NCBI RefSeq assembly: GCF_023806465.1
Contig: NZ_JAMSLS010000001.1
Span: 372,001-436,000 of the forward strand
Source of the DNA: Thermomicrobium sp. CFH 73360
GTDB lineage: Bacteria > Chloroflexota > Chloroflexia > Thermomicrobiales > Thermomicrobiaceae
Direction of reading: 5' to 3'
DNA length: 64,000 nucleotides
Shown one piece after another: positions 1-64,000 of the stretch. A program made the position numbers and the translations under genes. The notes below the pieces were generated by a model. That model was given only the letters and a program-made list of their open reading frames with translations, did no database searches and had not been told where the DNA came from. Numbering within the stretch: the stretch's first letter is position 1; every line of letters starts with the position of its first letter.

Positions 1-373
1 TCGAGCAATAGATGATCTGGGGCCGCCGACCGCGCACCGCCTGATATCCAATACCCAGCCGATCGACAGTCCCAGGGCTGAAATTCTCGACGACAACGTC
101 AGCCTGGTCCACAAGCCGCCAAAAGACCTCTTGCCCCGCTGAATGCTTGAGATCGAGCGTGATGCTGCGCTTGTTGCGGTTGACCGAGAGATAGTACGCA
201 CTCACGCCATCGATGAACGGCGGGCCCCAGGCCCGGGTATCATCACCCGCACCCGGTCGCTCGATCTTGATGACATCTGCACCGAGATCACCGAGCAGCA
301 TTGTGCAGTATGGGCCAGCCATCACACGCGTGAGATCAACAACGCGGACACCGCTCAGAGGAAGCCGCTCCAT
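1..373 (-). CDS. CaiB/BaiF family CoA-transferase (N-terminal part, cut by window edge)
   Basis: Reading the minus strand from the ATG at 371-373 gives a protein beginning [20 protein letters not shown], followed by [33 protein letters not shown] and [14 protein letters not shown]. These are the N-terminal Rossmann segment and the conserved SVNRNKRS block of class III (formyl-CoA transferase type) CoA-transferases. Only about 124 residues lie in the window; the catalytic Asp and the rest of the protein lie past the left edge. A GGGAGG ribosome binding site precedes the ATG. Family members move CoA between organic acids in the cytoplasm; the substrate cannot be told from this part. The gene has the same orientation as the two-component genes upstream of it but is separated from them by a hairpin. 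Confidence 0.9.
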
Positions 374-411
374 CCCTGCTCGCCTCCCACCCATCCATCC
401 GTAACAGCGAA

Positions 412-432
412 CGCCACCGTTCCCCGGTGGCG
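412..432 (-). terminator. Hairpin between response regulator and CoA-transferase genes
   Basis: An 8-bp perfect stem (cgccaccg/cggtggcg) with a 5-nt loop lies 43 nt beyond the stop of the response regulator gene. There is no clean T-run, so it could be an intrinsic terminator of the weak type or a processing signal. Confidence 0.4.
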
Positions 433-474
433 CCACTCTTACTCTGCCATATCCACTCGCCAGGCGCTAGATCT

Positions 475-1152
475 CTACCGCCGCGGGACGTCCGTCGGGC
501 GCGGGACGAGGCCATGCGAGATCGCGTAAATGACCGCCTGGGTGCGATCACGGACACCGAGCTTTTGGAAGAGCGCCGAAAGGTTGTTCTTCACTGTGCT
601 TTCGGCCAAGTTCAACGCATCGGCAATCTGGCGGTTGTTGTATCCCTGGGCCAGGAGCCGCAACATCGTCAACTCACGATCCGAAAGCTCCTGACCTCGT
701 GTCGGTGCTTTGGCGAGCAGGCGCTGATACTCACGCATCAGGATCGGCGCGAGTTCGGGGTCGATCGTGGCTCCACCTTCGGCCGCGACATGGATCGCGC
801 GGAGCAGCTCCTCTGGTTTGCTGTTTTTGACGAGATAGCTTCGTGCACCAGCACGGATTGCATGGAGCACATACTCCTCGTCGTCGTACATCGTGAGCAT
901 GATGACGTGCACGTGACGGTGCTGTTGGACAATCGCCTCCGTGGCCCGGATACCATCCATACCCGGCATGTTAATGTCCATGAGTACCACATCCGGCTGG
1001 AGCTCGGCGACGAGCCGTAAGGCTTCTTGGCCGTTCGCCGCCTCTCCAACCACCTCGATCGTCCCGTCACTCTCGATGAGTTGTCGTAGCCCTTCACGGA
1101 AGAGATCATGATCGTCCACGATGAGCACCCGAATCCGCTGCTCGCCTGCCAT
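475..1152 (-). CDS. NarL/FixJ-type DNA-binding response regulator
   Basis: A 225-residue protein: receiver domain at about 6-125 with acidic pocket VDD (12-14), phospho-acceptor Asp59 in DVVLMDINMPG, and a Lys in the SYLVKNSK segment; then a LuxR-type helix-turn-helix at about 155-215 (LSDRELTMLRLLAQGYNNRQIADAL). It should bind DNA as a dimer when phosphorylated by the sensor kinase encoded just upstream (116-nt gap). The start is placed at the ATG at 1152 because GGGAGCGAGAG lies in front of it and the receiver fold begins right after; an upstream in-frame ATG would add 30 residues with no family similarity. The regulon is unknown. Confidence 0.93.
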   Translation of the reverse strand: MAGEQRIRVLIVDDHDLFREGLRQLIESDGTIEVVGEAANGQEALRLVAELQPDVVLMDINMPGMDGIRATEAIVQQHRHVHVIMLTMYDDEEYVLHAIRAGARSYLVKNSKPEELLRAIHVAAEGGATIDPELAPILMREYQRLLAKAPTRGQELSDRELTMLRLLAQGYNNRQIADALNLAESTVKNNLSALFQKLGVRDRTQAVIYAISHGLVPRPTDVPRR

Positions 1153-1268
1153 CTCTCGCTCCCGCTTACCTGCTCTGGTCGTGCTCAGGGACAGCCCAAG
1201 CCCTGCTCCATTCAACCCCACCACCCGCCCATTTGTCATCACCGGATTGTCCTATTCCCTGATCAGGT

Positions 1269-3461
1269 TCATTCGCGACGAGCTGGCACTGTGATTGCCA
1301 CTGCAGTCCCGCCATCCGCTAAACCTGTGGCTTGCATCGTTCCTCCGCTCAGGCGCACCCATTCCTCGGCTAGCGCGATTCCAGGTAGACGTTCCCACAT
1401 CTCCTGCCCCACCCACGGCCCGTCATCGGCGAGCACAAGCAGCACTGCCCCATCCCGCCGCTGTCGCAATCGAATGGCAAGCCGGCTGATCCCAGCTGGC
1501 AGCCGCGCCTGCTCGATCACGATCTGCGCAATACGATAGAGTTGTGCTTCAATGTCCGGTGCAGGCCGCTCACGCAGCTCGCCTAAGAACTCCACATCGA
1601 GCCCCCGTGTGCGTTTGAGCTGCGAGAAATAGTCACGCAGCGCAGCCACGAGGCCCAAATGGTCCAACGATGCTGGCCGGAGCCGGAAGATTGTATCGCG
1701 TAACGTCGCAATCTGATCTGCCAGGAGATCACGGACCTGTTCCAGTTCGAGCATCGTCTGTTCGATCGGTTGCTGTTCAGCTCGCCGCAAAGTGAATTCG
1801 ATCCGATAGAGGCTGGAAGCGAGTCCTTGCAGAACTCGGTCATGGATCGCCTCGACGAGTTCCCGTCGTTCCCGCTCTTCCGTAGTTAGTGTGTCAACGA
1901 GTGCACGTTCCCGGCGCTCACGGGCCACACCCTCATCAACACGTTGGTTGAGTGCCTGCGTGTGCGCGCCGATCGCCGCTGCAAGACGCTCCAGCCAGCC
2001 CTCAATCTCCGACTCTAATGTCCTTTCGCTTAACACAACCACTGCTCCCTCACCATGCGGAAAGGGAGCGACAAGCCCACTAACCGGCCGAAGATCCTGC
2101 GGCAAGACCGTACGCCACCGCTCCCACTGCTCTGCGTCAAGGCGAGTCACTCGTCCTGCTGTCAGATACGGAGCAAGAGGTGATTCCCCAGCGACGTCCC
2201 GGCGGAGCGAGTGTGGTCTCCCCTTCGTCACCCAGAGGAGGGTGAGCTCAGTACCTCGGCGGAGGGCCAGCCCGACCGCGGAGACCGAAAAGCGTCCAAC
2301 AAGCAGATACCAAACTGCACGAGCCACCGCTCCTGGTTCACCCTGCTCGACAAGTGCTCCTGCAACCTCTTCTACCCACTGAGCGTGTGCGCGAGCACCA
2401 GAAAGTTGCTCTTCCTCATTGACCAGAACGAGAAGCGTCATCAAGTTCGCTCCGAGTGTCGCCAACAGCGCACGTGCCTCCTCCTCACCTTCCGCATCGC
2501 TCTCACGCCAGGCAGCGAGAATGAGCCCCCGTGTCATTTCGCCATGTTCTGGAAGTGGCACCGCGAGGGCAGAGGAGACACCAGTCGGAAAGAGTAGACC
2601 GACGATCGTCCTGTCACGCCACTCCTGAGCTCGCCCCTGTAGAAGCACCCCGCGGAGGATCATTGCGACGCGCGTACTCGCGATAGCGGCTGGGTCCGGC
2701 TGTACTCCCGGGGCACCAACGCCCGCCACGAGCTCTGCCCGCTCCTCACCCGTCCAGCGCACAAGCACCATCGCCTCGGCACGACTTCGCCAGCGCACTG
2801 CCTCGAGGAGACACACAATCGCCTCCCGTGCGCTGGTGGCCGTGGCGAGTGCGTCACGGAGAAGGCGCGCCGCTCGTTCGGATGCGCTGGGTTCTGAACA
2901 GCTGACCAATTGGCCGATGAGAAGACCGAGCAGACCAGCCAGAAGCGTTGCATGCGCACGGTCCGGCTCAGTGAACGCCAGCGCGCGTCGGCGGCCGACA
3001 TCTACACGACCAACGACACGCCCACCAGTATGAAGCGGCAGCACGAGGACCTGCGCGATCCTGTCCCGCGAGAGCTCAGTTTGATCCCCTTGGCCGAGCA
3101 CCGCTTCCCACGATGTGCCAACGAGCGGGCCAGTGACAAGTGTCCATGGTGACAAACGCTCAAAGCCGGACGGAGCTGGACGGGTCACGTCTTTGGGAGG
3201 TGCAGTCGCTTCACCCCGCTGTGCAAGGAGACGAAGCCCCTCCTCGGGGCGGTAAGTCCAGAGACGAACCAGATCAGCTGTCAGTGCCTGCTGCACGAGA
3301 ACCGCAAGCTCATCCCAGGCCAGACCCTCGACCGGAACACGCACCACAAGGTCGAGCACGTGGTTGAACCAGGATGGCAGTGCACTATCGGAGCCACGCA
3401 CTGCGCCCTCTCGCGGTATGACCTTCTCCCGCCTCAGCCACTTGAGACAGCGATGATTCAT
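1269..3461 (-). CDS. GAF-domain sensor histidine kinase, HisKA_3 type, with divergent ATPase domain
   Basis: A 730-residue soluble protein with no obvious membrane segment. It has GAF-like sensory regions in the first ~500 residues (for example LARGILVAAWRESDAEG-like stretches), then a dimerisation helix with ELVEAIHDRVLQG, in which His540 is the expected phospho-acceptor of the NarL-partner kinases. The C-terminal ATPase region is unusual. The N-box, normally a QEALxNAxxHA pattern, reads QIVIEQARLPA and lacks the Mg-binding Asn. The DDGRGF loop reads DDGPWV and the GLGL loop reads PGIAL, although the final GGT..I..P strand is kept. The protein is paired with the response regulator downstream. 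Phosphotransfer may be weak, or this may be a divergent subfamily. The signal is unknown. Confidence 0.88.
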   Translation of the reverse strand: MNHRCLKWLRREKVIPREGAVRGSDSALPSWFNHVLDLVVRVPVEGLAWDELAVLVQQALTADLVRLWTYRPEEGLRLLAQRGEATAPPKDVTRPAPSGFERLSPWTLVTGPLVGTSWEAVLGQGDQTELSRDRIAQVLVLPLHTGGRVVGRVDVGRRRALAFTEPDRAHATLLAGLLGLLIGQLVSCSEPSASERAARLLRDALATATSAREAIVCLLEAVRWRSRAEAMVLVRWTGEERAELVAGVGAPGVQPDPAAIASTRVAMILRGVLLQGRAQEWRDRTIVGLLFPTGVSSALAVPLPEHGEMTRGLILAAWRESDAEGEEEARALLATLGANLMTLLVLVNEEEQLSGARAHAQWVEEVAGALVEQGEPGAVARAVWYLLVGRFSVSAVGLALRRGTELTLLWVTKGRPHSLRRDVAGESPLAPYLTAGRVTRLDAEQWERWRTVLPQDLRPVSGLVAPFPHGEGAVVVLSERTLESEIEGWLERLAAAIGAHTQALNQRVDEGVARERRERALVDTLTTEERERRELVEAIHDRVLQGLASSLYRIEFTLRRAEQQPIEQTMLELEQVRDLLADQIATLRDTIFRLRPASLDHLGLVAALRDYFSQLKRTRGLDVEFLGELRERPAPDIEAQLYRIAQIVIEQARLPAGISRLAIRLRQRRDGAVLLVLADDGPWVGQEMWERLPGIALAEEWVRLSGGTMQATGLADGGTAVAITVPARRE

Positions 3462-3616
3462 GCCCCAATCCTACAGTCGCGGCCACTCCACCGCGCTCAT
3501 CAAAACGATCGACAGTATCGAGAGAGAAAACGAGTATCATCGGTACCGGTCCGGACGGGAGGCTGGTCCTTCGCGAGCCACAACCTCGACGGAAACGGGG
3601 ACCGGCAAGTGAGACA

Positions 3617-4387
3617 ATGACTGTGCTGGGACTGACGTTTCTGGGAACGGGAACCTCGAACGGAATACCGGTGATCGGTTGCCACTGCCGCGCCTGTACG
3701 TCGGCTGACCCGCGCGACCGACGGACACGCTGTTCGGTCGTCCTGCATCTCGGTGAACGGAATATCCTCATCGATACCGCGCCGGAGCTCCGGCTCCAGG
3801 CTCTCGCCACTGGATTGACCCGCGTTGACGCAGTCTTGTTCACCCACGCTCACGCCGACCATGTCGGAGGATTCGACGATCTCCGCCAGTTCAACTACCT
3901 GGCGCAAGCCCCGTTGCCAGTCTACGCCGACCCGACAACAGCGCGTGAACTCCGCACGCGCTTCGGATACGCATTTAGCGATCCATTGCCATTCTACGGC
4001 GGGAAACCAGACTTGCGTTTGCATGAGTTCGACGGTCCCTTCGAGCTCTTCGGCTACCACATTATTCCGGTACCAGTTCTGCATGGCGGCTGGACGGTTT
4101 ACGGATTCCGCTGTGGGCCGCTCGCCTACGTCACTGACGCGAAAACGATACCGCCCGCATCGCTCGCGCTGCTGCGTGGCGTCGAGGTTCTGGTGCTGAA
4201 CGCGCTTCGCGACCGGCCGCACCCGACGCATCTGAGTTTGGCGGAAGCTTTAGTCATTGTCGAGGAACTTCGGCCAAGACAAACCTATTTCACTCACGTG
4301 AGCCACGAGGTCGTCCATATCGAATGGAGCGAGCGACTCCCAGCTGGTGTCTCCTTGGCGCACGATGGGCTACAAGTCTGGGTGTGA
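3617..4387 (+). CDS. Metallo-beta-lactamase-fold hydrolase, PhnP-like
   Basis: A 256-residue protein with the dinuclear metal motif THAHADH at 76-82. At the N-terminus it has LGTGTSNG and the Cys cluster GCHCRAC (Cys22, Cys24, Cys27), the extra structural zinc site typical of PhnP-type phosphoribosyl cyclic phosphodiesterases and their relatives. His in VPVLHGG and in YFTHVSHE can supply the other ligands. Family members cleave phosphodiesters of small cyclic nucleotides or sugars in the cytosol. No phn genes are nearby, so the true substrate is open. It is transcribed away from the sensor kinase; the next gene starts 8 nt after its stop, suggesting co-transcription. Confidence 0.9.
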   Translation: MTVLGLTFLGTGTSNGIPVIGCHCRACTSADPRDRRTRCSVVLHLGERNILIDTAPELRLQALATGLTRVDAVLFTHAHADHVGGFDDLRQFNYLAQAPLPVYADPTTARELRTRFGYAFSDPLPFYGGKPDLRLHEFDGPFELFGYHIIPVPVLHGGWTVYGFRCGPLAYVTDAKTIPPASLALLRGVEVLVLNALRDRPHPTHLSLAEALVIVEELRPRQTYFTHVSHEVVHIEWSERLPAGVSLAHDGLQVWV

Positions 4388-4395
4388 AGGAGGAG

Positions 4396-5892
4396 ATGGT
4401 GCACAGCCGCTCCTTGCGATGGTTGGTCCTTCTCATTCTGGTCGGCGTGCTCGGCCAGCCGAGCGTTCCCCCTCTCCCAGCACGTGCTGAGCCGCTCTTT
4501 GCCGATCCCGCTTTCGCGGCACGCTGGGAATACGTCGATCGCCCAGTTGCCGCGGGAGTCACAGAGCGCTCCTGGATCTGGGGGCCAGCACCGCTGAGTG
4601 GCGCGTTGACCGAGCGGTATCAAGAGTCGCCACAACGTGCCCGTCTCGTCCAATACTTTGACAAGGGACGCATGGAGTTGACGCGACCCGCCGGTGACCC
4701 GTCCTCCCCCTGGTATGTCACCGGCGGACTGCTCACCCGCGAACTGGTCAGTGGCACAATCCAGCTCGGGGACGAGCTGTTCCTGAATGCCGGCTCTGGG
4801 GCTCGCATCCCAATCGCCGGCGATCCCGACAATCCGTTTCCTACCTATGCTGATCTGGCAACCGTTGTTGATCGAACGCAACCAGATCGAACCGGTCAAG
4901 CAGCAACGAGTTGGCTCACACCGGAAGGCTGGCGGGAGCGGTCAGAGGCAGCGAGCGATCCCGGAGTAGCGTTGGTCCGGTATGTTTCCTACACTGGCCC
5001 GGTCGGCACTCCGGTTGGGTACAACATCCCACAAGTATTCTGGGCCTTCATGACACAGCCTGGACTTGTCTGGCAAGACGGTGCGCCCACGCTCGTCGAT
5101 CCGCTCTTCGACTGGCTCTTTGTGCTTGGCTATCCGATTGCCGACCCCTTTTGGGTTCAGGTGCGTCTCCGCGGCGAGCCCACATGGGTACTGGTTCAGC
5201 CGTTTGAGCGCCGTATCCTCACGTATACCCCGAGTAATCCCCCCGGCTGGCAGGTGGAAATGGGAAATATTGGCCAGCACTACTGGCGGTGGCGTTACCA
5301 GTTGACGCCAACGGTTCGCGTCCACCCGAGCGCTGGGTACTTCGGTATGCAGCCAGGGACACGGGCAGTCTTCGCATCGAGTAGTCGCCTTGATGAGACT
5401 TGGCTGGTCAGTGGGCCGAACAGGAGCTTCATTGCCGGTTCGGAGCTGGTTGTTCGTGAGGAACTCCGCGGTTCGAGCCGCTGGATCACATACTGGGCAG
5501 TCACGGAGAACGGGATCGCGCTTTGCGGGTGGGAACGCTTCACCCGCGCGGGTACCTTCATTGAGACGGTTGTCTTCTGGCCAGCCTTGCGTTTGTTTGG
5601 CGCCGGCGACCTCATTGAGGGGACCGTCCGAGAAACGAGCGTCACCTATCTCTCGACACGGGTAACTGCACATACCCTGGCGCTCCGTGTCCAGGTCGAC
5701 GAACAGACGCTCGTCAGTACTCCCTATGGCGTCGTGCCTGCCTGGCGACTCACGGTGCAGTCCAGTGACCCGCCAACGCTCGTCCTCTCCTATCTCAACA
5801 GTACGCTTTGGTTCAGCCCAAACCTGGGCATTATTCAGTGGACGACCAACCAGTACGCGGCGCAGCTCCGCGAGTTCACTGCCCCTTCCTAA
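4396..5892 (+). CDS. Secreted protein of unknown function, Chloroflexota-type
   Basis: A 498-residue protein. The ATG at 4396 follows AAGGAGGAG and yields an N-terminal signal peptide (basic MVHSRSLRWL, then a hydrophobic stretch, with likely cleavage after ARA). The mature part is rich in Trp and Tyr. It contains a region running from VLGYPIADPFW to ERRILTYTPSNPPGWQ and GNIGQHYWRWRY, which I recognise as recurring in exported Chloroflexota proteins of unknown function. The following gene, an exported L,D-transpeptidase, carries similar Tyr/Phe-rich FGYPI/YFERARFEY motifs, so both may be envelope or S-layer-associated. No catalytic motif was recognised. Confidence 0.8.
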   Translation: MVHSRSLRWLVLLILVGVLGQPSVPPLPARAEPLFADPAFAARWEYVDRPVAAGVTERSWIWGPAPLSGALTERYQESPQRARLVQYFDKGRMELTRPAGDPSSPWYVTGGLLTRELVSGTIQLGDELFLNAGSGARIPIAGDPDNPFPTYADLATVVDRTQPDRTGQAATSWLTPEGWRERSEAASDPGVALVRYVSYTGPVGTPVGYNIPQVFWAFMTQPGLVWQDGAPTLVDPLFDWLFVLGYPIADPFWVQVRLRGEPTWVLVQPFERRILTYTPSNPPGWQVEMGNIGQHYWRWRYQLTPTVRVHPSAGYFGMQPGTRAVFASSSRLDETWLVSGPNRSFIAGSELVVREELRGSSRWITYWAVTENGIALCGWERFTRAGTFIETVVFWPALRLFGAGDLIEGTVRETSVTYLSTRVTAHTLALRVQVDEQTLVSTPYGVVPAWRLTVQSSDPPTLVLSYLNSTLWFSPNLGIIQWTTNQYAAQLREFTAPS

Positions 5893-5991
5893 ACGAGATG
5901 GAACCGATCGGCACAATACTGCGTTAGACTAGTAGAGGGAGGTCAGGGGATCTCCTGGTTGGCCTCCAACAGGGTAGGGAAGGGATTCCGT

Positions 5992-7362
5992 ATGCCTCGT
6001 CGCCTGGTCTCCAGCTCGGTGGCACTTCTCGTGTTGTTTCTGGTCTCATTCACTGCGCCAACAACCCGACCCGCTGCTGCTGCCGACTGGCATCAACTCG
6101 TTCTGTACTTCCCCCAGACGGGCCACCACCTGAGCGGTGACTTCCTATGGGCCTGGATAAGTAATGGCGGTCTGATGACCTTTGGCTTTCCCATTACCGA
6201 GCCTTTTACACAGGATGGCTTAGTGGTCCAGTACTTTGAGCGTGCTCGTTTCGAGTACCATCCACAACATCAGGGCACCCGATATGTCGTGCTGGCGACC
6301 CTTCTTGGAAACTGGCTGACGGAATCCCGGCGTCAGGAGATGGCTTTCCGTCCGATCCAGATCGACCCACAGATCGCCAACACCGATCCGCAGCGGCGAT
6401 ACTTCCCGGAAACCGGACACACCCTTGCGTACGGCTTCAAAGCGTATTGGGAAGCGAACGGCGGCCTGTACACGTTCGGCTACCCAATTTCGGAGGAATT
6501 TGCCGAATGGAATCCTGATACAGGACAGTACTATACCGTTCAGTACTTCGAACGAGCGCGCTTTGAGTACCACCCAGAAAACAAGGGCACACCGTTCGAA
6601 GTGCTCCTCGGTCGGCTCGGTGCGCAGTATGCGCAGGCACGCGGTGTCGATACCAGTCCAGTCCCCAAACGCTCGGACGCGATCGAGGCGCCATCACAGC
6701 TCCTGGACTACCGATGGTCGCGGGCCGTGGCAACCGATGAGGGAGCGGTCTTTGGCCGAGTGACCGCGACGACCTTGGCGATCCGCAGTGCACCCAGGAA
6801 CAGCGCCCCGATCCTCGCCTGGACGTACGCTCGCCACCCGGTGCCGATCCGAGGTCTCACCCTCGGCGATCCAGTTGAGGGTAATCCGATCTGGTATGAA
6901 GTCGGTGACGGCCGCTACGTCGCCGCCGCCTGGGTGGAACCACTCGTCCCGGACGTCCCGCCACGGCGCTTCGGCGGCCGCTGGGTCGACGTCAGTCTCC
7001 GTTCCTTTTACGCCGTCGCCTATGACGGCGACCGGCCGGTCTACGTCGCTATCATCACCGCGGGACGTGATGGCAAAACACCTGTTGGGGTCTTCCAGAT
7101 TTTCTACCGGGTCCGCAACGAGACGATGGACGCTGCCACCGTGGGCATTCCACCGGGATCGCCGGGCTACTACTACCTGACGAACGTGCAGTTCACCCAA
7201 TACTTTAAGTCGGGGGGCTATGCTCTCCACGGGAACTACTGGACTCCGCCCTCACAGTTTGGTGGCTTTACATCGAACGGTTGCGTTGGTCTCCAGAATA
7301 GTGACGCCGAGTGGTTCTGGAATTTCCTGAATATCGGCTCAGTCGTCAGTATTCATTACTGA
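5992..7362 (+). CDS. Secreted L,D-transpeptidase (YkuD) with two N-terminal FGFPI-type repeats
   Basis: A 456-residue protein starting at ATG 5992 (AGGGAAGGG upstream) with a signal peptide ending near TRPAAAA. Residues ~35-105 and ~125-205 are two copies of the same module (YFPxTGH...GGLxTFGFPI...VQYFERARFEYHP). An SH3-like segment comes next, then a YkuD domain with the His of LHGNYW and catalytic Cys431 in SNGCVGL, close to the family's HGC motif. Such enzymes form 3-3 cross-links in peptidoglycan or attach proteins outside the membrane. The repeats probably bind the cell wall. An in-frame TTG 11 codons upstream is less likely as the start. Confidence 0.9.
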   Translation: MPRRLVSSSVALLVLFLVSFTAPTTRPAAAADWHQLVLYFPQTGHHLSGDFLWAWISNGGLMTFGFPITEPFTQDGLVVQYFERARFEYHPQHQGTRYVVLATLLGNWLTESRRQEMAFRPIQIDPQIANTDPQRRYFPETGHTLAYGFKAYWEANGGLYTFGYPISEEFAEWNPDTGQYYTVQYFERARFEYHPENKGTPFEVLLGRLGAQYAQARGVDTSPVPKRSDAIEAPSQLLDYRWSRAVATDEGAVFGRVTATTLAIRSAPRNSAPILAWTYARHPVPIRGLTLGDPVEGNPIWYEVGDGRYVAAAWVEPLVPDVPPRRFGGRWVDVSLRSFYAVAYDGDRPVYVAIITAGRDGKTPVGVFQIFYRVRNETMDAATVGIPPGSPGYYYLTNVQFTQYFKSGGYALHGNYWTPPSQFGGFTSNGCVGLQNSDAEWFWNFLNIGSVVSIHY

Positions 7363-7441
7363 TTTTGGGGCTTATAGCGAGTGAGCTGTGCAGCTTTCTT
7401 GCTCTGCATTGACTTGCGACACACGAACGGAAAACGCAACC

Positions 7442-8842
7442 ATGACAGCAGCCATCTGGTGGATTCGTCGAGACCTACGTCTCCACGACAATCATGCCCT
7501 CCGTGTCGCACTCTCCGAAGGTGCGCCGGTTCTCCCGCTTTTCGTGATCGACCCGTCGCTCATCCAGGCACCACTCAAGAGCGATCGGCGCATTGCCTTC
7601 TTACTGGCCTCGCTCCGTAGCCTTGACAGTGACCTCCAACAGCGCGGCAGCCGCCTCGTTGTTCGCATCGGTGATCCGCGAATCGTCATTCCGGCCGTGG
7701 TTCGCGAGGTCGGTGCTCGCCTCGTCGTTGCCGAGGCCGACGTGACTCCGTACGCCCGAAGACGCGATATGGCACTCGCCGAGACGGTACCGCTTCGATT
7801 GGTTTGTGGCCTGACCATCCATCCGCCGGGGACCGTTCTGACGCCAGAGGGGCGCCCCTACACGGTGTTCTCGCAGTTCGCTCGCGCCTGGTGGCGCCTC
7901 CCTCAACCATCGGCAGCCGATCTCATCCCGGCACCGGAACACTTACCACCGCTTCCCAACGTGGTGAGCGACCCACTCCCAAACGCTCCCACCGCTGTGC
8001 CGACCCGTTTTCCCCCCGGTGAAGCAGCAGCACGCAGACGTCTCGATGCCTTCCTTCAGCGTGATATCGCCCGCTATGCAAGCGACCGCGACCGTCTCGA
8101 CGGAAGCGGAAGCTCGCAGCTCTCACCCTACTTCCGATTCGGGCTTGTGAGCGTACGCGAGGCCTGGTCCCGAGCAGCCGTATTGCTGAATGAGGCGGAA
8201 GCGGCTTCCGGCGTACGCGCGTGGCTCAACGAGCTCCTTTGGCGTGAGTTCTATCAGCACCTTCTGGCGGCATACCCCGAGAGCGTTTATAGAAGCATGC
8301 GGGAACCGTTTCGGCACGTTCCGTGGCCAGGCCAGGAACCACTGTTTGGCGCATGGCGCGACGGTGTAACCGGCTATCCCGTCATTGATGCTGCGATGCG
8401 ACAATTGGCTGCGGAGGGATGGATCAGCAATCGTGCGCGGATGCTCGTCGCCAACTTTCTCTCCAAACTCCTCCTGGTCGATTGGAGACACGGGGAACGA
8501 TACTTCCGACAGCAGTTGATTGACGGCGATCTCGCTGCCAATGTCGGTGGCTGGCAGTGGTCAGCTGGCACTGGGACCGACGTTGCCCCGTACTTCCGTA
8601 TCTTCAACCCGATTCGCCAAGGTGAACTCTTCGATCCCTCTGGCTCCTGGACTCGCCAGTGGCTCCCCGAGCTTCGTAACGTCCCCCATGACTACCTGTT
8701 CGCTCCCTGGCGGATGCCAGACCAGCTCCAAAGAGCGATCGGTTGCCAGATTGGACGCGACTATCCAAGACCAATCGTCACCTATGAAGTCGCCCGCCAA
8801 CGCGCTCTCGAGTGGTTCCAGGGCGTCCTCACAGGTCGATGA
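7442..8842 (+). CDS. phr: Deoxyribodipyrimidine photolyase (cryptochrome/photolyase family)
   Basis: A 466-residue protein starting at ATG 7442 with WWIRRDLRLHDNHAL, the classic photolyase N-terminus of the antenna domain. The C-terminal FAD-binding helical domain shows SQLSPYFRFGLVS, WLNELLWREFYQHLL, PVIDAAMRQL, GWISNRARMLVANFL, and WQWSAGTGTDVAPYFRIFNP. It uses blue light to reverse UV-induced pyrimidine dimers. It is followed 35 nt later by the carotenoid-type oxidoreductase remnant, and light-protection functions are often linked in pigmented thermophiles. All key motifs look intact. Confidence 0.95.
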   Translation: MTAAIWWIRRDLRLHDNHALRVALSEGAPVLPLFVIDPSLIQAPLKSDRRIAFLLASLRSLDSDLQQRGSRLVVRIGDPRIVIPAVVREVGARLVVAEADVTPYARRRDMALAETVPLRLVCGLTIHPPGTVLTPEGRPYTVFSQFARAWWRLPQPSAADLIPAPEHLPPLPNVVSDPLPNAPTAVPTRFPPGEAAARRRLDAFLQRDIARYASDRDRLDGSGSSQLSPYFRFGLVSVREAWSRAAVLLNEAEAASGVRAWLNELLWREFYQHLLAAYPESVYRSMREPFRHVPWPGQEPLFGAWRDGVTGYPVIDAAMRQLAAEGWISNRARMLVANFLSKLLLVDWRHGERYFRQQLIDGDLAANVGGWQWSAGTGTDVAPYFRIFNPIRQGELFDPSGSWTRQWLPELRNVPHDYLFAPWRMPDQLQRAIGCQIGRDYPRPIVTYEVARQRALEWFQGVLTGR

Positions 8843-8877
8843 GCGGCACTGACATTGCGGCAAGGGAGCCTTACCAG

Positions 8878-10439
8878 ATGGGAACGACGCCGCATATTCT
8901 CAGCCGCATATTCTCATCATTGGGGCGGGAATCGCCGGGCTGAGCACTGCCGCAGCGCTGGCCCATGCAGGGTTCCCCGTGACCGTCCTTGAAGCGCACG
9001 TCTATCCTGGGGGCTGCGCAGCAACCTTCCGCTACCAAGGGCACTGGTTCGATGCCGGTGCAACGCTCACGGCTGGTTTTCTCCCCGGTGGGCCAATGCA
9101 ACTTCTGGGTCGGGCCGCCGGTGTCAGCACCTGGCCGGTTCGACCACTCGAGCCCGCCATGGTTGTTCATTTGCTTGATGGCCCGATGGTCCCGCGCTGG
9201 GGTGATGAGCGTCGGTGGGACGTCTATGGCTCGCTCTTTCCGCAAAGCCTACCGTTCTGGCATTGGCAAGAAAGGACAGCATCGCAGCTCTGGGATTTCG
9301 CCCTCAGACTCCCGGAACTCCATCCTCGCCGTCTCTGGTCACTCCGGGAGCTGCTCGGGACCGTTGGTCAGTGGATCCTGCAAGCACGCCCCTCCCCACG
9401 GCTTCTCGCCGATCTCTTCCGTCCCGTCGTCTATCGCTTGCCAGCCGATGCAACATTCCGACGGTTCATTGACGCGCAGCTCCTCATCGCGGCTCAGGCG
9501 ACGTCGCACGAGATTTACGCACTCTACGCTGCCGCAGCACTCGACCTCCCTAATCGCGGCGTGGTGGAAGTGGCTGGTGGCGTTGGGGGAATCGCCCGGA
9601 CCCTGGTATCCACGATCGAGCGTTACGGGGGCACAGTGCTGCTGCGACACGAGGTAACCAGTATTCGTCGCCGCGGGAAGACATGGGAAGTAACAACCAA
9701 TCGTGGCCTCACTCTCACGGGAGACGAACTTGTCGCTGCGCTGACCCCCTGGGGCCTTCGTCAAATCTGGTACGATGCCCCCTCCTCGTTCAGGGCACGC
9801 CTCACCACTCCACCCAAAGGATGGGGGGCATTCGTCTTGTACCTGATTCTCGAGGATGCAATAGTGCCAACAGATATTGCTCTCCATCACCAGGTCGTCG
9901 CGTCAGGCCCTCTCGGTGAAGGACGCTCGATCTTCCTCTCCCTGAGCCCGGAGTGGGACTCCACCAGAGCACCAGTTGGTCGCAGAGCGGCCACGATGAG
10001 TACCCACACCCAGTATGCGCAATAGTGGAAGCTCGCCCACCAGAGTCGCGAGAGTTACCAAGAGGCTGTCGCCCGCATGATCGAGCAAATGGTCGCCACT
10101 GCAAGTGCAGCGCTCCCGTGGTTGCGGCAAGCAATCCGCTTCGTCCTTCCTGGCACACCCCTCGCCTTTGCACGCTTTACACGGAGACCGTATGGTTGGG
10201 TCGGCGGATTCCCGCAGCGCCACCCCTTCGTCGGATGGCCCACCGAGATCGGGGCACACCTGTGGCTCGTCGGCGACAGTGTCTTCCCAGGCCAGTCCAT
10301 CCCAGCCTCTGCTCTTGCTGGGCTGCGTGTCGCTCGAGCCATTGCCCGGTTGTACCGAGCGGACCTCCACCATTCGGCCGACGAACCATCGCTGGCCGTG
10401 GAGCCCGGGGTCATGCGCAGCACGACTCAATGGAAATAA
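8878..10439 (+). pseudogene. crtD: CrtD-type carotenoid desaturase/isomerase, disabled by a 14-bp duplication and an amber codon
   Basis: From ATG 8878 (AAGGGAGCC upstream) the frame would read MGTTPHILIIGAGIAGLSTA, an FAD-binding GxGxxG start. A 14-bp tandem duplication at 8889-8916 shifts the frame after six codons and leads to an early stop. After the duplication the correct frame stays open through YPGGCAATFRYQGHWFDAGA, typical of C-3',4'-desaturase CrtD/CrtISO proteins, until an in-frame TAG at 10023-10025. That TAG falls where a Trp is likely (TQYAQ-stop-WKLAHQ). The same frame then runs on to a normal C-terminus (GGFPQRHPFVGWPTEIGAHL, GDSVFPGQS) ending at 10439. Two independent lesions argue for a true pseudogene over a single read error. 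It overlaps the stop region of the convergent PBP gene by 13 nt. Confidence 0.85.
8889..8916 (+). repeat. 14-bp perfect tandem duplication in crtD start
   Basis: The 14-nt unit gccgcatattctca occurs twice in direct succession (8889-8902 and 8903-8916). Because 14 is not a multiple of 3 it shifts the frame; with one unit removed the FAD-binding N-terminus is restored exactly. Confidence 0.95.
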
Positions 10440-12598
10440 CCGACCTCGACTGCTGCCTCAAGGATCTGCCGTGCGATCGGGGCTGCCACACGGGACCCTT
10501 CTCCCCCATGTTCGACCATCACCACGAGCACCAGTTGCGGATTGTCTGCGGGCGCAATCGCCACGAACCAAGCGTGTGGAGCATCTTGACCCGACTCGGC
10601 CGTTCCTGTCTTCCCTGCAACCGGCAACGGAAAGCCTTGGAACACGCTGTACGCCGTCCCATTGGGTCGTGCCACGACATCACGGAGTGCTGAGCGAATC
10701 GCCGCAATGTGCTCGGCCGCAATGGGGAGCGTACCGCGGGCCTTTGGCTCTGTCCGTGCACGATCACTCCCGTCGATCGCTGTCACCCGTTCGATGAGAT
10801 ACGGTCGCCAGAGCGTACCCCCGTTGGCAACAGCCGCATAGGCGTCCGCGACCTGGAGTGGTGTACCAAGAAAGAATCCTTGCCCAATGGAAAGGTTCAC
10901 CGCGTCGCCGCGAGCCCAGTAGTCACCCCGCTCGCGCAGCTTCCAGGCCGGATCGGGAACGAGACCAGGATTCTCAGGAAGTTCAGACAAGCCAGTCTCC
11001 GAGCCAAAACCGAAGGCACGTGCCATTTGAGGCAACAGGTTTGGATCACGTTCGTCAAGCGCTGCCCCGACTTGAAAGAAAACCGTGTTACACGACTGAA
11101 CCAGTGCGTTGTGGAGCGTCAGCGCTCCCTGGCCTCGTGGATTCCAGTCACGCCAGACGACCGAACCGCCCGGCAAGCTGAACGTCGGTGGGCAGTCAAA
11201 GACACGCTGTGCGTCCACACCGAGATACTCCATCCCGGCAGCCATCGTTACGACTTTGAAGGTTGAGCCAATCGGATAGCCAACCTGGGTCGCCCGGTCG
11301 AGCAACGGCCGGCTTTGTTCATCGTTGAGCGCTTGCCACTCGTCCGGGCGCAGACCGAGGATGAAGCGATTCGGGTCAAAGCTTGGGCGACTGACGAGCG
11401 CGCGGATTGCTCCCGTCTTGGGATCAAGAGCAATGACACTCCCAACCCGATCACCCAACGCCTCATAGGCTGCACGTTGAAGATCCAGATCAATGGTGGT
11501 GACGACATCAGCCGCCGGTTGGGCAGGGACCTCGGCGAGCACGCGCCGCTCGCGTCCATCGGGGGCCACAATCACAAGACGCCCTCCGCGCCGCCCGCGG
11601 AGCCAGTCTTCGGCCCAGGCTTCGATCCCGGTTCGGCCAATCCGATCGCCAGGTTCGTATCCTTCACGAGCCAGTGTCCGGAGCTCCTCAGCCGTTACCT
11701 CAGAGAGATAGCCGGTCACATGAGCCGCAGCTGGTCCCAGTGCGTAGACGCGTTCCGGCCACTGCCGGACGACGACCCCAGGAATCCCCGCGAGTTGCTC
11801 CAAGAGCTGGGGATCGATCGGATCCGGGAGTGTCGCAACTGGCATAAACCAGTCCGGTTGCCCACCAGCATACCGCTGCCGAATGGTCTCTGGCGCCAGG
11901 TTCAAGAGCTGACTCAACCGCTCGAGCAGCAGCTTCTCGTCTTGGATCTGTCCTGGAATCACTCCGATTCTGTTCACCAGGCCGAGTTCTGCAAGCGGCC
12001 GCCCCTTATGGTCCAGGATTCGCCCACGCTGTGGTACCGTCGGAATCCAGCGCACACGCCCATCGCCCAAATCCGCAACGATCAGCGAGGGTGTCCAGTC
12101 AATCCGGTATCCATCTCCTTCGCGAATCACCGGTATCGCGTTATCTTCCTCAAGACGACCAACACGTGCAGATTCCCGAACCACATGAATGGGAAACCGC
12201 AGAGTACCAGGAAGTGGCTCACCGAGCGTAATTTCCATTGACACTTGACCAATCTCGCGGGCGATGCCTTCATAGCGCGCGACGAACGAGTCCTCATCAA
12301 TCGCCTGCTGCGCTGCGCGAGTAATCAGTGCGTACATTGATCGGTAATCACCGGACTGCCAAGCGCGGACAAATGCCTCAGCAGCCTCCTTCGCTGTCTG
12401 GGGGCTTTCTTGCGGGGGAGAAGCCGACACAGTCGCTGGAACACCAGTGGGAGTGCTGTTTGTCCCGCGTGTTGCTGCCCCGTACTGCAGCGCTACAGCC
12501 GCGAGTCCCCCGGTCACGACGAGGAAAGCCACGAAACTTGCAAGCAGTGGGCCAAGGTTCCGCCGTCGTCTCGGAGACCGAAAAGGAGAGCGGGACAT
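10427..12598 (-). CDS. Penicillin-binding protein 2-type transpeptidase with MecA_N domain
   Basis: A 723-residue class B PBP. A short basic N-terminus (MSRSPFRSPRRRRNL) is followed by one transmembrane anchor (~14-38) and an NTF2-like MecA_N domain (AEAFVRAWQSGDYRSMYALI, ~68-165). A dimerisation/linker region with GRTGIEAWAEDWL comes next, then the transpeptidase domain with active-site Ser445 in GSTFK, the SxN motif in VQSCNT, and KTGT in VAGKTGTAES. It cross-links peptidoglycan outside the membrane during growth or division. The MecA_N domain is shared with beta-lactam-insensitive PBPs such as PBP2a but is common in wild-type enzymes too, so resistance should not be assumed. A single gene, convergent with the crtD remnant. 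Confidence 0.94.
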   Translation of the reverse strand: MSRSPFRSPRRRRNLGPLLASFVAFLVVTGGLAAVALQYGAATRGTNSTPTGVPATVSASPPQESPQTAKEAAEAFVRAWQSGDYRSMYALITRAAQQAIDEDSFVARYEGIAREIGQVSMEITLGEPLPGTLRFPIHVVRESARVGRLEEDNAIPVIREGDGYRIDWTPSLIVADLGDGRVRWIPTVPQRGRILDHKGRPLAELGLVNRIGVIPGQIQDEKLLLERLSQLLNLAPETIRQRYAGGQPDWFMPVATLPDPIDPQLLEQLAGIPGVVVRQWPERVYALGPAAAHVTGYLSEVTAEELRTLAREGYEPGDRIGRTGIEAWAEDWLRGRRGGRLVIVAPDGRERRVLAEVPAQPAADVVTTIDLDLQRAAYEALGDRVGSVIALDPKTGAIRALVSRPSFDPNRFILGLRPDEWQALNDEQSRPLLDRATQVGYPIGSTFKVVTMAAGMEYLGVDAQRVFDCPPTFSLPGGSVVWRDWNPRGQGALTLHNALVQSCNTVFFQVGAALDERDPNLLPQMARAFGFGSETGLSELPENPGLVPDPAWKLRERGDYWARGDAVNLSIGQGFFLGTPLQVADAYAAVANGGTLWRPYLIERVTAIDGSDRARTEPKARGTLPIAAEHIAAIRSALRDVVARPNGTAYSVFQGFPLPVAGKTGTAESGQDAPHAWFVAIAPADNPQLVLVVMVEHGGEGSRVAAPIARQILEAAVEVGYFH

Positions 12599-13114
12599 TG
12601 TTCACACCTCACCAGCTCCTCGCCCGCCCAAGCGCCCGAGTATCGTTCCATGTTTCCCTGCGTATCGTCAAGCAGCGAGCCTGAATCCGGAGCGCGAAGT
12701 TCCTTCCCGGCGACTGCCTGCAGCACACTGTCGCTCGGCGGCACGGTTCCCGACACGATCGTGAAGTAGTGGGTCACGTGACACGGCCGCTGTCTTCGCT
12801 CACTCTGAGTTGTAAGACATCAGTTCCCCGTGTCAGGCGGGGTGAAAACTTTCCAGACGCGCAGCCGAGGCTGTAGCCTGATATTGGCGCCGCTTAAATC
12901 CCGCCCTGAACTCCGAAAACCTCCACTGAAAGCCTGAGTGAGCGCCTTCACTCCGGGCGATGCACGGAGTACCGGTTATGACGCCTTGCGGGCTGGGCTG
13001 CAACCAATGCTGGTCCACTCATGACAACCATCGTGGACGAAGCCGCTTCGCTTCTCACGCATTGCAGTCGGGCCCCGGGGTTCCCGGGTGTGTCCAGGTT
13101 GGCGGATGACGGAT
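12599..13114. other. 516-nt intergenic region without a recognised gene
   Basis: No ORF with family similarity, tRNA or known riboswitch was recognised between prs and the PBP gene. On the minus strand it should hold the PBP gene promoter. A short hairpin (cccggg/cccggg, 13074-13088) lies 27 nt after the prs stop and could end the prs transcript, without a T-run. Another small stem (ccccg/cggg) lies near 12826-12842. The sequence is no richer in A+T than its neighbours. It could be the remains of a lost gene. Confidence 0.5.
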
Positions 13115-14089
13115 TCAACGTAGCGGCAAACGCCCAGCACTTCGGTAGGCCAGACTGACGCTTGCCCCAGTGTGGATCCGTTGAATCGATTCCCCGAGGA
13201 GCGGTGCTACCGAGAGAACAGTAATCTTGTCTAACCGCTTGTGCGGCGGCAAGGGTATGGTATCAGTGACGACGATCTCCTTGATCGGACTGAGCGCGAG
13301 TCGTTCGACTGCTGGGCCACTCAGGACAGCATGCGTGCAGGCCGCATAGACCTCACGAGCACCACGAGCGATGCAGAGCTCGGCAGCCTGGGTGATCGAC
13401 CCAGCCGTATCGATCTCGTCGTCGATCAAGATGACCTGAGCGTCGTCCACTGACCCAATGAGGTTCAAGACCTCCGTGCGGTCATCGTTGCCCAGACGCC
13501 GCTTTTCAATGATGGCGAGCGGCGCATCGAGCTCCTCGGCGAAGTTTCGAGCACGCTTGGTACTTCCGAGATCCGGCGAGACCACAACCGGGTTCTCAAG
13601 ACGTTTCTCTTGGAAGTACCGTGCCAAGATCGGGAGTGCGGTCATCTCATCGACGGGGATGTTGAAGAAGCCTTGAATCTGACCTGCGTGCAGGTCAACA
13701 GTAAGAATCCGGTCCGCTCCTGCAACCGTGATCATGTCCGCGATCAGCCGTGCCGTGATCGGTACGCGCGGTTGGTCCTTCTTGTCAGTCCGACCATAGG
13801 CGTAGTACGGGATGACCGCAGTAATCCGTCCGGCAGAGGCACGTTTCAGTGCATCGATGATAATGAGTAATTCCATGATACTCTCGTTGACAGGACTTGA
13901 AAAAGACTGGATGACAAAGACATCATTCTCGCGGACACTCTCGCCGATACGAACGAAAATATTCTCATTACTGAATTTGAAGACCTCAATGCGTCCAGGC
14001 GGAATATCGATATAGGCGCAGATCGCCCGGGTGAGTTCGGGATTCGAATTCCCGCCGAAGATCGTTAGCTGGTCGTAGAGTCCACCCAT
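13115..14089 (-). CDS. prs: Ribose-phosphate pyrophosphokinase
   Basis: A 324-residue PRPP synthase. It shows the N-terminal GNSNPELTRAICAYIDIP, the ATP/metal loop DLHAGQIQGFF, the flexible loop region VVSPDLGSTKRARNF, and the PRPP-binding motif VILIDDEIDTAGSI (family DDxIDTAGT). It makes PRPP from ribose 5-phosphate and ATP for nucleotide, His and Trp synthesis. It starts 5 nt after the rnc stop and is the last gene of a minus-strand group hypothetical-rnc-prs. All active-site motifs look intact and the length is standard. Confidence 0.97.
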   Translation of the reverse strand: MGGLYDQLTIFGGNSNPELTRAICAYIDIPPGRIEVFKFSNENIFVRIGESVRENDVFVIQSFSSPVNESIMELLIIIDALKRASAGRITAVIPYYAYGRTDKKDQPRVPITARLIADMITVAGADRILTVDLHAGQIQGFFNIPVDEMTALPILARYFQEKRLENPVVVSPDLGSTKRARNFAEELDAPLAIIEKRRLGNDDRTEVLNLIGSVDDAQVILIDDEIDTAGSITQAAELCIARGAREVYAACTHAVLSGPAVERLALSPIKEIVVTDTIPLPPHKRLDKITVLSVAPLLGESIQRIHTGASVSLAYRSAGRLPLR

Positions 14090-14093
14090 TTGG

Positions 14094-14852
14094 TCAGCCG
14101 ATCCCCTCCGCCCGCAATCGTTCGAGTGCGCGCCGAGCTGCCTCTTGCTCAGCGGCTCGCTTGCTTGGACCGTGCCCGACTCCGTACGGCCGCTCGCCGA
14201 TCAGCACCTCAGCCGTGAACGTACGCTGATGCGCCGGCCCCGTCACTGCAATGGTGCGGTAAACCGGTGTGATGTGCAACCGTTCCTGGGTGAGTTCCTG
14301 GAGTCTTCCCTTGTAATTCTCGTCCTGACCCAGAACGATAAGCCCTTCTGCCTCCTCAACAAGAAGCCGCTGCAGAAAGACTCGCGCGGCCCGGATTCCG
14401 CGATCGAGGTAAATTGCCGCCAAGACCGCCTCGAAGGCCCCAGCCAGAATGCGCTCACGGACTGGTCGGCCGGGCCGCGGTTCCTCGCCGCGTCCGAGGT
14501 ACAAGAACGATTCAAGCCCCAGCCGACGCGCCCAGCGAGCAAGTGTTGGCGTACGGACGAGCGCCGCGCGAAACGCAGTGAGTTCACCTTCGCTGGCAGT
14601 CGGAAAGCGTCGGTAAAGAAACTCACTCACGACGAGCTCGAGCACGGCATCGCCGAGGAACTCGAGTCGCTCGTTGGCCTCTTGGACCGCTGTCCGAAGG
14701 CTGCGGCTTCGTTCGTGAACATAGGAAAGGTGGGTAAGCGCCTGGCGCAGAAGGTGAGGGCGCCGAAACCGAATTCCAAGCGACTCCATGGCTCGCTCGA
14801 GCCGCTCGTCGCGAGCTGGAGCTTCTGCTCGCGCCGTTTCGTGCTCACCCAT
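14094..14852 (-). CDS. rnc: Ribonuclease III
   Basis: A 252-residue protein: RNase III domain at about 15-165 with signature NERLEFLGDAVLELV and second acidic patch AGAFEAVLAAIYLD; double-stranded RNA-binding domain at about 175-245 (NYKGRLQELTQ ... GVGHGPSKRAAEQEAARRAL). It cleaves dsRNA in rRNA maturation and mRNA turnover. It sits between a small gene of unknown function (3-nt gap) and prs (4-nt gap), so the three are probably one transcript. Confidence 0.97.
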   Translation of the reverse strand: MGEHETARAEAPARDERLERAMESLGIRFRRPHLLRQALTHLSYVHERSRSLRTAVQEANERLEFLGDAVLELVVSEFLYRRFPTASEGELTAFRAALVRTPTLARWARRLGLESFLYLGRGEEPRPGRPVRERILAGAFEAVLAAIYLDRGIRAARVFLQRLLVEEAEGLIVLGQDENYKGRLQELTQERLHITPVYRTIAVTGPAHQRTFTAEVLIGERPYGVGHGPSKRAAEQEAARRALERLRAEGIG

Positions 14853-14855
14853 CCT

Positions 14856-15287
14856 TCAGTGAACCTCGAGCAGCGCTGCCAAGTCGATCTGTGCTTCCCG
14901 TGCGACGCGGGCTAAAGCATCCCAGTCGACGGCGATGATGTAGAGGTAATGCAGCGGCTCAGTTTCACGCGTCGTCGATTTCGCCAAACCGGTGCCAACA
15001 AGAAAGTGGATCAGCGCCTCTGCCATCTCATTCTCATCACGCTTGCGGTCATCGAGCGTGATCGCATTGCCACCGGCCAGGTACGCCGCGTAGGCCCGGC
15101 GTAGCCCCCGCTGGAACGCACGCGCGAGTTTTTCGGCGAGCTGATGCTCTCGCCGCATCACGCGCCGCTGCTCGGCCGCGATCTCGTGTTCCTCGAGCCC
15201 CGCAGAGCTCCGCTCGAGATCTTTCGCCTCCTCGCGGCCGGTATAGTGCTCGGCGAGATAATGCAGCAACCGCTGCGCCTCGTCCAC
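14856..15287 (-). CDS. Hypothetical protein upstream of rnc
   Basis: A 143-residue protein from GTG 15287, chosen because GGGGGA lies 6 nt upstream; a start at 15359 would add 24 low-similarity residues. It is rich in charged residues, with a long helical middle (EEHEIAAEQRRVMRREHQLAEKLARAF) that could form a coiled coil, followed by a segment ending DWDALARVAREAQIDLAALLEVH that resembles a winged-helix or small regulatory fold. I do not recognise the family. Tight spacing to rnc (3 nt) suggests translational coupling and perhaps a role in RNA metabolism, but that is only from context. Confidence 0.65.
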   Translation of the reverse strand: MDEAQRLLHYLAEHYTGREEAKDLERSSAGLEEHEIAAEQRRVMRREHQLAEKLARAFQRGLRRAYAAYLAGGNAITLDDRKRDENEMAEALIHFLVGTGLAKSTTRETEPLHYLYIIAVDWDALARVAREAQIDLAALLEVH

Positions 15288-15382
15288 TCTGCGTCCCCCG
15301 CCGTTCACCACCCGCTCTGACAACCCGTGCGCTGACGCACCGTTATTCTCGCACACCACGAGGCTCTCTGAAACCGTCGCGG

Positions 15383-15751
15383 TCAGCTCCCTGTTCCTTC
15401 AGTCACATCACCCCGTTGCCGACGGGACCGATAGGCGATAACCTCGCAGTCCGCCACAACAATGAGCCCCTCACTGACCATCTTGTCGATCTTCGGTAAC
15501 ACTCGAGCAATCCGTTCTGCGGTATCGATCACCTCAATGACAACAGGAAGATCGACCGAAAGCTGCACGATCCGCGCGGTATGCAAGAGCCCGCTCGCAC
15601 CGTATCCTGCCATGCCCCGGAGCACGGTCGCCCCGGCGATGCCTTCGTGCCGCAGGAGATCGACAATTGCCGCATACAGCGGCTTTCCGTGCCAGTGATC
15701 ACGCTCTCCGACGTAAATGCGCAGCCACTTTGCCGGACCTACCAGTCGCAT
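15383..15751 (-). CDS. DUF190 family protein (CrcB-associated)
   Basis: A 122-residue protein from ATG 15751 with GAGGAGCGAACA as ribosome binding site. KWLRIYVGERDHWHGKPLYAAIVDLLRHEGIAGATVLRGMAGYG is the conserved start of DUF190, a ferredoxin-like fold related to the PII/CutA group. Members are regularly encoded next to CrcB fluoride channels, as here (10-nt gap), and are thought to help in fluoride resistance or regulate the channel; the mechanism is not established. Confidence 0.92.
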   Translation of the reverse strand: MRLVGPAKWLRIYVGERDHWHGKPLYAAIVDLLRHEGIAGATVLRGMAGYGASGLLHTARIVQLSVDLPVVIEVIDTAERIARVLPKIDKMVSEGLIVVADCEVIAYRSRRQRGDVTEGTGS

Positions 15752-15761
15752 TGTTCGCTCC

Positions 15762-16130
15762 TCAGAGCATCCACCGGACCAGCACGCTGCCAAGCCAGGC
15801 AAGCATCACACCAGCGAGGAGCGAGCCGAATGCGTTGAGCAGCGCAGGGATCATGTCACCCTCTTCGAGCAGCATGAGTGTCTCCCAACTCAAAGAAGAA
15901 AAGGTCGTAAATCCACCAAGAAGACCAACTGCAATGAGCAACCGCGCCTGACCGGAGAGATATCCGCGCAGTGTCATCTCGAGAAGCATACCGATGAGCA
16001 AGCTCCCGATGAGATTGACTGCCAGTGTACCCCAAGGGAAGAAATCCACACGCTGCTGGATCCAACTTGTCACAAGGTAGCGTAAAGTCGCACCGATCGC
16101 CCCGCCCACCGCCACGAGCAGGAATTCCAT
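15762..16130 (-). CDS. crcB: Fluoride exporter CrcB/Fluc
   Basis: A 122-residue protein with four hydrophobic helices. It shows GGAIGATLRYLV in helix 1, WGTLAVNLIGSLLIG (the conserved Asn-containing second helix) and GLLGGFTTFSSLSWE, the Phe-Ser-Ser track of Fluc channels. It works as a dual-topology dimer in the membrane that lets fluoride leave the cell. The ATG at 16130 is preceded by GGGAAGTGAAG. A terminator for tatA lies upstream, so crcB-DUF190 probably has its own promoter between about 16130 and 16170. I looked for a fluoride riboswitch and did not see a convincing one. Confidence 0.95.
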   Translation of the reverse strand: MEFLLVAVGGAIGATLRYLVTSWIQQRVDFFPWGTLAVNLIGSLLIGMLLEMTLRGYLSGQARLLIAVGLLGGFTTFSSLSWETLMLLEEGDMIPALLNAFGSLLAGVMLAWLGSVLVRWML

Positions 16131-16170
16131 CTTCACTTCCCAATCCACCTAGTCGTCCGACGAAAGGCAC

Positions 16171-16196
16171 GAAAAGACTCCTGCGCACCGCAGGAG
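16171..16196 (-). terminator. Rho-independent terminator after tatA
   Basis: On the minus strand a perfect 8-bp stem (ctcctgcg/cgcaggag) with a 3-nt loop is followed by TCTTTT. It lies 83 nt beyond the tatA stop and before crcB. Confidence 0.85.
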
Positions 16197-16278
16197 CCGA
16201 AATCAGCACACGACGCATTGACGCTTGCGGTAGCGCCCAATGCTAATCAGATGCAACAAGAATATCAAACGAAGCTGC

Positions 16279-16479
16279 TCACGCAGTCTTGTCAGGCAAA
16301 TTGCTCTGCGCTTGCTCGGCTTGCTGCGCTTGCGCTTCTTGCGCCTCGCGAGCCGCCTGGCGGAACTCGCGGATACTCTGCCCGAGACCACGACCAATCT
16401 CCGGGAGCTTCCCCGCGCCGAAAATGATCACCACAATGAACAGGACGATCAGCAGCTCTTGCCATCCAATATTGGGCAT
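16279..16479 (-). CDS. tatA: Sec-independent translocase subunit TatA
   Basis: A 66-residue protein: a single N-terminal membrane helix ([15 protein letters not shown]), the conserved [21 protein letters not shown] amphipathic hinge, then a charged Gln/Ala-rich tail. TatA forms the pore for folded proteins with twin-arginine signals. Several binding lipoproteins in this window carry Tat-like signals (SRRGML, SRRRFL, TRRAVL). No tatC is nearby. A strong GAGGAGG lies about 14 nt upstream of the ATG. Confidence 0.95.
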
Positions 16480-16503
16480 AGCTCGCCTTTGCCTCCTCTG
16501 CCG

Positions 16504-16674
16504 TCACGGGCACACCCGCGCTGAGGCAATTGAACACCTGCAGCCCGCTCTTGGCAACCACTCTGGCGAGTTCACCTCGATGACCGATCCCTCGCCGTCG
16601 ACAAGGCCCATCTTCTCGATTTCGCATGCTCTTCTCGCTTCATCCCACCGTGTCACAGCATGTCCCGCCAGCAT
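16504..16674 (-). CDS. Possible small ORF upstream of tatA
   Basis: A 56-residue frame from ATG 16674 with GGAGG 8 nt upstream. It reads MLAGHAVTRWDEARRACEIE, then KMGLVDGEGSVIEVNSPEWL and a Cys-containing tail, ending 24 nt before the tatA ATG. The same frame stays protein-like further upstream (ENRTIRDENAALE, then a TGA, then IALQDRLAQRRAG), suggesting either that this is the 3' end of a longer, broken coiled-coil gene or that the short form is the product. I recognise no family; it is listed for its strong ribosome binding site and biased composition. Confidence 0.35.
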   Translation of the reverse strand: MLAGHAVTRWDEARRACEIEKMGLVDGEGSVIEVNSPEWLPRAGCRCSIASARVCP

Positions 16675-16912
16675 GAGCACCGCCTCCAGACAGCTAGCCC
16701 CCGCTCGTCTTTGTGCGAGCCGATCCTGCAGTGCAATTCACTCGAGAGCTGCGTTTTCGTCACGAATTGTCCGGTTCTCCGATGCGCTGCACCCTCTGGC
16801 TCTGCGAGTGCCCTCTCTTCTCTCTTTGGTTCAGACACGGAGATCGACATCAGCTTGCCACAAACGGAGCCCTCATGGGAGCGTAGACTCAGAGGGGAAA
16901 GGAGTCCGTCTC
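16675..16912. other. Divergent upstream region of tatA group and PHP phosphatase gene
   Basis: This 238-nt stretch separates leftward (small ORF-tatA) and rightward (PHP phosphatase) genes and should contain both promoters. No clear -35/-10 pair was identified. In the minus frame of the small ORF it still encodes a coiled-coil-like segment interrupted by a TGA, a hint of gene decay. Confidence 0.4.
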
Positions 16913-17719
16913 GTGGAGCAGCGATCGTTCTCCATACAAGTCGATATCCACTGTCACGTCTTGCCCGGTCTCGATGACGGTGCGCGAGACCTCGATCAGG
17001 CGCTGACAATGCTTCGTATTGCGGTGCAGGACGGGACAAGCATCCTCGTCGCCACGCCGCACGCTCGCCGTTGCGACGCACACATGGTTCGCATAACCGC
17101 CGAACTCTTGCGTGAGAGAGCGGCACAACAGGAACTTCCCCTGGAACTCCTTATCGGTATGGAGGAACAACTCCTGCCCGATCTTCTAGAACGCTTGCAG
17201 CGTGGCGCCGCATTGCCAATCGGAGGCACGCGATGGGTGCTCGTCGAACTTCCCGACTGGACACAGTGGCCAACGACACTCCCCGCACAGCTCCTCGAAC
17301 TTCGCTCCGCTGGCTTTCGCCCGATCTTGGCTCATGTCGAACGATACATCCCGATTCAGCGGGAGCCAGCACTTGTCCTTGAGGCCATCCAGGCCGGTGC
17401 GCTTCTTCAGATGAATGCCGACTCACTCTTTGGACGGAACGGTCACGCCGCTCAGCACGCGGCCGCTCGCTTGGTGCGTGCCGGTGCGGTTAGCATCCTG
17501 GCGAGCGATGCTCACAGTCCAGACTGGCGAGCGCCCCGTCTCCGGGATGCTCTCGAGCGCGTCGCAACACTCGCGAGTCCAGAGGCGGCTGAGCGCTTGC
17601 GGGATACCGCGCTTGCCGTCGTGCGGGATCGTGAGGTTCCACCGCCCAATCCCGATCCGGAACTCCTTGCTGCACCCACGACATTCCTCGAGCGCCTGCG
17701 CACGTGGGTCGGGGTCTAA
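16913..17719 (+). CDS. CpsB/CapC-type tyrosine-protein phosphatase (PHP domain)
   Basis: A 268-residue protein from GTG 16913 (AAAGGAG at 9 nt). It shows VDIHCHVLPGLDDGARDLDQAL, the metal-binding HxH start of the PHP fold, then VATPHARRCD, ILAHVERY and ILASDAHSP, which bring the remaining His/Asp/Glu ligands. These match the Mn-dependent phosphotyrosine phosphatases CpsB/YwqE of exopolysaccharide control. No capsule cluster is nearby, so the target kinase is not evident. Its stop overlaps the 3' end of hemY by 4 nt in convergent orientation. Confidence 0.88.
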   Translation: MEQRSFSIQVDIHCHVLPGLDDGARDLDQALTMLRIAVQDGTSILVATPHARRCDAHMVRITAELLRERAAQQELPLELLIGMEEQLLPDLLERLQRGAALPIGGTRWVLVELPDWTQWPTTLPAQLLELRSAGFRPILAHVERYIPIQREPALVLEAIQAGALLQMNADSLFGRNGHAAQHAAARLVRAGAVSILASDAHSPDWRAPRLRDALERVATLASPEAAERLRDTALAVVRDREVPPPNPDPELLAAPTTFLERLRTWVGV

Positions 17720-19248
17720 GACGGACACTGCGTCTGGCACAGCCCCAACGCTGCGACCACCGCTCGCGCTGCGCGCTGTCCACTAGCAATACAGTCAGGT
17801 ACCCCAACCCCGTCATACGCCGCGCCAGCCAGCGCCAGCGCAGGCCAGTTGGCCAAGCGCCGCCGCAGCGTCGTGACCCGTGTACGATGACCGACCAAGT
17901 ACTGTGGCAGAGCTCGCTCGTGGTCAGAGACCACAGCATGGAGAGGTTCTGCTCGGACACCGGTCAAGGCGCGGAGTTCCCGGAGCGCCACCGCGACGAG
18001 CGCCTCCGGGACGGCATCGCCTGCCGACCAGCCGCGATTTCCCCGGAAGAAAACGCGCGCAACCGCGAGATGCTCTGGGGCCCGCCCCTCGAACTTATTT
18101 GTTACCCAGGTCACTGCTGAGATCGGGCGCCCTTCCCGCGCTGGGACGAGAAAGCCCCGGTTCCGAGCGATCGGTTCGAGCGCCTCACGCTCATAGACGA
18201 GCGTCACCGCACCACTTGAGGTGTAGGGGATCGCACGCAAAAGTTCTGCTGACTCGGAGTCAAGCTCCTGCAAGAGTTCCGCTGCGTTCCATGCTGGAAC
18301 CGCGAGGACAATGCCGTCGACCTCGAGTTCTGTTCCGTCGACGAACTCGATCGTGAAGCTCGTTGCCCGTGCTCGGATGTTCGTCGCCGCAACACCGACG
18401 CGAAGGTTTGTGTAACGGAAACTTGCCACGGTGGCCAGGACAAGCTGTTCCATCCCACCGCGTAGCGTCAGAAACGGCGAGCGCGGCAGACGAGATACCG
18501 ACTCCTGGACAGTCTGTGGGTCTTTCACGTGCGGTCGCTGCACTGTCACTCGCTTCGATGAGGACTTCTCCAATTCATGCGCCGCCGAGGACGGCTCGCT
18601 CAGCGCTGACACGGCAGACCTGGTCGCCCCACGGACGATCGCTCGGAGGAGGCTCCCCGCCCGCTGTTCAAGTTCGCGGAACTGTGGATAGGTCGCGAGA
18701 AGACTCAGCTGCTCGGCATCACCACCATAAATACCGGCCAGCAACGGCTCGGCGACCTGCTCATAGAACTCTCGCCCGAACCGCCGCCGCACGAACGCTG
18801 CGAGCGACTCGTCCGCCTCATCGCGGCGCGGAGGGACAAGAAACTCAGCGAGAACACGCAATTTGCCCCACGGAGAAAGGAGCGGGCTGCCCAGCAGCGA
18901 CCCGAGGCGGGTCGGCACGAGAAGGGACAAACCGTCCGGCAAGGGAACAATTTGCCCGTATCGCACAATGCTGGCACCAGCCCGATCAGATCGTAGACCA
19001 ATAAGCTCCCGTGTGAGCCCGAGTGCACAGACCAGTTCGGCCGCACTAGGTTTCGAAGCGACCCAGGAATCGGGGCCATGCTCAATGAGTAGCTCACCCC
19101 AGCGCTCTGTCCGGATCCATCCGCCGAGTCGCCCACTCGCCTCGATCAACGTCACGCGCACCGCCGGACTGAGGCGCTCCAGCTCCCACGCCGCGGCCAG
19201 TCCGGCAATGCCGCCTCCAATGACTGCGATCTCCACTTGGCTGCTCAT
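17716..19248 (-). CDS. hemY: Protoporphyrinogen/coproporphyrinogen oxidase (HemY type)
   Basis: A 510-residue flavoprotein with N-terminal FAD-binding EIAVIGGGIAGLAAAWELE, followed by GGWIRTERWGELLIEHGPDSW, a hallmark of HemG/HemY oxidases. The middle has FLTLRGGMEQL, and the C-terminus has LALAGAAYDGVGVPDCIASG, the second FAD contact. It oxidises (copro)porphyrinogen to the porphyrin in heme synthesis with oxygen as acceptor. It is the last gene of hemE-hemH-hemY, and its ATG overlaps the hemH stop by 4 nt. Whether the route is the classic or the coproheme one cannot be decided without hemQ. Confidence 0.94.
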   Translation of the reverse strand: MSSQVEIAVIGGGIAGLAAAWELERLSPAVRVTLIEASGRLGGWIRTERWGELLIEHGPDSWVASKPSAAELVCALGLTRELIGLRSDRAGASIVRYGQIVPLPDGLSLLVPTRLGSLLGSPLLSPWGKLRVLAEFLVPPRRDEADESLAAFVRRRFGREFYEQVAEPLLAGIYGGDAEQLSLLATYPQFRELEQRAGSLLRAIVRGATRSAVSALSEPSSAAHELEKSSSKRVTVQRPHVKDPQTVQESVSRLPRSPFLTLRGGMEQLVLATVASFRYTNLRVGVAATNIRARATSFTIEFVDGTELEVDGIVLAVPAWNAAELLQELDSESAELLRAIPYTSSGAVTLVYEREALEPIARNRGFLVPAREGRPISAVTWVTNKFEGRAPEHLAVARVFFRGNRGWSAGDAVPEALVAVALRELRALTGVRAEPLHAVVSDHERALPQYLVGHRTRVTTLRRRLANWPALALAGAAYDGVGVPDCIASGQRAARAVVAALGLCQTQCPS

Positions 19249-20201
19249 GGTGTTCCGACTCGAGCCTGCTGCAAGGTGCGACGGACCGCCGCAGCGATCG
19301 CCCGGCAGAGCAACGGATGGTCATTGAGCATAGCTGGTCGTTCCAGTACAATCCCCAGCGACTCCGCATGCGACCGATGTGCGATATCGACATCGTAGAG
19401 CACCTCAACGTGATCACACACAAAGCCAATCGGGACGAGCAGCACCCGCCGCACACCGAGTCGCGCGAGTTCGTCCAGCGTCTCCTCCACGGTCGGGCCA
19501 AGCCACGGTTCCTCACTCGCACCTTGACTTTGGAAGGCGAATCGCCAGGGCTGGTTTGGGAAAGCGGCGGCGACGAGGCGCACGGACGTCAAGATTTCCT
19601 CGTGATATGGATCACCCCAGTCGAGAATCCGCGTCGGAAGGCTGTGCGCCGTGAACAAGAGCACAACTTCATCGCGTTCTGTCTCTGGTATCCGCTGTAA
19701 CAGCGTATGAATCCGATCCACCCACGCGGCGATGAAGTCCGATTCGTCCTTCCAGCTCTCGACAGCATGCACCGGGAGGGTGGCACCGTGCTCTGACAGA
19801 GCCTCCTCGAGCCGTGCCAGATATGCCCCGACACTCATCCGCGAATAGTGTGGTGCCATGACCACAGCAACCAGACGATCAGCCCCATCATGCAGGATCT
19901 GCGGGACTACCTCACGAATGTACGGATGCCAGTGCCGCATGCCGACGTACACCTGGTACGTCGCTCCGTCTTCTGCCGCCGTCTCCTGAAGAACACGCGC
20001 GACGCCTTCCGCCTGCGCTCGCGTCAACTCAAGGATCGGTGAGCGCCCACCAATAGCACGGTAGCGTTCGGTGAGGTCTGCCAGAAGTTCGGGGGTGTAC
20101 GGCCGACCGTGGCGGACATCGGCCAGATACGCGGGCAGATCGTCTAAACTGTTCGGCCCGCCGTAAGCCATCAGTAAGACCGCGACTCGCTCTGGCGCCA
20201 T
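19245..20201 (-). CDS. hemH: Ferrochelatase
   Basis: A 318-residue protein from ATG 20201 (GGGGTG upstream; a GTG one codon earlier is possible). It shows LLMAYGGPNSLDDLPAYL, YRAIGGRSPILELT, MRHWHPYI, PHYSRMSVGAYLARL, and LLFTAHSLP with the catalytic His; PIGFVCDHVEVLYDVD is the conserved C-terminal block with the catalytic Glu. It inserts ferrous iron into the porphyrin. Its start is 21 nt downstream of the hemE stop, and it overlaps hemY by 4 nt, fitting a single transcript. Confidence 0.96.
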   Translation of the reverse strand: MAPERVAVLLMAYGGPNSLDDLPAYLADVRHGRPYTPELLADLTERYRAIGGRSPILELTRAQAEGVARVLQETAAEDGATYQVYVGMRHWHPYIREVVPQILHDGADRLVAVVMAPHYSRMSVGAYLARLEEALSEHGATLPVHAVESWKDESDFIAAWVDRIHTLLQRIPETERDEVVLLFTAHSLPTRILDWGDPYHEEILTSVRLVAAAFPNQPWRFAFQSQGASEEPWLGPTVEETLDELARLGVRRVLLVPIGFVCDHVEVLYDVDIAHRSHAESLGIVLERPAMLNDHPLLCRAIAAAVRRTLQQARVGTP

Positions 20202-20222
20202 CACAACACCCCTTTCCTTGCA

Positions 20223-21257
20223 TCAGTCCTGCGGCACGAGCGGCCACTCATGCACCAACTCCACAAGGTATGCGACCGCGTCAGGTGGAGTCTCTGGGAG
20301 AACACCATGCCCGAGGTTGAAAATGTGCCCAGGACGTCCACCGGCCCGCCGCAGGACATCCCGCACAGCTCGCTCGAGATCGGACCGTGGGGCGAGCAGC
20401 CACGCCGGGTCGAGGTTCCCTTGGATCGCTCGATCGCCAATCAGCTGCCAGGCACGGTCGAGCTCAACTCGCCAGTCGACGCCGATGACATCCGCACCTG
20501 TTTCCGCAACCAGATCCAGAAACCCCGCCGTTCCCGTACTAAAGACAATCACTGGCACGCCAAGGGACCGGATTTCCTGGACAATCCGTTGTGTCCATGG
20601 GAGCACTGCTTCTCGGTAGAGTACTGGAGCCAGTGCCCCTGCCCAGCTATCGAAGAGCTGCACGGCGTTGGCACCAGCTGCCACCTGCAACCGCAGGTAG
20701 CGGATCGTGAGATCGGTAAGCGTATCGAGCAGCAACTCCCATTCGGTCCGATGCGTGAGAAGGAACCGCTTGGTTGCCAGAAATTGGCGTGAGCTCCCAC
20801 CCTCGATCAAATAACTTGCCAGCGTGAACGGAGCACCAGCGAAACCCATCAGGGCAATTTCCCTTGGCAGCTCCCCGCGTACTATGCGAATCGCCTCAGC
20901 AACTGGCACCAGTGCCGTCTCATCTGGATCGGGGAACCGCGAAACTCTGGCCGGATCACGCAAGGGTTGCCCGATCACCGGGCCGTCACCAACGGCGAAG
21001 GTGACCTCGATTCCCAGCGCGAGTAGCGGTAAGAGGATATCCGCGAAAACAATCGCAGCGTCTAGCGAGAAACGTCGCAGCGGTTGCAGCGTAACCTCGG
21101 CAGCGAGTTCCGGGTGCTGACAGAGCTCGAGAAGGCTGTAGCGCTCGCGCAGCGCACGATATTCTGGGAGGTAGCGACCGGCCTGTCGCATCAACCACAC
21201 TGGCGTGCTGTCCGTCGCTTGACGACGACAGGCACGCAGGAATCGTGAATCTGTCAT
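20223..21257 (-). CDS. hemE: Uroporphyrinogen decarboxylase
   Basis: A 344-residue protein from ATG 21257 with AGGAG upstream. It carries the signature PVWLMRQAGRYLPEYRALRE, AAIVFADILLPL, GFAGAPFTLASYLIEGG and GHGVLPETPPDAV. It removes four acetate carboxyls from uroporphyrinogen III to form coproporphyrinogen III. First gene of the hemEHY operon; the promoter should lie between 21258 and the divergent globin-sensor gene. Confidence 0.97.
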   Translation of the reverse strand: MTDSRFLRACRRQATDSTPVWLMRQAGRYLPEYRALRERYSLLELCQHPELAAEVTLQPLRRFSLDAAIVFADILLPLLALGIEVTFAVGDGPVIGQPLRDPARVSRFPDPDETALVPVAEAIRIVRGELPREIALMGFAGAPFTLASYLIEGGSSRQFLATKRFLLTHRTEWELLLDTLTDLTIRYLRLQVAAGANAVQLFDSWAGALAPVLYREAVLPWTQRIVQEIRSLGVPVIVFSTGTAGFLDLVAETGADVIGVDWRVELDRAWQLIGDRAIQGNLDPAWLLAPRSDLERAVRDVLRRAGGRPGHIFNLGHGVLPETPPDAVAYLVELVHEWPLVPQD

Positions 21258-21458
21258 TGTGTACTCCTGTCTCGCAGCTTCCCCGCACGCGCTCGCCGTC
21301 ACGACGCGTGAACGAGGGCTCTCTCTGGGCTCGGAGTCTACCACTGTGCGTACCGTGTCGCTGTCCTGTTTCCCACACGCATCCTAGGAACGATTGGCTA
21401 TACCAGGCCCTCTGAGCACGCCCGAATCACCACCATGAGACAAGGAAGGAGCTGCGGT

Positions 21459-23300
21459 ATGGACGCAGGGAAAAGCGTCTCATCCCGGGAGCGTTGGGTC
21501 TCAGCCGGACGGAGCCTGGCACACGCGCTACGTGTGAACGATCGTAATCTGGATCTTCGCCGAGAATTCATCCGCTTAACGCCTGCCGACATTGCTGTGC
21601 TGGCCAAGCTTGCACCCTGGGGAGAACGGGTCGCCGAGCGGATTGCGCGCCGCTTCTACGACCATCAATTTGCCTTTTCTGAGACGCGCCGGTTCTTTGA
21701 ACAATTCGCACGCCGTAAGGGCATCACGCTCCAAGAGCTGCGCACCGGCTTGGAGCGCACCCAGGCAGCCTACTTTCGGTCGATCTTTGAGGAAGCTGCA
21801 CGGGGTGGCACCTTTGGCGCGGAGTATTACGCTATGCGCCTTCAGATCGGCGCCGTGCACAACCGTATCAACCTTCCGCTGAAGTGGTACCTCGGGAGTT
21901 ACGCGCTCTACTTCGATCTCGTCCGTGACGAGCTACGCCGTGCATTTCGTCTTCGTCCACGCCTGCGCGCACACGCCGAACGCGCACTCTTTGTCGTGTT
22001 CAATTACGACATGCAAGCTGTCACCGAAGCATTCTTTCTCGACTATCTCCACTCAGTCGGCCTTGATCTGGATGCCATCCCAGTACAGGACAGTCGCGAA
22101 GACCTGACCGATCAGCATGGCGAGCTGCGTCGTCGGCTTTCTGAAGCAGTAACCACGCTCACTGGGAGCTGCAGTAGCGCTGCGGCCTTGAGTCGCTCGC
22201 TCGCTCGAACCGGTTCAGACCTTGAGCGGATCGCTGAGGCAATTGCCTCGGCAAATCAAGACCTCGCTGCGACCAGTCACCGCGACCAGCAGCTCGTCGA
22301 CCGTGTCGCCGCTCTGCACGAGCAGATCAACCAGGCAGGAGCGAACATTGCGCGTGGAGCTGGGCAACAGGAAGTTGCCACCCGGCAACTCCACGAGGCC
22401 ATGGGCGAACTGGCCAGCCGCTTAGAGGCTATTGTCACCCAGGCTACCCGCGGCGCGGAAGACGGACACACGGCACTGCAAACCGCCGAGGATGGAGGCC
22501 GCGTGGTGACCGCAACGCTTGCGGAACTCCGAGCTCTCACGCGCGACATGCGCGAATTGGCTGAGCAGGTTGAGCAACTGACAACACTCGCCGATGAAGT
22601 CGGCAAGATGGGACAAGCGATCGAGGAGATCGCGGAGCAGACAAATCTCTTGGCCCTCAATGCTGCCATCGAGGCAGCGCGAGCCGGCGAGGCCGGGAAG
22701 GGATTTGCGGTCGTCGCTGAGGAGGTGCGCAAACTCGCGGAACGCGCCAAGCATGCGACAAGCGAAATCCTCAACCTGGTCGGGGCAATCACTGCGTCGA
22801 TCGGTCGCGCAGCGCACACAGCGCGACAGAGTGCTCAACGAGCTGAGCATGGCTCCGAGTTAGCGGGTGACGCTGAACGAGCGGTCACCCAGATTGTCGA
22901 GCGAGCCAGAGCACTCGTTGGGGCTGTCGCTGCGATCGATCAGGAAGGCGCACGAGTACGCCACGCCGCCCAGCAAGTCACGCATCTCTTGGAGATCGTG
23001 TCCGCCGTCACCCGCGACCACGCCGCAGCTGCTGAGCAACTCCAGGCGACGATGCAGAGTGTCCATGCCCAGTGGCAAGAACTCGAGGGCCATTTGCGAG
23101 TCAATGTGAGCCGTGCAGAGCAACTGGCGAGTGAAGGTGACATCCTCCGCGAGGTCGCCCGCGAGACAGCTCGGCTCGCCAGACTCATCGAGGAGCAATC
23201 GCAGTCCCTCGGTCAGGCAGCATCTGCTTTTGCCCCCGAAACTGAGGAGCTGAGGGGCCGCCAGTCTGCTCCCAGACAACTCTTGGTCGCGGCCGAATAG
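21459..23300 (+). CDS. Cytosolic globin-coupled chemoreceptor (HemAT-like)
   Basis: A 613-residue protein from ATG 21459 (AAGGAAGGAG upstream) without membrane segments. Residues ~35-190 are a sensor globin: [23 protein letters not shown] gives the family pattern with proximal His134. A coiled-coil linker leads into a methyl-accepting signalling domain whose hairpin tip [38 protein letters not shown] contacts CheA/CheW. The globin should bind heme and sense oxygen or another gas, steering motility. It is divergent from the hemEHY operon across about 200 nt, placing a heme-using sensor beside heme synthesis. No che genes are in the window. Confidence 0.94.
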
Positions 23301-23305
23301 TCGTC

Positions 23306-23375
23306 GCGGGAACCTCGCGGTCTGGAGCGACGTCTATCTTCATCAGAAGAGACGTCAAGGCTGGGAGGTTCCCGC
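23306..23375 (+). promoter_or_regulatory. Inverted repeat leader that overlaps the lipoprotein gene's ribosome binding site
   Basis: A perfect 11-bp pair (gcgggaacctc at 23306-23316, gaggttcccgc at 23365-23375) encloses a second 7-bp pair (gacgtct at 23329-23335, agacgtc at 23350-23356). The right outer arm contains the GGAGG that serves the ATG at 23378. When folded, the site would be hidden. It starts 6 nt after the chemoreceptor stop, so it could also act as an intergenic attenuator. Confidence 0.6.
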
Positions 23376-23377
23376 CC

Positions 23378-24553
23378 ATGTATCCAGCATCAGGAAGAGA
23401 CATCCAACAGGGGCAAGGATTAGACGGCAATCGTGCAATACTTGCTGCTCTCGCGCTTGTGATTGTTATAGCCTGTGCCCCTGGAGTCTCTCCCCCGACA
23501 CCCGAGCCAACACCGATCCCTCATCCAACTGGCTCGGACGAACTCGTCCTACGTATCGAAACGAGTGGTGGGTTTATCCCACCGTTCCGCTTACCAACCG
23601 AATTCCCGCAGCTCTCGGTGTACGGGGATGGCACGGTTGTCACACTCGGCCCGCAGATCACTATTTACCCGCCGCCCGCCCTCCTCAACGTCCTCCAAGG
23701 CCGTATTACGGAGCAAGGACTACAACTCCTCCTCCGTGAGGCAGCCGCAGCTGGTCTCCTTGCAGGCGACGCAGATTATCCGCTCGAGGGTATTTACGAC
23801 GCGCCGACTACATTTTTCACCGTCAATGCCGGAGGACGTCTCTCTCACGTTTCTGTCTATGCTCTCGGCCTGGAAGACCCAAGTGACCCGCGACTTACCA
23901 CTGAACAGCGTGCCGCTCGGCAGCGACTCGCCGAGTTCGCTCGTAAAGCACTCGATCTCTACTCCTGGCTTCCGCCGGAAACAGTGGTGGAACGCGACAT
24001 ACCCTTCACCATTACCCGGCTTCAGGTCGTCGTCCTCCCAGCGGATGCACCTGAAGCCCCCCACCCCGAAGACGAGCACCTTGTAACCACACGGTCGTGG
24101 CCGTTGCCAACGCCGCTGCCCGCGTTTGGAGAGCCAGCTCCATGGTTTGGGACAAATGCCCGCTGCGGCATCGTGTCCAGCCGCAAGGAGCTCCCGCGTC
24201 TTCTGGAGCAACTGCAAACCGCCAACCAGCTCACGCGCTGGAGGAGCCAAGAACAGACCTATGTGGCCTTCTTCCGCCCACTCCTTCCAGACGAAAGCGG
24301 GTGTCAGCCCCCACACGCACGTGATCAGACAAAGCGCACCGTCAACGGCGGCTGTCCGTGGAGTTCGACCACAAAGATGTCTCCCTCTTCAGCTGGCACA
24401 GCACGTGCAAGCGAACCGGACAGGACAATATCCCCAGGCTCAAGTGCAACCCCGAACTCTGCGAGCTTGTTCGCAAGCCAGGCCACGCATCGAGCTGGAT
24501 GCCCCAGTGCGGCGGCGCCGATTCCCTCCGTCACGAGTTCTCCGTTCTTGTGA
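23378..24553 (+). CDS. Predicted lipoprotein of unknown function
   Basis: The frame from ATG 23378 (GGAGG at 8 nt) has a hydrophobic stretch AILAALALVIVIACAPG with a lipobox-like VIAC, so Cys33 is probably lipidated. A Pro/Thr linker follows (PPTPEPTPIPHPT), then a domain with FPQLSVYGDGTVVTLGP and an ITEQGLQLLLREAAAAGLL helix; I have seen this arrangement in uncharacterised bacterial lipoproteins but cannot name a family. The protein-like part ends near LLPDESGC at about 24305. The final ~80 residues run antisense across the dmpE 3' end and look non-coding in composition, so the natural stop may have been lost by a small indel near 24300. Confidence 0.7.
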   Translation: MYPASGRDIQQGQGLDGNRAILAALALVIVIACAPGVSPPTPEPTPIPHPTGSDELVLRIETSGGFIPPFRLPTEFPQLSVYGDGTVVTLGPQITIYPPPALLNVLQGRITEQGLQLLLREAAAAGLLAGDADYPLEGIYDAPTTFFTVNAGGRLSHVSVYALGLEDPSDPRLTTEQRAARQRLAEFARKALDLYSWLPPETVVERDIPFTITRLQVVVLPADAPEAPHPEDEHLVTTRSWPLPTPLPAFGEPAPWFGTNARCGIVSSRKELPRLLEQLQTANQLTRWRSQEQTYVAFFRPLLPDESGCQPPHARDQTKRTVNGGCPWSSTTKMSPSSAGTARASEPDRTISPGSSATPNSASLFASQATHRAGCPSAAAPIPSVTSSPFL

Positions 24554-25128
24554 ATGACCATGCCCACTGTCCGGAGATCCTCATGCAGGAGCGAACGACT
24601 CCACGGACCCACCGTGAACGCGCCAAACGAGGCATCATCAGCGATCGTATCAGCCAGCTTGATCCTCCAGGCTTCGATGCGGCTATCGACGATTTCGACG
24701 GAGAGCGCCACGGCTTCTGTCGCCGCGAGAACCTGCTGCAAGGTCACACCAGGACCCTGCAGTCGGCGGCCGATGAGAAACGCGATCTCCCCTTCCAGAC
24801 GTGGCTGGATCAGAAGGCCCCGAGGCACCTCGACGCGACCACCCACTGCGGGAAAATACCGGGATGCCCAGAGACTGCCGTAATCTGGCTCCCGTACCCC
24901 AAGCTGCTCCTGCATCGCCCGACTGGTCAGGCCGATCTTGCGTCCGATGACGCGTTCACCCGCTGCGACGCGGAGCTCTGTCCACTGTGTCTGAATCGCG
25001 TAGGCCTGCTCGGACGTGAGAGGTCCCAACGTCTCTGTCAGCGGCGGGATCGTCTGCTTGCTGACGAGCGCCGCCTCGAGTTGCTGTGCCACCGCCTGGA
25101 TGTCCACCGTCACGACCTGCTCCGTCAT
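24325..25128 (-). CDS. dmpE: 2-oxopent-4-enoate hydratase (DmpE/MhpD type)
   Basis: A 267-residue protein from ATG 25128 with GGAGGCGTGAG upstream, inside the end of the previous gene. It shows ERVIGRKIGLTSRAMQEQLG, REPDYGSLWAS, IQPRLEGEIAFLI, ADTIADDASFGAF and GDIVLSGSLARAVP, the active-site layout of the hydratase/decarboxylase fold (fumarylacetoacetase-like C-terminal domain). It hydrates 2-oxopent-4-enoate to 4-hydroxy-2-oxovalerate. It is the last gene of the meta-cleavage operon, directly after its paralogue DmpH, with which it usually forms a complex so that the unstable dienol is channelled. Confidence 0.9.
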   Translation of the reverse strand: MTEQVVTVDIQAVAQQLEAALVSKQTIPPLTETLGPLTSEQAYAIQTQWTELRVAAGERVIGRKIGLTSRAMQEQLGVREPDYGSLWASRYFPAVGGRVEVPRGLLIQPRLEGEIAFLIGRRLQGPGVTLQQVLAATEAVALSVEIVDSRIEAWRIKLADTIADDASFGAFTVGPWSRSLLHEDLRTVGMVIHKNGELVTEGIGAAALGHPARCVAWLANKLAEFGVALEPGDIVLSGSLARAVPAEEGDIFVVELHGQPPLTVRFV

Positions 25129-25129
25129 C

Positions 25130-25858
25130 TCACGCCTCCAGTCGCGCCAGAAGGACAGCCCCACACGGCCCACGCAGTTCGAGTAGTCCTGGTTTGGCTG
25201 GCACTGCAGCAGACGGCGACCCAAGGTAGATCACCTGACCGGGCTCGAGCCCGCCAACCGCATGCGCCAGCCACGCGATGTGCTCAGCGATTGGTTCAAG
25301 AGCAGCAATCGGTCCCGCCGCGACGAGTTTCCCGTCAAGCGCAAGCGTGAGTTCACCTTCCGTCGGCCAGGGCAGCGCACGATCGCCCAGGAAGAATGCG
25401 CCACCCGACGCATTATCCGCGACAACGTCGGGCGCGCTGAAGCGATAGCCCTCCCAGACACTATCTAAGAGGTCGATCCCGAGGAAGACCGCGCCGACAG
25501 CTAAGATCACGGCACCGGGTGAGGCATCAGGCGCCACCGGATCTCTCAGGACCACAGCGAGTTCAGGCTCAATGCGCGGTTGGACAAACTCTCCGAGCGA
25601 AACGGTTCCTTCACGGAGCATCCCTCGCGTCACGCGACCGTAGATTGGGCTTGAAAGACCCATCTGGCGCTGCTTGGCGGGACTCACCAAGCCGAGCTTA
25701 TAGCCGATCAGTTCCTGGCCAGCGAACGCTGCGGCCTGGACACGATAGGCGCCGGCCAGATCGACACCAAGCGATTCTGCCAACGGTGTCAGTGGCCGGC
25801 GCTCGCGCCGCGCGCTCACAATGGCATCCAGAAGTTTTTTCTCCGACTCGCTCAGCAT
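25130..25858 (-). CDS. dmpH: 4-oxalocrotonate decarboxylase (DmpH type)
   Basis: A 242-residue paralogue of the next gene. It shows GYKLGLVSPAKQRQMGLSSPIYG, VQPRIEPELAVVL, PDVVADNASGGAFFLG and GQVIYLGSPSAAVPA. The GxKxGLxSxAKxxQMG version of the N-terminal motif is the one seen in DmpH/XylI. It decarboxylates the 2-oxo isomer of oxalocrotonate to 2-oxopent-4-enoate with Mg or Mn. ATG 25858 is taken as the start because GAGGAGG lies about 11 nt upstream; a start at an in-frame ATG seven codons earlier is possible. Its substrate would need a dehydrogenase (DmpC) that is not in this window. Confidence 0.85.
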   Translation of the reverse strand: MLSESEKKLLDAIVSARRERRPLTPLAESLGVDLAGAYRVQAAAFAGQELIGYKLGLVSPAKQRQMGLSSPIYGRVTRGMLREGTVSLGEFVQPRIEPELAVVLRDPVAPDASPGAVILAVGAVFLGIDLLDSVWEGYRFSAPDVVADNASGGAFFLGDRALPWPTEGELTLALDGKLVAAGPIAALEPIAEHIAWLAHAVGGLEPGQVIYLGSPSAAVPAKPGLLELRGPCGAVLLARLEA

Positions 25859-25875
25859 CGTCAGCCCATCCCTCC

Positions 25876-26088
25876 TCATGCCCCTGTCTGGGGCGGAACA
25901 GCGTCGCGCTCCGCCATTGTCATCGGACCGATGCCCCACTCGTGACGACCAACCTCGTAAATAATTGTCCGGATCTCACCGATTGGCACGTCGAAATGCC
26001 GTGCCGCTACCTCAGCGAGACGGCGGATCAGCTCAGCCTTCTGTTCCGGTGTCCGGCCTTCGACCATCGTGATCTTGAGAACCAGCAT
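25876..26088 (-). CDS. 4-oxalocrotonate tautomerase family protein lacking Pro1
   Basis: A 70-residue protein, MLVLKITMVEGRTPEQKAEL then IRRLAEVAARHFDVPIGEIR and YEVGRHEWGIGP. Spacing and sequence match 4-oxalocrotonate tautomerase (DmpI/XylH), including the position of the Arg in the hexamer active site region and the hydrophobic WGIG end. The family's catalytic base is the amino-terminal Pro exposed after Met removal; here codon 2 is CTG (Leu), one base from CCG (Pro). With Leu in place, Met may not be removed and classic tautomerisation is unlikely. The gene lies between the hydrolase gene (13-nt gap) and dmpH (17-nt gap) in the meta-cleavage operon. Confidence 0.85.
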   Translation of the reverse strand: MLVLKITMVEGRTPEQKAELIRRLAEVAARHFDVPIGEIRTIIYEVGRHEWGIGPMTMAERDAVPPQTGA

Positions 26089-26101
26089 CGTCGCACCTCA
26101 G

Positions 26102-26947
26102 TCAGAGCGCTCCGCTGAGAAAAGCACGAAGAAGCGCGTTGAAACTCTCGCGCTTCTCGATCTGCACCCAGTGGCTGCACTGTCCGAAGATGTGGAGCTG
26201 TACCCGCGGTAACCGCGGCAAGAGCCACAGACTGGTCTCCAACGGAACCACCACGTCGTCGCGTCCGTGCACGAGGAGGATCGCCCGATCCATCGCTCCG
26301 TACGCCTCTTCGGGGAGCACCAGCACATCCAGGTGCTGCTGCCGTGGCGTTGGGAACATCGCCTCGTAGCTCCGACGTACCACTGGGTCAAGCGCTGCCT
26401 GAAGGCGGTCGCGCGCTATCGCGTCCAGATCGCCCCCGACGCTGGCTGGATCGTAGACGAACCACCGTATGATCTGCGCAAGCCGCTCTGCAGTCGGTTC
26501 CTCGTAGAATCCCCACGCGACATCGAGCTGCGGCGTCATCCGGTGCGGTGCCCCCGCAGTGCCCATGAGTACAACACGCCCAAACCGCTCTCGGTGGCGG
26601 TGCAGAAGATGCAGAGCGATTGCGCCACCCATTGAATTCCCAACCAGGTGCGCCCGCTCGATGCCAAGGTGATCCATGAGCGCGATCACCTGCTCAACCC
26701 ACAGATCCATCCACGCCCGTGCACCCACAGGGGGCGGATCGGGGTGTCCGCTGCGGGCGAATCCCCAGAGGTCGGGAGCAATACAGTCGAACTGGTCAGC
26801 CAGTGCCGGCACGGCAAAGCGCCAATTCGCCCAAGCCGTCACGCCAGGTCCTGAACCGTGGAGGAAAATGACCGGCTGTCCCTGGCCAGCCCGATACAGA
26901 TGCGTTGGCAGGCGGCCAGCCTGCACAACGAACTCGCTCACCGTCAC
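26102..26947 (-). CDS. dmpD: Alpha/beta hydrolase, meta-cleavage product hydrolase (DmpD-like)
   Basis: A 281-residue protein with oxyanion motif HGSGPGVTAWANW, nucleophile elbow GNSMGG (Ser), the acidic residue in LLVHGRDDVVVPLE, and the catalytic His in FGQCSHWVQIE. HGSGPG plus this lid pattern is typical of 2-hydroxymuconic semialdehyde and related C-C bond hydrolases (DmpD, XylF, BphD, MhpC). It would cleave the ring-fission product to 2-oxopent-4-enoate and formate or another acid. In this operon it supplies the hydrolytic route to the DmpE substrate. Confidence 0.9.
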   Translation of the reverse strand: MTVSEFVVQAGRLPTHLYRAGQGQPVIFLHGSGPGVTAWANWRFAVPALADQFDCIAPDLWGFARSGHPDPPPVGARAWMDLWVEQVIALMDHLGIERAHLVGNSMGGAIALHLLHRHRERFGRVVLMGTAGAPHRMTPQLDVAWGFYEEPTAERLAQIIRWFVYDPASVGGDLDAIARDRLQAALDPVVRRSYEAMFPTPRQQHLDVLVLPEEAYGAMDRAILLVHGRDDVVVPLETSLWLLPRLPRVQLHIFGQCSHWVQIEKRESFNALLRAFLSGAL

Positions 26948-26977
26948 GAGCCTCTCCCCTTCCCCACGGCGACCAGC

Positions 26978-27526
26978 TCACCACCACCACATGCTGGTAT
27001 CGTGCAGCTGGACCTCTAGACAGCGGAAGTCGCCACCGAAAAAGACGAGCGGTTCCCGATCCCAGTAATCCAGCCAGCGAACCCGCCCCAGGACGAGCGT
27101 GTGATCACCAGCTGCTACCCGTTCCCAGACATCACAGACGAGTTGTGCCACTGCGCCTTCAAGTAAGGGCACCCCGGCCACCCAGCGGAAGACCGGATCG
27201 AATCCCGGCTGCGGCTTCCCCGCAAAATGCCGCGCGGCAATCTCCTGATCGCGAGCCAGGATGCTTACCCCGTACCGGCTGGTCTCGCCGAGGTAGGCGT
27301 GCATCCGTGCCCGCCGGTCAACCGAGACCAGCACAAGCGGCGGATCGAGCGAGACGGAAAGAAAGGCGTTCGCCGTCATCCCATGCGGCCCTTCCGGCCG
27401 TGCCACCGTCACCACGGTCACGCCGGTCGCAAATCGTCCCAACGTGCGCCGGAAGTGCCGGGGGTCAATGTCCGGAGCGCTTTCCTCAGTCAGCTGGTCG
27501 CTCGACGGCTGCCGGTTCGCGTGCAT
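26978..27526 (-). CDS. Flavin reductase (HpaC-like) partner of a two-component monooxygenase
   Basis: A 182-residue protein from ATG 27526 (AAGGAGCGGGTG upstream). It shows [55 protein letters not shown] and DHTLVLGRV, the FMN-binding split-barrel fold of the HpaC/flavin reductase-like group. It should reduce FMN or FAD with NAD(P)H and hand it to the oxygenase encoded at 30459. It overlaps the 3' end of dmpG by 41 nt. The C-terminus ends in three Trp, which is unusual. Confidence 0.9.
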
Positions 27527-28556
27527 CACCCGCTCCTTCCGCCGCACGCTTGGCACGAACGATGTCAAGCGCGACATCAAGGATCCAGTCCTCTTGCCCC
27601 GCGACCGCCTGGCGCCGTCCGAGTTCCACCAGGATCTCACGCGGATCGAGCCCGAACTCTGCTGCGATATGCCGGGCATGCAAGAGGAACGTCGAGTACA
27701 CCCCTGCATATCCGATTGTGATCGCATCCCGATCAGGAATGGGCTGATAGGGCATGATCGGAGCAACGATGTACTCCGCCGCGTCCATCAGCTTGAACAC
27801 GTCAAGCCCCGGATTCAGGCCCATCTTGTCCAAAACCGCCGCGATCAGCTCGGTCGGTGCGTTTCCAGCCCCAGCTCCGAGCCCACGGAGGCAGCCATCG
27901 ACCTGATCCGCACCCTCTTCAATGGCTGCCAAGGTATTGCCAATCGCAAGCCCGAGATTGTTGTGGGCGTGAAAGCCAACCTGGATCGACAACCGCTCCT
28001 TCAGCGCGGCCACCCGCCGCCGAACATCGTCCGGCAGCATCGCACCGGCCGAGTCGACAATATAAACGCAGTCGGCCCCATACGATTCCATGAGCGCTGC
28101 CTGCTCGGCCAGGAACTCCGGCGGACGCATGTGAGCCATCATCAGGAAGCCGACCGTCTCCAGCCCCAGTTCTTTCGCCATGCCGAAGTGCTGCTCGGAG
28201 ATATCAGCCTCGGTACACTGCGTGGCGATCCGCACGACCTTGATGCCGCGTTCGATCGCGGCCGCGAGCTCTTTCCGCGTCCCGATTCCCGGCAACAGGA
28301 GCGCAGCAATCTTGGCGCGCTTGGCCGCCTTCGCAGCCTCCTCGATCAGATCGAGTTCACTTGTGCCAGAGAACCCGTACTGGATCGAACTCCCGCCCAA
28401 GCCATCGCCATGCGTCACTTCAATCACCGGCACTCCCGCTTCGTCTAGTGCGGAGACGATCGCCCGCACCTGCTCGCGAGTGAACTGGTGACGCATGGCA
28501 TGGGAGCCGTCTCGCAGGGTGGTGTCGGTGACGCGCGGTGGTTTCAGCGCCTTCAT
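27486..28556 (-). CDS. dmpG: 4-hydroxy-2-oxovalerate aldolase
   Basis: A 356-residue protein with [17 protein letters not shown] (metal and substrate Arg/Asp/His), [30 protein letters not shown] (metal-binding HxH) and [13 protein letters not shown]. The C-terminal domain that contacts the dehydrogenase is present ([22 protein letters not shown]). It splits 4-hydroxy-2-oxovalerate to pyruvate and acetaldehyde and normally forms a channelling complex with DmpF, encoded just upstream with a 4-nt ATGA overlap. About 15-20 residues longer than typical at the C-terminus. Confidence 0.96.
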
Positions 28557-29479
28557 GCCGCCACCTCCTGCCGGATTCCGAGCAGGTGTTGCGCAAAGAG
28601 CTCACCCACTCGCCAGGCCGCTGCAGTCATGATGTCCAGATTCCCTGAGTATGGCGGGAGGAAGTCTCCGGCCCCCTCCACTTCGAGGAGCATGGCAATG
28701 ACGGTCCGTTCGCCCCATGGCGTGCGGCGTCGATCGAACACTGGCGCATCCTTAAGTCGGTACCCTGGGACATACTGCTGCACTTCAGCGACCATCTGAT
28801 CGACTGAGGCAACGATTGCGGCCTCGTCATATTCCTCAGTCGCCGGAATGACGTAGACCGTGTTGCGCATAATGATCGGAGGTTCAGCCGGATTGAGGAT
28901 AATAATCGCTTTCCCGTGTTCTGCTCCCCCGATCGCCTCTAGACCGTGGGCAGTCGTGAAGGTGAACTCATCAATGTTCTGCCGCGTTCCTGGCCCTGCC
29001 GAGCGGCTGGCCACGGTCGAAACGATCTCGGCATACCGCACCGGCACGACACGGCTGACCGCGTAGACCAGCGGAATGGTGGCCTGGCCGCCACAGGTGA
29101 TCAGGTTCACGTTGTCCTTATCGAGATGTGCCCCCAGATTGACTGGCGGCACCACATAGGGCCCCCGCGCTGCCGGGGTGAGATCGATCGCGATCTTGCC
29201 CGCTTCCCGCAACATCTTGGCGTGCCGGACATGCGCCTTCGCACTCGTGGCGTCAAAGACGATGCGAATGTCTGGATCGTCGAGGATCCCCTTGATCCCC
29301 TCGTAGCTCGTTGGAATGCCGAGCTTTTTGGCTCGTGCAATCCCTTCCGACTGCGGATCAATCCCAGCAAACATGGCAAGTTCCATGTGGCCGGGATTCC
29401 GCAAAAGCTTGTACATCAAGTCAGTACCGATGTTGCCTGTCCCGAGGATCGCGACTTTGACCGCTTGCCGTTCCCCCAT
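28553..29479 (-). CDS. dmpF: Acetaldehyde dehydrogenase (acylating)
   Basis: A 308-residue protein from ATG 29479 (AGGAGG upstream). It has NAD-binding [20 protein letters not shown], catalytic Cys129 in [12 protein letters not shown], and [20 protein letters not shown]. It turns the aldolase-derived acetaldehyde into acetyl-CoA with NAD and CoA. Its 5' end lies inside the 3' end of the IclR-family gene (64-nt overlap), so regulator and enzymes share one transcript. Confidence 0.97.
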
Positions 29480-30237
29480 GCCCAGTCCTCCTGGTAATAC
29501 CCAAGTTCCTCTGAGACCCGCCGTGCCGCATCCACGATCGCGGTCGTCAATCGCTGTTGGTTTGGATAGAAGCGATAGGCCGGCACCGAGAGACTCATTG
29601 CCGCGATGACCTGCCCGCTCTCGTCTCGGATTGGGGCGGCAGCGCAGCACAGCCCGACCATCACTTCTTCTTGATCGTAGGCAAAGCCCTGTTGCCGCAC
29701 CCGCTCCAGCTCCGCGCGGAGCTGCTCAACCGTCGTGATTGTGTTCGGCGTGAAGCTGACAAGTCCGGTTGTCTCGACAATCCGCAGCACGTTTTCCCAT
29801 GGCTGGTGTGCGAGGAGTACCTTCCCAACTCCCGAACAGTGAGCCGGTAAGCGCTTGCCGACCCCTGAGAGTACAATCTCCAATGCACGGTCGCCTTGGA
29901 GCTTCTCAACGTAGAGCACCTGACCGTCCACCAGCACCGCCAGGTGCGTCGTCTCCCCCCAGCCAGCCACTAGTCGTTCCATTATCGGGCGGGCCGCTCG
30001 CAAGAGCGCGCTCGAGTCAAGCAACGTCTGACTGAGCTCGAAAAGCGTCCAGCCCAGGCGATACCGACCGTTTCCCGTTCGCTGAAGGAGTCCCTCCGCT
30101 GCCAGCGTCCGGAGCAGCGCATGCGCCCCAGACTTGGGAATCTCCAGCGCAGCGGCAACTTCCGTGACGCCCCACTCCGGCTGCTGGGGAGTAAAAAGAC
30201 GAAGGACTTGTGCTGCTTTTTGCACCGTCTGGAGCAT
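29416..30237 (-). CDS. IclR-family transcriptional regulator of the meta-cleavage operon
   Basis: A 273-residue protein with an N-terminal winged helix (~1-65: [45 protein letters not shown]) and an IclR effector-binding domain ([49 protein letters not shown]). It is the first gene of the minus-strand catabolic operon and faces the hpaB-like gene across 221 nt containing a 17-bp palindrome, its likely operator. It probably responds to an aromatic substrate or pathway intermediate. The last ~20 residues, overlapping dmpF, are Ser/Lys-rich and may not be part of the fold. Confidence 0.92.
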
Positions 30238-30351
30238 AACGCCCTCCGACCTTCACGATACCAGCGCGTTGCCAAACCAGCAAGCGCCCTGTTCAGGATG
30301 CACGAACCCTCAACGCGTGATTCTGCTCAGGAACGCCCGCCAACGCTGCGA

Positions 30352-30368
30352 GTTCAGTATAACTGAAC
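30352..30368. promoter_or_regulatory. 17-bp palindrome, likely operator for the IclR-family regulator
   Basis: GTTCAGTATAACTGAAC is a perfect 7-3-7 inverted repeat in the divergent region between iclR and the hpaB-like gene, 8 nt upstream of a TTGACA hexamer. IclR-family proteins bind palindromes of this size. Confidence 0.65.
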
Positions 30369-30375
30369 ACAGCCA

Positions 30376-30405
30376 TTGACACGAGCCCGCCAGCCATTCT
30401 AGGTT
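30376..30405 (+). promoter_or_regulatory. Candidate sigma-70-type promoter for the hpaB-like gene
   Basis: TTGACA at 30376-30381, an 18-nt spacer, then TAGGTT at 30400-30405. The -35 is perfect and the -10 is poor, as expected for an activated promoter. It lies directly downstream of the palindrome. Confidence 0.45.
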
Positions 30406-30458
30406 GGAGACTGGAGTGGAGAATTGCCCGAGGGACACGTTCGCGAGGAGATGGGCCG

Positions 30459-31994
30459 ATGACACAAGTGGTGGGGACACCAACTCGTCCGATGACGGGG
30501 GAGGAGTACCTGGAGAGTTTGCGTGACGGGCGCAAGGTCTTCTTTCGCGGCGAATGGGTCAAGGACGTCACCATCCACCCGGCGTTCCGCAATGCCGCAC
30601 GGTCGGTTGCGCGCCTGTATGACGCGCTCCACGCGCCCGAGACCCGCGACACTTTAACCACGGTCGATCGCTGGGGTATATTGACCCACAAGTTCTTCGC
30701 CCCAGCCTACTCAGTCCAGGACCTGAAGGAGGCGGCTGAGGCCATCACTCTCTGGCAGCGCATGAGCTTCGGCTGGATGGGGCGCACGCCCGAGTACAAA
30801 GCAGCATTCATGGCGACGCTCGGCGCTGATCCCGACTACTATGCACCCTTCGGCGAGACCGCCCGGCGCTGGTATCGAGAATACGCGACCCGTGTCCTTT
30901 TCATGAACCATGTGATTGTGGACCCGCCCATTGATCGCAACCGGCCGCCGAGCGAGGTCCGCGACGTGTATATCCACGTCGTCAAGGAGACGGACGGCGG
31001 GATTATCGTCAGTGGCGCCAAACAGGTCGCGACAGCTTCGGCGTTGACACACGGTACCTTCGTCGGTGTCAATAGCGGAAGCGCAGCTCGGCTTCAGGAA
31101 GGGCGCGACGAAGATGTGGCGCTCGTCTTCTTCGTCCGGATGGACAATCCGCGACAATACCTGATCTCGCGCGCCTCCTATGAGCTGAATGCCGAAAGCC
31201 CCTTCGACAATCCGCTGTCCAGCCGCTTCGATGAAAACGATGCCTTCCTCGTGCTCGACGAGGCGTTCATTCCCTGGGAAGACGTCCTCATCTACCGCGA
31301 CGTTGCCAAGTGCAAGCGCTTCTACGCCGATTCCGGCTTCTTCAACCGTTTCAACCTCCAGACAACGATCCGCTTCATGATCAAGCTGGAGTTCATGATT
31401 GGGCTCCTGCAGAAGGGGCTGGAGTGCAACGGGACAGCGGACTTCCGTGGTAATCAGGTGTTGGTTGGCGAGCTCGTCGCCTTGCGGCACCTCCTGTGGG
31501 CTATTGTCACTGCTATGGTGAGCGATCCCGAGCCAAGTCTCGGTGGTTCGGTTGTGCCGCGACTCGAATATGCTGCTGCGGCGCGGGTCTATACCAACTT
31601 CGCCTGGGATCGGATCCGCCAGATCTACGAGCGCATCCTGGGCGGTGCGCCCATTATCAACGTCTCAAGCTACCGAGACTTCCTTAATCCGGAGGTGCGA
31701 CCGATCCTCGATCGTTACTTGCGCGGCACCGGGATGACGGCTGAGGAGCGCAGCAAGCTCTACAAGCTCGTCTGGGATGCACTGTATTCCGAATTCGGTG
31801 GCCGCCACGGTCTCTACGAATTGAACTACGCGGGCAACCACGAGCAGAAGTACCTCGATCCGCTGCAGTGGGCAGAGCGACGCGGGTTCATGCAACAGTG
31901 GAAGGCCCTCGTCGACGACTGTCTCAACCAGTACGATCTCACAGGCTGGCGCGACTCTACATGGGTGTGGGAACCGGACGGTACCGGACGGTGA
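30459..31994 (+). CDS. Flavin-dependent aromatic hydroxylase, 4-hydroxyphenylacetate 3-monooxygenase (HpaB) family
   Basis: A 511-residue protein of the acyl-CoA dehydrogenase-like HpaB fold. It shows MTGEEYLESLRDGRKVFFRGEWVKDVTIHPAFRNAARS, THKFFAPAYSVQDL, NHVIVDPPIDRNRPPSE, GGIIVSGAKQVATASALTHG, FIPWEDVLIYRD and ELNYAGNHEQ. It uses reduced flavin from a separate reductase (the HpaC-like gene on the opposite strand) to add an OH ortho to a phenolic OH, giving a catechol. The dioxygenase 33 nt downstream would cleave that product. Whether the substrate is 4-hydroxyphenylacetate, phenol or another phenol cannot be read from the sequence; the absence of other hpa genes favours a simpler phenol. 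Confidence 0.9.
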   Translation: MTQVVGTPTRPMTGEEYLESLRDGRKVFFRGEWVKDVTIHPAFRNAARSVARLYDALHAPETRDTLTTVDRWGILTHKFFAPAYSVQDLKEAAEAITLWQRMSFGWMGRTPEYKAAFMATLGADPDYYAPFGETARRWYREYATRVLFMNHVIVDPPIDRNRPPSEVRDVYIHVVKETDGGIIVSGAKQVATASALTHGTFVGVNSGSAARLQEGRDEDVALVFFVRMDNPRQYLISRASYELNAESPFDNPLSSRFDENDAFLVLDEAFIPWEDVLIYRDVAKCKRFYADSGFFNRFNLQTTIRFMIKLEFMIGLLQKGLECNGTADFRGNQVLVGELVALRHLLWAIVTAMVSDPEPSLGGSVVPRLEYAAAARVYTNFAWDRIRQIYERILGGAPIINVSSYRDFLNPEVRPILDRYLRGTGMTAEERSKLYKLVWDALYSEFGGRHGLYELNYAGNHEQKYLDPLQWAERRGFMQQWKALVDDCLNQYDLTGWRDSTWVWEPDGTGR

Positions 31995-32027
31995 GGTTGG
32001 GGAAATCGCCCGAAAGGAGGGTGAGTC

Positions 32028-33008
32028 ATGGCAGACGTTCGCGTTCCGGTGGTCGCGCAGCTTGCGCACGTCGAGATTTACACACCAAAGCCAGAGGAAA
32101 GCCTCTGGTTCTTCACCAAACTCCTGGGCATGAGCGTGGTGCACCGTGAGGGACAGTCGGTGTACCTGCGGGCCTATGAAGACTGGTTCCTCTGGACACT
32201 GAAGCTGACCGAAGCACCGCAGGCCGGCTTAGGGCACGCCGCATGGCGCGTCTCGGCGCCGGAGCTCCTCGATGAGGCAGCGGCCAAAATCGAGGCAGCA
32301 GGTTTGGGGCTTGGCTGGCAAGAGAGCGAGTACGGCGCTGGGCGTGCGTACCAGTTCCGCATGCCAGATGGGCATCGTATGGAGCTGGTCTGGGATCTGG
32401 AGTACTATCAGGCCCCCGAGGATCAGAAGAGCGCACTCAAGAACCGTCCACAGCGGCGACCGCTCGACGGCGTGCCGGTGCGCCGGCTCGACCATATCAA
32501 CTGCTTTGTGACTGACGTCGAGACGCACGAAGCGTTCTTGCGCGAGTATCTCGGCTTCAAGTTGCGCGAAACAAAGATCGACGGCAACGGGAAGAAGGTG
32601 GGATCCTGGCTTTCCGTCAGCCCACTCGTTCACGAAATTGCAGTCATGCGCGACGGCACTGGTCAGGGGAACCGCCTGCACCACATCGCGTACTGGTACG
32701 GATATCCGCAACATTGCTATGACGTCGCTGACGCCTGCCGCGACTGGGGTATCAAGATCGAAGCTGGCCCGGGGAAGCACGGCACAACGCAGGCGATGTT
32801 CCTCTACGTCTTTGAGCCAGGCGGCAACCGAGTCGAACTCTGGGGCGACGCCGGATATCTGATCTTCGATCCCAACTGGCAGACAGTTGTCTGGGACGTC
32901 TCGCACGAATCGGATCTCTACTCGAGTACTGTCTGGCTCGGCGCATCGACCATGCCGGAGTCGTTCTACACCTATGGCACACCGGAAAAGGTCACTGTGC
33001 GTGTCTAG
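32028..33008 (+). CDS. Extradiol (catechol 2,3-) dioxygenase, copy 1
   Basis: A 326-residue two-domain VOC protein. The N-terminal module starts [19 protein letters not shown]; the catalytic C-terminal module carries the Fe(II) ligands: His156 in RRLDHINCF, the His pair at 218-219 in NRLHHIAYW, and Glu270 in [17 protein letters not shown] and the GKHGTTQAM stretch around the second-shell His and substrate pocket are also kept. It cleaves catechol next to the hydroxyls, giving a yellow semialdehyde. The ribosome binding site AAAGGAGGGTGA precedes the ATG. It is co-transcribed with the hydroxylase and is about half identical to the second copy at 41157. Confidence 0.93.
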
Positions 33009-33020
33009 GTAGGGCTGGTC

Positions 33021-33054
33021 ACGGAGCCGGCAGGGTAAACTCTGCTGGCTCCGT
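33021..33054 (+). terminator. Strong hairpin after dioxygenase gene 1
   Basis: A 13-bp stem (acggagccggcag/ctgctggctccgt, one G-U) with an 8-nt loop begins 12 nt after the stop. No T-run follows, so it may terminate weakly or protect the 3' end. Confidence 0.55.
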
Positions 33055-33105
33055 CACTACGTTGCGTGGGTCGGGTCGGTTCTCAATGACGTGAGGAGGG
33101 GAATG

Positions 33106-34458
33106 ATGGCTCATCCAGAACCCCATCCGGTACTCGGTCGACGAGTATCGCGGCGCGGCATGCTCGTTGGAGTGGGTGTGGCTGCACTTGGCGGGTTACT
33201 CAGTGCCTGTGCGGGTGGTGGGGCAACGCCGACGCCCACCCCGGCACCAGCTACGCCGACGCCCGCCCCAGCAACTCCCACACCACCTGCCGCCACGCCA
33301 ACCCCAGCAGCGGCGGCAACCCCCACCGTCGTTGTCACACCGGCTGCTGCGGCTGAGCCGGTGCGCATCGGGCTTATTCACGGCTATACCGGTGTCTTTG
33401 CAGCGCTCGCCGAAAACCTGACCCGGGGAATTCAGCTTTACTTTGAGTCGATCGACCACACCGTAGCAGGACGCAAGGTGACCTTTCTTCAAGAGGATGA
33501 CGCCTCAAATCCGGAGCAGGGCCTCACCAAGACCAAGCAGCTCGTGGAGCGCGACAAGGTCCATCTCATTATCGGCTACAACCACAGCGGTGTGGCACTT
33601 GCCGTCCGCGATTACATTCACCAGTCTGGAGTACCCACCATTGTGGACAACGCCGGTGCACAGGCATTGACGCGTGATCCACAACGACGAAGTCCCTACA
33701 TCTTCCGTGTCTCTTTCGCCAACGGTCAGTACGAGTGGCCCCTCGGCCCCTATGCCGTTGAGCAGCTTGGCTACAAGCGGCTCATCTTCACCGCATCCGA
33801 CTTTGTCGCCGGGCACGAGAAGGCTGAAGCAATCAAGAAGGCGTTCCAGAATGCAGGAGGAGAAATCGCTGGCGAAGTCTATCCGCCACTAGACACCGCT
33901 GACTTCGCACCGTTCCTCCAGCGCATCAGTCAAATGCAGGCCGACGCAGTCTGGGCGTTCTTCGCTGGGGCCGACGCCGTTCGGTTTGTCCAGCAGTACG
34001 CGGACTTCGGCCTGAAAGACCAGTTCCCGCTGATTGGTGTTGGTGATCTTGTGGACGAGGCCTACCTCGACCAGCAAGGGGATGCAGCGCTCGATGTGGT
34101 CACCTCATTGCACTACTCGCCACACATCGACTCGCCTGAGAACAAAGCCTTTGTCGACGCGTTCAAGAAGAAGTACGGACGAATTCCGAACCAGTTCGCC
34201 TACCAGGGCTACCTCGCTGGTCGCGTCGCAGCAGAAGCCCTCATCAAGGTTCAGGGCAAAGTCGAGGACAAGCAGGCGCTTCTTAAGGCAATCAAGGATG
34301 TCCAGTTCGTCGGCCCGGCTGGACCGTTCCGTTTCCATCCGGAGACGCAGAACGTCGTGCTGACGGTCTACTTCCGTAAGGTCCAACGGCTGCCAGACGG
34401 AACGCTTGGCAACGTGGTTCTCGGCAAGCGCGAGAACGTCGACGACCTGTCGTTCTGA
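33106..34458 (+). CDS. livK: LIV-type ABC transporter substrate-binding lipoprotein, copy 1
   Basis: About 450 residues. The N-terminus has a Tat-like signal with SRRGMLVGVGVAALGGLLSAC, so Cys is probably lipidated after export. A long Ala/Pro/Thr linker follows, then a periplasmic-binding-protein type I fold (VRIGLIHGYTGVFAALAENL ... FLQEDDASNPEQGLTKTKQLVERDKVHLIIG). This family binds amino acids and also aromatic acids; here the context suggests an aromatic ligand. ATG 33106 was chosen over the adjoining ATG 33103 for better spacing to GGAGG. It is followed by permease and ATPase genes. Confidence 0.92.
   Translation: MAHPEPHPVLGRRVSRRGMLVGVGVAALGGLLSACAGGGATPTPTPAPATPTPAPATPTPPAATPTPAAAATPTVVVTPAAAAEPVRIGLIHGYTGVFAALAENLTRGIQLYFESIDHTVAGRKVTFLQEDDASNPEQGLTKTKQLVERDKVHLIIGYNHSGVALAVRDYIHQSGVPTIVDNAGAQALTRDPQRRSPYIFRVSFANGQYEWPLGPYAVEQLGYKRLIFTASDFVAGHEKAEAIKKAFQNAGGEIAGEVYPPLDTADFAPFLQRISQMQADAVWAFFAGADAVRFVQQYADFGLKDQFPLIGVGDLVDEAYLDQQGDAALDVVTSLHYSPHIDSPENKAFVDAFKKKYGRIPNQFAYQGYLAGRVAAEALIKVQGKVEDKQALLKAIKDVQFVGPAGPFRFHPETQNVVLTVYFRKVQRLPDGTLGNVVLGKRENVDDLSF
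33226..33345 (+). repeat. Low-complexity Ala/Pro/Thr-coding linker
   Basis: Repeated ATPTPAP-like codon units encode the flexible spacer between the lipid anchor and the binding domain. Similar shorter linkers occur at 42360-42470 and 47640-47740 in the two other binding proteins. Confidence 0.8.
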
Positions 34459-34466
34459 TCGCATCG

Positions 34467-34498
34467 TTGAGGGTGGCGGCTGCTACCGCCACCCTCAA
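34467..34498 (+). terminator. Perfect hairpin between livK1 and livH1
   Basis: A 13-bp perfect stem (ttgagggtggcgg/ccgccaccctcaa) with a 6-nt loop, followed by cactcgctctttt. It lies 9 nt after the livK stop. Such attenuating hairpins let the binding protein be made in excess over the permease. Confidence 0.75.
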
Positions 34499-34607
34499 CA
34501 CTCGCTCTTTTGCGTCTTCTGAGTCGCTCGAGTATCGTTGAGGTATCGACGGCGCTCGCCGCAAAGGCTAGACACGAACCGATGAAGCGAGCGGAAAGGG
34601 ACGATCG

Positions 34608-35465
34608 GTGCCGGTCAACACTGCGAGCCTCGTTATCGGGTTGTCCTATGCGAGCCTCCTCTTCTTGGTTTCGGTCGGGCTCTCGGTGGTTTTCGGGCTC
34701 ATGCGGTTTGTCAATCTTGCGACGGGATCACTGTACCTGATCGGAGGGTACATTGGCTGGTCGGTGGCCCGCTCCACGGGGAATTTCCTCCTCGCCCTTG
34801 TCGCCGGTGCCCTCGCTGCGCTCGTCGTCGGAGTCCTGATTGAGCGCGGTTTCTTGCAGCGTCTCCACCGAAAGGAGCTGCTGCAGGTCTGCTTGACGCT
34901 CGGTGTTGCGTACATTGTGCAAGACGTGACCCGCTGGATCTGGGGTGGTGACCCCCTGCGACTCCGTCCACCAGAACTCCTGCGCGGTTCGATGGAGCTC
35001 TTTGGCTCAGTTGTTCCGATTTATCGAGTCGCACTGATCGGAATTGGCGCAGTGCTCGCTGTCCTCGTTTGGTATCTCCTGGAACGGACGAAGTGGGGTG
35101 CCTACGTGCGCGCCGGAGTCGACGATCTCGAAATGGTAGAGTGCCTTGGCATCAATGCTCGCCGAATCTTCGCGATCGTCTTCTCGCTCGGAGCATTGCT
35201 CTGTGGCCTGGGTGGAGCGCTCGGTACCCCGGTGACTGGCGTGGCACCGGGCACGGACATTCAATTGCAGCTCATGGCCCTCATCGTCGTTGTCCTTGGA
35301 GGTCTGGGATCAGTGACCGGTGCCATTATCGCGAGCATCGTTGTCGCTCTGGTCGATACAATCGTGCGGACGTTCTGGCCTGAGGCCTCCTTCTTCGCCG
35401 TGTGGGCACTCGCTGCGTTGGTCCTTATCGTTCGTCCGCAAGGCCTACTGGGCCGCGCAGCGTGA
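34608..35465 (+). CDS. livH: LIV-type ABC transporter permease LivH, copy 1
   Basis: A 285-residue integral membrane protein with about eight hydrophobic segments starting VIGLSYASLLFLVSVGLSVVFGLMRFVNLATG, the classic LivH N-terminus. The GTG at 34608 has AAAGGGA upstream. ELVEC-type loop (DDLEMVECLGINARRIFAIVF) is the EAA-like region that docks the ATPases. It pairs with LivM to form the channel. Confidence 0.94.
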   Translation: MPVNTASLVIGLSYASLLFLVSVGLSVVFGLMRFVNLATGSLYLIGGYIGWSVARSTGNFLLALVAGALAALVVGVLIERGFLQRLHRKELLQVCLTLGVAYIVQDVTRWIWGGDPLRLRPPELLRGSMELFGSVVPIYRVALIGIGAVLAVLVWYLLERTKWGAYVRAGVDDLEMVECLGINARRIFAIVFSLGALLCGLGGALGTPVTGVAPGTDIQLQLMALIVVVLGGLGSVTGAIIASIVVALVDTIVRTFWPEASFFAVWALAALVLIVRPQGLLGRAA

Positions 35466-35483
35466 AGGGACGGGGAGGAGACC

Positions 35484-36533
35484 ATGAACGCCAAGTCCAT
35501 CACCGCTCAGTGGCGACCGGCCGCGATCCTCGGGCTGCTCGTTCTGCTGCTCATCGCACCGTTCGTCCTTCCGACATACCCTCTCAGCGTCTTAACAGAA
35601 ATTCTGATCTTCACGCTCTTCGCAATGTCGCTCAACATCCTGCTCGGGTACGCTGGCCTACCATCGCTCGGCCATTCTGCCTTTTTCGGAACCGGCGGTT
35701 ACGCAGTCGGGCTCCTTGCCAAATATTTTGGCACCCCGGCACCGCTAGCCTTACTCATTGCAGTCGGTGCGGGAATCGCACTCGCGCTCATCACGGGACC
35801 GTTCGTCTTGCGCACCCACGGCGCGTACTTCCTCATCCTGACGCTTTCCTTGACACAGGTACTCTTCGGGATCGTCTGGCTCTGGCGTCGAGTCACCGGG
35901 GGTGACGACGGTCTTCCCGGTATTCCGACCCCAAAGCTGCCGTTTCTCCTCGGCCGCGTATCTGATACCGCCAACTTCTATTACCTGACGCTTATCGTCG
36001 TAGGCATCGCGATCGCTACCATCGCATGGGTGGTCCGCTCTCCTTTTGGACTTGCGCTCGTGGGTATCCGCGAAAATGAGCGGTACCTAGAAGGCCTTGG
36101 CTATCCGACGTGGACGTTGAAGTACGTGGCCTATGCGCTCGCTGGCGGATACGGTGCGCTGGCCGGGGGCCTGTTCGCGTACTTCAAAGGCTTTGTCGGG
36201 CCAGGGCAGATTAGTTGGCTTCTCGCTGGCGAAGGGATGGTGATGGTCATTCTCGGTGGTGCCGGCACCTTCTGGGGCCCAGCGATCGGGACAATCCTTG
36301 TTCTTCTCCTGCGTTATGAAGTGAGCGCCTTCACTCAGCGCTGGGTGATGATTCTCGGCATTGTCTTCATCCTAACCGTTCTCCTGCTTCCACAGGGAAT
36401 TGTGCGGTTGCCGAATCGCATTCGTGAGATCCGTGCCCAGTTGCGGCGAGAAGCTCCGCTTCCTCGGCCGACAGCACCAGCACATCACACGCCATCTGAA
36501 CGCGCGGTCGAACAAGTCATCGAGAGGTCCTAA
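35484..36533 (+). CDS. livM: LIV-type ABC transporter permease LivM, copy 1
   Basis: A 349-residue membrane protein with an N-terminal ITEILIFTLFAMSLNILLGYAGLPSLGHSAFFGTGGYAVG-like LivM core and the docking loop GIRENERYLEGLGYPTWTLKYVAYALAGGYGALAGGLFAYF. The C-terminal 30 residues are cytosolic and Arg/Pro-rich. It starts 18 nt after livH and ends 2 nt before livG. Confidence 0.94.
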   Translation: MNAKSITAQWRPAAILGLLVLLLIAPFVLPTYPLSVLTEILIFTLFAMSLNILLGYAGLPSLGHSAFFGTGGYAVGLLAKYFGTPAPLALLIAVGAGIALALITGPFVLRTHGAYFLILTLSLTQVLFGIVWLWRRVTGGDDGLPGIPTPKLPFLLGRVSDTANFYYLTLIVVGIAIATIAWVVRSPFGLALVGIRENERYLEGLGYPTWTLKYVAYALAGGYGALAGGLFAYFKGFVGPGQISWLLAGEGMVMVILGGAGTFWGPAIGTILVLLLRYEVSAFTQRWVMILGIVFILTVLLLPQGIVRLPNRIREIRAQLRREAPLPRPTAPAHHTPSERAVEQVIERS

Positions 36534-36535
36534 CG

Positions 36536-37309
36536 ATGGCCGTACCAGCACTGCAGCTCGATCACGTCAGCAAGGTCATAGGCGGTCTCACTATTCTCGA
36601 AGACATCTCGCTCACCGTCCAGCCAGGGGAGCGGCGAGCAATCATTGGGCCAAATGGCGCGGGGAAGACAACATTACTGAATGTCATCGCGGGGTTCCTC
36701 CCGGCCACACGCGGTCGTGTCCACGTCTTCGGGCGAGAAGTCACAAAACTCCCCGCCCATCGTCGCGTCGACGTGGGCCTTCTGAAAACCAATCAACAAC
36801 CGGCAGTGTTCCATGAGCTTACGACACGCCAAAACATCCTGATTGCTCTGCTGCGCGGACGCCACACGCCCCTTGGACTCGGTGGACTCGTCGAGCGCGA
36901 CCGTGAGATTCAGCGCCGGGCAGAGCAGGTGCTTGAGGAGTGGGGATTGCTCGACGTGAGTGACATCGAAGTCCGGCATCTTCCCCACGGCTACCAACGG
37001 CGGGTGGAACTCGCTGCACGCTTCGCCCTGCGCCCCAGACTCTTGCTCCTTGATGAGCCAGCCGCTGGACTGGCCGTCGACGAGATACCCGCGTTTATCG
37101 AACGGCTCAAACAACTCCCACGAGACATGACGGTTGTGCTCGTCGAGCACAGCATGCGAGTCGTTTTCTCCTTTGCCGATCGCATCACCGTGCTGCACCA
37201 CGGGGCGGTGCTGGCTGACGGAACACCGGACGAAATCCAGCAGAATGAGGAAGTGCAGGCTGCTTATCTCGCGGGAGCGATGCGAGGACGCGATGCTGGA
37301 ATTGCGTGA
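36536..37309 (+). CDS. livG: LIV-type ABC transporter ATPase LivG, copy 1
   Basis: A 257-residue ABC ATPase. Walker A is GPNGAGKTT near residue 40, the signature region is HLPHGYQRRVELAARFAL (variant of LSGGQ), Walker B LLLLDEPAAGL, and the switch His lies in VVLVEHSMRVVF. It powers transport with LivF. It overlaps livF by 17 nt. Confidence 0.95.
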   Translation: MAVPALQLDHVSKVIGGLTILEDISLTVQPGERRAIIGPNGAGKTTLLNVIAGFLPATRGRVHVFGREVTKLPAHRRVDVGLLKTNQQPAVFHELTTRQNILIALLRGRHTPLGLGGLVERDREIQRRAEQVLEEWGLLDVSDIEVRHLPHGYQRRVELAARFALRPRLLLLDEPAAGLAVDEIPAFIERLKQLPRDMTVVLVEHSMRVVFSFADRITVLHHGAVLADGTPDEIQQNEEVQAAYLAGAMRGRDAGIA

Positions 37310-38009
37310 CGTTTACGGTGGCTATGGTGAAGGATTTGTTCTCAACGGTCTTTCCCTCACCGTAGAAGAGGGGCAAGTCGTCGGGCTGCTCGGTCGCAAC
37401 GGGGCCGGCAAGACAACAACGATGCGTGCTATCATGGGGCTCCTTCCGCGCTTGGCAGGAGAAATTCGGTTGCGTGGGGAATCGCTGGTCGGCTTGCCAC
37501 CATACGTTATCTCGAGTAAGGGCCTCGCACTTGTCCCACAAGGTCGGCGGATCTTCCCTTCACTCACGGTCACGGAAAACCTCCTCCTTGGTGCTCGCCC
37601 ACCACGCTCCGACCAGCGCGTGCGGTGGACAGTCGAGGAAATTTACCGCCTCTTCCCTATCCTTAAGGAACGCGGGAAGATTCGCGGGACGCTCCTCAGT
37701 GGTGGTGAGCAGCAAATGCTCACCATTGCACGCTCGTTAATGACCCAACCGGTCGTCCTGCTCTGCGACGAGCCGTCCGAGGGACTAGCACCAGTGATGG
37801 TGCAGCGCGTCGGGGAAATCTTGCAGCGACTCAAGCAGGCGGGGCTCTCGATTCTCCTCGCCGAGCAGAACCTCGATCTTGCCCTCACGGTAATCGACGT
37901 TGCGTACATTATCGATGAGGGGCGAGTCATTTGGCACGGCTCGGCGCAAGACCTCCTCGCAAACCGGGATCTGCAGGAGACGTACCTCGGTCTGCGGGTC
38001 GAGGTGTGA
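37293..38009 (+). CDS. livF: LIV-type ABC transporter ATPase LivF, copy 1
   Basis: A 238-residue ABC ATPase from ATG 37293, inside the end of livG. Walker A GRNGAGKTTT, signature LLSGGEQQMLTIARSL, Walker B VVLLCDEPSEGLAP, switch LLAEQNLDLAL. RRIFPSLTVTENLLLGA is the typical LivF Q-loop neighbourhood. It completes the first transporter (K-H-M-G-F). Confidence 0.95.
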   Translation: MLELRDVYGGYGEGFVLNGLSLTVEEGQVVGLLGRNGAGKTTTMRAIMGLLPRLAGEIRLRGESLVGLPPYVISSKGLALVPQGRRIFPSLTVTENLLLGARPPRSDQRVRWTVEEIYRLFPILKERGKIRGTLLSGGEQQMLTIARSLMTQPVVLLCDEPSEGLAPVMVQRVGEILQRLKQAGLSILLAEQNLDLALTVIDVAYIIDEGRVIWHGSAQDLLANRDLQETYLGLRVEV

Positions 38010-38224
38010 CACCAAGACGGTCCGGCCGCAATGCCTTCCTCGCCATCCTTTCGTCTCTGCACGTGGAAACGGTCGTTGACCGGTGGCTGCCCTCGGCTGC
38101 AACCGTGCACCCGCCCCTCGCGCCCGAGAGACGTTTGCCGTCAGACGACGACCGAAGAGGCGCCGGATGGGTGAACGTGCGCCCTCGGTAACATCCGAGG
38201 TGGCATGATGAAGGGAACCCGACG

Positions 38225-39217
38225 ATGTCGCGGATTACGCTCACCCTTGCTGCCGCGCCGTATGACCGGATCCTCCCGCTCGTCGATGGTCGTGTAACGA
38301 TCCGCGGTATCGAGCTCATTTATTTACCCCAACTGGTTGAAGAGACGTTCTGGCGTATGGCTCGATACCAGGAGTACGATGTCGCTGAGTTCTCCTTGTC
38401 CTCCTACCTCATCGCGCGGGACCGTGGTGAGCCACGTCTTACGGCAATTCCTGTTTTCCCTTCCCGAATGTTTCGGCATTCCGCTGTCTACGTGAACACC
38501 CGCGCCGGTATCAAGGAACCGCGTGACTTGATTGGACGACGAGTGGGGATACCCGAATACCAGCTTACGGCACTCCTGTGGGTACGTGGAATCCTCGCCG
38601 ACGATTACGGCGTCCGTCCGGAAGACATCGAGTGGTATGTGGGTGGTGAAGAACGGCCAGGACGACGAGAGAAGTTACCACTCCAACTTCCGGATCGACT
38701 CCGGATCCATCCAATCCCCCCGAACACCACGTTGACCGAGCTCCTCGTCCGCGGCGAACTCGATGCAATGATCGCTCCACGCGCCCCCTCCGTGTTTCTC
38801 GAGGGAGATCCCGCAGTGGGCCGCTTGTTCCCCAACTATCCCGAGGTCGAGGCTGAGTACCTCCGCCGGACCGGCATCTTCCCTATCATGCACGTCGTCG
38901 TGATCCGTGATGACGTCTTGGAACGCTTTCCTTGGGTCGCCCGCAATCTCTTCGAGGCATTTGAAGCGGCTCGTCGTATCGCCCTGACTGACCTGCGAGA
39001 GACCGCAGCACTGGCAGTGATGCTGCCCTGGTTGCATGCAGAAGTCGAGCGCACACGGACGCTCCTTGGTGAGGATTACTGGCCCTACGGCATCGACGCG
39101 AATCGACACGTCCTCGAGACAGCGATCCGCTACGCGCACGAACAGGGTCTCATCCGACAACGGTTCCGCGTCGAGGATCTCTTCGCTCCTTCAACGTTGG
39201 AGGAGTTCGTGATCTGA
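38225..39217 (+). CDS. 4,5-dihydroxyphthalate decarboxylase-like / SBP-fold protein
   Basis: A 330-residue protein. ITLTLAAAPYDRILPLVDGRVTIRGIELIYL, FWRMARYQEYDVAEFSLSSYLIARDRG, AIPVFPSRMFRHSAVYVNT, RVGIPEYQLTALLWVRGILADDYGV and LFPNYPEVEAEYLRRTGIFPIMHVVVI match the protein group annotated as 4,5-dihydroxyphthalate decarboxylase (PhtD/Pht5), which has an NMT1-type binding-protein fold. It has no signal peptide. It may decarboxylate an ortho-dihydroxy acid to a catechol-type substrate for the dioxygenases. The exact substrate is open because annotation of this family is loose. Upstream 215 nt holds a small hairpin (cctcgg/ccgagg at 38183-38200) and AAGGGA as ribosome binding site. Confidence 0.8.
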   Translation: MSRITLTLAAAPYDRILPLVDGRVTIRGIELIYLPQLVEETFWRMARYQEYDVAEFSLSSYLIARDRGEPRLTAIPVFPSRMFRHSAVYVNTRAGIKEPRDLIGRRVGIPEYQLTALLWVRGILADDYGVRPEDIEWYVGGEERPGRREKLPLQLPDRLRIHPIPPNTTLTELLVRGELDAMIAPRAPSVFLEGDPAVGRLFPNYPEVEAEYLRRTGIFPIMHVVVIRDDVLERFPWVARNLFEAFEAARRIALTDLRETAALAVMLPWLHAEVERTRTLLGEDYWPYGIDANRHVLETAIRYAHEQGLIRQRFRVEDLFAPSTLEEFVI

Positions 39218-39228
39218 GGGGTGCAGGT

Positions 39229-39934
39229 ATGGGGATTGATCCTCGCGAGCTGGTTGCACTTGCCTGTCAGGTACTCATCCTTGAGGGACAGGACGACTAT
39301 GTATGAGGACACGTGTCAGTACGGGATCCGGATGGTCGCGGTGTGTGAATGAAAGCAGCGGGACTCGGCTTCGAGGAAGTCACGCCCAGTGACGTCCTCC
39401 TTGTCGATTGGCATGGAACCGTCCTGGTTGGTTCCGGGAAACGTCATAGCGAATACCCGATCCACACCGAAATCATGCGCGCCCGTTCGGATGTCAACGC
39501 CGTGGTCCACACGCATCCGCCCCATGCGCTGGCCTTTGCCGCGCTCGGCGTTCCTTTGCGGCCGATCAGTCACGAGGCGACGGTTTTCGTTCCACCCGAT
39601 ATTCCTCGCTTCACACTGACCGGAGATCTGATCACGACACCTGACCTCGGCAAGCAGTTCGCTGGCACGCTTGGGGATCGGCCAGCGATCCTCCTCGTTC
39701 ACCATGGTATCGTCGGGGCCAGATGTTCCCACTGCAGTGTTCCGCGCCCTTCTGCTCGAGCGAGCCTGTCACAAGCAGCTCCTCGCGATGGCTGCTGGAG
39801 GACCTCAGACATGGTCCAGCGACGCAGAAGCACTGAACAAGCGGGAACATTGCGACGGGCCAATGCAACGTTCGGCCGCCTGGGAACTCCTTGTACGGTG
39901 TGTGGAGCGGAGGCGGAGGGAAAGGGACCGCTGA
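39229..39934 (+). pseudogene. Class II aldolase/adducin family protein, broken by two TGA codons and a frameshift
   Basis: From ATG 39229 the frame reads MGIDPRELVALACQVLILEG, QDDYV-stop-GHVSVRDPDGRGV-stop-MKAAGLGFEEVTPSD. GHVSVRDP and the downstream HTHPPHALAFAALGVPLRPISHEA (metal-binding His) and VHHGIV are class II aldolase motifs. TGA occurs at 39304-39306 and 39346-39348, where Trp is expected in relatives (xGHVSxR, GxWMKxxGxG). A frameshift near 39705-39720 then moves the frame, and the rest (GPDVPTAVFRALLLERACHKQLLAMAA ... AAWELLVRC) ends at 39934. Three lesions make this a pseudogene. It begins 11 nt after the decarboxylase-like gene, so it was once the next gene of that operon. Confidence 0.88.
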
Positions 39935-40049
39935 AATTGCACCTTTGTCCCGTATAGGCGAACGGAAGGCTGGCAGACGGTCTCCTGTTCTCTATGCTCC
40001 GCACTGACGATTCGACAAGAGCGGCTCGCACGGATCAAGGAGAGGTGTG

Positions 40050-40991
40050 ATGACGATCGATCACCACATCCACGCAATTCCTCAGGGGATGGTGGATTGG
40101 TTGCGGGAGCACAGCGAGCAGGCTGACGCGCGCTTCGAGCGACGCGATCCGAGCAAGGCGCCCTTCCTGATCATCGGCGGTCGTTGGCCGTTCGAGCTTA
40201 AACCCGTCTTCCACGACCGTGATCAGTTTCTCCAAGCGCTCGAAGCTGCGGGTGTTCAGCGAGCGTTGTTGTCTCCCATCCCACAACTGTTCCTTTACGA
40301 CGCTGAGCCGAGCCTCACGAGAGAAGCAGCACGCGCATATAACGAGGCACTTCTCGCCTGGCGAACCAGGGCCCCGAATCGAATCGCGCTCCTCGCGACC
40401 GTCCCGCTCAATGATCCAGACGCCGCCGCAACCGAGCTCGTCTGGGCCATGGAGCAGGGGATGCGTGGAGCAATTATCGGCCCAGGTGTCGGAGATCGCC
40501 TCCTCAGCGACCCGTTCTTTGCGCCATTCTGGAGTGCTGCCGACGAGCGACAGGCGATTATCTTCCTTCATCCGCTTCTGAGCCGCGATGGACGACTCGC
40601 ACGTCCTCAATTACCGAACCTTGTCGGCGTGCCGTGGGAGACAACAGTCGCCGCAGTGGACCTCATCTTCGGTGGCGTGCTCGACCGATATCCGGGAGCG
40701 CGCATTCTTCTCGCTCATGGAGGTGGGTACCTCCCCTACCAGCTTGGTCGACTCGAAAAGGGCTATGAGGTCTGGGAGGCGGTGCGACGGCAACTTGCAG
40801 CGCCGCCAACGGCGTATCTCGGCCGCTTCTGGTACGACACTGTATTGTGGCGTCACGAGACGATCGAGTACCTATCTGCCGTAGTGGGGCCGGATCGCCT
40901 TGTACCTGGCTCGGACTTCCCGTTCGATCTGGCAATGTGGCCCCCAGCGGTTCTCTCACAGGAGTCGACACAAAGTCCTCTCATTGACTGA
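40050..40991 (+). CDS. Amidohydrolase family 2 protein, ACMSD-like decarboxylase, probably C-terminally shortened
   Basis: A 313-residue protein from ATG 40050 (AAGGAGAGG upstream). TIDHHIHAIPQ gives the N-terminal HxH metal motif, IIFLHPL and ILLAHGGGYLPYQLGRLEKGYEVW the next His ligands, and VPGSDFPFDL the final Asp. This matches the amino-carboxymuconate-semialdehyde decarboxylase group of non-oxidative aromatic decarboxylases. Relatives continue with a helix ending in a xILGxNAxxLL motif; here the protein stops 21 residues after GSDFPF with an unrelated tail, so the last helix seems lost. The Trp-rich and Pro-rich tail could be the result of a deletion or indel. Confidence 0.82.
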   Translation: MTIDHHIHAIPQGMVDWLREHSEQADARFERRDPSKAPFLIIGGRWPFELKPVFHDRDQFLQALEAAGVQRALLSPIPQLFLYDAEPSLTREAARAYNEALLAWRTRAPNRIALLATVPLNDPDAAATELVWAMEQGMRGAIIGPGVGDRLLSDPFFAPFWSAADERQAIIFLHPLLSRDGRLARPQLPNLVGVPWETTVAAVDLIFGGVLDRYPGARILLAHGGGYLPYQLGRLEKGYEVWEAVRRQLAAPPTAYLGRFWYDTVLWRHETIEYLSAVVGPDRLVPGSDFPFDLAMWPPAVLSQESTQSPLID

Positions 40992-41061
40992 GATGAGTTC
41001 TGCTATAGTGAATGATTGAGACCTGAACTTTCCAGTGGTTCTGATTATCTGAACCCAGGGC

Positions 41062-41091
41062 TTGCACGCTCTTAATATCGCCATTTATCTT
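41062..41091 (+). promoter_or_regulatory. Candidate promoter for dioxygenase gene 2
   Basis: TTGCAC at 41062-41067 and TATCTT at 41086-41091 (18-nt spacer) lie in a notably A+T-rich 150-nt stretch ahead of the dioxygenase gene at 41157. The A+T dip is visible against the GC-rich surroundings. Confidence 0.4.
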
Positions 41092-41156
41092 ACTGAGTAG
41101 ACAGCACCCGGTTCGGATCCCTGGCGATCGAAGGTGGTTGGCAGGGGAGGTACAGC

Positions 41157-42176
41157 ATGTCGGCCGCAGCAGATTACGGGTACATCTTCGATGTCGCACA
41201 ACTCGCACATATCGAACTCCTGACGCCGGACCTTGAGCGGTCGCTCTGGTTCTTCCGCGATCTCTTAGGCATGGAAGAGGTGGCGCGGAAGGACGGGTCA
41301 GCATACTTGCGAGCCTACGACGAGCGTTATCTCACCTCGCTCAAGCTCACCCCTTCTGAGAAGCCTGGGCTTGGACACGCCGCGTGGCGGGCCCGCTCGC
41401 CTCGAGCACTCGAGCGCCGCGTCCACGCCATCGAAGCGACAGGTCTCGGTCACGGATGGATCGACGGCGACATCGGGCACGGCCCAGCCTACCGATTCAC
41501 GACACCTGAGGGACATCCGATGGAGATTTTCTGGGAGGTCGAATGGTACGAGGCCCCCGGAGATCTTCAAAGTCGTCTCCCCAATCGGCCTCAAAAGCGG
41601 CCGGGACGCGGTGTGCCGGTCCGCCGCCTCGACCATATCAACCTCTTTGCCAAGGATGTCAAGCGCTGCGGTGACTTCATGATGGAAGCGCTGGGCTTTC
41701 AGCTTCGCGAATACATCGAAGCGCGTGCGGGCGGATACCGTGGTGTGTGGCTCTCGGTCAGCCCGATGGTGCATGAAATCGCGTTCATGCACGACGAGGC
41801 GGGTCCAGGTGGTCGGCTGCACCACATTTGCTACTGGTACGGTTACCCACATCAGCTCTGGGACGTCGGCGACCTCTTCCGTGAGAATCGCGTCCATATT
41901 GAGCTCGGGCCAGCCAAGCACGGCATCACGCAAGCAATGCCGCTCTACGTCTACGAGCCAGGCGGAAATCGGGTCGAGCTCTTCGGCGATGTAGGCTACC
42001 TCATCTTCGAGCCTGACTGGCGCCCCATCCGCTGGACCGAGGAGCACATCGAACGTGCTGCGCAGGAGGGTGGCCTGCCCTGGCTCGGCGGCAGCTTCCC
42101 CGCCGAATACTGGGTGTACGGGACGCCAGCAGCACAGATCGGAGTGGAGCGTGCTGCTACAGCGCCCACTGAATGA
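41157..42176 (+). CDS. Extradiol (catechol 2,3-) dioxygenase, copy 2
   Basis: A 339-residue two-domain VOC protein, paralogous to copy 1 throughout ([31 protein letters not shown]). Fe(II) ligands are in [18 protein letters not shown] and [20 protein letters not shown] is also shared. Differences around the second-domain pocket ([30 protein letters not shown]) suggest another catechol substrate. The ribosome binding site is GGGGAGG. It is followed by its own LIV transporter set, mirroring the layout of copy 1. Confidence 0.93.
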
Positions 42177-42271
42177 GCTGCACACTCATCGGAGGTGATC
42201 GGCATATCGCTCGGGAAAGAAGCGGGCTGACTGCTGGTTGTCGGGTTCTCTGATGGAGGAGGAGGAATAGG

Positions 42272-43600
42272 ATGCACCGGTATACACGTCGAGCGGTTCT
42301 CGGTCTCGTTGGAGCAGCCAGTGTCTCGGCCCTGTTGGCAGCTTGCGGTGGTGGCCAAGCGACGCCCACTCCGGCACCGCAACCATCGCCGACGCCACCA
42401 CCGGTCCAGCAGCCGTCGCCGACGCCGACTCAAGCCGCAGCAGCGACACCGACCGTTGTCGCCACGAAGCCGCGCAAGACCATGCGTGTCGGCTTCGCCA
42501 TCTCGAAGAGTGGCCCGTACGCTGCCGGAGCCGGGATTACCATCTATCCGAACTACATTCTGTGGGCCAAGGATGTCAACGACGCCGGCGGGATCGACCT
42601 CAGTGACGGCGTCTACACCGTCGAGTTGATCGAATACGATGATCAGAGCAGCCCTGAAGAGGCAATCAAGGCAATCCAACGTCTCGTCAATCAGGACAAG
42701 GTGGATCTCCTCCTGCCGCCATGGGGTACCGCGATGAACCTCGCTGTCGCACCGGTGTTTCATGAGTTCGGATACCCCCAACTTGGTGTCGCCAACCTGA
42801 GCGACAAGACCCCCGAACTCGTCAAGCAGTGGCCTGGCTATTTCACGTTCCTCGGCACGTCCAGTCAGTACTCTGAGGCCATCGCCGACCTCCTCGGTGA
42901 CCTTGTGAACCAGGGGAAGATCGGGAAGAAGGTCGCGCTCATCTATGTCGACGATGCTTTCGGCCTCGAGTTGTCCCAAGCTGCGCGCAAGAAGTTCGGA
43001 GCGACCGGATTCGAACTTGTGTACGACCAGGGATACCCGCTCGGCACGACGGACTTCCAACCGATTCTGACTGACATCAAGCAGCGGCAACCAGACGCAT
43101 TCGTCGCCTGCAGCTATCCGGGTGATACCCTGACGCTCCCCGAAGCCGCGATGGTAGTGGATTTCAATCCGCCGGTCTTCCTCACCGCCGTCGGCACAGC
43201 ATTCCCGGTCTACATCGGCAAGTTCGGTCAGAATGCCGAGGGGGTTATGGGACTTGGTGGGATCGATCCGAAGAGTCCCGGCCTCATGGACTACTACAAG
43301 CGCCACAAGCAGGTTACCGGCCAGGATCCCGACCGATGGGGTAGTCCCATCTGCTACTCGTCGTTACAGGTACTTCAGCAAGCGTTGCAGCGCGTGGGCA
43401 AGATCGATCGTCAGGCCATCATTCGGGAAATCGCTACCGGCTCGTTCCAAACGATCATCGGCACCGTCAAACTCGAGGGCAATATCTTTTACGGAAACTG
43501 GTTGCTCGGTCAGTGGCAGAATGGGGAGTTCCTCGCACTGTGGCCGAAGAACAGGGCTGCAGCCGCACCGCTGGTGCCGAAGCCGGCCTGGAAGAAGTGA
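42272..43600 (+). CDS. livK: LIV-type ABC transporter substrate-binding lipoprotein, copy 2
   Basis: A 442-residue protein with MHRYTRRAVLGLVGAASVSALLAACGGG, a twin-Arg lipoprotein signal with lipobox LAAC, then an Ala/Pro/Thr linker. The binding domain begins KTMRVGFAISKSGPYAAGAGITIYPNYILWAKDVNDAGGI and includes GVMGLGGIDPKSP. It is closely related to the third binding protein at 47550 (same YDQGYP, GVMGLGGID and FLGNWLIGQW-type motifs), less so to copy 1. GGAGGAGGAATAGG precedes the ATG. Confidence 0.92.
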   Translation: MHRYTRRAVLGLVGAASVSALLAACGGGQATPTPAPQPSPTPPPVQQPSPTPTQAAAATPTVVATKPRKTMRVGFAISKSGPYAAGAGITIYPNYILWAKDVNDAGGIDLSDGVYTVELIEYDDQSSPEEAIKAIQRLVNQDKVDLLLPPWGTAMNLAVAPVFHEFGYPQLGVANLSDKTPELVKQWPGYFTFLGTSSQYSEAIADLLGDLVNQGKIGKKVALIYVDDAFGLELSQAARKKFGATGFELVYDQGYPLGTTDFQPILTDIKQRQPDAFVACSYPGDTLTLPEAAMVVDFNPPVFLTAVGTAFPVYIGKFGQNAEGVMGLGGIDPKSPGLMDYYKRHKQVTGQDPDRWGSPICYSSLQVLQQALQRVGKIDRQAIIREIATGSFQTIIGTVKLEGNIFYGNWLLGQWQNGEFLALWPKNRAAAAPLVPKPAWKK

Positions 43601-43656
43601 CCGGGCCTCGCCCGGCCATACCACCGTGGCGGGCGCGGGATGAGCGGGCCACGTCG

Positions 43657-43694
43657 TCGAGGTGCCTTCCGCACGCGTGCGGGGGGCACCTCGA
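43657..43694 (+). terminator. Large hairpin between livK2 and livH2
   Basis: A 10-bp outer stem (tcgaggtgcc/ggcacctcga) with an inner ccgcac/gtgcgg stem lies 57 nt after the livK2 stop. A smaller hairpin (ccgggc/gcccgg) directly follows the stop at 43601-43615. Likely attenuators that separate binding-protein and permease expression; no T-run. Confidence 0.6.
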
Positions 43695-43882
43695 CCATCG
43701 CCCCTTCGTGACCAGGCCTCTGCCCGCTTCGACCAGCCACAACCGAGCCCATGCGGGAGCAAAAGGTCTTGAAAACCGTGGCCCAAGTCCATTACAATCT
43801 GCTTGATCGCTAAAGTTCCGCTGCCGAGGCACTGAGTCGGAACCGAGAGATCGGTTGTGCGGCCGAAAACGACGGAGGGGAG

Positions 43883-44761
43883 ATGGCATCACTACTCGAT
43901 GCACTCGTGACAGGCATCGTCTACGGTGGTATCTACGCGTTATTGGCACTCGGCTTGACGCTGCAGTACGGGGTTGCCAGGATCCTGAACCTGGCCTACG
44001 GTGACTTTCTCATCGCCGCAGCCGTCTTCGCGACCTTACTCTACCAGCGGTATCAGCTCAGTCCCCTCATCTCGCTCGTCGTCCTTCTGCCAGCGAGCTT
44101 CGTCGTTCACCTCCTCGTCTACCACCTCGTCTTCGTGCAGCTCGAGCGGCGTCGAGGCTCCTGGCGTGCGATGGAGGCCTCGAGCATCCTGTTGGCCTTC
44201 GGACTCTCGTTCGTGGTCTCCGGGGCGATGCTCGCGATCTTCGGTGGCCAGCTGTTCAGCTACTCCTACTTGCTCGTTCCCATCCAGCTCTTCGGTAGCG
44301 TCGTCCCGGCGAATCGCCTGCTCGCCTTGATTCTCGCCCTCGCCTTTGGTGCATTCGCGTATCTTTTGCTCGTCCGAACGCGTATTGGCACAGCGATCCG
44401 CGCCATCGCTGTCGATCCGGACGGGGCGCCCCTTGCGGGGATCGATGTTCGTCGCTGGGCGGGATTCACATTCGCCTTCGGCGGCCTCATTTGCGCCGCG
44501 ACGGGTGTGCTCATCAGCATGTTCCAGACCTTCAATGTGCCGATGGGGGTCACCTTCACGCTGAAGGCACTCGTCGTCGTGATCATGGGTGGCGTCGGCA
44601 ATGCAGTGGGAGCGCTCTTCGCCGGCTTGATCCTCGGTGTCACCGAATCGTTCGTGGCCCGTTTCATCAGCCCGGGCCTGACGCTCGCTGCGGTCTACGG
44701 CTTGTTCGTTCTCGCAGTCCTCACGATGCGGACGGGGATTTTCGGAAGGGCACTCCGGTGA
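43883..44761 (+). CDS. livH: LIV-type ABC transporter permease LivH, copy 2
   Basis: A 292-residue membrane protein with LVTGIVYGGIYALLALGLTLQYGVARILNLAYGDFLIAAAVF, the LivH start, and the docking region IRAIAVDPDGAPLAGIDVRRWAGFTFAFGG. GGAGGGG lies directly in front of the ATG. Its TGA overlaps the ATG of the next gene by one base. Confidence 0.94.
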   Translation: MASLLDALVTGIVYGGIYALLALGLTLQYGVARILNLAYGDFLIAAAVFATLLYQRYQLSPLISLVVLLPASFVVHLLVYHLVFVQLERRRGSWRAMEASSILLAFGLSFVVSGAMLAIFGGQLFSYSYLLVPIQLFGSVVPANRLLALILALAFGAFAYLLLVRTRIGTAIRAIAVDPDGAPLAGIDVRRWAGFTFAFGGLICAATGVLISMFQTFNVPMGVTFTLKALVVVIMGGVGNAVGALFAGLILGVTESFVARFISPGLTLAAVYGLFVLAVLTMRTGIFGRALR

Positions 44762-46527
44762 TGACGTCCATTGCGCGTGTCGCCGTTCTGCCGGTTCTCT
44801 TGCTGCTCACAGCACTCGTACCGTTCGCTGGAAACGACTTCTACATCGCACTCGGCCTCTCGATTCTGCTCAACGCCGTCCTGGCGACGGCGTGGGGACT
44901 TTTCGCCGGACCGACGAAGTACATCAGTCTCGCCACAGCGGCATTCTTCGGCGTCGGGGCATACACGGTCGGGCTCTTCTACGAACGCGTGCCGATGATC
45001 GCACTCTACCCGCTCGCCGCACTGATCGGGGCCGTCCTCGCGGTGTTCGTCGGTCTTACCACATTACGGATTCAAGGCATGTACTTCACCATTTTCACCT
45101 TCGGCCTCGCCGAGCTCATCCGCCAGCTAATGACGTGGTACCAGCGGAGCGTCACCGGATCGGTTGGGGTCTACATCATTACTGACATCACTGCGCGGCA
45201 AATCTACTGGAGCCTCACCGCGTTGCTCGCACTGACGCTCTTCGGTGGATGGCTGCTCGCTCGATCGCGGTACGGTCTGGCGCTGCTCATGATCGGCGAG
45301 GACGAACTCGCAGCGCGGCATAGTGGAGTACGGACCACTGCGGTCAAGGTCGTCGTCCTCGCCCTGACCTCGGCAATCATGGCGGTCACCGGGGCGATCG
45401 TCGCACCCCGTTGGACCTACCTGGACCCCAACATTGCGTTCAATCCCACGCTCTCCTTTATGCCGGCCGTGATCGCGCTCCTCGGTGGGATGCAGCGTTT
45501 CTGGGGACCACTCGTGGGAGCCGTCCCGCTCGTGTTCCTCTTTGACCAGTTGAATGCACGCTTTCCGACGACCTACACGTTCATCCTCGGTGTCCTCTTC
45601 ATGATGATCGTCTTCGCCATCCCTGATGGAATCCTCGGCCTCCTACCCAAACTCCAGCAGCTGCGTCGCGCAGCCCCCGCTCCCGCTGCGCCGCCAGCAT
45701 CTCTCAGTGCTCCCCTCGAGCCTTCGACCCCCGTACGCGGTGCGAGTCCCAGCGTCGATGGGATGAGTAGCCCAACACGCAGTCCTTCACCGGACGGGTC
45801 GGTTCTCCTCGAGGTGCAGGGACTCCGGAAAGCGTTCGGTGGCATCGTTGCGGTCGATGACCTCTCATTCACGATTCGTGAAGGTGAGGTCTTCGGCATC
45901 ATCGGGCCGAACGGGTCGGGCAAGACGACGGTCCTGAATCTCATCTCCGGGGTCTACGAGCCGGACCGCGGGAAGATTCTCTTCCTCGGTCGGTCGCTCG
46001 CACACAAAGCGCCGGAAGAAATCGCGCGAGCTGGCATCGCGCGGACCTTCCAGCTCGTCCGCATCTATCCTGCATTGACGTGCCTCGATCATGTGGTTCC
46101 GGCCGCCTTGTTCGGCGGACACGTCCGCTCACTCGGGGAAGCCCGCGTGTACGCTCGCGAGCTGCTCGAGGAACTCGGGATGGGACAATTTATCCACGTT
46201 CCCGCTGGCCAGTTGAACTTCATCGATCAGAAGCGCCTGGAACTAGCACGGGCCCTCGCACTCCGGCCGAAACTGCTCCTGCTTGACGAGTGGCTCGCCG
46301 GGCTCAATCCATCGGAAATGCTGATCGGGATGGAACTCATCGAGTCCCTACGGGGACGGGGAACGACGATCGTGCTCATCGAGCATCTCATGCAGGCGGT
46401 GCGGCGCCTCTGTGACCGCTGTATCGTCATGAGCTTCGGCCAGAAGATCGCCGAAGGCACACCAGAAGAAGTGCTCGCGCACCCGGAAGTGGTTCGAGTC
46501 TACCTCGGAGAGACGGACGATGCTTGA
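44761..46527 (+). CDS. livMG: LivM-LivG fusion: permease joined to ABC ATPase
   Basis: A 588-residue protein. Residues ~1-300 are a LivM permease (LGLSILLNAVLATAWGLFAGPTKYISLATAAFFGVGAYTVG). A Pro/Ser/Ala-rich linker (~305-340) leads to a LivG-type ATPase: Walker A GPNGSGKT at 382-389, Walker B LLLLDEWLAGL, and a switch His in VLIEHLMQAV. The signature segment reads LNFIDQKRLELARAL instead of LSxGQxR and Walker B has Trp in place of the usual Pro after DE, so the ATP site is variant. Fusion keeps one permease and one ATPase at 1:1 ratio. Confidence 0.93.
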   Translation: MTSIARVAVLPVLLLLTALVPFAGNDFYIALGLSILLNAVLATAWGLFAGPTKYISLATAAFFGVGAYTVGLFYERVPMIALYPLAALIGAVLAVFVGLTTLRIQGMYFTIFTFGLAELIRQLMTWYQRSVTGSVGVYIITDITARQIYWSLTALLALTLFGGWLLARSRYGLALLMIGEDELAARHSGVRTTAVKVVVLALTSAIMAVTGAIVAPRWTYLDPNIAFNPTLSFMPAVIALLGGMQRFWGPLVGAVPLVFLFDQLNARFPTTYTFILGVLFMMIVFAIPDGILGLLPKLQQLRRAAPAPAAPPASLSAPLEPSTPVRGASPSVDGMSSPTRSPSPDGSVLLEVQGLRKAFGGIVAVDDLSFTIREGEVFGIIGPNGSGKTTVLNLISGVYEPDRGKILFLGRSLAHKAPEEIARAGIARTFQLVRIYPALTCLDHVVPAALFGGHVRSLGEARVYARELLEELGMGQFIHVPAGQLNFIDQKRLELARALALRPKLLLLDEWLAGLNPSEMLIGMELIESLRGRGTTIVLIEHLMQAVRRLCDRCIVMSFGQKIAEGTPEEVLAHPEVVRVYLGETDDA

Positions 46528-47239
46528 GATCCGCGATCTGACGGTCTTTTACGGACTCCACGCGGCGATTCGCAATGTGTCCTTGCAGGTGGCGCCGGGT
46601 GAGATCGTGGTCGTACTCGGAGCGAACGGCGCGGGGAAATCGACTCTCCTCCGGGCGACGATGGGGATGGTTCGTCCAGCCAGCGGTCACGTGCTCTTGG
46701 ACGGTCTCGATCTCACCAGTCTCGTCCGCCGCAACCTGACGGCTCAGGTGGTCGAGCAAGGGCTGGTTCTGGTGCCGGAGCGGGGTGGAACCTTCACGGA
46801 CCTCACCGTGCGCGAGAATCTCCTGCTCGGTGCATTCCCACGGCGGGCACGTGCGCGGGAGCAAGAACTGATGGAGTTCGCCCTCAGTCTCTTCCCGCGC
46901 CTCAAGGAACGCTGGAACCAGCGAGTCGGTACGATGAGTGGTGGCGAGCAGCGGATGGTCGCCGTGGCCCGGGCACTCCTCTCTGCTCCACGCTTCCTCC
47001 TCCTGGATGAGCCGACGCTCGGACTGGCCCCCGTACTCGCCAAACAATTGCTCCGCGTCCTACCCCAAATCGCCGCGGAAGGAATCGGCGTGTTGCTCGT
47101 CGAACAAAATGCTCACCTGAGTCTCGCCGTTGCCCAACGTGGCGCGGTTCTCAGTAACGGCGAACTCGTCCATGCCGCGAGCGCGGCCGAACTCCGGGAC
47201 GACCCGGTCGTTCGTGCAGCCTATCTGGGCACCCAATAG
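46520..47239 (+). CDS. livF: LIV-type ABC transporter ATPase LivF, copy 2
   Basis: A 239-residue ABC ATPase: Walker A GANGAGKSTLL, signature MSGGEQRMVAVARAL, Walker B FLLLDEPTLGLAP, switch VLLVEQNAHLSL. The start overlaps the fusion gene by 8 nt. With a consensus signature it may supply the canonical ATP site to the half-variant LivM-LivG partner. Confidence 0.95.
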   Translation: MLEIRDLTVFYGLHAAIRNVSLQVAPGEIVVVLGANGAGKSTLLRATMGMVRPASGHVLLDGLDLTSLVRRNLTAQVVEQGLVLVPERGGTFTDLTVRENLLLGAFPRRARAREQELMEFALSLFPRLKERWNQRVGTMSGGEQRMVAVARALLSAPRFLLLDEPTLGLAPVLAKQLLRVLPQIAAEGIGVLLVEQNAHLSLAVAQRGAVLSNGELVHAASAAELRDDPVVRAAYLGTQ

Positions 47240-47549
47240 CGCGGCTTCGCGACGCTACGCCTCATCGTTCCGGACAAGGTACGTACGTCTCCGTCAGCGC
47301 GGGCCCTTGCGCGGATGGTCGTTCAGAATACCGGAATCCGTGACTTGCGGGACGCATGGTTTTCCTATAAACTATCGAAAGCGTAGAGCTGAACAGACGA
47401 CAAAGCGATCGCCTGACCGAAAGTGTAGTTTGCTGGTCAGGCACATACTGGAGGAGAGGAGGCTGCGGGTAACTACGAGTTCTCCAGTGTTCGGGTACGC
47501 CGACTCACAGTCCAGAGTTCGTTCGGCAGTGAACGGGGAGGAGAAGAGT
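47240..47549. other. 310-nt region upstream of livK3 with a candidate promoter
   Basis: No gene was seen. TTGCGG at 47345-47350 followed by TATAAA at 47366-47371 (15-nt spacer; TAAACT gives 17) in a locally A+T-rich stretch is the best promoter candidate for the third binding protein. The region between 47385 and 47545 would then be a long 5' leader ending in GGGGAGGAG. Confidence 0.4.
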
Positions 47550-48893
47550 ATGCGTGTCTCACGACGACGGTTCCTCGTTACCGCGGCAGCTCTCGGCGCT
47601 TCTGCCCTCTTGGCGGCATGTGGCCCGGGCCAGGCTACACCAACGCCCGCTCCGCAGCCCACGCCGACCACCGCCCCTCCTGGTCAGCAACCAGCGGCAA
47701 CGCCCACTCCGGCCGCCGCGGCCACGACGCCGACGGTCGCTGCCACTCAGCCCACGAAGACACTGCGCTTCGGCTGCGCGGTGTCGCTCAGCGGGATCTT
47801 CGCGGCCGGCGCCCAGGCGACGATCGTCAACTGCTACAAGCTGTGGCAGAAGGATGTCAACGATGCAGGCGGCATCCAGCTCAGTGACGGCCGCTACATG
47901 GTCGATATCATTTGGGCCGACGACCAGAGCAATCCTGAGGAGTGCATCCGCCAGGTCCAGCGGCTCATCACTCAGGAGAAGGTCGACTTCTTAATTCCTC
48001 CGTATTCGACGGGTATCAACCACGCTGTCGCACCGATTTTCCATCAAAACGGCTATCCGCAGGCTGCAGTCGCAACCTGGGTCACAGAGGAGGATGCACG
48101 ACGCTTTCCCTACTTCTTCAGTTTCCTCGGGCGACCGGAGCAGTACGCTGAGCAGGGGATTGTCGAACTGCTCAAGTACCTCAATGGGCAAGGGAAGGTC
48201 GGCAAGCGCGTCGCCATGCCCTACGTCGATGCCGAGTTCGCACTTGACTTCGTCAAGCCACTCCGACCGGCCCTGCAGGCCGCTGGCTTCGAGATCGTCT
48301 ACGACCAGGGCTATCCCATGGAAATCAGCGACATGCAATCCATCATTACCGAAATCATGCGTCTCAATCCCGATGCGGTCGTGGCAATCTCCTACCCGAA
48401 CGACTCCATGCTGTACGTGCCAGCGATGAAGGTTCTCGGCTATAACCCAACCGTCTTCTTCGCTGCCAACGGACCGAACTACACATTCTTCATCGGCACA
48501 TATGGCGAGGATGCGGAAGGCGTTATGGGGCTCGGTGGCATCGATGTCCGCAATCGCCAAATCGTCGATTTCTACAACCGTTACCGCGATTTCACCGGCC
48601 AGGAAGCCGACCGCTGGGGTGGTCATGTGTACTATATTGTCGGTCAGGCCATCCAGCAGGCGTTCGAGCGTGTCGGCAAGGTCGACCGCAAGGCGATCGG
48701 CGAGGAACTCAAGAATGGAACCTTCGACACCATCATGGGGCCGGTCAAGCTGACTGGCAACGCCTTCCTAGGCAACTGGCTTATCGGGCAGTGGCAGCGC
48801 CAACCGGACGGCAAGCTCGAGTATGTCGCTATCATGCCGCGGGACCGGGCTGCCGCGGAGCCCCTCGTTCCCAAGCCGAACTGGAAGGGCTGA
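47550..48893 (+). CDS. livK: LIV-type ABC transporter substrate-binding lipoprotein, copy 3
   Basis: A 447-residue protein from ATG 47550 (GGGGAGGAG upstream). [27 protein letters not shown] is a clear Tat lipoprotein signal. The Ala/Pro/Thr linker and the type I binding fold (TLRFGCAVSLSGIFAAGAQATIVNCYKLWQKDVNDAGGI) follow. It is a paralogue of copy 2, with which it shares YDQGYP, GVMGLGGID and a C-terminus ending PLVPKPxWK. It has its own leader, so it is probably an extra binding protein feeding the second transporter with another ligand. Confidence 0.92.
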   Translation: MRVSRRRFLVTAAALGASALLAACGPGQATPTPAPQPTPTTAPPGQQPAATPTPAAAATTPTVAATQPTKTLRFGCAVSLSGIFAAGAQATIVNCYKLWQKDVNDAGGIQLSDGRYMVDIIWADDQSNPEECIRQVQRLITQEKVDFLIPPYSTGINHAVAPIFHQNGYPQAAVATWVTEEDARRFPYFFSFLGRPEQYAEQGIVELLKYLNGQGKVGKRVAMPYVDAEFALDFVKPLRPALQAAGFEIVYDQGYPMEISDMQSIITEIMRLNPDAVVAISYPNDSMLYVPAMKVLGYNPTVFFAANGPNYTFFIGTYGEDAEGVMGLGGIDVRNRQIVDFYNRYRDFTGQEADRWGGHVYYIVGQAIQQAFERVGKVDRKAIGEELKNGTFDTIMGPVKLTGNAFLGNWLIGQWQRQPDGKLEYVAIMPRDRAAAEPLVPKPNWKG

Positions 48894-48905
48894 TTGGTGG
48901 CGACT

Positions 48906-48940
48906 GCGGAGGGGGAGCGAAGGTCCTCGCCCCCCTCCGC
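48906..48940 (+). terminator. Hairpin terminator after livK3
   Basis: A 10-bp G/C stem (gcggaggggg/ccccctccgc) followed by tccctcttcc lies 13 nt after the stop. It closes the plus-strand catabolic region. Confidence 0.65.
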
Positions 48941-49168
48941 TCCCTCTTCCAGCTCCCCTCACCAAAGCGGAGCGGCGTCTGGGTGTACACGCACGCGGAG
49001 AAGCCGTTTTCGGACGTCCACGGACCACCTCCTCGAAGAAGTCACAACGTGTGAGGCGTACTGCATCGCGTACTCGCTTCTCCCACGCTCTCGAGGACAG
49101 CTCAGCCTTTCGGGTCATTCTCGCCGCCAGCAGGGACGGCTACCCGCGATTGGGCCGAAGTGTCCCCT

Positions 49169-50155
49169 CTAGCGCCGTTCTCGTCCCACTTCGTAGTGCA
49201 CATTCCGGGCTTCGAAGAAATTGACGATCTCTGGCACGTCCACTTGCGTTGCCATCCAACGCAGTGGGTTGGGATTCCCGAAGGCCGGCGGTAACCCGAG
49301 CTCCTCGAGCCGCCGGTCGGCGATGAATCGCACATACCCGTTCAACGACTCCGCGTCGATCCCGATCAGCGGCTCCGGTAACACGGCCCGGTTGTATGCC
49401 TCCTCCAGCGCGACTGCTTCGAGAATGAGCTCACGAAGACCACGCCCGAACTCCGGGGTCATGATCTCCGGATGCTCCTCGAGGATCGTCGTGATGAGAT
49501 GGATCCCGAAGGAGAGATGCAGGGATTCGTCCTTGAGCACCCAGTCGACGATGCTGCACAGACCGCGCAGAAGGTTGCGCTGCCGGAATGCCAGTGCGAG
49601 TGCAAAACCCGAATAGAAGAAGATCCCCTCCAACACGACGAAATAGCCGACGAGGTTACGGACCAGCCGCTGCAACCCCTCCACGGTCTCCGTCTCCGGC
49701 AACGCCAGCCACGCCTCAGTCAGGCGACGCTGGAAGGCCTCCTTGGCCGCGACCGCGGGATACTCGAGATGCAGTCCAAAGACCCGCTCGCGGTCAAGTG
49801 GTAACGTCTTGATCACATATTCGAAGGCCATCACGTGGTTCGCCTCCTCCCAGGCCTGACGCGCAAGATAGAGCCGCGCCTCGGGAGCAGTCACCACCCT
49901 ATAGAGGCTCAAGAGGAGGTTCGTCGTGACCAGCGACTCCATCGGGTTGAAGAAGCCGAGGAACATCTCGACCGCCCGCCGCTCCTCGTCGGTGAGCCGC
50001 TCGAACCAATCGCGCACATCGTCGTGCAACGGCACCTCCTCCGGAAACCAGGTGTTGTGCTTCGCCTGCTGCACGTGCGCATAGGCCCACGGATGACTCA
50101 GCGGGAAGAGCTCGACAGCCGCGAGAGGATCACCACCGAGTAGCTTCCGACCCAT
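49169..50155 (-). CDS. nrdB: Ribonucleotide reductase small subunit with Phe at the radical-Tyr site (class Ic-like)
   Basis: A 328-residue ferritin-like protein from ATG 50155. Metal ligands read as Glu73 (PMES), Glu104 and His107 (WEEANH), Glu176 (VLEGIFF), Glu210 and His213 (KDESLH). The spacing matches the Chlamydia R2 set (E89, E120, H123, E193, E227, H230). The first ligand is Glu rather than Asp, and four residues after His107, where class Ia proteins have the radical Tyr, there is Phe111. This is the class Ic pattern, in which a Mn/Fe centre stores the oxidising equivalent. It is encoded 34 nt after nrdA in the same transcript. Confidence 0.92.
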   Translation of the reverse strand: MGRKLLGGDPLAAVELFPLSHPWAYAHVQQAKHNTWFPEEVPLHDDVRDWFERLTDEERRAVEMFLGFFNPMESLVTTNLLLSLYRVVTAPEARLYLARQAWEEANHVMAFEYVIKTLPLDRERVFGLHLEYPAVAAKEAFQRRLTEAWLALPETETVEGLQRLVRNLVGYFVVLEGIFFYSGFALALAFRQRNLLRGLCSIVDWVLKDESLHLSFGIHLITTILEEHPEIMTPEFGRGLRELILEAVALEEAYNRAVLPEPLIGIDAESLNGYVRFIADRRLEELGLPPAFGNPNPLRWMATQVDVPEIVNFFEARNVHYEVGRERR

Positions 50156-50189
50156 TGCCGTACCCTTCCTTCCAGCGTCATGCATGACC

Positions 50190-52496
50190 TCACTGACAGC
50201 TCTCGCAAACGCCGTTCAGGGTGCAGGCCACACTCTCTCGCGCCAGCACATCCTGCTCGGCCCGCTGCACCCACTGCGGCCGCCGCCGCGCCTTATTCAC
50301 CGCAACAGTCGACTGCTCCACTTCCATTCGTGACCGCACAAAGCAGTAGTAGGTACTCTTCAAGCCCTTGCGCCATGCGGAGAGGTAGGCTGCACTCAGC
50401 TGCCCCGGCCGATCGGCCGCGTGGTACAGATTGCGGCTCACCCCCATGTCCACCCACTTCTGTACGCGAGCTGAAACCTCGATGTACGCCTCCGCAGGAA
50501 TCTGGTAGGCTGTCGGGAATCGGTCGACGAGCTCCGGCGGGCATCCTGGTACGGCCCGCAGGTCACCTCGTGCAGCGACGATCTCCGGTAAGAGCGTCTC
50601 CCACAGCCCTCGCTGGCGTAGCTCCTCGACAAGCACCGGATTCACCTCGAGGAACTTCCCAGAGAGCGTCTGCCGACTGAAGACGTTGGCATAGTAGGGA
50701 TCAAGGCTCGGCGTCGTCCCGGCAATCAGCGCAATGGTCGCCGTTGGAGCGATGGCCATTACGGCGCCATTACGCATGCCACGCCGCACGCGCTCGCGCA
50801 GCGTCTCCCAATCCAGCCGGCTTGAGCGCGCGACTTCGATGGGCAGTCCACGCTCCGCCTCGAGCTCCGCGAGCGTATCCAGGGGGAGCACCCCTTCTGC
50901 CCAACGTGATGCCGCGAACGTGGGAAAACTTCCCCGCTCCACTGCCAGTTCACAGCTGGTGGCAATAGCGTGATAGCTCAAGAACTCGGCAATCTGGTCG
51001 GCGATCTCGGCAGCCTCTGGAGCAGCGTACGAAACCCCACGCCGAGCCAGGAGCTCGGCAAAGCCCATCAGGCCCAGACCGACAGGACGATTGCGCAAGT
51101 TTGCACGTTCGGCCCGCTCAGAGGGGTAGAGGTTGATGTCAATCACGTTGTCGAGCGCGCGCATCGCTCGCCGTACCGTCTCGGCAAGCCGTTCCCAAGC
51201 CAGCTCACCATTCGGCCCGCAATGCCGCGCCAGATTGACACTGCCGAGATTGCAGACTGCGACGTCCTCTCGACTCGTCGGCAGAAAGATCTCAGTGCAG
51301 AGATTGCTTGAGTGGATGATGCCCACCCCACGCAACTGGGAACGGAGGTTGCCCGCATCCTTAAAGGTGATCCAGGGATGGCCGGTCTCCATGAGGCTTG
51401 CCAAGATCTGCAGCCAAAGCTCGCGAGCGGGCAGCACGCGCCACGCACGCCGCGGGAGAAGCCCACTCTCAGCCTGCCGACAGAGCTCGCGATACCGGGC
51501 TGCAAACGCCGTTCCGAAGAGGTCCGGAAGTTCCGGGGCGACTGCCGGGTCAAACAGGTACCATGGCTCATCTGCCTCAACACGACGCAGAAACTCATCG
51601 GGAATCCAAAGCGCCGTATTGAGCTGGTGCGTGCGGCGGTACGGATCACCAGCATTCCGCCGAAGATCAAGGAACGCCTCCACTTCAAGGTGCCACGGCT
51701 CAAGATAGACACACATCGTGCCCCGGCGCCGCCCACCCTGACTGATCGAGGCAATCAGCGCATCGTAGAGATGGAGGAAAGGAATGAGGCCGCCGCTTGT
51801 CCCGTTGATTCCGCGCACCGGAGCTCCGACCGCCCGGATACGAGTCACGGCAGCACCGATGCCCCCGGCATATTTGGCCAACATCCCAAACTCGTAGGCC
51901 GAGCCGAGGATGCTTTCCAGGCTGTCTTCCACCTCGGCCAGATAACATGAGGCGAGTTGGTGGTGTGGCGTCCCAGCATTGAAGAGTGTCGGTGTGCTCG
52001 GCAAGTAGCGGAGGCTGCTGAGGAGGTCATACCAGCGCAGAGCCCAGGCGGTCCGCTCCTCAGGCCGCTCGGCCAGCGCCAATCCCATGGCCACGCGCAT
52101 GAAGAGGGACTGCGGTCGTTCCAGGATCTGCCGTGTTTCAGGATCTCGCACCAGGTAACGATCCGCCAGCGTGGCTACAGCCATGTATCCGAGCAAACGG
52201 TCACGAGCCGGATCTAAGGCTCCTGCAAGTTGCTCAAGATCGAAGCCGGCCAGCCGTTCGTCGAGTGCTCCACACGCAATGCCGCGCTCGATGTACCGGC
52301 GGAAATGCTCCGGATAGGACAGAACAACGCCGCTATCCGCCTCAAGGGCGATCTTCCGCAAGAGCAGTGCCGCCGCCTCCTTCTCCGCCTCGGGGCGATC
52401 TGGCAACTGCTGGAGAACTGCAAGGATTTGGGCTTCCAGAAGACTCGTCTGCGGCGGGATCACCGCTTGCAGTTCGAGTGGAAGCGTCGTTGCCAT
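50190..52496 (-). CDS. nrdA: Ribonucleoside-diphosphate reductase large subunit
   Basis: A 768-residue class I NrdA. The active-site Cys are in HHQLASCYLAE, SSNLCTEIFLP (NxCxE) and VCNLGSVNLARH; the two-Tyr relay lies in STYYCFVRS, and the C-terminal shuttle pair ends ...NGVCESCQ. An intact N-terminal ATP-cone is not evident: the ~70 residues before the core lack its usual motif, so overall activity control by ATP/dATP may be missing. GGGAGG lies 9 nt before the ATG and is contained in a hairpin downstream of a cobalamin riboswitch. It reduces ribonucleotides to deoxyribonucleotides with NrdB. Confidence 0.95.
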   Translation of the reverse strand: MATTLPLELQAVIPPQTSLLEAQILAVLQQLPDRPEAEKEAAALLLRKIALEADSGVVLSYPEHFRRYIERGIACGALDERLAGFDLEQLAGALDPARDRLLGYMAVATLADRYLVRDPETRQILERPQSLFMRVAMGLALAERPEERTAWALRWYDLLSSLRYLPSTPTLFNAGTPHHQLASCYLAEVEDSLESILGSAYEFGMLAKYAGGIGAAVTRIRAVGAPVRGINGTSGGLIPFLHLYDALIASISQGGRRRGTMCVYLEPWHLEVEAFLDLRRNAGDPYRRTHQLNTALWIPDEFLRRVEADEPWYLFDPAVAPELPDLFGTAFAARYRELCRQAESGLLPRRAWRVLPARELWLQILASLMETGHPWITFKDAGNLRSQLRGVGIIHSSNLCTEIFLPTSREDVAVCNLGSVNLARHCGPNGELAWERLAETVRRAMRALDNVIDINLYPSERAERANLRNRPVGLGLMGFAELLARRGVSYAAPEAAEIADQIAEFLSYHAIATSCELAVERGSFPTFAASRWAEGVLPLDTLAELEAERGLPIEVARSSRLDWETLRERVRRGMRNGAVMAIAPTATIALIAGTTPSLDPYYANVFSRQTLSGKFLEVNPVLVEELRQRGLWETLLPEIVAARGDLRAVPGCPPELVDRFPTAYQIPAEAYIEVSARVQKWVDMGVSRNLYHAADRPGQLSAAYLSAWRKGLKSTYYCFVRSRMEVEQSTVAVNKARRRPQWVQRAEQDVLARESVACTLNGVCESCQ

Positions 52497-52498
52497 TG

Positions 52499-52549
52499 CT
52501 CCGTCCTCCCTTCTCTCTTCCCGCGCCCAGGAGGCAGGGTAGGACGGAG
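52499..52549 (-). promoter_or_regulatory. Ribosome-binding-site-masking hairpin of the nrdA riboswitch
   Basis: On the minus strand ctccgtcctaccct (52549-52536) can pair with agggaggacggag (52511-52499), 13 pairs with one bulged A. The second arm contains the nrdA Shine-Dalgarno sequence GGGAGG. This looks like the expression platform: folding hides the site from the ribosome. Confidence 0.75.
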
Positions 52550-52662
52550 TCGGTGCGGATACTTCCCCGGGGAACGCAGCACCCGCGACAGCGCGCTCGC
52601 CTGCGCGTCACCGATCTCCGGCCCGCACCCACCCGCGAGGCGCGGTACCGCTGTGTCCTGCA

Positions 52663-52825
52663 GGACGGGTCGGTCTTCGGGCTTGCGGATCGTCCTACTA
52701 GCTGCGCCTTCCCAGCGGATCTTCCGCCAGTGGCTTTCCGGTCGCAACGACCAGGTGCAGTGTTCGTCCCCGCTCACCGCTGCGGGGCAGCGCCGGAATT
52801 ACACCGGACTTCCCAGCACCCGCCC
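52663..52825 (-). promoter_or_regulatory. Cobalamin (B12) riboswitch upstream of nrdAB
   Basis: Minus-strand order: outer stem gggcgggt (52825-52818), GGGAAGTCCGGTG, TAATTCCGGCGCTGCCCCGC, AGCGGTGA, CCACTGGC, GGGAAGGCGC, and AGCCCGAAGACCG, closed by acccgtcc (52670-52663), which pairs with the first arm. These are the conserved core blocks of the B12 aptamer, including the TCCGGxGCTGCCCCGC (B12-box-like) segment. It sits 167 nt upstream of nrdA. In other bacteria such elements switch off the B12-independent reductase when B12 is plentiful and a class II enzyme can work. Confidence 0.95.
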
Positions 52826-53220
52826 TGGGTTGGAGAGACCACAAGATGTTGCGCTTCTCCCAAATTGCACCGCTACATCTCGTGGTCACATCCACAGTGT
52901 ACGTGCAGGTAGTATGCCTGACAAGATGTTCCAGAAAGACCCACCCGATCGCTCAGTCAGGGCAATGCAGCGTCCAGCTCCGTTCGTGTGCACCTGTGCC
53001 ACTTGGCACAGCGCGCGGGAAACCAAACAAGAAAGACATTGGGCAGCGGTTCTGCGCGGCAAGGACGGCATGGAAGCTCTCTCCACACGACCAGAAAATC
53101 AGGAACCCCTTAGTACAGCTGAAGGCCCTCCAGAAACTCCCTATAGGCTTCGTGCAAGCCAATCTTCTGCTATGATGACGATGCCAAAGGCTGCAGGACC
53201 AAAGACCAAGGGGGGAGTGT
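52826..53220. other. Divergent region between riboswitch and glycosyltransferase gene
   Basis: About 395 nt without a recognised gene. It should carry the leftward nrdAB promoter (upstream of 52825) and the rightward promoter of the glycosyltransferase gene, whose ribosome binding site is AAGGGGGGAG. It is less GC-rich than coding DNA. No convincing promoter hexamers or second structured RNA were identified. Confidence 0.45.
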
Positions 53221-54519
53221 ATGGCTCAGCCGACAGTCGTCTTCTTTCCTGAAGGTGCCTACGGACCGACCAATAACTGTATCGGCATCGGCCGTGCCCT
53301 CCAGGAACTCGGAGTTCGTGTTGTCTTCGTTGTCGAGGAGTCGTTTGCCGGAACACTCGAGGCCAAAGGGTTCGAAGAGCGACTGATGCGGCTGACCCCA
53401 CCACCCGAACAACCTGAAGAGCCTGGACAGTTTTGGAAAGACTTTATCGCCAACACTGCGCCACATTTCCGTGAGAGTACGCTGGAGCAGATCCACACGC
53501 TCATCGCCCCGATCTGGGAGTCCTTGATCGACGGTGCACTCTACGTGGAACCAAGACTCCGTGAGATCTTTGCCGAACTTCGCCCTGATGTCATCGTCGA
53601 GGACAACGTGGTTGCCTTCCCAGCTGTCGTGACAGCCGGTGTCCCTTGGGTTCGTATCGTATCCTGCAACCCACTGGAAATTCCTGATCCAAACCTCCCT
53701 CCGGCCTTGAGCGGTCTACCAACCACTGACCGTTCACAGTGGGACGCCTGGCAGCGTGAGTACTGGTGCGCTGTTGGCTCTCTCCACCAGAAGCTCGACT
53801 CCTTCTGCCGTGAGCAGGGCGCTCCCCCACTACCTGAGCATGCGTTCATCTGGGAAAGCTCCTATCTCAACCTGTACCTCTATCCGGCAGAACTTGACTA
53901 CCCACGTTCCCAACCACTTGCGCCAACCTGGCATCGTATCGACTCCTCAGTTCGCGACACCGAACCACCGTTTGAACTCCCCGAACAACTGCACGACGGT
54001 GGTCCGCTGCTGTACGTCAGTCTCGGAAGTTTGGGATCAGCTGAGCCGGAACTGATGGGTCGGCTGGTTGACTTGCTTGGGCGCACCGACTACCGGGTGA
54101 TTATCAGTCTCGGGCCTCAAAAAGGAAAACTTGCCCTTCCGGACAATGTGTGGGGTGACGAATATCTGCCTCAGCCTTCGATACTACCGCTGGTCGATGC
54201 TGTGATTACCCATGGCGGCAACAACACCACGACGGAGTGCATGCATTTTGGCAAGCCGATGCTTGTTCTGCCGCTCTTCTGGGACCAGCATGACAATGCA
54301 CAGCGCGTGGCAGAATGCGGTTTTGGCTATCGTTTCCACCCCTATCAGTTCCGCGACGATGATTTTTTCCGTGCTCTTGAAGACCTCTTGACGAACCAGG
54401 AGCGCAAGGCACGCCTGGCAGCGGCGAGCAGCCGGATTCAGGCGGCAGACGGACGCCGACGCGCAGCACGCCTGATCGCCGAGCTCGCACGCACCAAACA
54501 GCCGCTCTACCGCACGTGA
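53221..54519 (+). CDS. UGT/MGT-type glycosyltransferase (GT1 family)
   Basis: A 432-residue protein with a GT-B fold. The N-terminal acceptor domain begins VVFFPEGAYGPTNNCIGIGRALQELGVRVVFVVEE; the C-terminal donor domain shows LLYVSLGSLGSAEP, YRVIISLGPQKG, EYLPQPSILPLVDAVITHGGNNTTTECMHFGKPMLVLPLFWDQHDNAQRV, the UDP-sugar-binding signature. Such enzymes add sugars to lipids, carotenoids or other small molecules. Carotenoid or lipid glycosylation is plausible in a pigmented Thermomicrobia member, but nothing next to it confirms this. The NurA gene begins at or just after its stop. Confidence 0.88.
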   Translation: MAQPTVVFFPEGAYGPTNNCIGIGRALQELGVRVVFVVEESFAGTLEAKGFEERLMRLTPPPEQPEEPGQFWKDFIANTAPHFRESTLEQIHTLIAPIWESLIDGALYVEPRLREIFAELRPDVIVEDNVVAFPAVVTAGVPWVRIVSCNPLEIPDPNLPPALSGLPTTDRSQWDAWQREYWCAVGSLHQKLDSFCREQGAPPLPEHAFIWESSYLNLYLYPAELDYPRSQPLAPTWHRIDSSVRDTEPPFELPEQLHDGGPLLYVSLGSLGSAEPELMGRLVDLLGRTDYRVIISLGPQKGKLALPDNVWGDEYLPQPSILPLVDAVITHGGNNTTTECMHFGKPMLVLPLFWDQHDNAQRVAECGFGYRFHPYQFRDDDFFRALEDLLTNQERKARLAAASSRIQAADGRRRAARLIAELARTKQPLYRT

Positions 54520-54545
54520 GTACAGGGGGTGCAGTCAGGTACTCG

Positions 54546-55697
54546 ATGAGAACGCACACGCTTTTCCTTGACCTTCCTGCTGCGCTCGTCGAGGCGTTGC
54601 TCGCAAGGACCCCAGCTCTGGCCCGCTCGGTGGTCGCGCAGCTTGAAGAGCGCACAGCACGGCGAGCCGAGCTCCGGGATCAGCTGGCTGCTCTGGGGTT
54701 ACTTGCGCGGGTTGACGACCTTCCAGCGGTCCCAACGCCCACGAGCTGCGGGATTGACGGCTCCGTCGCCGTCGAGCGGCTGCTGGCGCATGACCTCCTG
54801 GTCGCAGGCGCATTGGCCGTCGAAGGATTAACGCCCCCTTCAGAGCAACGCTACTGGCCTGAGCCACGCCATGCCGTCTGGGTCAGCCTCGAGCCGCACT
54901 CCGACGCAAACGACCTCTTGACGCGCGCCATGATGGCTGGACTTGAAGTCGAACTCGCCGTCCAGGCCCCGCATGACGTCGTCCTTCTCGACGGTTCATT
55001 GGCGACACCCCTGATCGCCTTCGATCAGGCGGCTCGGGCGCTGGCAGCACAAGTTGAGCAGCCTGCAAGCGCCGAACACTTCTGGGACAGCCTACCGCAG
55101 CGACTTGAACTGCTGCTTCGCTTGCTGGATCCACCAGATCACCGCCAAAGCTGGGTGGGCATCCCAAAGTACACAAGTCGACGGGAGGTGGCGAGTCTCC
55201 TTGGTGTCAAGGACAAGATCGATGACCGTGCCCTCCTGACGTCCCTTTTGGAGCCAGGCGAATACACGCGTCCCATGCCACTGCGCCAGGCGCGTCGTCC
55301 ACATGGTTTCGGCATCTCAGTAATACCCGCCCACTACCGCGCCCGGACTGACCACCTTGTCCACAAGGTGCTCCAGCGTGTCGACACGTTACAAGCCGTG
55401 TACACCCGCCCCCACCGCTGGTTGCCAGCGCTTCGCATCGAGCTCCCCAGAGCGACCGCTACCGACCATCAACGCCTGGCTTCCGTCCTTGAGGTCGTAC
55501 GCTTCCAGAGCAGCACGGGAGCACTTTTCGAGCCGTTCCCACTTTTCCTCGCCGATCGGATGATTCGCCACCTGCGTCGAGCGACACGCGCCTTGCGTCA
55601 TGCCGTGCGCGAAGCTGCCTCCCGCGAGTATCCTGTGTTCGAAGAGGTCTTCCTGGCACTGGAGAGTTACCGGAGCGAGGCGTTCCGCTCACCATGA
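54546..55697 (+). CDS. nurA: NurA-domain nuclease
   Basis: A 383-residue protein with NurA hallmarks: CGIDGSVAVERL (metal-binding Asp71), VVLLDGSLATPL (Asp149), and the C-terminal FPLFLADRMIRHLRR block, where an acidic residue follows a predicted helix. NurA proteins are RNase H-like 5'-3' nucleases that act with HerA to resect DNA ends. The start is placed at ATG 54546; a GTG at 54516 overlapping the previous stop (GTGA) would add 10 residues but has no ribosome binding site. Its stop overlaps the herA ATG (ATGA), so the two are translationally coupled. Confidence 0.85.
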   Translation: MRTHTLFLDLPAALVEALLARTPALARSVVAQLEERTARRAELRDQLAALGLLARVDDLPAVPTPTSCGIDGSVAVERLLAHDLLVAGALAVEGLTPPSEQRYWPEPRHAVWVSLEPHSDANDLLTRAMMAGLEVELAVQAPHDVVLLDGSLATPLIAFDQAARALAAQVEQPASAEHFWDSLPQRLELLLRLLDPPDHRQSWVGIPKYTSRREVASLLGVKDKIDDRALLTSLLEPGEYTRPMPLRQARRPHGFGISVIPAHYRARTDHLVHKVLQRVDTLQAVYTRPHRWLPALRIELPRATATDHQRLASVLEVVRFQSSTGALFEPFPLFLADRMIRHLRRATRALRHAVREAASREYPVFEEVFLALESYRSEAFRSP

Positions 55698-57475
55698 ACG
55701 GCTCAGCGCTGCTCACCGTTGATGGTATTGAGCCAATCGGTGTCGTCGGTTCCCCGTCCTCGACGGGACAATTGACTCTGGAACTTCTCGATGCGGCGAC
55801 GCGTCGCAAGCTTGTCGGGGAACTGGTCCTTCTGCCGTTCTTCCAAGACGATCGCCGCCACTACGCACTCGGGCAGATCACCGAAGTTGAACTGCGCAAT
55901 GTGTGGCATGAAGATCCGACCATTCGCAGTCTCGTCCGGCAGCGTGGTCGCATTGATGCCGTCAGTGAGCGGCAAGACACTCATCGCGGGATCCTCGAAG
56001 TCAGCGCGGTATTCTGCGAGGAGAATGGACACTTCCTTCCCTCAATGCTCGGTACCGTCCCGCCAACCGGTACTCCGATTTATGCGGTGACTGACGACGT
56101 GCTCGGGCAACTGCTCGCCCATGCCCGTGAAGATCTCTTCTATCTTGGTCATGTGTACGGCTCTGGTCCGAAGCTGCCGCTCTGGTTCAAGCACTTTGGG
56201 ATTGGTCCGCGTGGTGCCGGCGAGGCGTACCACCTCGGGATCTTCGGCAAAACCGGTTCGGGGAAATCCGTCCTTGCCAAAATGCTACTCGTCGCCTACG
56301 CGCGTCATCCGGAAATGGCAATCCTCATCATCGACCCACAAGGCGAGTACAGCAAGGACCTGCGTGGGCAACCAGCCCCAGGTCAATTCCTCCTGCCGCT
56401 ACGCGATCTACTCGAGGAACGGCTCCAGCGAACGACTGTTGTCATGTCCGTGCGGGACTTGATCCTGGATCAGTGGGAACTGTTCGAAGAACTCCTCACC
56501 ACATCGGAGTTCTTCGACAAACTCACGTTTGGCGCCCGCGAAAATCGTCAACTCGCTGCCCGGGAACTCGCCCAACGCCTTCGCAAGCAAGGGCTTGCCT
56601 TAACGGCCCTACACGAGCCGAGAAGTTTCCAGCTTGTCTGGCAGATCCTGAGCGACGAGCAGGTGCAACGCGTTTTCTACCGTTCCGCTGAGGCTCGCAC
56701 GCGTTTCCAGTGGGCTCTGAGGAACGCCGACCGTGATGAACTCTATCACCACTCCTGGCGGCCCCTCACCTTACTCTTTAATGACCGGCAGAACACTCGG
56801 GCACGAACGATCGCACGTATAGTCAACGGCTTGTTCCGACCGCAAGATCGCTTGATCATTGCGCTCGACCTCTCGGGGACTGATCGCAGTGGGCAGAACG
56901 ATTCGGTCCTTTGGAACGAGACGATTCAAGAGATTGTTATCCGACGTCTCCTCGAAGCAATCCGTGTTGCAGCCGAGCAGGCCTACCAACAGTCACAAAA
57001 CCTGAATACTCTTATCCTCATCGACGAGGCCCATCGACTCGCTCCGTCTGGCTATCTTGATCCGGATACTCCCCGAGCCCAGATTCGCACCTTGCTCAAG
57101 GACGCAGTCCGAACAACTCGGAAGTACGGGGTGGGCTGGCTCGTCATTAGTCAGACGCTGGCCAGCCTCGATGCGGAGATCATCTCACAGCTTCGCATCG
57201 CCTTCTTTGGTTATGGTCTGGGACTTGGTCAGGAATACCGCGCGCTCGAGAGTTTCGCCGGTGGTGACGAACATGCGCTCACACTCTACCGGCTGTTCCG
57301 GGATCCACATTCGAGCTTTGCCCCCACGAGCCGTGTGTACTCGTTCATGACCGTTGGCCCCGTCTCCCCACTCTCCTTTGCCGGCACCCCGCTCTTCTTT
57401 AACGCGTTCACGGACGTTGAAGAGTTCCTGACGGCGAACGGCCTCACGCTACCGACGCGAGCGCTCGCCCCCTGA
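55694..57475 (+). CDS. herA: HerA-type hexameric DNA translocase
   Basis: A 593-residue ATPase. Residues ~5-120 form the HAS-barrel (EPIGVVGSPSSTGQLTLELL ... ALGQITEVELRN). Walker A is GKTGSGKS at 185-192 after AYHLGIF, followed by ILIIDPQGEY; Walker B is LNTLILIDEAHRLAP, with a conserved Arg/Gln-rich C-terminal region (GWLVISQTLASLDAEIISQLRIAFFGYGLG). HerA forms a hexameric ring that pumps DNA and works with NurA, encoded immediately upstream. In archaea the pair serves double-strand break repair; bacterial HerA proteins also occur in phage-defence sets. No Sir2 or other defence gene is adjacent, so repair seems the better guess. Confidence 0.9.
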   Translation: MNGSALLTVDGIEPIGVVGSPSSTGQLTLELLDAATRRKLVGELVLLPFFQDDRRHYALGQITEVELRNVWHEDPTIRSLVRQRGRIDAVSERQDTHRGILEVSAVFCEENGHFLPSMLGTVPPTGTPIYAVTDDVLGQLLAHAREDLFYLGHVYGSGPKLPLWFKHFGIGPRGAGEAYHLGIFGKTGSGKSVLAKMLLVAYARHPEMAILIIDPQGEYSKDLRGQPAPGQFLLPLRDLLEERLQRTTVVMSVRDLILDQWELFEELLTTSEFFDKLTFGARENRQLAARELAQRLRKQGLALTALHEPRSFQLVWQILSDEQVQRVFYRSAEARTRFQWALRNADRDELYHHSWRPLTLLFNDRQNTRARTIARIVNGLFRPQDRLIIALDLSGTDRSGQNDSVLWNETIQEIVIRRLLEAIRVAAEQAYQQSQNLNTLILIDEAHRLAPSGYLDPDTPRAQIRTLLKDAVRTTRKYGVGWLVISQTLASLDAEIISQLRIAFFGYGLGLGQEYRALESFAGGDEHALTLYRLFRDPHSSFAPTSRVYSFMTVGPVSPLSFAGTPLFFNAFTDVEEFLTANGLTLPTRALAP

Positions 57476-57499
57476 GTCGGCCAGCCAGGCAACAGCCGC

Positions 57500-60040
57500 C
57501 TATCGCCGGAGCTCACACCGCCCTGCTGCCACGAGTTCCTTGACGGGTGTCGCCACGCCCGCTCCACCGTCCATCGTGATTGTCCGCGGAATGAAGCGGC
57601 GCAGCCGCAGCGAGTTCGTCACAACGAAGACGGAGCTTAGCGCCATCGCCAGCCCGGCGAGCATGGGGTTCAAGAAACCAGCCGCTGCAACGGGGATGAG
57701 GATCGTGTTGTAGGCAAAGGCCCAGAACAAGTTCCAGCGGATCGTCGCCATCGTGCGCCGGGCGAGCTCCAACGTCACAAGGAGACCGCGGAGGTCGGGG
57801 CGAACGAGGACAACGTCGCCGGCCTCGAGTGCAACATCCGTCCCGCTTCCCATTGCAATCCCAACGTCCGCCTGCGCAAGCGCTGGAGCATCGTTGATGC
57901 CGTCACCGACCATCGCCACGACCTGTCCTGCTTCACGAAACTCCTGGACAACTGCTACCTTCTGATCAGGCAAAATCTCAGCTCGCATCTCGTCGATGCC
58001 CACTTCGCGAGCAATGGCTCGCGCCGTCCGCGCGTTATCACCAGTCAAGAGCACCACCCGTAGGCCGCGCTCACGGAGCGCTCGCACCACCGTTGCCGCC
58101 TCAGGACGGGGCCGATCGGCCAACGCAATCAGCCCGGCAAGTCGCCCGTCGATGGCAACAAAGACCACCGTCTTCCCGGCTGCTTCGAGCGCGGCCGCTT
58201 CCTCTTCACCAGGTGTGACAGCCACACCACGCTCCCTCAGGAACCGTGCCGTCCCGACGAGTATCGTCCGTCCGTCGACCAGGGCGCTCACGCCTTGCCC
58301 AGGTACCGCCTCGAACTGCTCGACCGCTATGCCTACTGCTCCCTCCAACGCATGGACGATCGCCCGCGCGAGCGGATGCTCACTCCGCGACTCGACCGCC
58401 GCGGCGAAACGCAGAACGTCCACGCTGCCCCACCCCGAGAGCGGGACAATATCCGTCACGCTCGGAGCACCAACCGTGACCGTACCAGTCTTGTCCAGTA
58501 TGACTGTCGTCAGGCGCTCGATCCGCTCGAGCACATCTGCTCGCTTGAGCAGTACTCCAAGCTCCGCGCCCCTCCCTGTGCCGACCATGACCGCGGTGGG
58601 GGTTGCTAGTCCCATGGCGCAGGGACAGGCGATCACGAGGACAGCGACAGCCGGGAGTAGCCCATGCAGCGGATCACCCGTGGCAAGCCACCAGGCACCA
58701 AAGGTCAGTAGCGCCACGAGAATAACACCCTGCACGAAGACGCTCGCCACACGGTCAACGAGCGACTGGATCGGCGCCTTCGACCCCTGTGCCTCTTGCA
58801 CCAGCCGCACGATCTGGGCCAGCACCGTCGCGTGCCCCACTGCCGTCGCCTGCAGCACAAACGAACCCGTCGCATTGAGCGTTCCGCCCCAGACCCGGTC
58901 ACCCGGCTGCTTTTCGACCGGTAGGCTCTCGCCAGTCAGCATGCTCTCGTCCACCGTCGAAGTTCCTTCGACCATGATTCCGTCTACGGGAATTCGTTCA
59001 CCTGGACGAACGATAACGAGATCACCTGGGCGCACCTCACGCACTGGGATCTCGACCTCGATTCCACCGCGCCGGACGCGCGCCGTCTTCGGCTGAAGAC
59101 CCAACAACCGGCGCACCGCTGCCGACGTCTGGCCGCGTGCACGCGCTTCGAGATAGCGGCCAAGCAAGATCGCAGCGATGACGACTGTGGCAACGTCGTA
59201 GTAGTAGTGCGCCCCATGTCCATGATCCGTCAAAAGCACTTGCATCGTACTCGCGAGCGACGAGAAGAAGGCCGCACTGGTACCGAGGCTCACGAGTGTG
59301 TCCATCGTGAACTGCCCATGCCGGAGACTCCGAAGTGCTGTCAGGTGAAATCGTCGACCGAAGTAGCCCCATACCGGCACGGTCAAGGCGAGCAGCAAGA
59401 GTCCTACCCATGGGAAAGAGGGCATGAGCATGCTCACCGTCACCACCGGTACAGCAAGCGCCCAGGCGAGGCTCACGTCCCGCCGCAGTCGTGCCAACTC
59501 ACGCGCTCGCCGCTGCTCGGCCTCGTCAGACACCTCTTCCAGCGGTATCTCGGTTGGGACAACTGCCGCCCGATATCCAGCCTCCTCAACCGCCCGCAGC
59601 ATCTGGTCGATGCTCGCCCGCGTTGGGTCAAAGCGCACCAACGCTCGCTCACTTGCCAGGTTGACCATGGCTTTGTGGACACCAGGAACCGCGAGAAGTG
59701 CCCGCTCGACACGCCGAACACACGACGCGCAGGTCATTCCCTCAATCCCGAACTCCACCGTCGCCTCGCTCACTTCGCTGACAGGCGGCTCGCTGCCGAG
59801 CGGGCTGGCGTGGTAGCCAGCTCGTTCGACGGCGGCGAGAAGCTCGTCGAGGGCGATGTCGGGTCGCGCCAGCTGAACGACAGCCTCCTCCGTGGCCAGG
59901 TTCACACTTGCTTCGGCTACACCTGGCACGGCCGTGATCGCCCGCTCCACGCGCCGCACACAGGACGCACAGGTCATTCCCTGAATCGCGAGCCGTATCG
60001 TCGTCGGCCGCTCCATTGGGCGCTCTGTTCGCTCGCTCAT
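57500..60040 (-). CDS. copA: Copper-exporting P1B-type ATPase with two metal-binding domains
   Basis: An 846-residue protein. Two heavy-metal-associated domains at the N-terminus each carry GMTCASC (Cys24/Cys27 in the first, second near 100). Eight membrane helices include the metal-selecting CPC in [13 protein letters not shown]. The phosphorylation loop DKTGTVT, the HP motif in [10 protein letters not shown] and [10 protein letters not shown] in the hinge are intact. It exports Cu(I) at the cost of ATP. It starts 19 nt after csoR, forming a copper-responsive operon. Confidence 0.97.
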
Positions 60041-60059
60041 TCTCGTCCCCCGAACCAGG

Positions 60060-60371
60060 TCAGCTCACGCTCCGGGTGAAGCGCTCGATCGCTTCGGTCA
60101 GCTCTTGGATCGCCGCCTCTTTGTCCTCGGCGTTCAGGACACAACCACGGATGTGGTCCTCCAACAGCACCAAGCCGATACTCCGCGCCGCGGCAATCAC
60201 TGATGAGAGCTGCACGAGAATATCGACGCAGTAGCGATCATCTTCCACCATGCGGATGATGCCACGCACCTGCCCTTCCATCCGGCGCAGGCGAGCAAGG
60301 ATGCGTGCCTTGTCAGCACGATAGGAATCGACTCGCCGTTCGCATTCCCGCTGTTCGCGCTGTTCCTCCAT
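60060..60371 (-). CDS. csoR: Copper-sensing repressor CsoR
   Basis: A 103-residue all-helical protein from ATG 60371 (GGAGG upstream). [29 protein letters not shown] and [11 protein letters not shown] supply the Cu(I) ligands Cys48, His73 and Cys77, the C-H-C set of true CsoR (rather than Ni or formaldehyde sensors of the same family). Cu(I) binding releases the DNA. It is the first gene of csoR-copA; its operator candidate lies 13 nt upstream. Confidence 0.96.
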
Positions 60372-60383
60372 AGATGCCTCCAC

Positions 60384-60400
60384 ATACCCCTCCAGGGTAT
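60384..60400. promoter_or_regulatory. CsoR operator candidate
   Basis: ATACCCCTCCAGGGTAT contains the inverted repeat ATACCC/GGGTAT around a 5-nt centre, like the GC-rich pseudo-palindromes (tACCCxxxxGGGTA) bound by CsoR. It lies 13 nt in front of csoR, so a bound tetramer would block transcription of csoR-copA. Confidence 0.75.
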
Positions 60401-60771
60401 CTCTGTTGCAGGATACACCTTTGATCCACTGCCCGACAACACGGCGCACAAGACCCTACCATCGTATCGGTACCGGCTGATCACTCCGGACGCGAGGAAA
60501 GAGACAGACTCTCTGCCCCACCACGTCGCAGACGAACGAGGAATCAATGACCACCGCTAGCGGCAGCGCCCAGGAGAGCGCACTGTTCGATCCGCTGATG
60601 GGTGGAACACCTTACTGTTCGGTCCTGCAAGGAACGCCGAAACGGCGCAGCGAGCAAGACATGAGTTCCCGAGAGATGAATCACTCTGCCGCGAACTTGC
60701 CACCCTCACTTGGAGGGAAGGATGAAGGGAGCGGCATCCGACCACTCGAACGCACCTGAGAGCTGCCCTCG
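60401..60771. other. 371-nt region between csoR promoter and capA-like gene
   Basis: It holds the leftward csoR promoter. On the plus strand a 70-codon frame at 60547-60759 has GAGGAATCA before its ATG, but shows no family similarity, biased composition or neighbours that would support it. The rest looks non-coding. Confidence 0.4.
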
Positions 60772-61767
60772 TCAGGGGAGGAGGCGCAATCCTTCTGGCA
60801 CAATCTCGACGCGAGTACCAAGTTCGGCACACAGGCGACGCATCCGTTCGGACAGGCGTGCTGCCCGGATCGGATCGGGGCGGCGAGCCTGAAAGTCGGC
60901 GATAATGGTCGGGACCAGCTGAATCTCACGGAGCATCGTACCATCCATTACCACCGTAAAGACGAATGACTCGTCATTCCGTTCGATTTCATCCACCGCG
61001 TAGTCATCGACGAAGTCGCCACAACTATAGAGAATCGCTCCCCCACCGTAGAACTCTACTCCACGCGTGATGTGTGCGCTGTGCCCGTACACGATGCGCG
61101 CTCCCGCTTCGATCAGCGCACGCCCAACCCGCACATGCTCGGGAAGTGGTCGCTCACCCCAGTTCGGACCCCAGTGATAAGAGACGATGACGAGGTCATG
61201 GCTCGCAGCGGTTTGGCGAACAAGTTCGCAGAGTGTTTGAAAACGCACGTCCCCGGGGTCACAAGGCACAAAAAACACGCCTGGGCTTTTCGGCTCCGCT
61301 TCCCAGTCCGGCTCGTTGTCCGTCGCGGCGAGAAGGGCACAGCGTATACCGGAGACGACAAAAGCAGCTGGTCGCCGTGCCTCCCGTGCGTCGCGCCCGG
61401 CACCAGCATGAGCGATCCCAGCTTCATCCAGGGCATCGAGCATCTCCTTAAGCGCCATGTCGCCAAAGTCGAGCACATGGTTGTTGGCAAGCGAAACGGC
61501 CGTGATCTGGGCTGCCGTCAGCACGGCGACGTTCTTGCGGTCGCTCCGAAAGACGAAAAGTTTTCCTGGCCAAGGCTCACCACGGTCAGAGAGGACGCAT
61601 TCGAGGTTCGCAATCCGCGCATCAGCCGAGAGGAGCACCGGTAGCACATCGCCCCAGACATAGGATGGCGGCACGTCGCGCAGCACCCGGTTGACGAGCC
61701 GTCCGAGCATTACGTCGCCAATGAAAGCGAGCCGGATCGACGAGCGCACCATCGCCGGATATCTCAC
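60772..61767 (-). CDS. CapA family protein (metallophosphoesterase-like fold)
   Basis: A 331-residue protein. RLAFIGDVMLGRLVNRVL (metal Asp), ARIANLECVLS, AVSLANNHVLDFG (NNH), IVSYHWGPNW and IVYGHSAHITRGVEFYGGGAILYSCGDFVDD (GHSAH) are the CapA/PgsA motifs. In Bacillus this family supports poly-gamma-glutamate export; most members have unknown substrates. No signal peptide is present. The GTG at 61767 follows AGGAAG within the end of the upstream thioredoxin-NHL gene (stop codon 1 nt before), so both are coupled; an ATG at 61752 is the alternative. Confidence 0.86.
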   Translation of the reverse strand: MRYPAMVRSSIRLAFIGDVMLGRLVNRVLRDVPPSYVWGDVLPVLLSADARIANLECVLSDRGEPWPGKLFVFRSDRKNVAVLTAAQITAVSLANNHVLDFGDMALKEMLDALDEAGIAHAGAGRDAREARRPAAFVVSGIRCALLAATDNEPDWEAEPKSPGVFFVPCDPGDVRFQTLCELVRQTAASHDLVIVSYHWGPNWGERPLPEHVRVGRALIEAGARIVYGHSAHITRGVEFYGGGAILYSCGDFVDDYAVDEIERNDESFVFTVVMDGTMLREIQLVPTIIADFQARRPDPIRAARLSERMRRLCAELGTRVEIVPEGLRLLP

Positions 61768-61768
61768 T

Positions 61769-63271
61769 TCAGCTTCCTGGCGGCATCAGTCCACGCAGTT
61801 CCAAGGTTTCTACCACGCCCCGCACGTGGTCAATCACACGGACGGCGTGCTGATTCGTGTCTGCGACGAAGACCCGATCGCCAGCGACAGCGAGCCCGCC
61901 CGGCTCCCAAAATCGGGTGCGCTCGAGCGGCCCATCCTCATGACCTGGATGTCCGTCGCCAGCCCACGTCATGCACGTCCGCGTTGTGGGATCAAGACGC
62001 TTTACCTTGTGATTGTACGTATCGGCGACCAGGAGCTCCCCGCCTGACCAGGCAACGTCGAGCGGGTGCTGCAAGCGCACCGCATCGCCCGTCCCATCCC
62101 GATCGCCGAAGTCGAACAGACCAGTCCCAACGAGCCGCCCGACTTTCGGGTTCGGGGTCCCAGGCAGATCGACCGTTCGGACTGCGCTCGCCTCCGGACA
62201 GGCAACGTAGAGGATGTGTCCATTGCTGGTCAGACCAGAAGGCTGAGCAAACCAGGCACGGTCGAGCGGCCCGCCCTGAATCCCTTCCATACCGGAGCCG
62301 GCATAGGGCTGAAAGAGACCCGTGGCCAGATCCAATGCCCAGATCTGGTGACTGCCGGCCATTGCGACGAACAGGAAACCGTCTCGATACCAGAGCGCCC
62401 ATGGCGAGCGAAGATCGAGTTGGCGCGCTGGACCAGCGCTTGGGAAACCATGCCCTAAGCGTCCCGTTCCGGCGATCGTCTCGACGACACCCCGTGCCAG
62501 ATCGACGCGACGGATCGCGTGGTTGCCGCGATCAGCAACAAAGCAGAAATCGCCGTAGAGAAAGACCCCCTGCGGTTCGCAGAAGCGCGCCTCATCGAGC
62601 GAGCCATCGCGCAGACCGGGTGTTCCATCCCCGATCACCTGGTAGACTGTCCCGTCAAGTGCCGCTACCACCAACCGGTGGTGCCCTGTATCGCTCACCA
62701 CGAGCCGATCACGCGCCTCGCTGACAGCGAGCTTCCCCGGAAATGCGAGTGGCGTGCGCGGGCGCTGCTCAGGCGCCAGGAAATCGAGCGGGCTTGCTGC
62801 TGTCACACCGGCGCGGGCGAGCAGTTGGGCAACCGCCCGCACCAGGCTCTCAACCGGTATCTCCCCCTCGTGAACCCCGAGAATACGACCATCAGGGCCG
62901 ACAAAGACGAGCGTCGGCCATGCCCGCACGGCATACCTCCTCCAGAGGAGCAACTCCGGGTCGTGCACGACCGGATGCGTGATGTCCTCGCGGAGGATCG
63001 CTTGCCGCACGTTTGCCGGCTCACGCTCGTTCGGAAACTTTGGCGAGTGAACACCGATGACGACGACCTGCGCCGGATACCGCTCCTCAACCGCCCGCAA
63101 CGCGGGCAGGACGTGCAGGCAATTGATTCAGCAGTATGTCCAGAAGTCGAGAATCACCAGACGTTCTTGGAGATCAGCCAGCGTTAACGGGCGCCGCACA
63201 TTGAACCAGGTGAGTCCGGAAGGAAAGTCTGGGGCCCGTACTGGACCGTACGCATCATCCCACCGCCGCAT
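61769..63271 (-). CDS. Thioredoxin-NHL repeat protein with UGA at the catalytic Cys: candidate selenoprotein
   Basis: From ATG 63271 (GGGGAGG upstream) the frame runs 500 codons to 61769 with one interruption, a TGA at 63128-63130 (codon 48). Around it the protein reads [23 protein letters not shown]. Relatives (NHLRC2-like thioredoxin-NHL proteins) have FWTYCCINC here, so UGA replaces the nucleophilic Cys of CxxC and leaves Cys51 as partner. The thioredoxin fold continues with [12 protein letters not shown] (cis-Pro). Six-bladed NHL repeats fill ~175-495 ([52 protein letters not shown]). A SECIS-like hairpin follows the TGA. Both flanks are fully open, unlike the decayed genes in this window. 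The alternative is a nonsense mutation or two separate genes. Confidence 0.75.
63091..63109 (-). promoter_or_regulatory. Bacterial SECIS-like stem-loop
   Basis: On the minus strand CTGCCCGC (63109-63102), loop GTT, GCGGGCGG (63098-63091): eight pairs including one G-U. The loop starts with G and lies 26 nt after the TGA, inside the range reported for bacterial SECIS elements, which need a hairpin with a loop G shortly after the UGA. Confidence 0.65.
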
Positions 63272-63569
63272 GACGGTCCTCCCCGAAACACTCATTCCGC
63301 AGTTATCGGGTCGATCATACCAACCGTGAATCACCCTGAGCCGGAACGAGGCGAACGTCACCATAAAATCGGCACGCCGCAGCACACAGATAATGGCAGA
63401 TTGTCGCCGGTCCTAGGACCCCTGGGTCAGGCCGGTCGAGATCACAATCGAGTTGTGTTTGTCGTCGTGGCATGTGGCACATGGGCTCCTCTGAAGACCA
63501 TAACCAGCCGTAGTACTGAAATGGAGTCAGTGGGCACCCGCGTGCCCTGTGCGATAGGAGCCCGGTAAC

Positions 63570-64000
63570 ATGGCCTGCGAGTGTACGAGACCGCTCACGA
63601 GTCGCTCCCCTCTAAGGGAGGGAAAATACCTGCTGTTGTGGCCACCCATGCTCCACACGGCGCAGAAGATTCGGAATGCAGCGAACCAGCTCGGCCTCAC
63701 AGTGAAGGATGCGGCCGACCAGACCTGCGTGGTAGTCGAATTCTTAACGGGAACCACCCGGGAGACTCTCTTGCGTCGCCTGACTCATCTACTCACCGAG
63801 GAAGAGCTCGACGCCACACAAGCCCTGCTGAGCTCAAGCGTTTCGCTCTCAATTAGCGACGTCCCGAGGGTACGGTCGCTTCGCCGTCTCATCGCCGCTT
63901 TCGAGCATCAATGGTTCGAGCGAGTGATCAGAGAGGGACAGCTGACTTCTGCATTCCAACCCATCGTACAAGCGGGATCACATCAAGTTGTCGGTCATGA
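63570..64000 (+). CDS. EAL-domain protein, probable c-di-GMP phosphodiesterase (N-terminal part, cut by window edge)
   Basis: From ATG 63570 (AGGAG 9 nt upstream) the plus-strand frame is open to the window end (143 codons). It starts MACECTRPLTSRSPLREGKY, has a helical middle (RRLTHLLTEEELDATQALL), then LRRLIAAFEHQWFERVIREG and LTSAFQPIVQAGSHQVVGH, which is the beginning of an EAL domain (fQPIVd...vvGyE). The glutamate of EAL itself lies just beyond the edge. N-terminal CxC may bind metal. It is divergent from the candidate selenoprotein gene; the ~300 nt between them hold both promoters. Confidence 0.82.
   Translation, partial: MACECTRPLTSRSPLREGKYLLLWPPMLHTAQKIRNAANQLGLTVKDAADQTCVVVEFLTGTTRETLLRRLTHLLTEEELDATQALLSSSVSLSISDVPRVRSLRRLIAAFEHQWFERVIREGQLTSAFQPIVQAGSHQVVGH

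What the first reader, a model, noticed from the sequence alone, without database searches (positions are those of the whole stretch)
52663..52825. Cobalamin riboswitch controls a B12-independent ribonucleotide reductase
The conserved aptamer blocks are readable on the minus strand ahead of nrdA. B12 control of class I nrd genes is known (for example in Streptomyces) and implies a B12-dependent class II reductase (NrdJ) elsewhere in the genome, used when B12 is available.
Basis: partly seen in the sequence, partly recalled or inferred. Interest (0 to 1): 0.6.

Follow-up and report, generated by a model that had tools for sequence, protein, structure and literature searches.

The report
B12 riboswitch on backup DNA-precursor enzyme
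A vitamin-B12-sensing RNA switch sits in front of the genes for a B12-free ribonucleotide reductase in a bacterium that also carries two B12-using versions, so the spare enzyme is probably made only when B12 runs out; this logic is already known from Streptomyces and Propionibacterium.

Summary
Rfam Cobalamin (RF00174) matches window 52651-52838 (-) end to end at 88 bits, 155 nt upstream of nrdA. nrdA-nrdB (52496-49169, -) encode a class I reductase. NrdB carries the Phe/Glu pairing of subclass Ic (Mn/Fe), with the Chlamydia enzyme as best solved relative. The implied B12-dependent class II reductase exists: two nrdJ genes elsewhere in the genome. CbiC and CobS were not found, while a PduO-type adenosyltransferase was, so the cell probably imports B12.

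New details: a pair of NrdR boxes between promoter and aptamer; a P13/L13 hairpin that can pair with L5; and a hairpin hiding the nrdA ribosome-binding site, above chance in four of seven leaders. Best mechanism: adenosylcobalamin binds, P13 forms, the ribosome-binding site is sequestered and nrdAB is off. Direct switching is predicted for only three of seven leaders.

The arrangement recurs in at least six phyla and is documented for S. coelicolor and P. acnes. New member of a known kind; low to moderate interest. Nothing here shows a B12 response.

The parts
52896..52924 (-). sigma-70-like promoter: TTGTCA, 17 nt, TACACT
   Evidence: only promoter-like match in the region, 9 of 12, 0.1 expected by shuffling; a TACACT-like hexamer at the same place can be read in most relatives' leaders. 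Consensus match only.
52839..52885 (-). pair of NrdR boxes (CCACGAGATGTAGCGG, 15 bp, GCGCAACATCTTGTGG; 31 bp start to start)
   Evidence: best-scoring pair in the whole 64 kb (33, next 28); shuffled windows top out at 27-31; same place in six relatives; nrdR gene in the genome. The box consensus was recalled from memory; the 15-16 bp spacing is confirmed by PMC12051234.
52651..52838 (-). cobalamin riboswitch aptamer (RF00174, full length)
   Evidence: 88 bits, model 1-189
52623..52645 (-). P13 hairpin CCGCGCC-UCGCGGGUG-GGUGCGG; L13 GCGGG can pair with aptamer L5 CCCGC
   Evidence: seen in the leaders: loop nearly invariant, stem kept through changes on both sides (G009 UUGCGUC/GGCGCAA). Kissing pair is inferred.
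52499..52549 (-). hairpin that sequesters the nrdA Shine-Dalgarno (CUCCGUCCU pairs AGGACGGAG; SD GGGAGG at 52505-52510)
   Evidence: equalled or beaten by 2 of 500 shuffles in the window, 0 in G006 and G004, 5 in G001, 27 in G002; not above chance in G005 and G009. SD closed when P13 is imposed.
50190..52496 (-). nrdA, class I ribonucleotide reductase alpha subunit, 768 aa, no ATP-cone found
   Evidence: TIGR02506 644 bits (cut-off 341); PF02867, PF00317; no ATP-cone family reported
49169..50185 (-). nrdB, radical-generating beta subunit, 338 aa, subclass Ic type (E83 E114 H117 F121 E186 E220 H223)
   Evidence: best solved relative Chlamydia trachomatis R2 (1syy, E 7.6e-84); ligand set; Phe/Glu pairing marks Ic

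Best explanation
A Cbl-I type adenosylcobalamin riboswitch represses translation of nrdAB, which encode an oxygen-dependent, B12-free (predicted Mn/Fe, subclass Ic) ribonucleotide reductase. When AdoCbl is plentiful it binds the aptamer, L5 and L13 kiss and P13 forms; the strand that could otherwise pair with the anti-Shine-Dalgarno strand is then occupied, the Shine-Dalgarno hairpin closes, and the cell relies on its two B12-dependent NrdJ enzymes. When imported B12 is short, P13 gives way, the Shine-Dalgarno is exposed and NrdAB takes over. Upstream, NrdR (which senses dATP/ATP) can shut off the promoter of nrdAB and of the larger nrdJ, so total reductase supply is set by NrdR and the choice of isoenzyme by B12. 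Shown: aptamer, genes, two nrdJ, NrdR-like box pairs, SD hairpin sequence. Inferred: ligand, kissing pair, direction of switching, metal content, NrdR binding, B12 import.
For: RF00174 88 bits. Class I NrdA and Ic-type NrdB. Two NrdJ over the NrdJ_Z cut-off, 606 and 599 bits. No match to CbiC or CobS, PduO-type adenosyltransferase present. NrdR boxes at nrdAB and just upstream of the 1117-aa nrdJ, nrdR gene. SD hairpin above chance in four of seven leaders. P13 imposed: SD opening 0.00-0.33 in all seven at 37 C; P13 free or removed: SD opens to 0.43-0.87 in G000, G002 and G005. No intrinsic terminator between promoter and nrdA. All eleven genomes (own included) at least 90% complete with a riboswitch at nrdA have a NrdJ match, one of them a fragment at a contig edge. 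Precedents: S. coelicolor nrdABS, P. acnes nrdAB.
Against: In G006, G004 and G001 the SD hairpin is predicted closed whether or not P13 forms, and in G009 no SD hairpin was found, so the platform is not uniformly explained. At 65 C the window's own leader is predicted closed in all states, and at 37 C it opens in the free but not in the P13-removed calculation. Both characterised precedents were reported as acting on transcription. One relative with nrdA and 1.5 kb of upstream sequence has no riboswitch (G013, L015), so the coupling is not obligatory. NrdJ is present in most relatives anyway, so its co-occurrence is weak evidence.
Confidence: 0.8

Rival explanations
1. The same riboswitch acts on transcription rather than translation: ligand binding exposes a Rho-entry stretch or pauses polymerase in the 150-nt GC-rich leader, so the nrdAB mRNA ends early.
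For: In P. acnes much nrdAB transcription stops before the first gene (PMC3848588); S. coelicolor nrdABS is reported as transcriptional. Three leaders show no predicted opening of the SD.
Against: No intrinsic terminator was found; the SD hairpin is kept in position in most relatives with different sequences and exceeds shuffles in four of seven.
Confidence: 0.25
2. The aptamer is a decayed relic; nrdAB is controlled only by NrdR.
For: Close relatives differ in predicted platform behaviour; NrdR boxes are intact.
Against: Full-length high-scoring aptamer, core nearly invariant across six genomes whose flanks diverged; kept at nrdA in every near-complete genome of the genus.
Confidence: 0.04
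3. The leader inverted repeat (ACCACGAGATGT...ACATCTTGTGGT) is an RNA hairpin of the riboswitch leader rather than a protein operator.
For: The two boxes together form a roughly 12-bp inverted repeat in the window and in several relatives.
Against: Each half is itself a NrdR-like palindrome at the expected 31-32 bp spacing, a pair also lies upstream of one nrdJ that has no riboswitch, and pairs lie -43 to -2 from the aptamer in 17 of 19 loci, most of them of other phyla.
Confidence: 0.08

Closest known systems
Streptomyces coelicolor nrdABS B12 riboswitch (Borovok 2006, seen through PMC4991794)
   Same: AdoCbl riboswitch in front of class I nrdAB, class II nrdJ elsewhere, NrdR control in the same genome
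   Different: Chloroflexota host (Thermomicrobiales), predicted translational platform, predicted lack of B12 synthesis; nrdS was not looked for here
Propionibacterium (Cutibacterium) acnes nrdAB leader (PMC3848588)
   Same: nrd-box at the nrdAB promoter plus cobalamin riboswitch in the 5' UTR; nrdJ is the B12-dependent alternative
   Different: P. acnes shows early transcription stop and a single nrd-box; here two boxes, no terminator and an SD hairpin
Chlamydia trachomatis class Ic ribonucleotide reductase
   Same: Phe in place of the radical Tyr, Glu as first metal ligand; 285 bits to the window's NrdB
   Different: the Chlamydiae-type nrdA loci sampled (L073, L075, L079, L105) have no riboswitch hit; metal content here is untested
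RF00174 riboswitches on isozymes of B12-dependent enzymes (category in PMC3766115), for example metE
   Same: B12 switches off the B12-free substitute
   Different: the target is nucleotide reduction

Membership tests
Cobalamin riboswitch, RF00174 | covariance-model score over the gathering threshold | tested here: met
   88.0 bits against 31.5, full length
Cobalamin riboswitch, RF00174 | L5-L13 kissing interaction with a P13 hairpin downstream | tested here: inconclusive
   P13 conserved with changes on both sides, L13 GCGGG complementary to L5 CCCGC; loop too invariant for covariation
Cobalamin riboswitch, RF00174 | binds a cobalamin and changes expression | not testable with these tools
   needs bench work
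Class I ribonucleotide reductase, subclass Ic | Phe at the radical Tyr position paired with Glu as first metal ligand | tested here: met
   F121 and E83, set EEHFEEH; Phe/Glu pairing distinguishes Ic (PMC8463856)
Class I ribonucleotide reductase, subclass Ic | Mn(IV)/Fe(III) cofactor | not testable with these tools
   needs purified protein
Class II reductase NrdJ elsewhere in the genome | match over the NrdJ_Z (TIGR02504) cut-off | tested here: met
   605.9 and 599.4 bits against 399.95
NrdR operator | two boxes 15-16 bp apart near the promoter | tested here: met
   15 bp apart, score 33 of 44 against next best 28 in 64 kb; consensus recalled, spacing from PMC12051234
NrdR operator | bound by NrdR with dATP and ATP | not testable with these tools
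   needs bench work

The most novel reading that the evidence does not exclude
NrdR operator plus abutting Cbl-I aptamer plus tyrosyl-free (Phe-type, Mn/Fe) nrdAB is a composite control cassette kept or exchanged across at least six bacterial phyla, with the B12 switch preferentially attached to the Ic subclass rather than to Tyr-type class I enzymes.
Probability: 0.3. Interest if true: 0.45.

Novelty: new member of a known kind. Interest (0 to 1): 0.24.

Why it matters
It adds a Chloroflexota (Thermomicrobiales) case to a regulatory logic known from Actinomycetota, and suggests that the pairing of NrdR boxes with a B12 aptamer on nrdAB is widespread. For an organism that appears unable to make B12, the switch would decide whether DNA precursors come from B12-dependent or oxygen- and metal-dependent chemistry.

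Tried and rejected
A search of the leader for intrinsic terminators gave none. The pairing of riboswitch with Phe/Leu-type NrdB in the sampled loci (16:2 against 29:26, Fisher p 0.006) was kept only as a lead because the loci are phylogenetically related and were the best 80 of a limited scan. Borovok 2006 is not held and was read only through PMC4991794. The idea that nrdJ presence in relatives proves coupling was dropped: nearly all relatives have nrdJ.

Full report
Observation. The Rfam covariance model for the cobalamin riboswitch (RF00174) matches the minus strand at 52838-52651 over its whole length, 88.0 bits, E 2.3e-20; nothing else in the window reaches a gathering score. In the whole genome (3.06 Mb, 38 contigs, 99.67% complete) it is the only hit above the cut-off; a second, sub-threshold hit of 24.7 bits lies on contig 12.

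Genes. The aptamer ends about 155 nt before the ATG of a 768-aa class I alpha subunit (TIGR02506, 644 bits), followed by a 338-aa beta subunit whose best solved relative is Chlamydia trachomatis R2, the class Ic enzyme. The six metal ligands are kept (E83, E114, H117, E186, E220, H223) and F121 stands where Tyr carries the radical in class Ia. The Phe/Glu pairing is the published mark of Ic (PMC8463856). No ATP-cone was found in either subunit. NrdAB is therefore B12-independent; that it needs oxygen and Mn/Fe is inferred from the subclass.

The class II partner. The genome shows no CbiC and no CobS but has a PduO-type adenosyltransferase. These are marker genes only, but they suggest that B12 is imported and converted to AdoCbl.

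Second layer of control. Between a TTGTCA-17-TACACT promoter and the aptamer lie two NrdR-like boxes 15 bp apart (52839-52885), the best such pair in the 64 kb (33 of 44, next 28; ten shuffled windows peak at 27-31). Experiments in other bacteria put the working spacing at 15-16 bp (PMC12051234). The same pair sits in the same place in six relatives, and a pair lies just upstream of the larger nrdJ, which was not used to find it (L068 799-846, ATG 925). The genome has nrdR. The box consensus itself was recalled, not taken from a paper.

Expression platform. Seven leaders of the family were compared. A hairpin directly after the aptamer (P13) keeps its loop UCGCGGGUG while its stem changes on both sides; GCGGG of the loop can pair with CCCGC of L5. 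Just before nrdA a hairpin covers the Shine-Dalgarno; G004 has a paired change (CUCCGUUCU with AGAACGGAG), and G001 uses a different sequence to the same end. Against 500 dinucleotide shuffles the pairing is equalled or exceeded 2, 0, 0, 5, 27, 228 and 403 times in G000, G006, G004, G001, G002, G005 and G009. With P13 imposed the SD is mostly closed in all seven; otherwise it is predicted to open in three (G000, G002, G005) and changes little in the others. There is no intrinsic terminator. I therefore favour translational control, with moderate confidence, and keep transcriptional control as the main rival.

Distribution. Of 80 nrdA loci from named genomes, 18 carry RF00174 upstream on the coding strand: Actinomycetota, Bacillota, Pseudomonadota, Planctomycetota, Acidobacteriota and Chloroflexota. 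In 17 of 19 loci examined (these 18 and L017) the best NrdR-box pair in an 850-bp stretch starts 43 to 2 nt before the aptamer, although several of these scores are modest. Sixteen of the 18 have a Phe- or Leu-type NrdB against 29 of 55 without a hit; relatedness is not corrected for.

Known or new. B12 riboswitch control of nrdABS in S. coelicolor is published (Borovok 2006, via PMC4991794), and in P. acnes nrdAB has a nrd-box and a cobalamin riboswitch, with the authors drawing the same conclusion about nrdJ (PMC3848588). B12-riboswitch control of isozymes of B12-dependent enzymes is a recognised category (PMC3766115). The case is a new member of a known kind.

Noticed in passing
L067 1599-6879 (genome contig 12, 234098 onward): A sub-threshold cobalamin riboswitch hit (24.7 bits; similar weak second hits in most family members, 34 bits in G002) precedes an operon: secreted protein with an alpha/alpha-toroid (squalene-hopene-cyclase-like) domain, a 311-aa membrane-anchored protein without Pfam match, a CbiQ-type T component and a double ABC ATPase. 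It looks like an ECF-type B12 importer; the toroid plus small domain recalls intrinsic factor and transcobalamin, but PDB sequence search gave no such match.
   Followed up: partly
L023 and L104, nrdB: The riboswitch-linked NrdB of one Thermomicrobiales genome has Leu instead of Phe or Tyr at the radical position (HTHTLLYI), as do three Verrucomicrobia-type loci without the riboswitch.
   Followed up: no
nrdJ of relatives G001, G002, G013, G016, G037, G054: NrdJ frames of about 1500-1870 aa are split at profile position 282 by a long in-frame insert, which looks like an intein.
   Followed up: no
L015 (G013 nrdA): A same-family nrdAB with Ic-type NrdB has no cobalamin riboswitch in 1.5 kb upstream, suggesting loss or non-acquisition of the switch.
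   Followed up: no
G024 contig 259, 12631-17842: nrdJ and nrdA lie next to each other on the same strand in a same-order relative.
   Followed up: no
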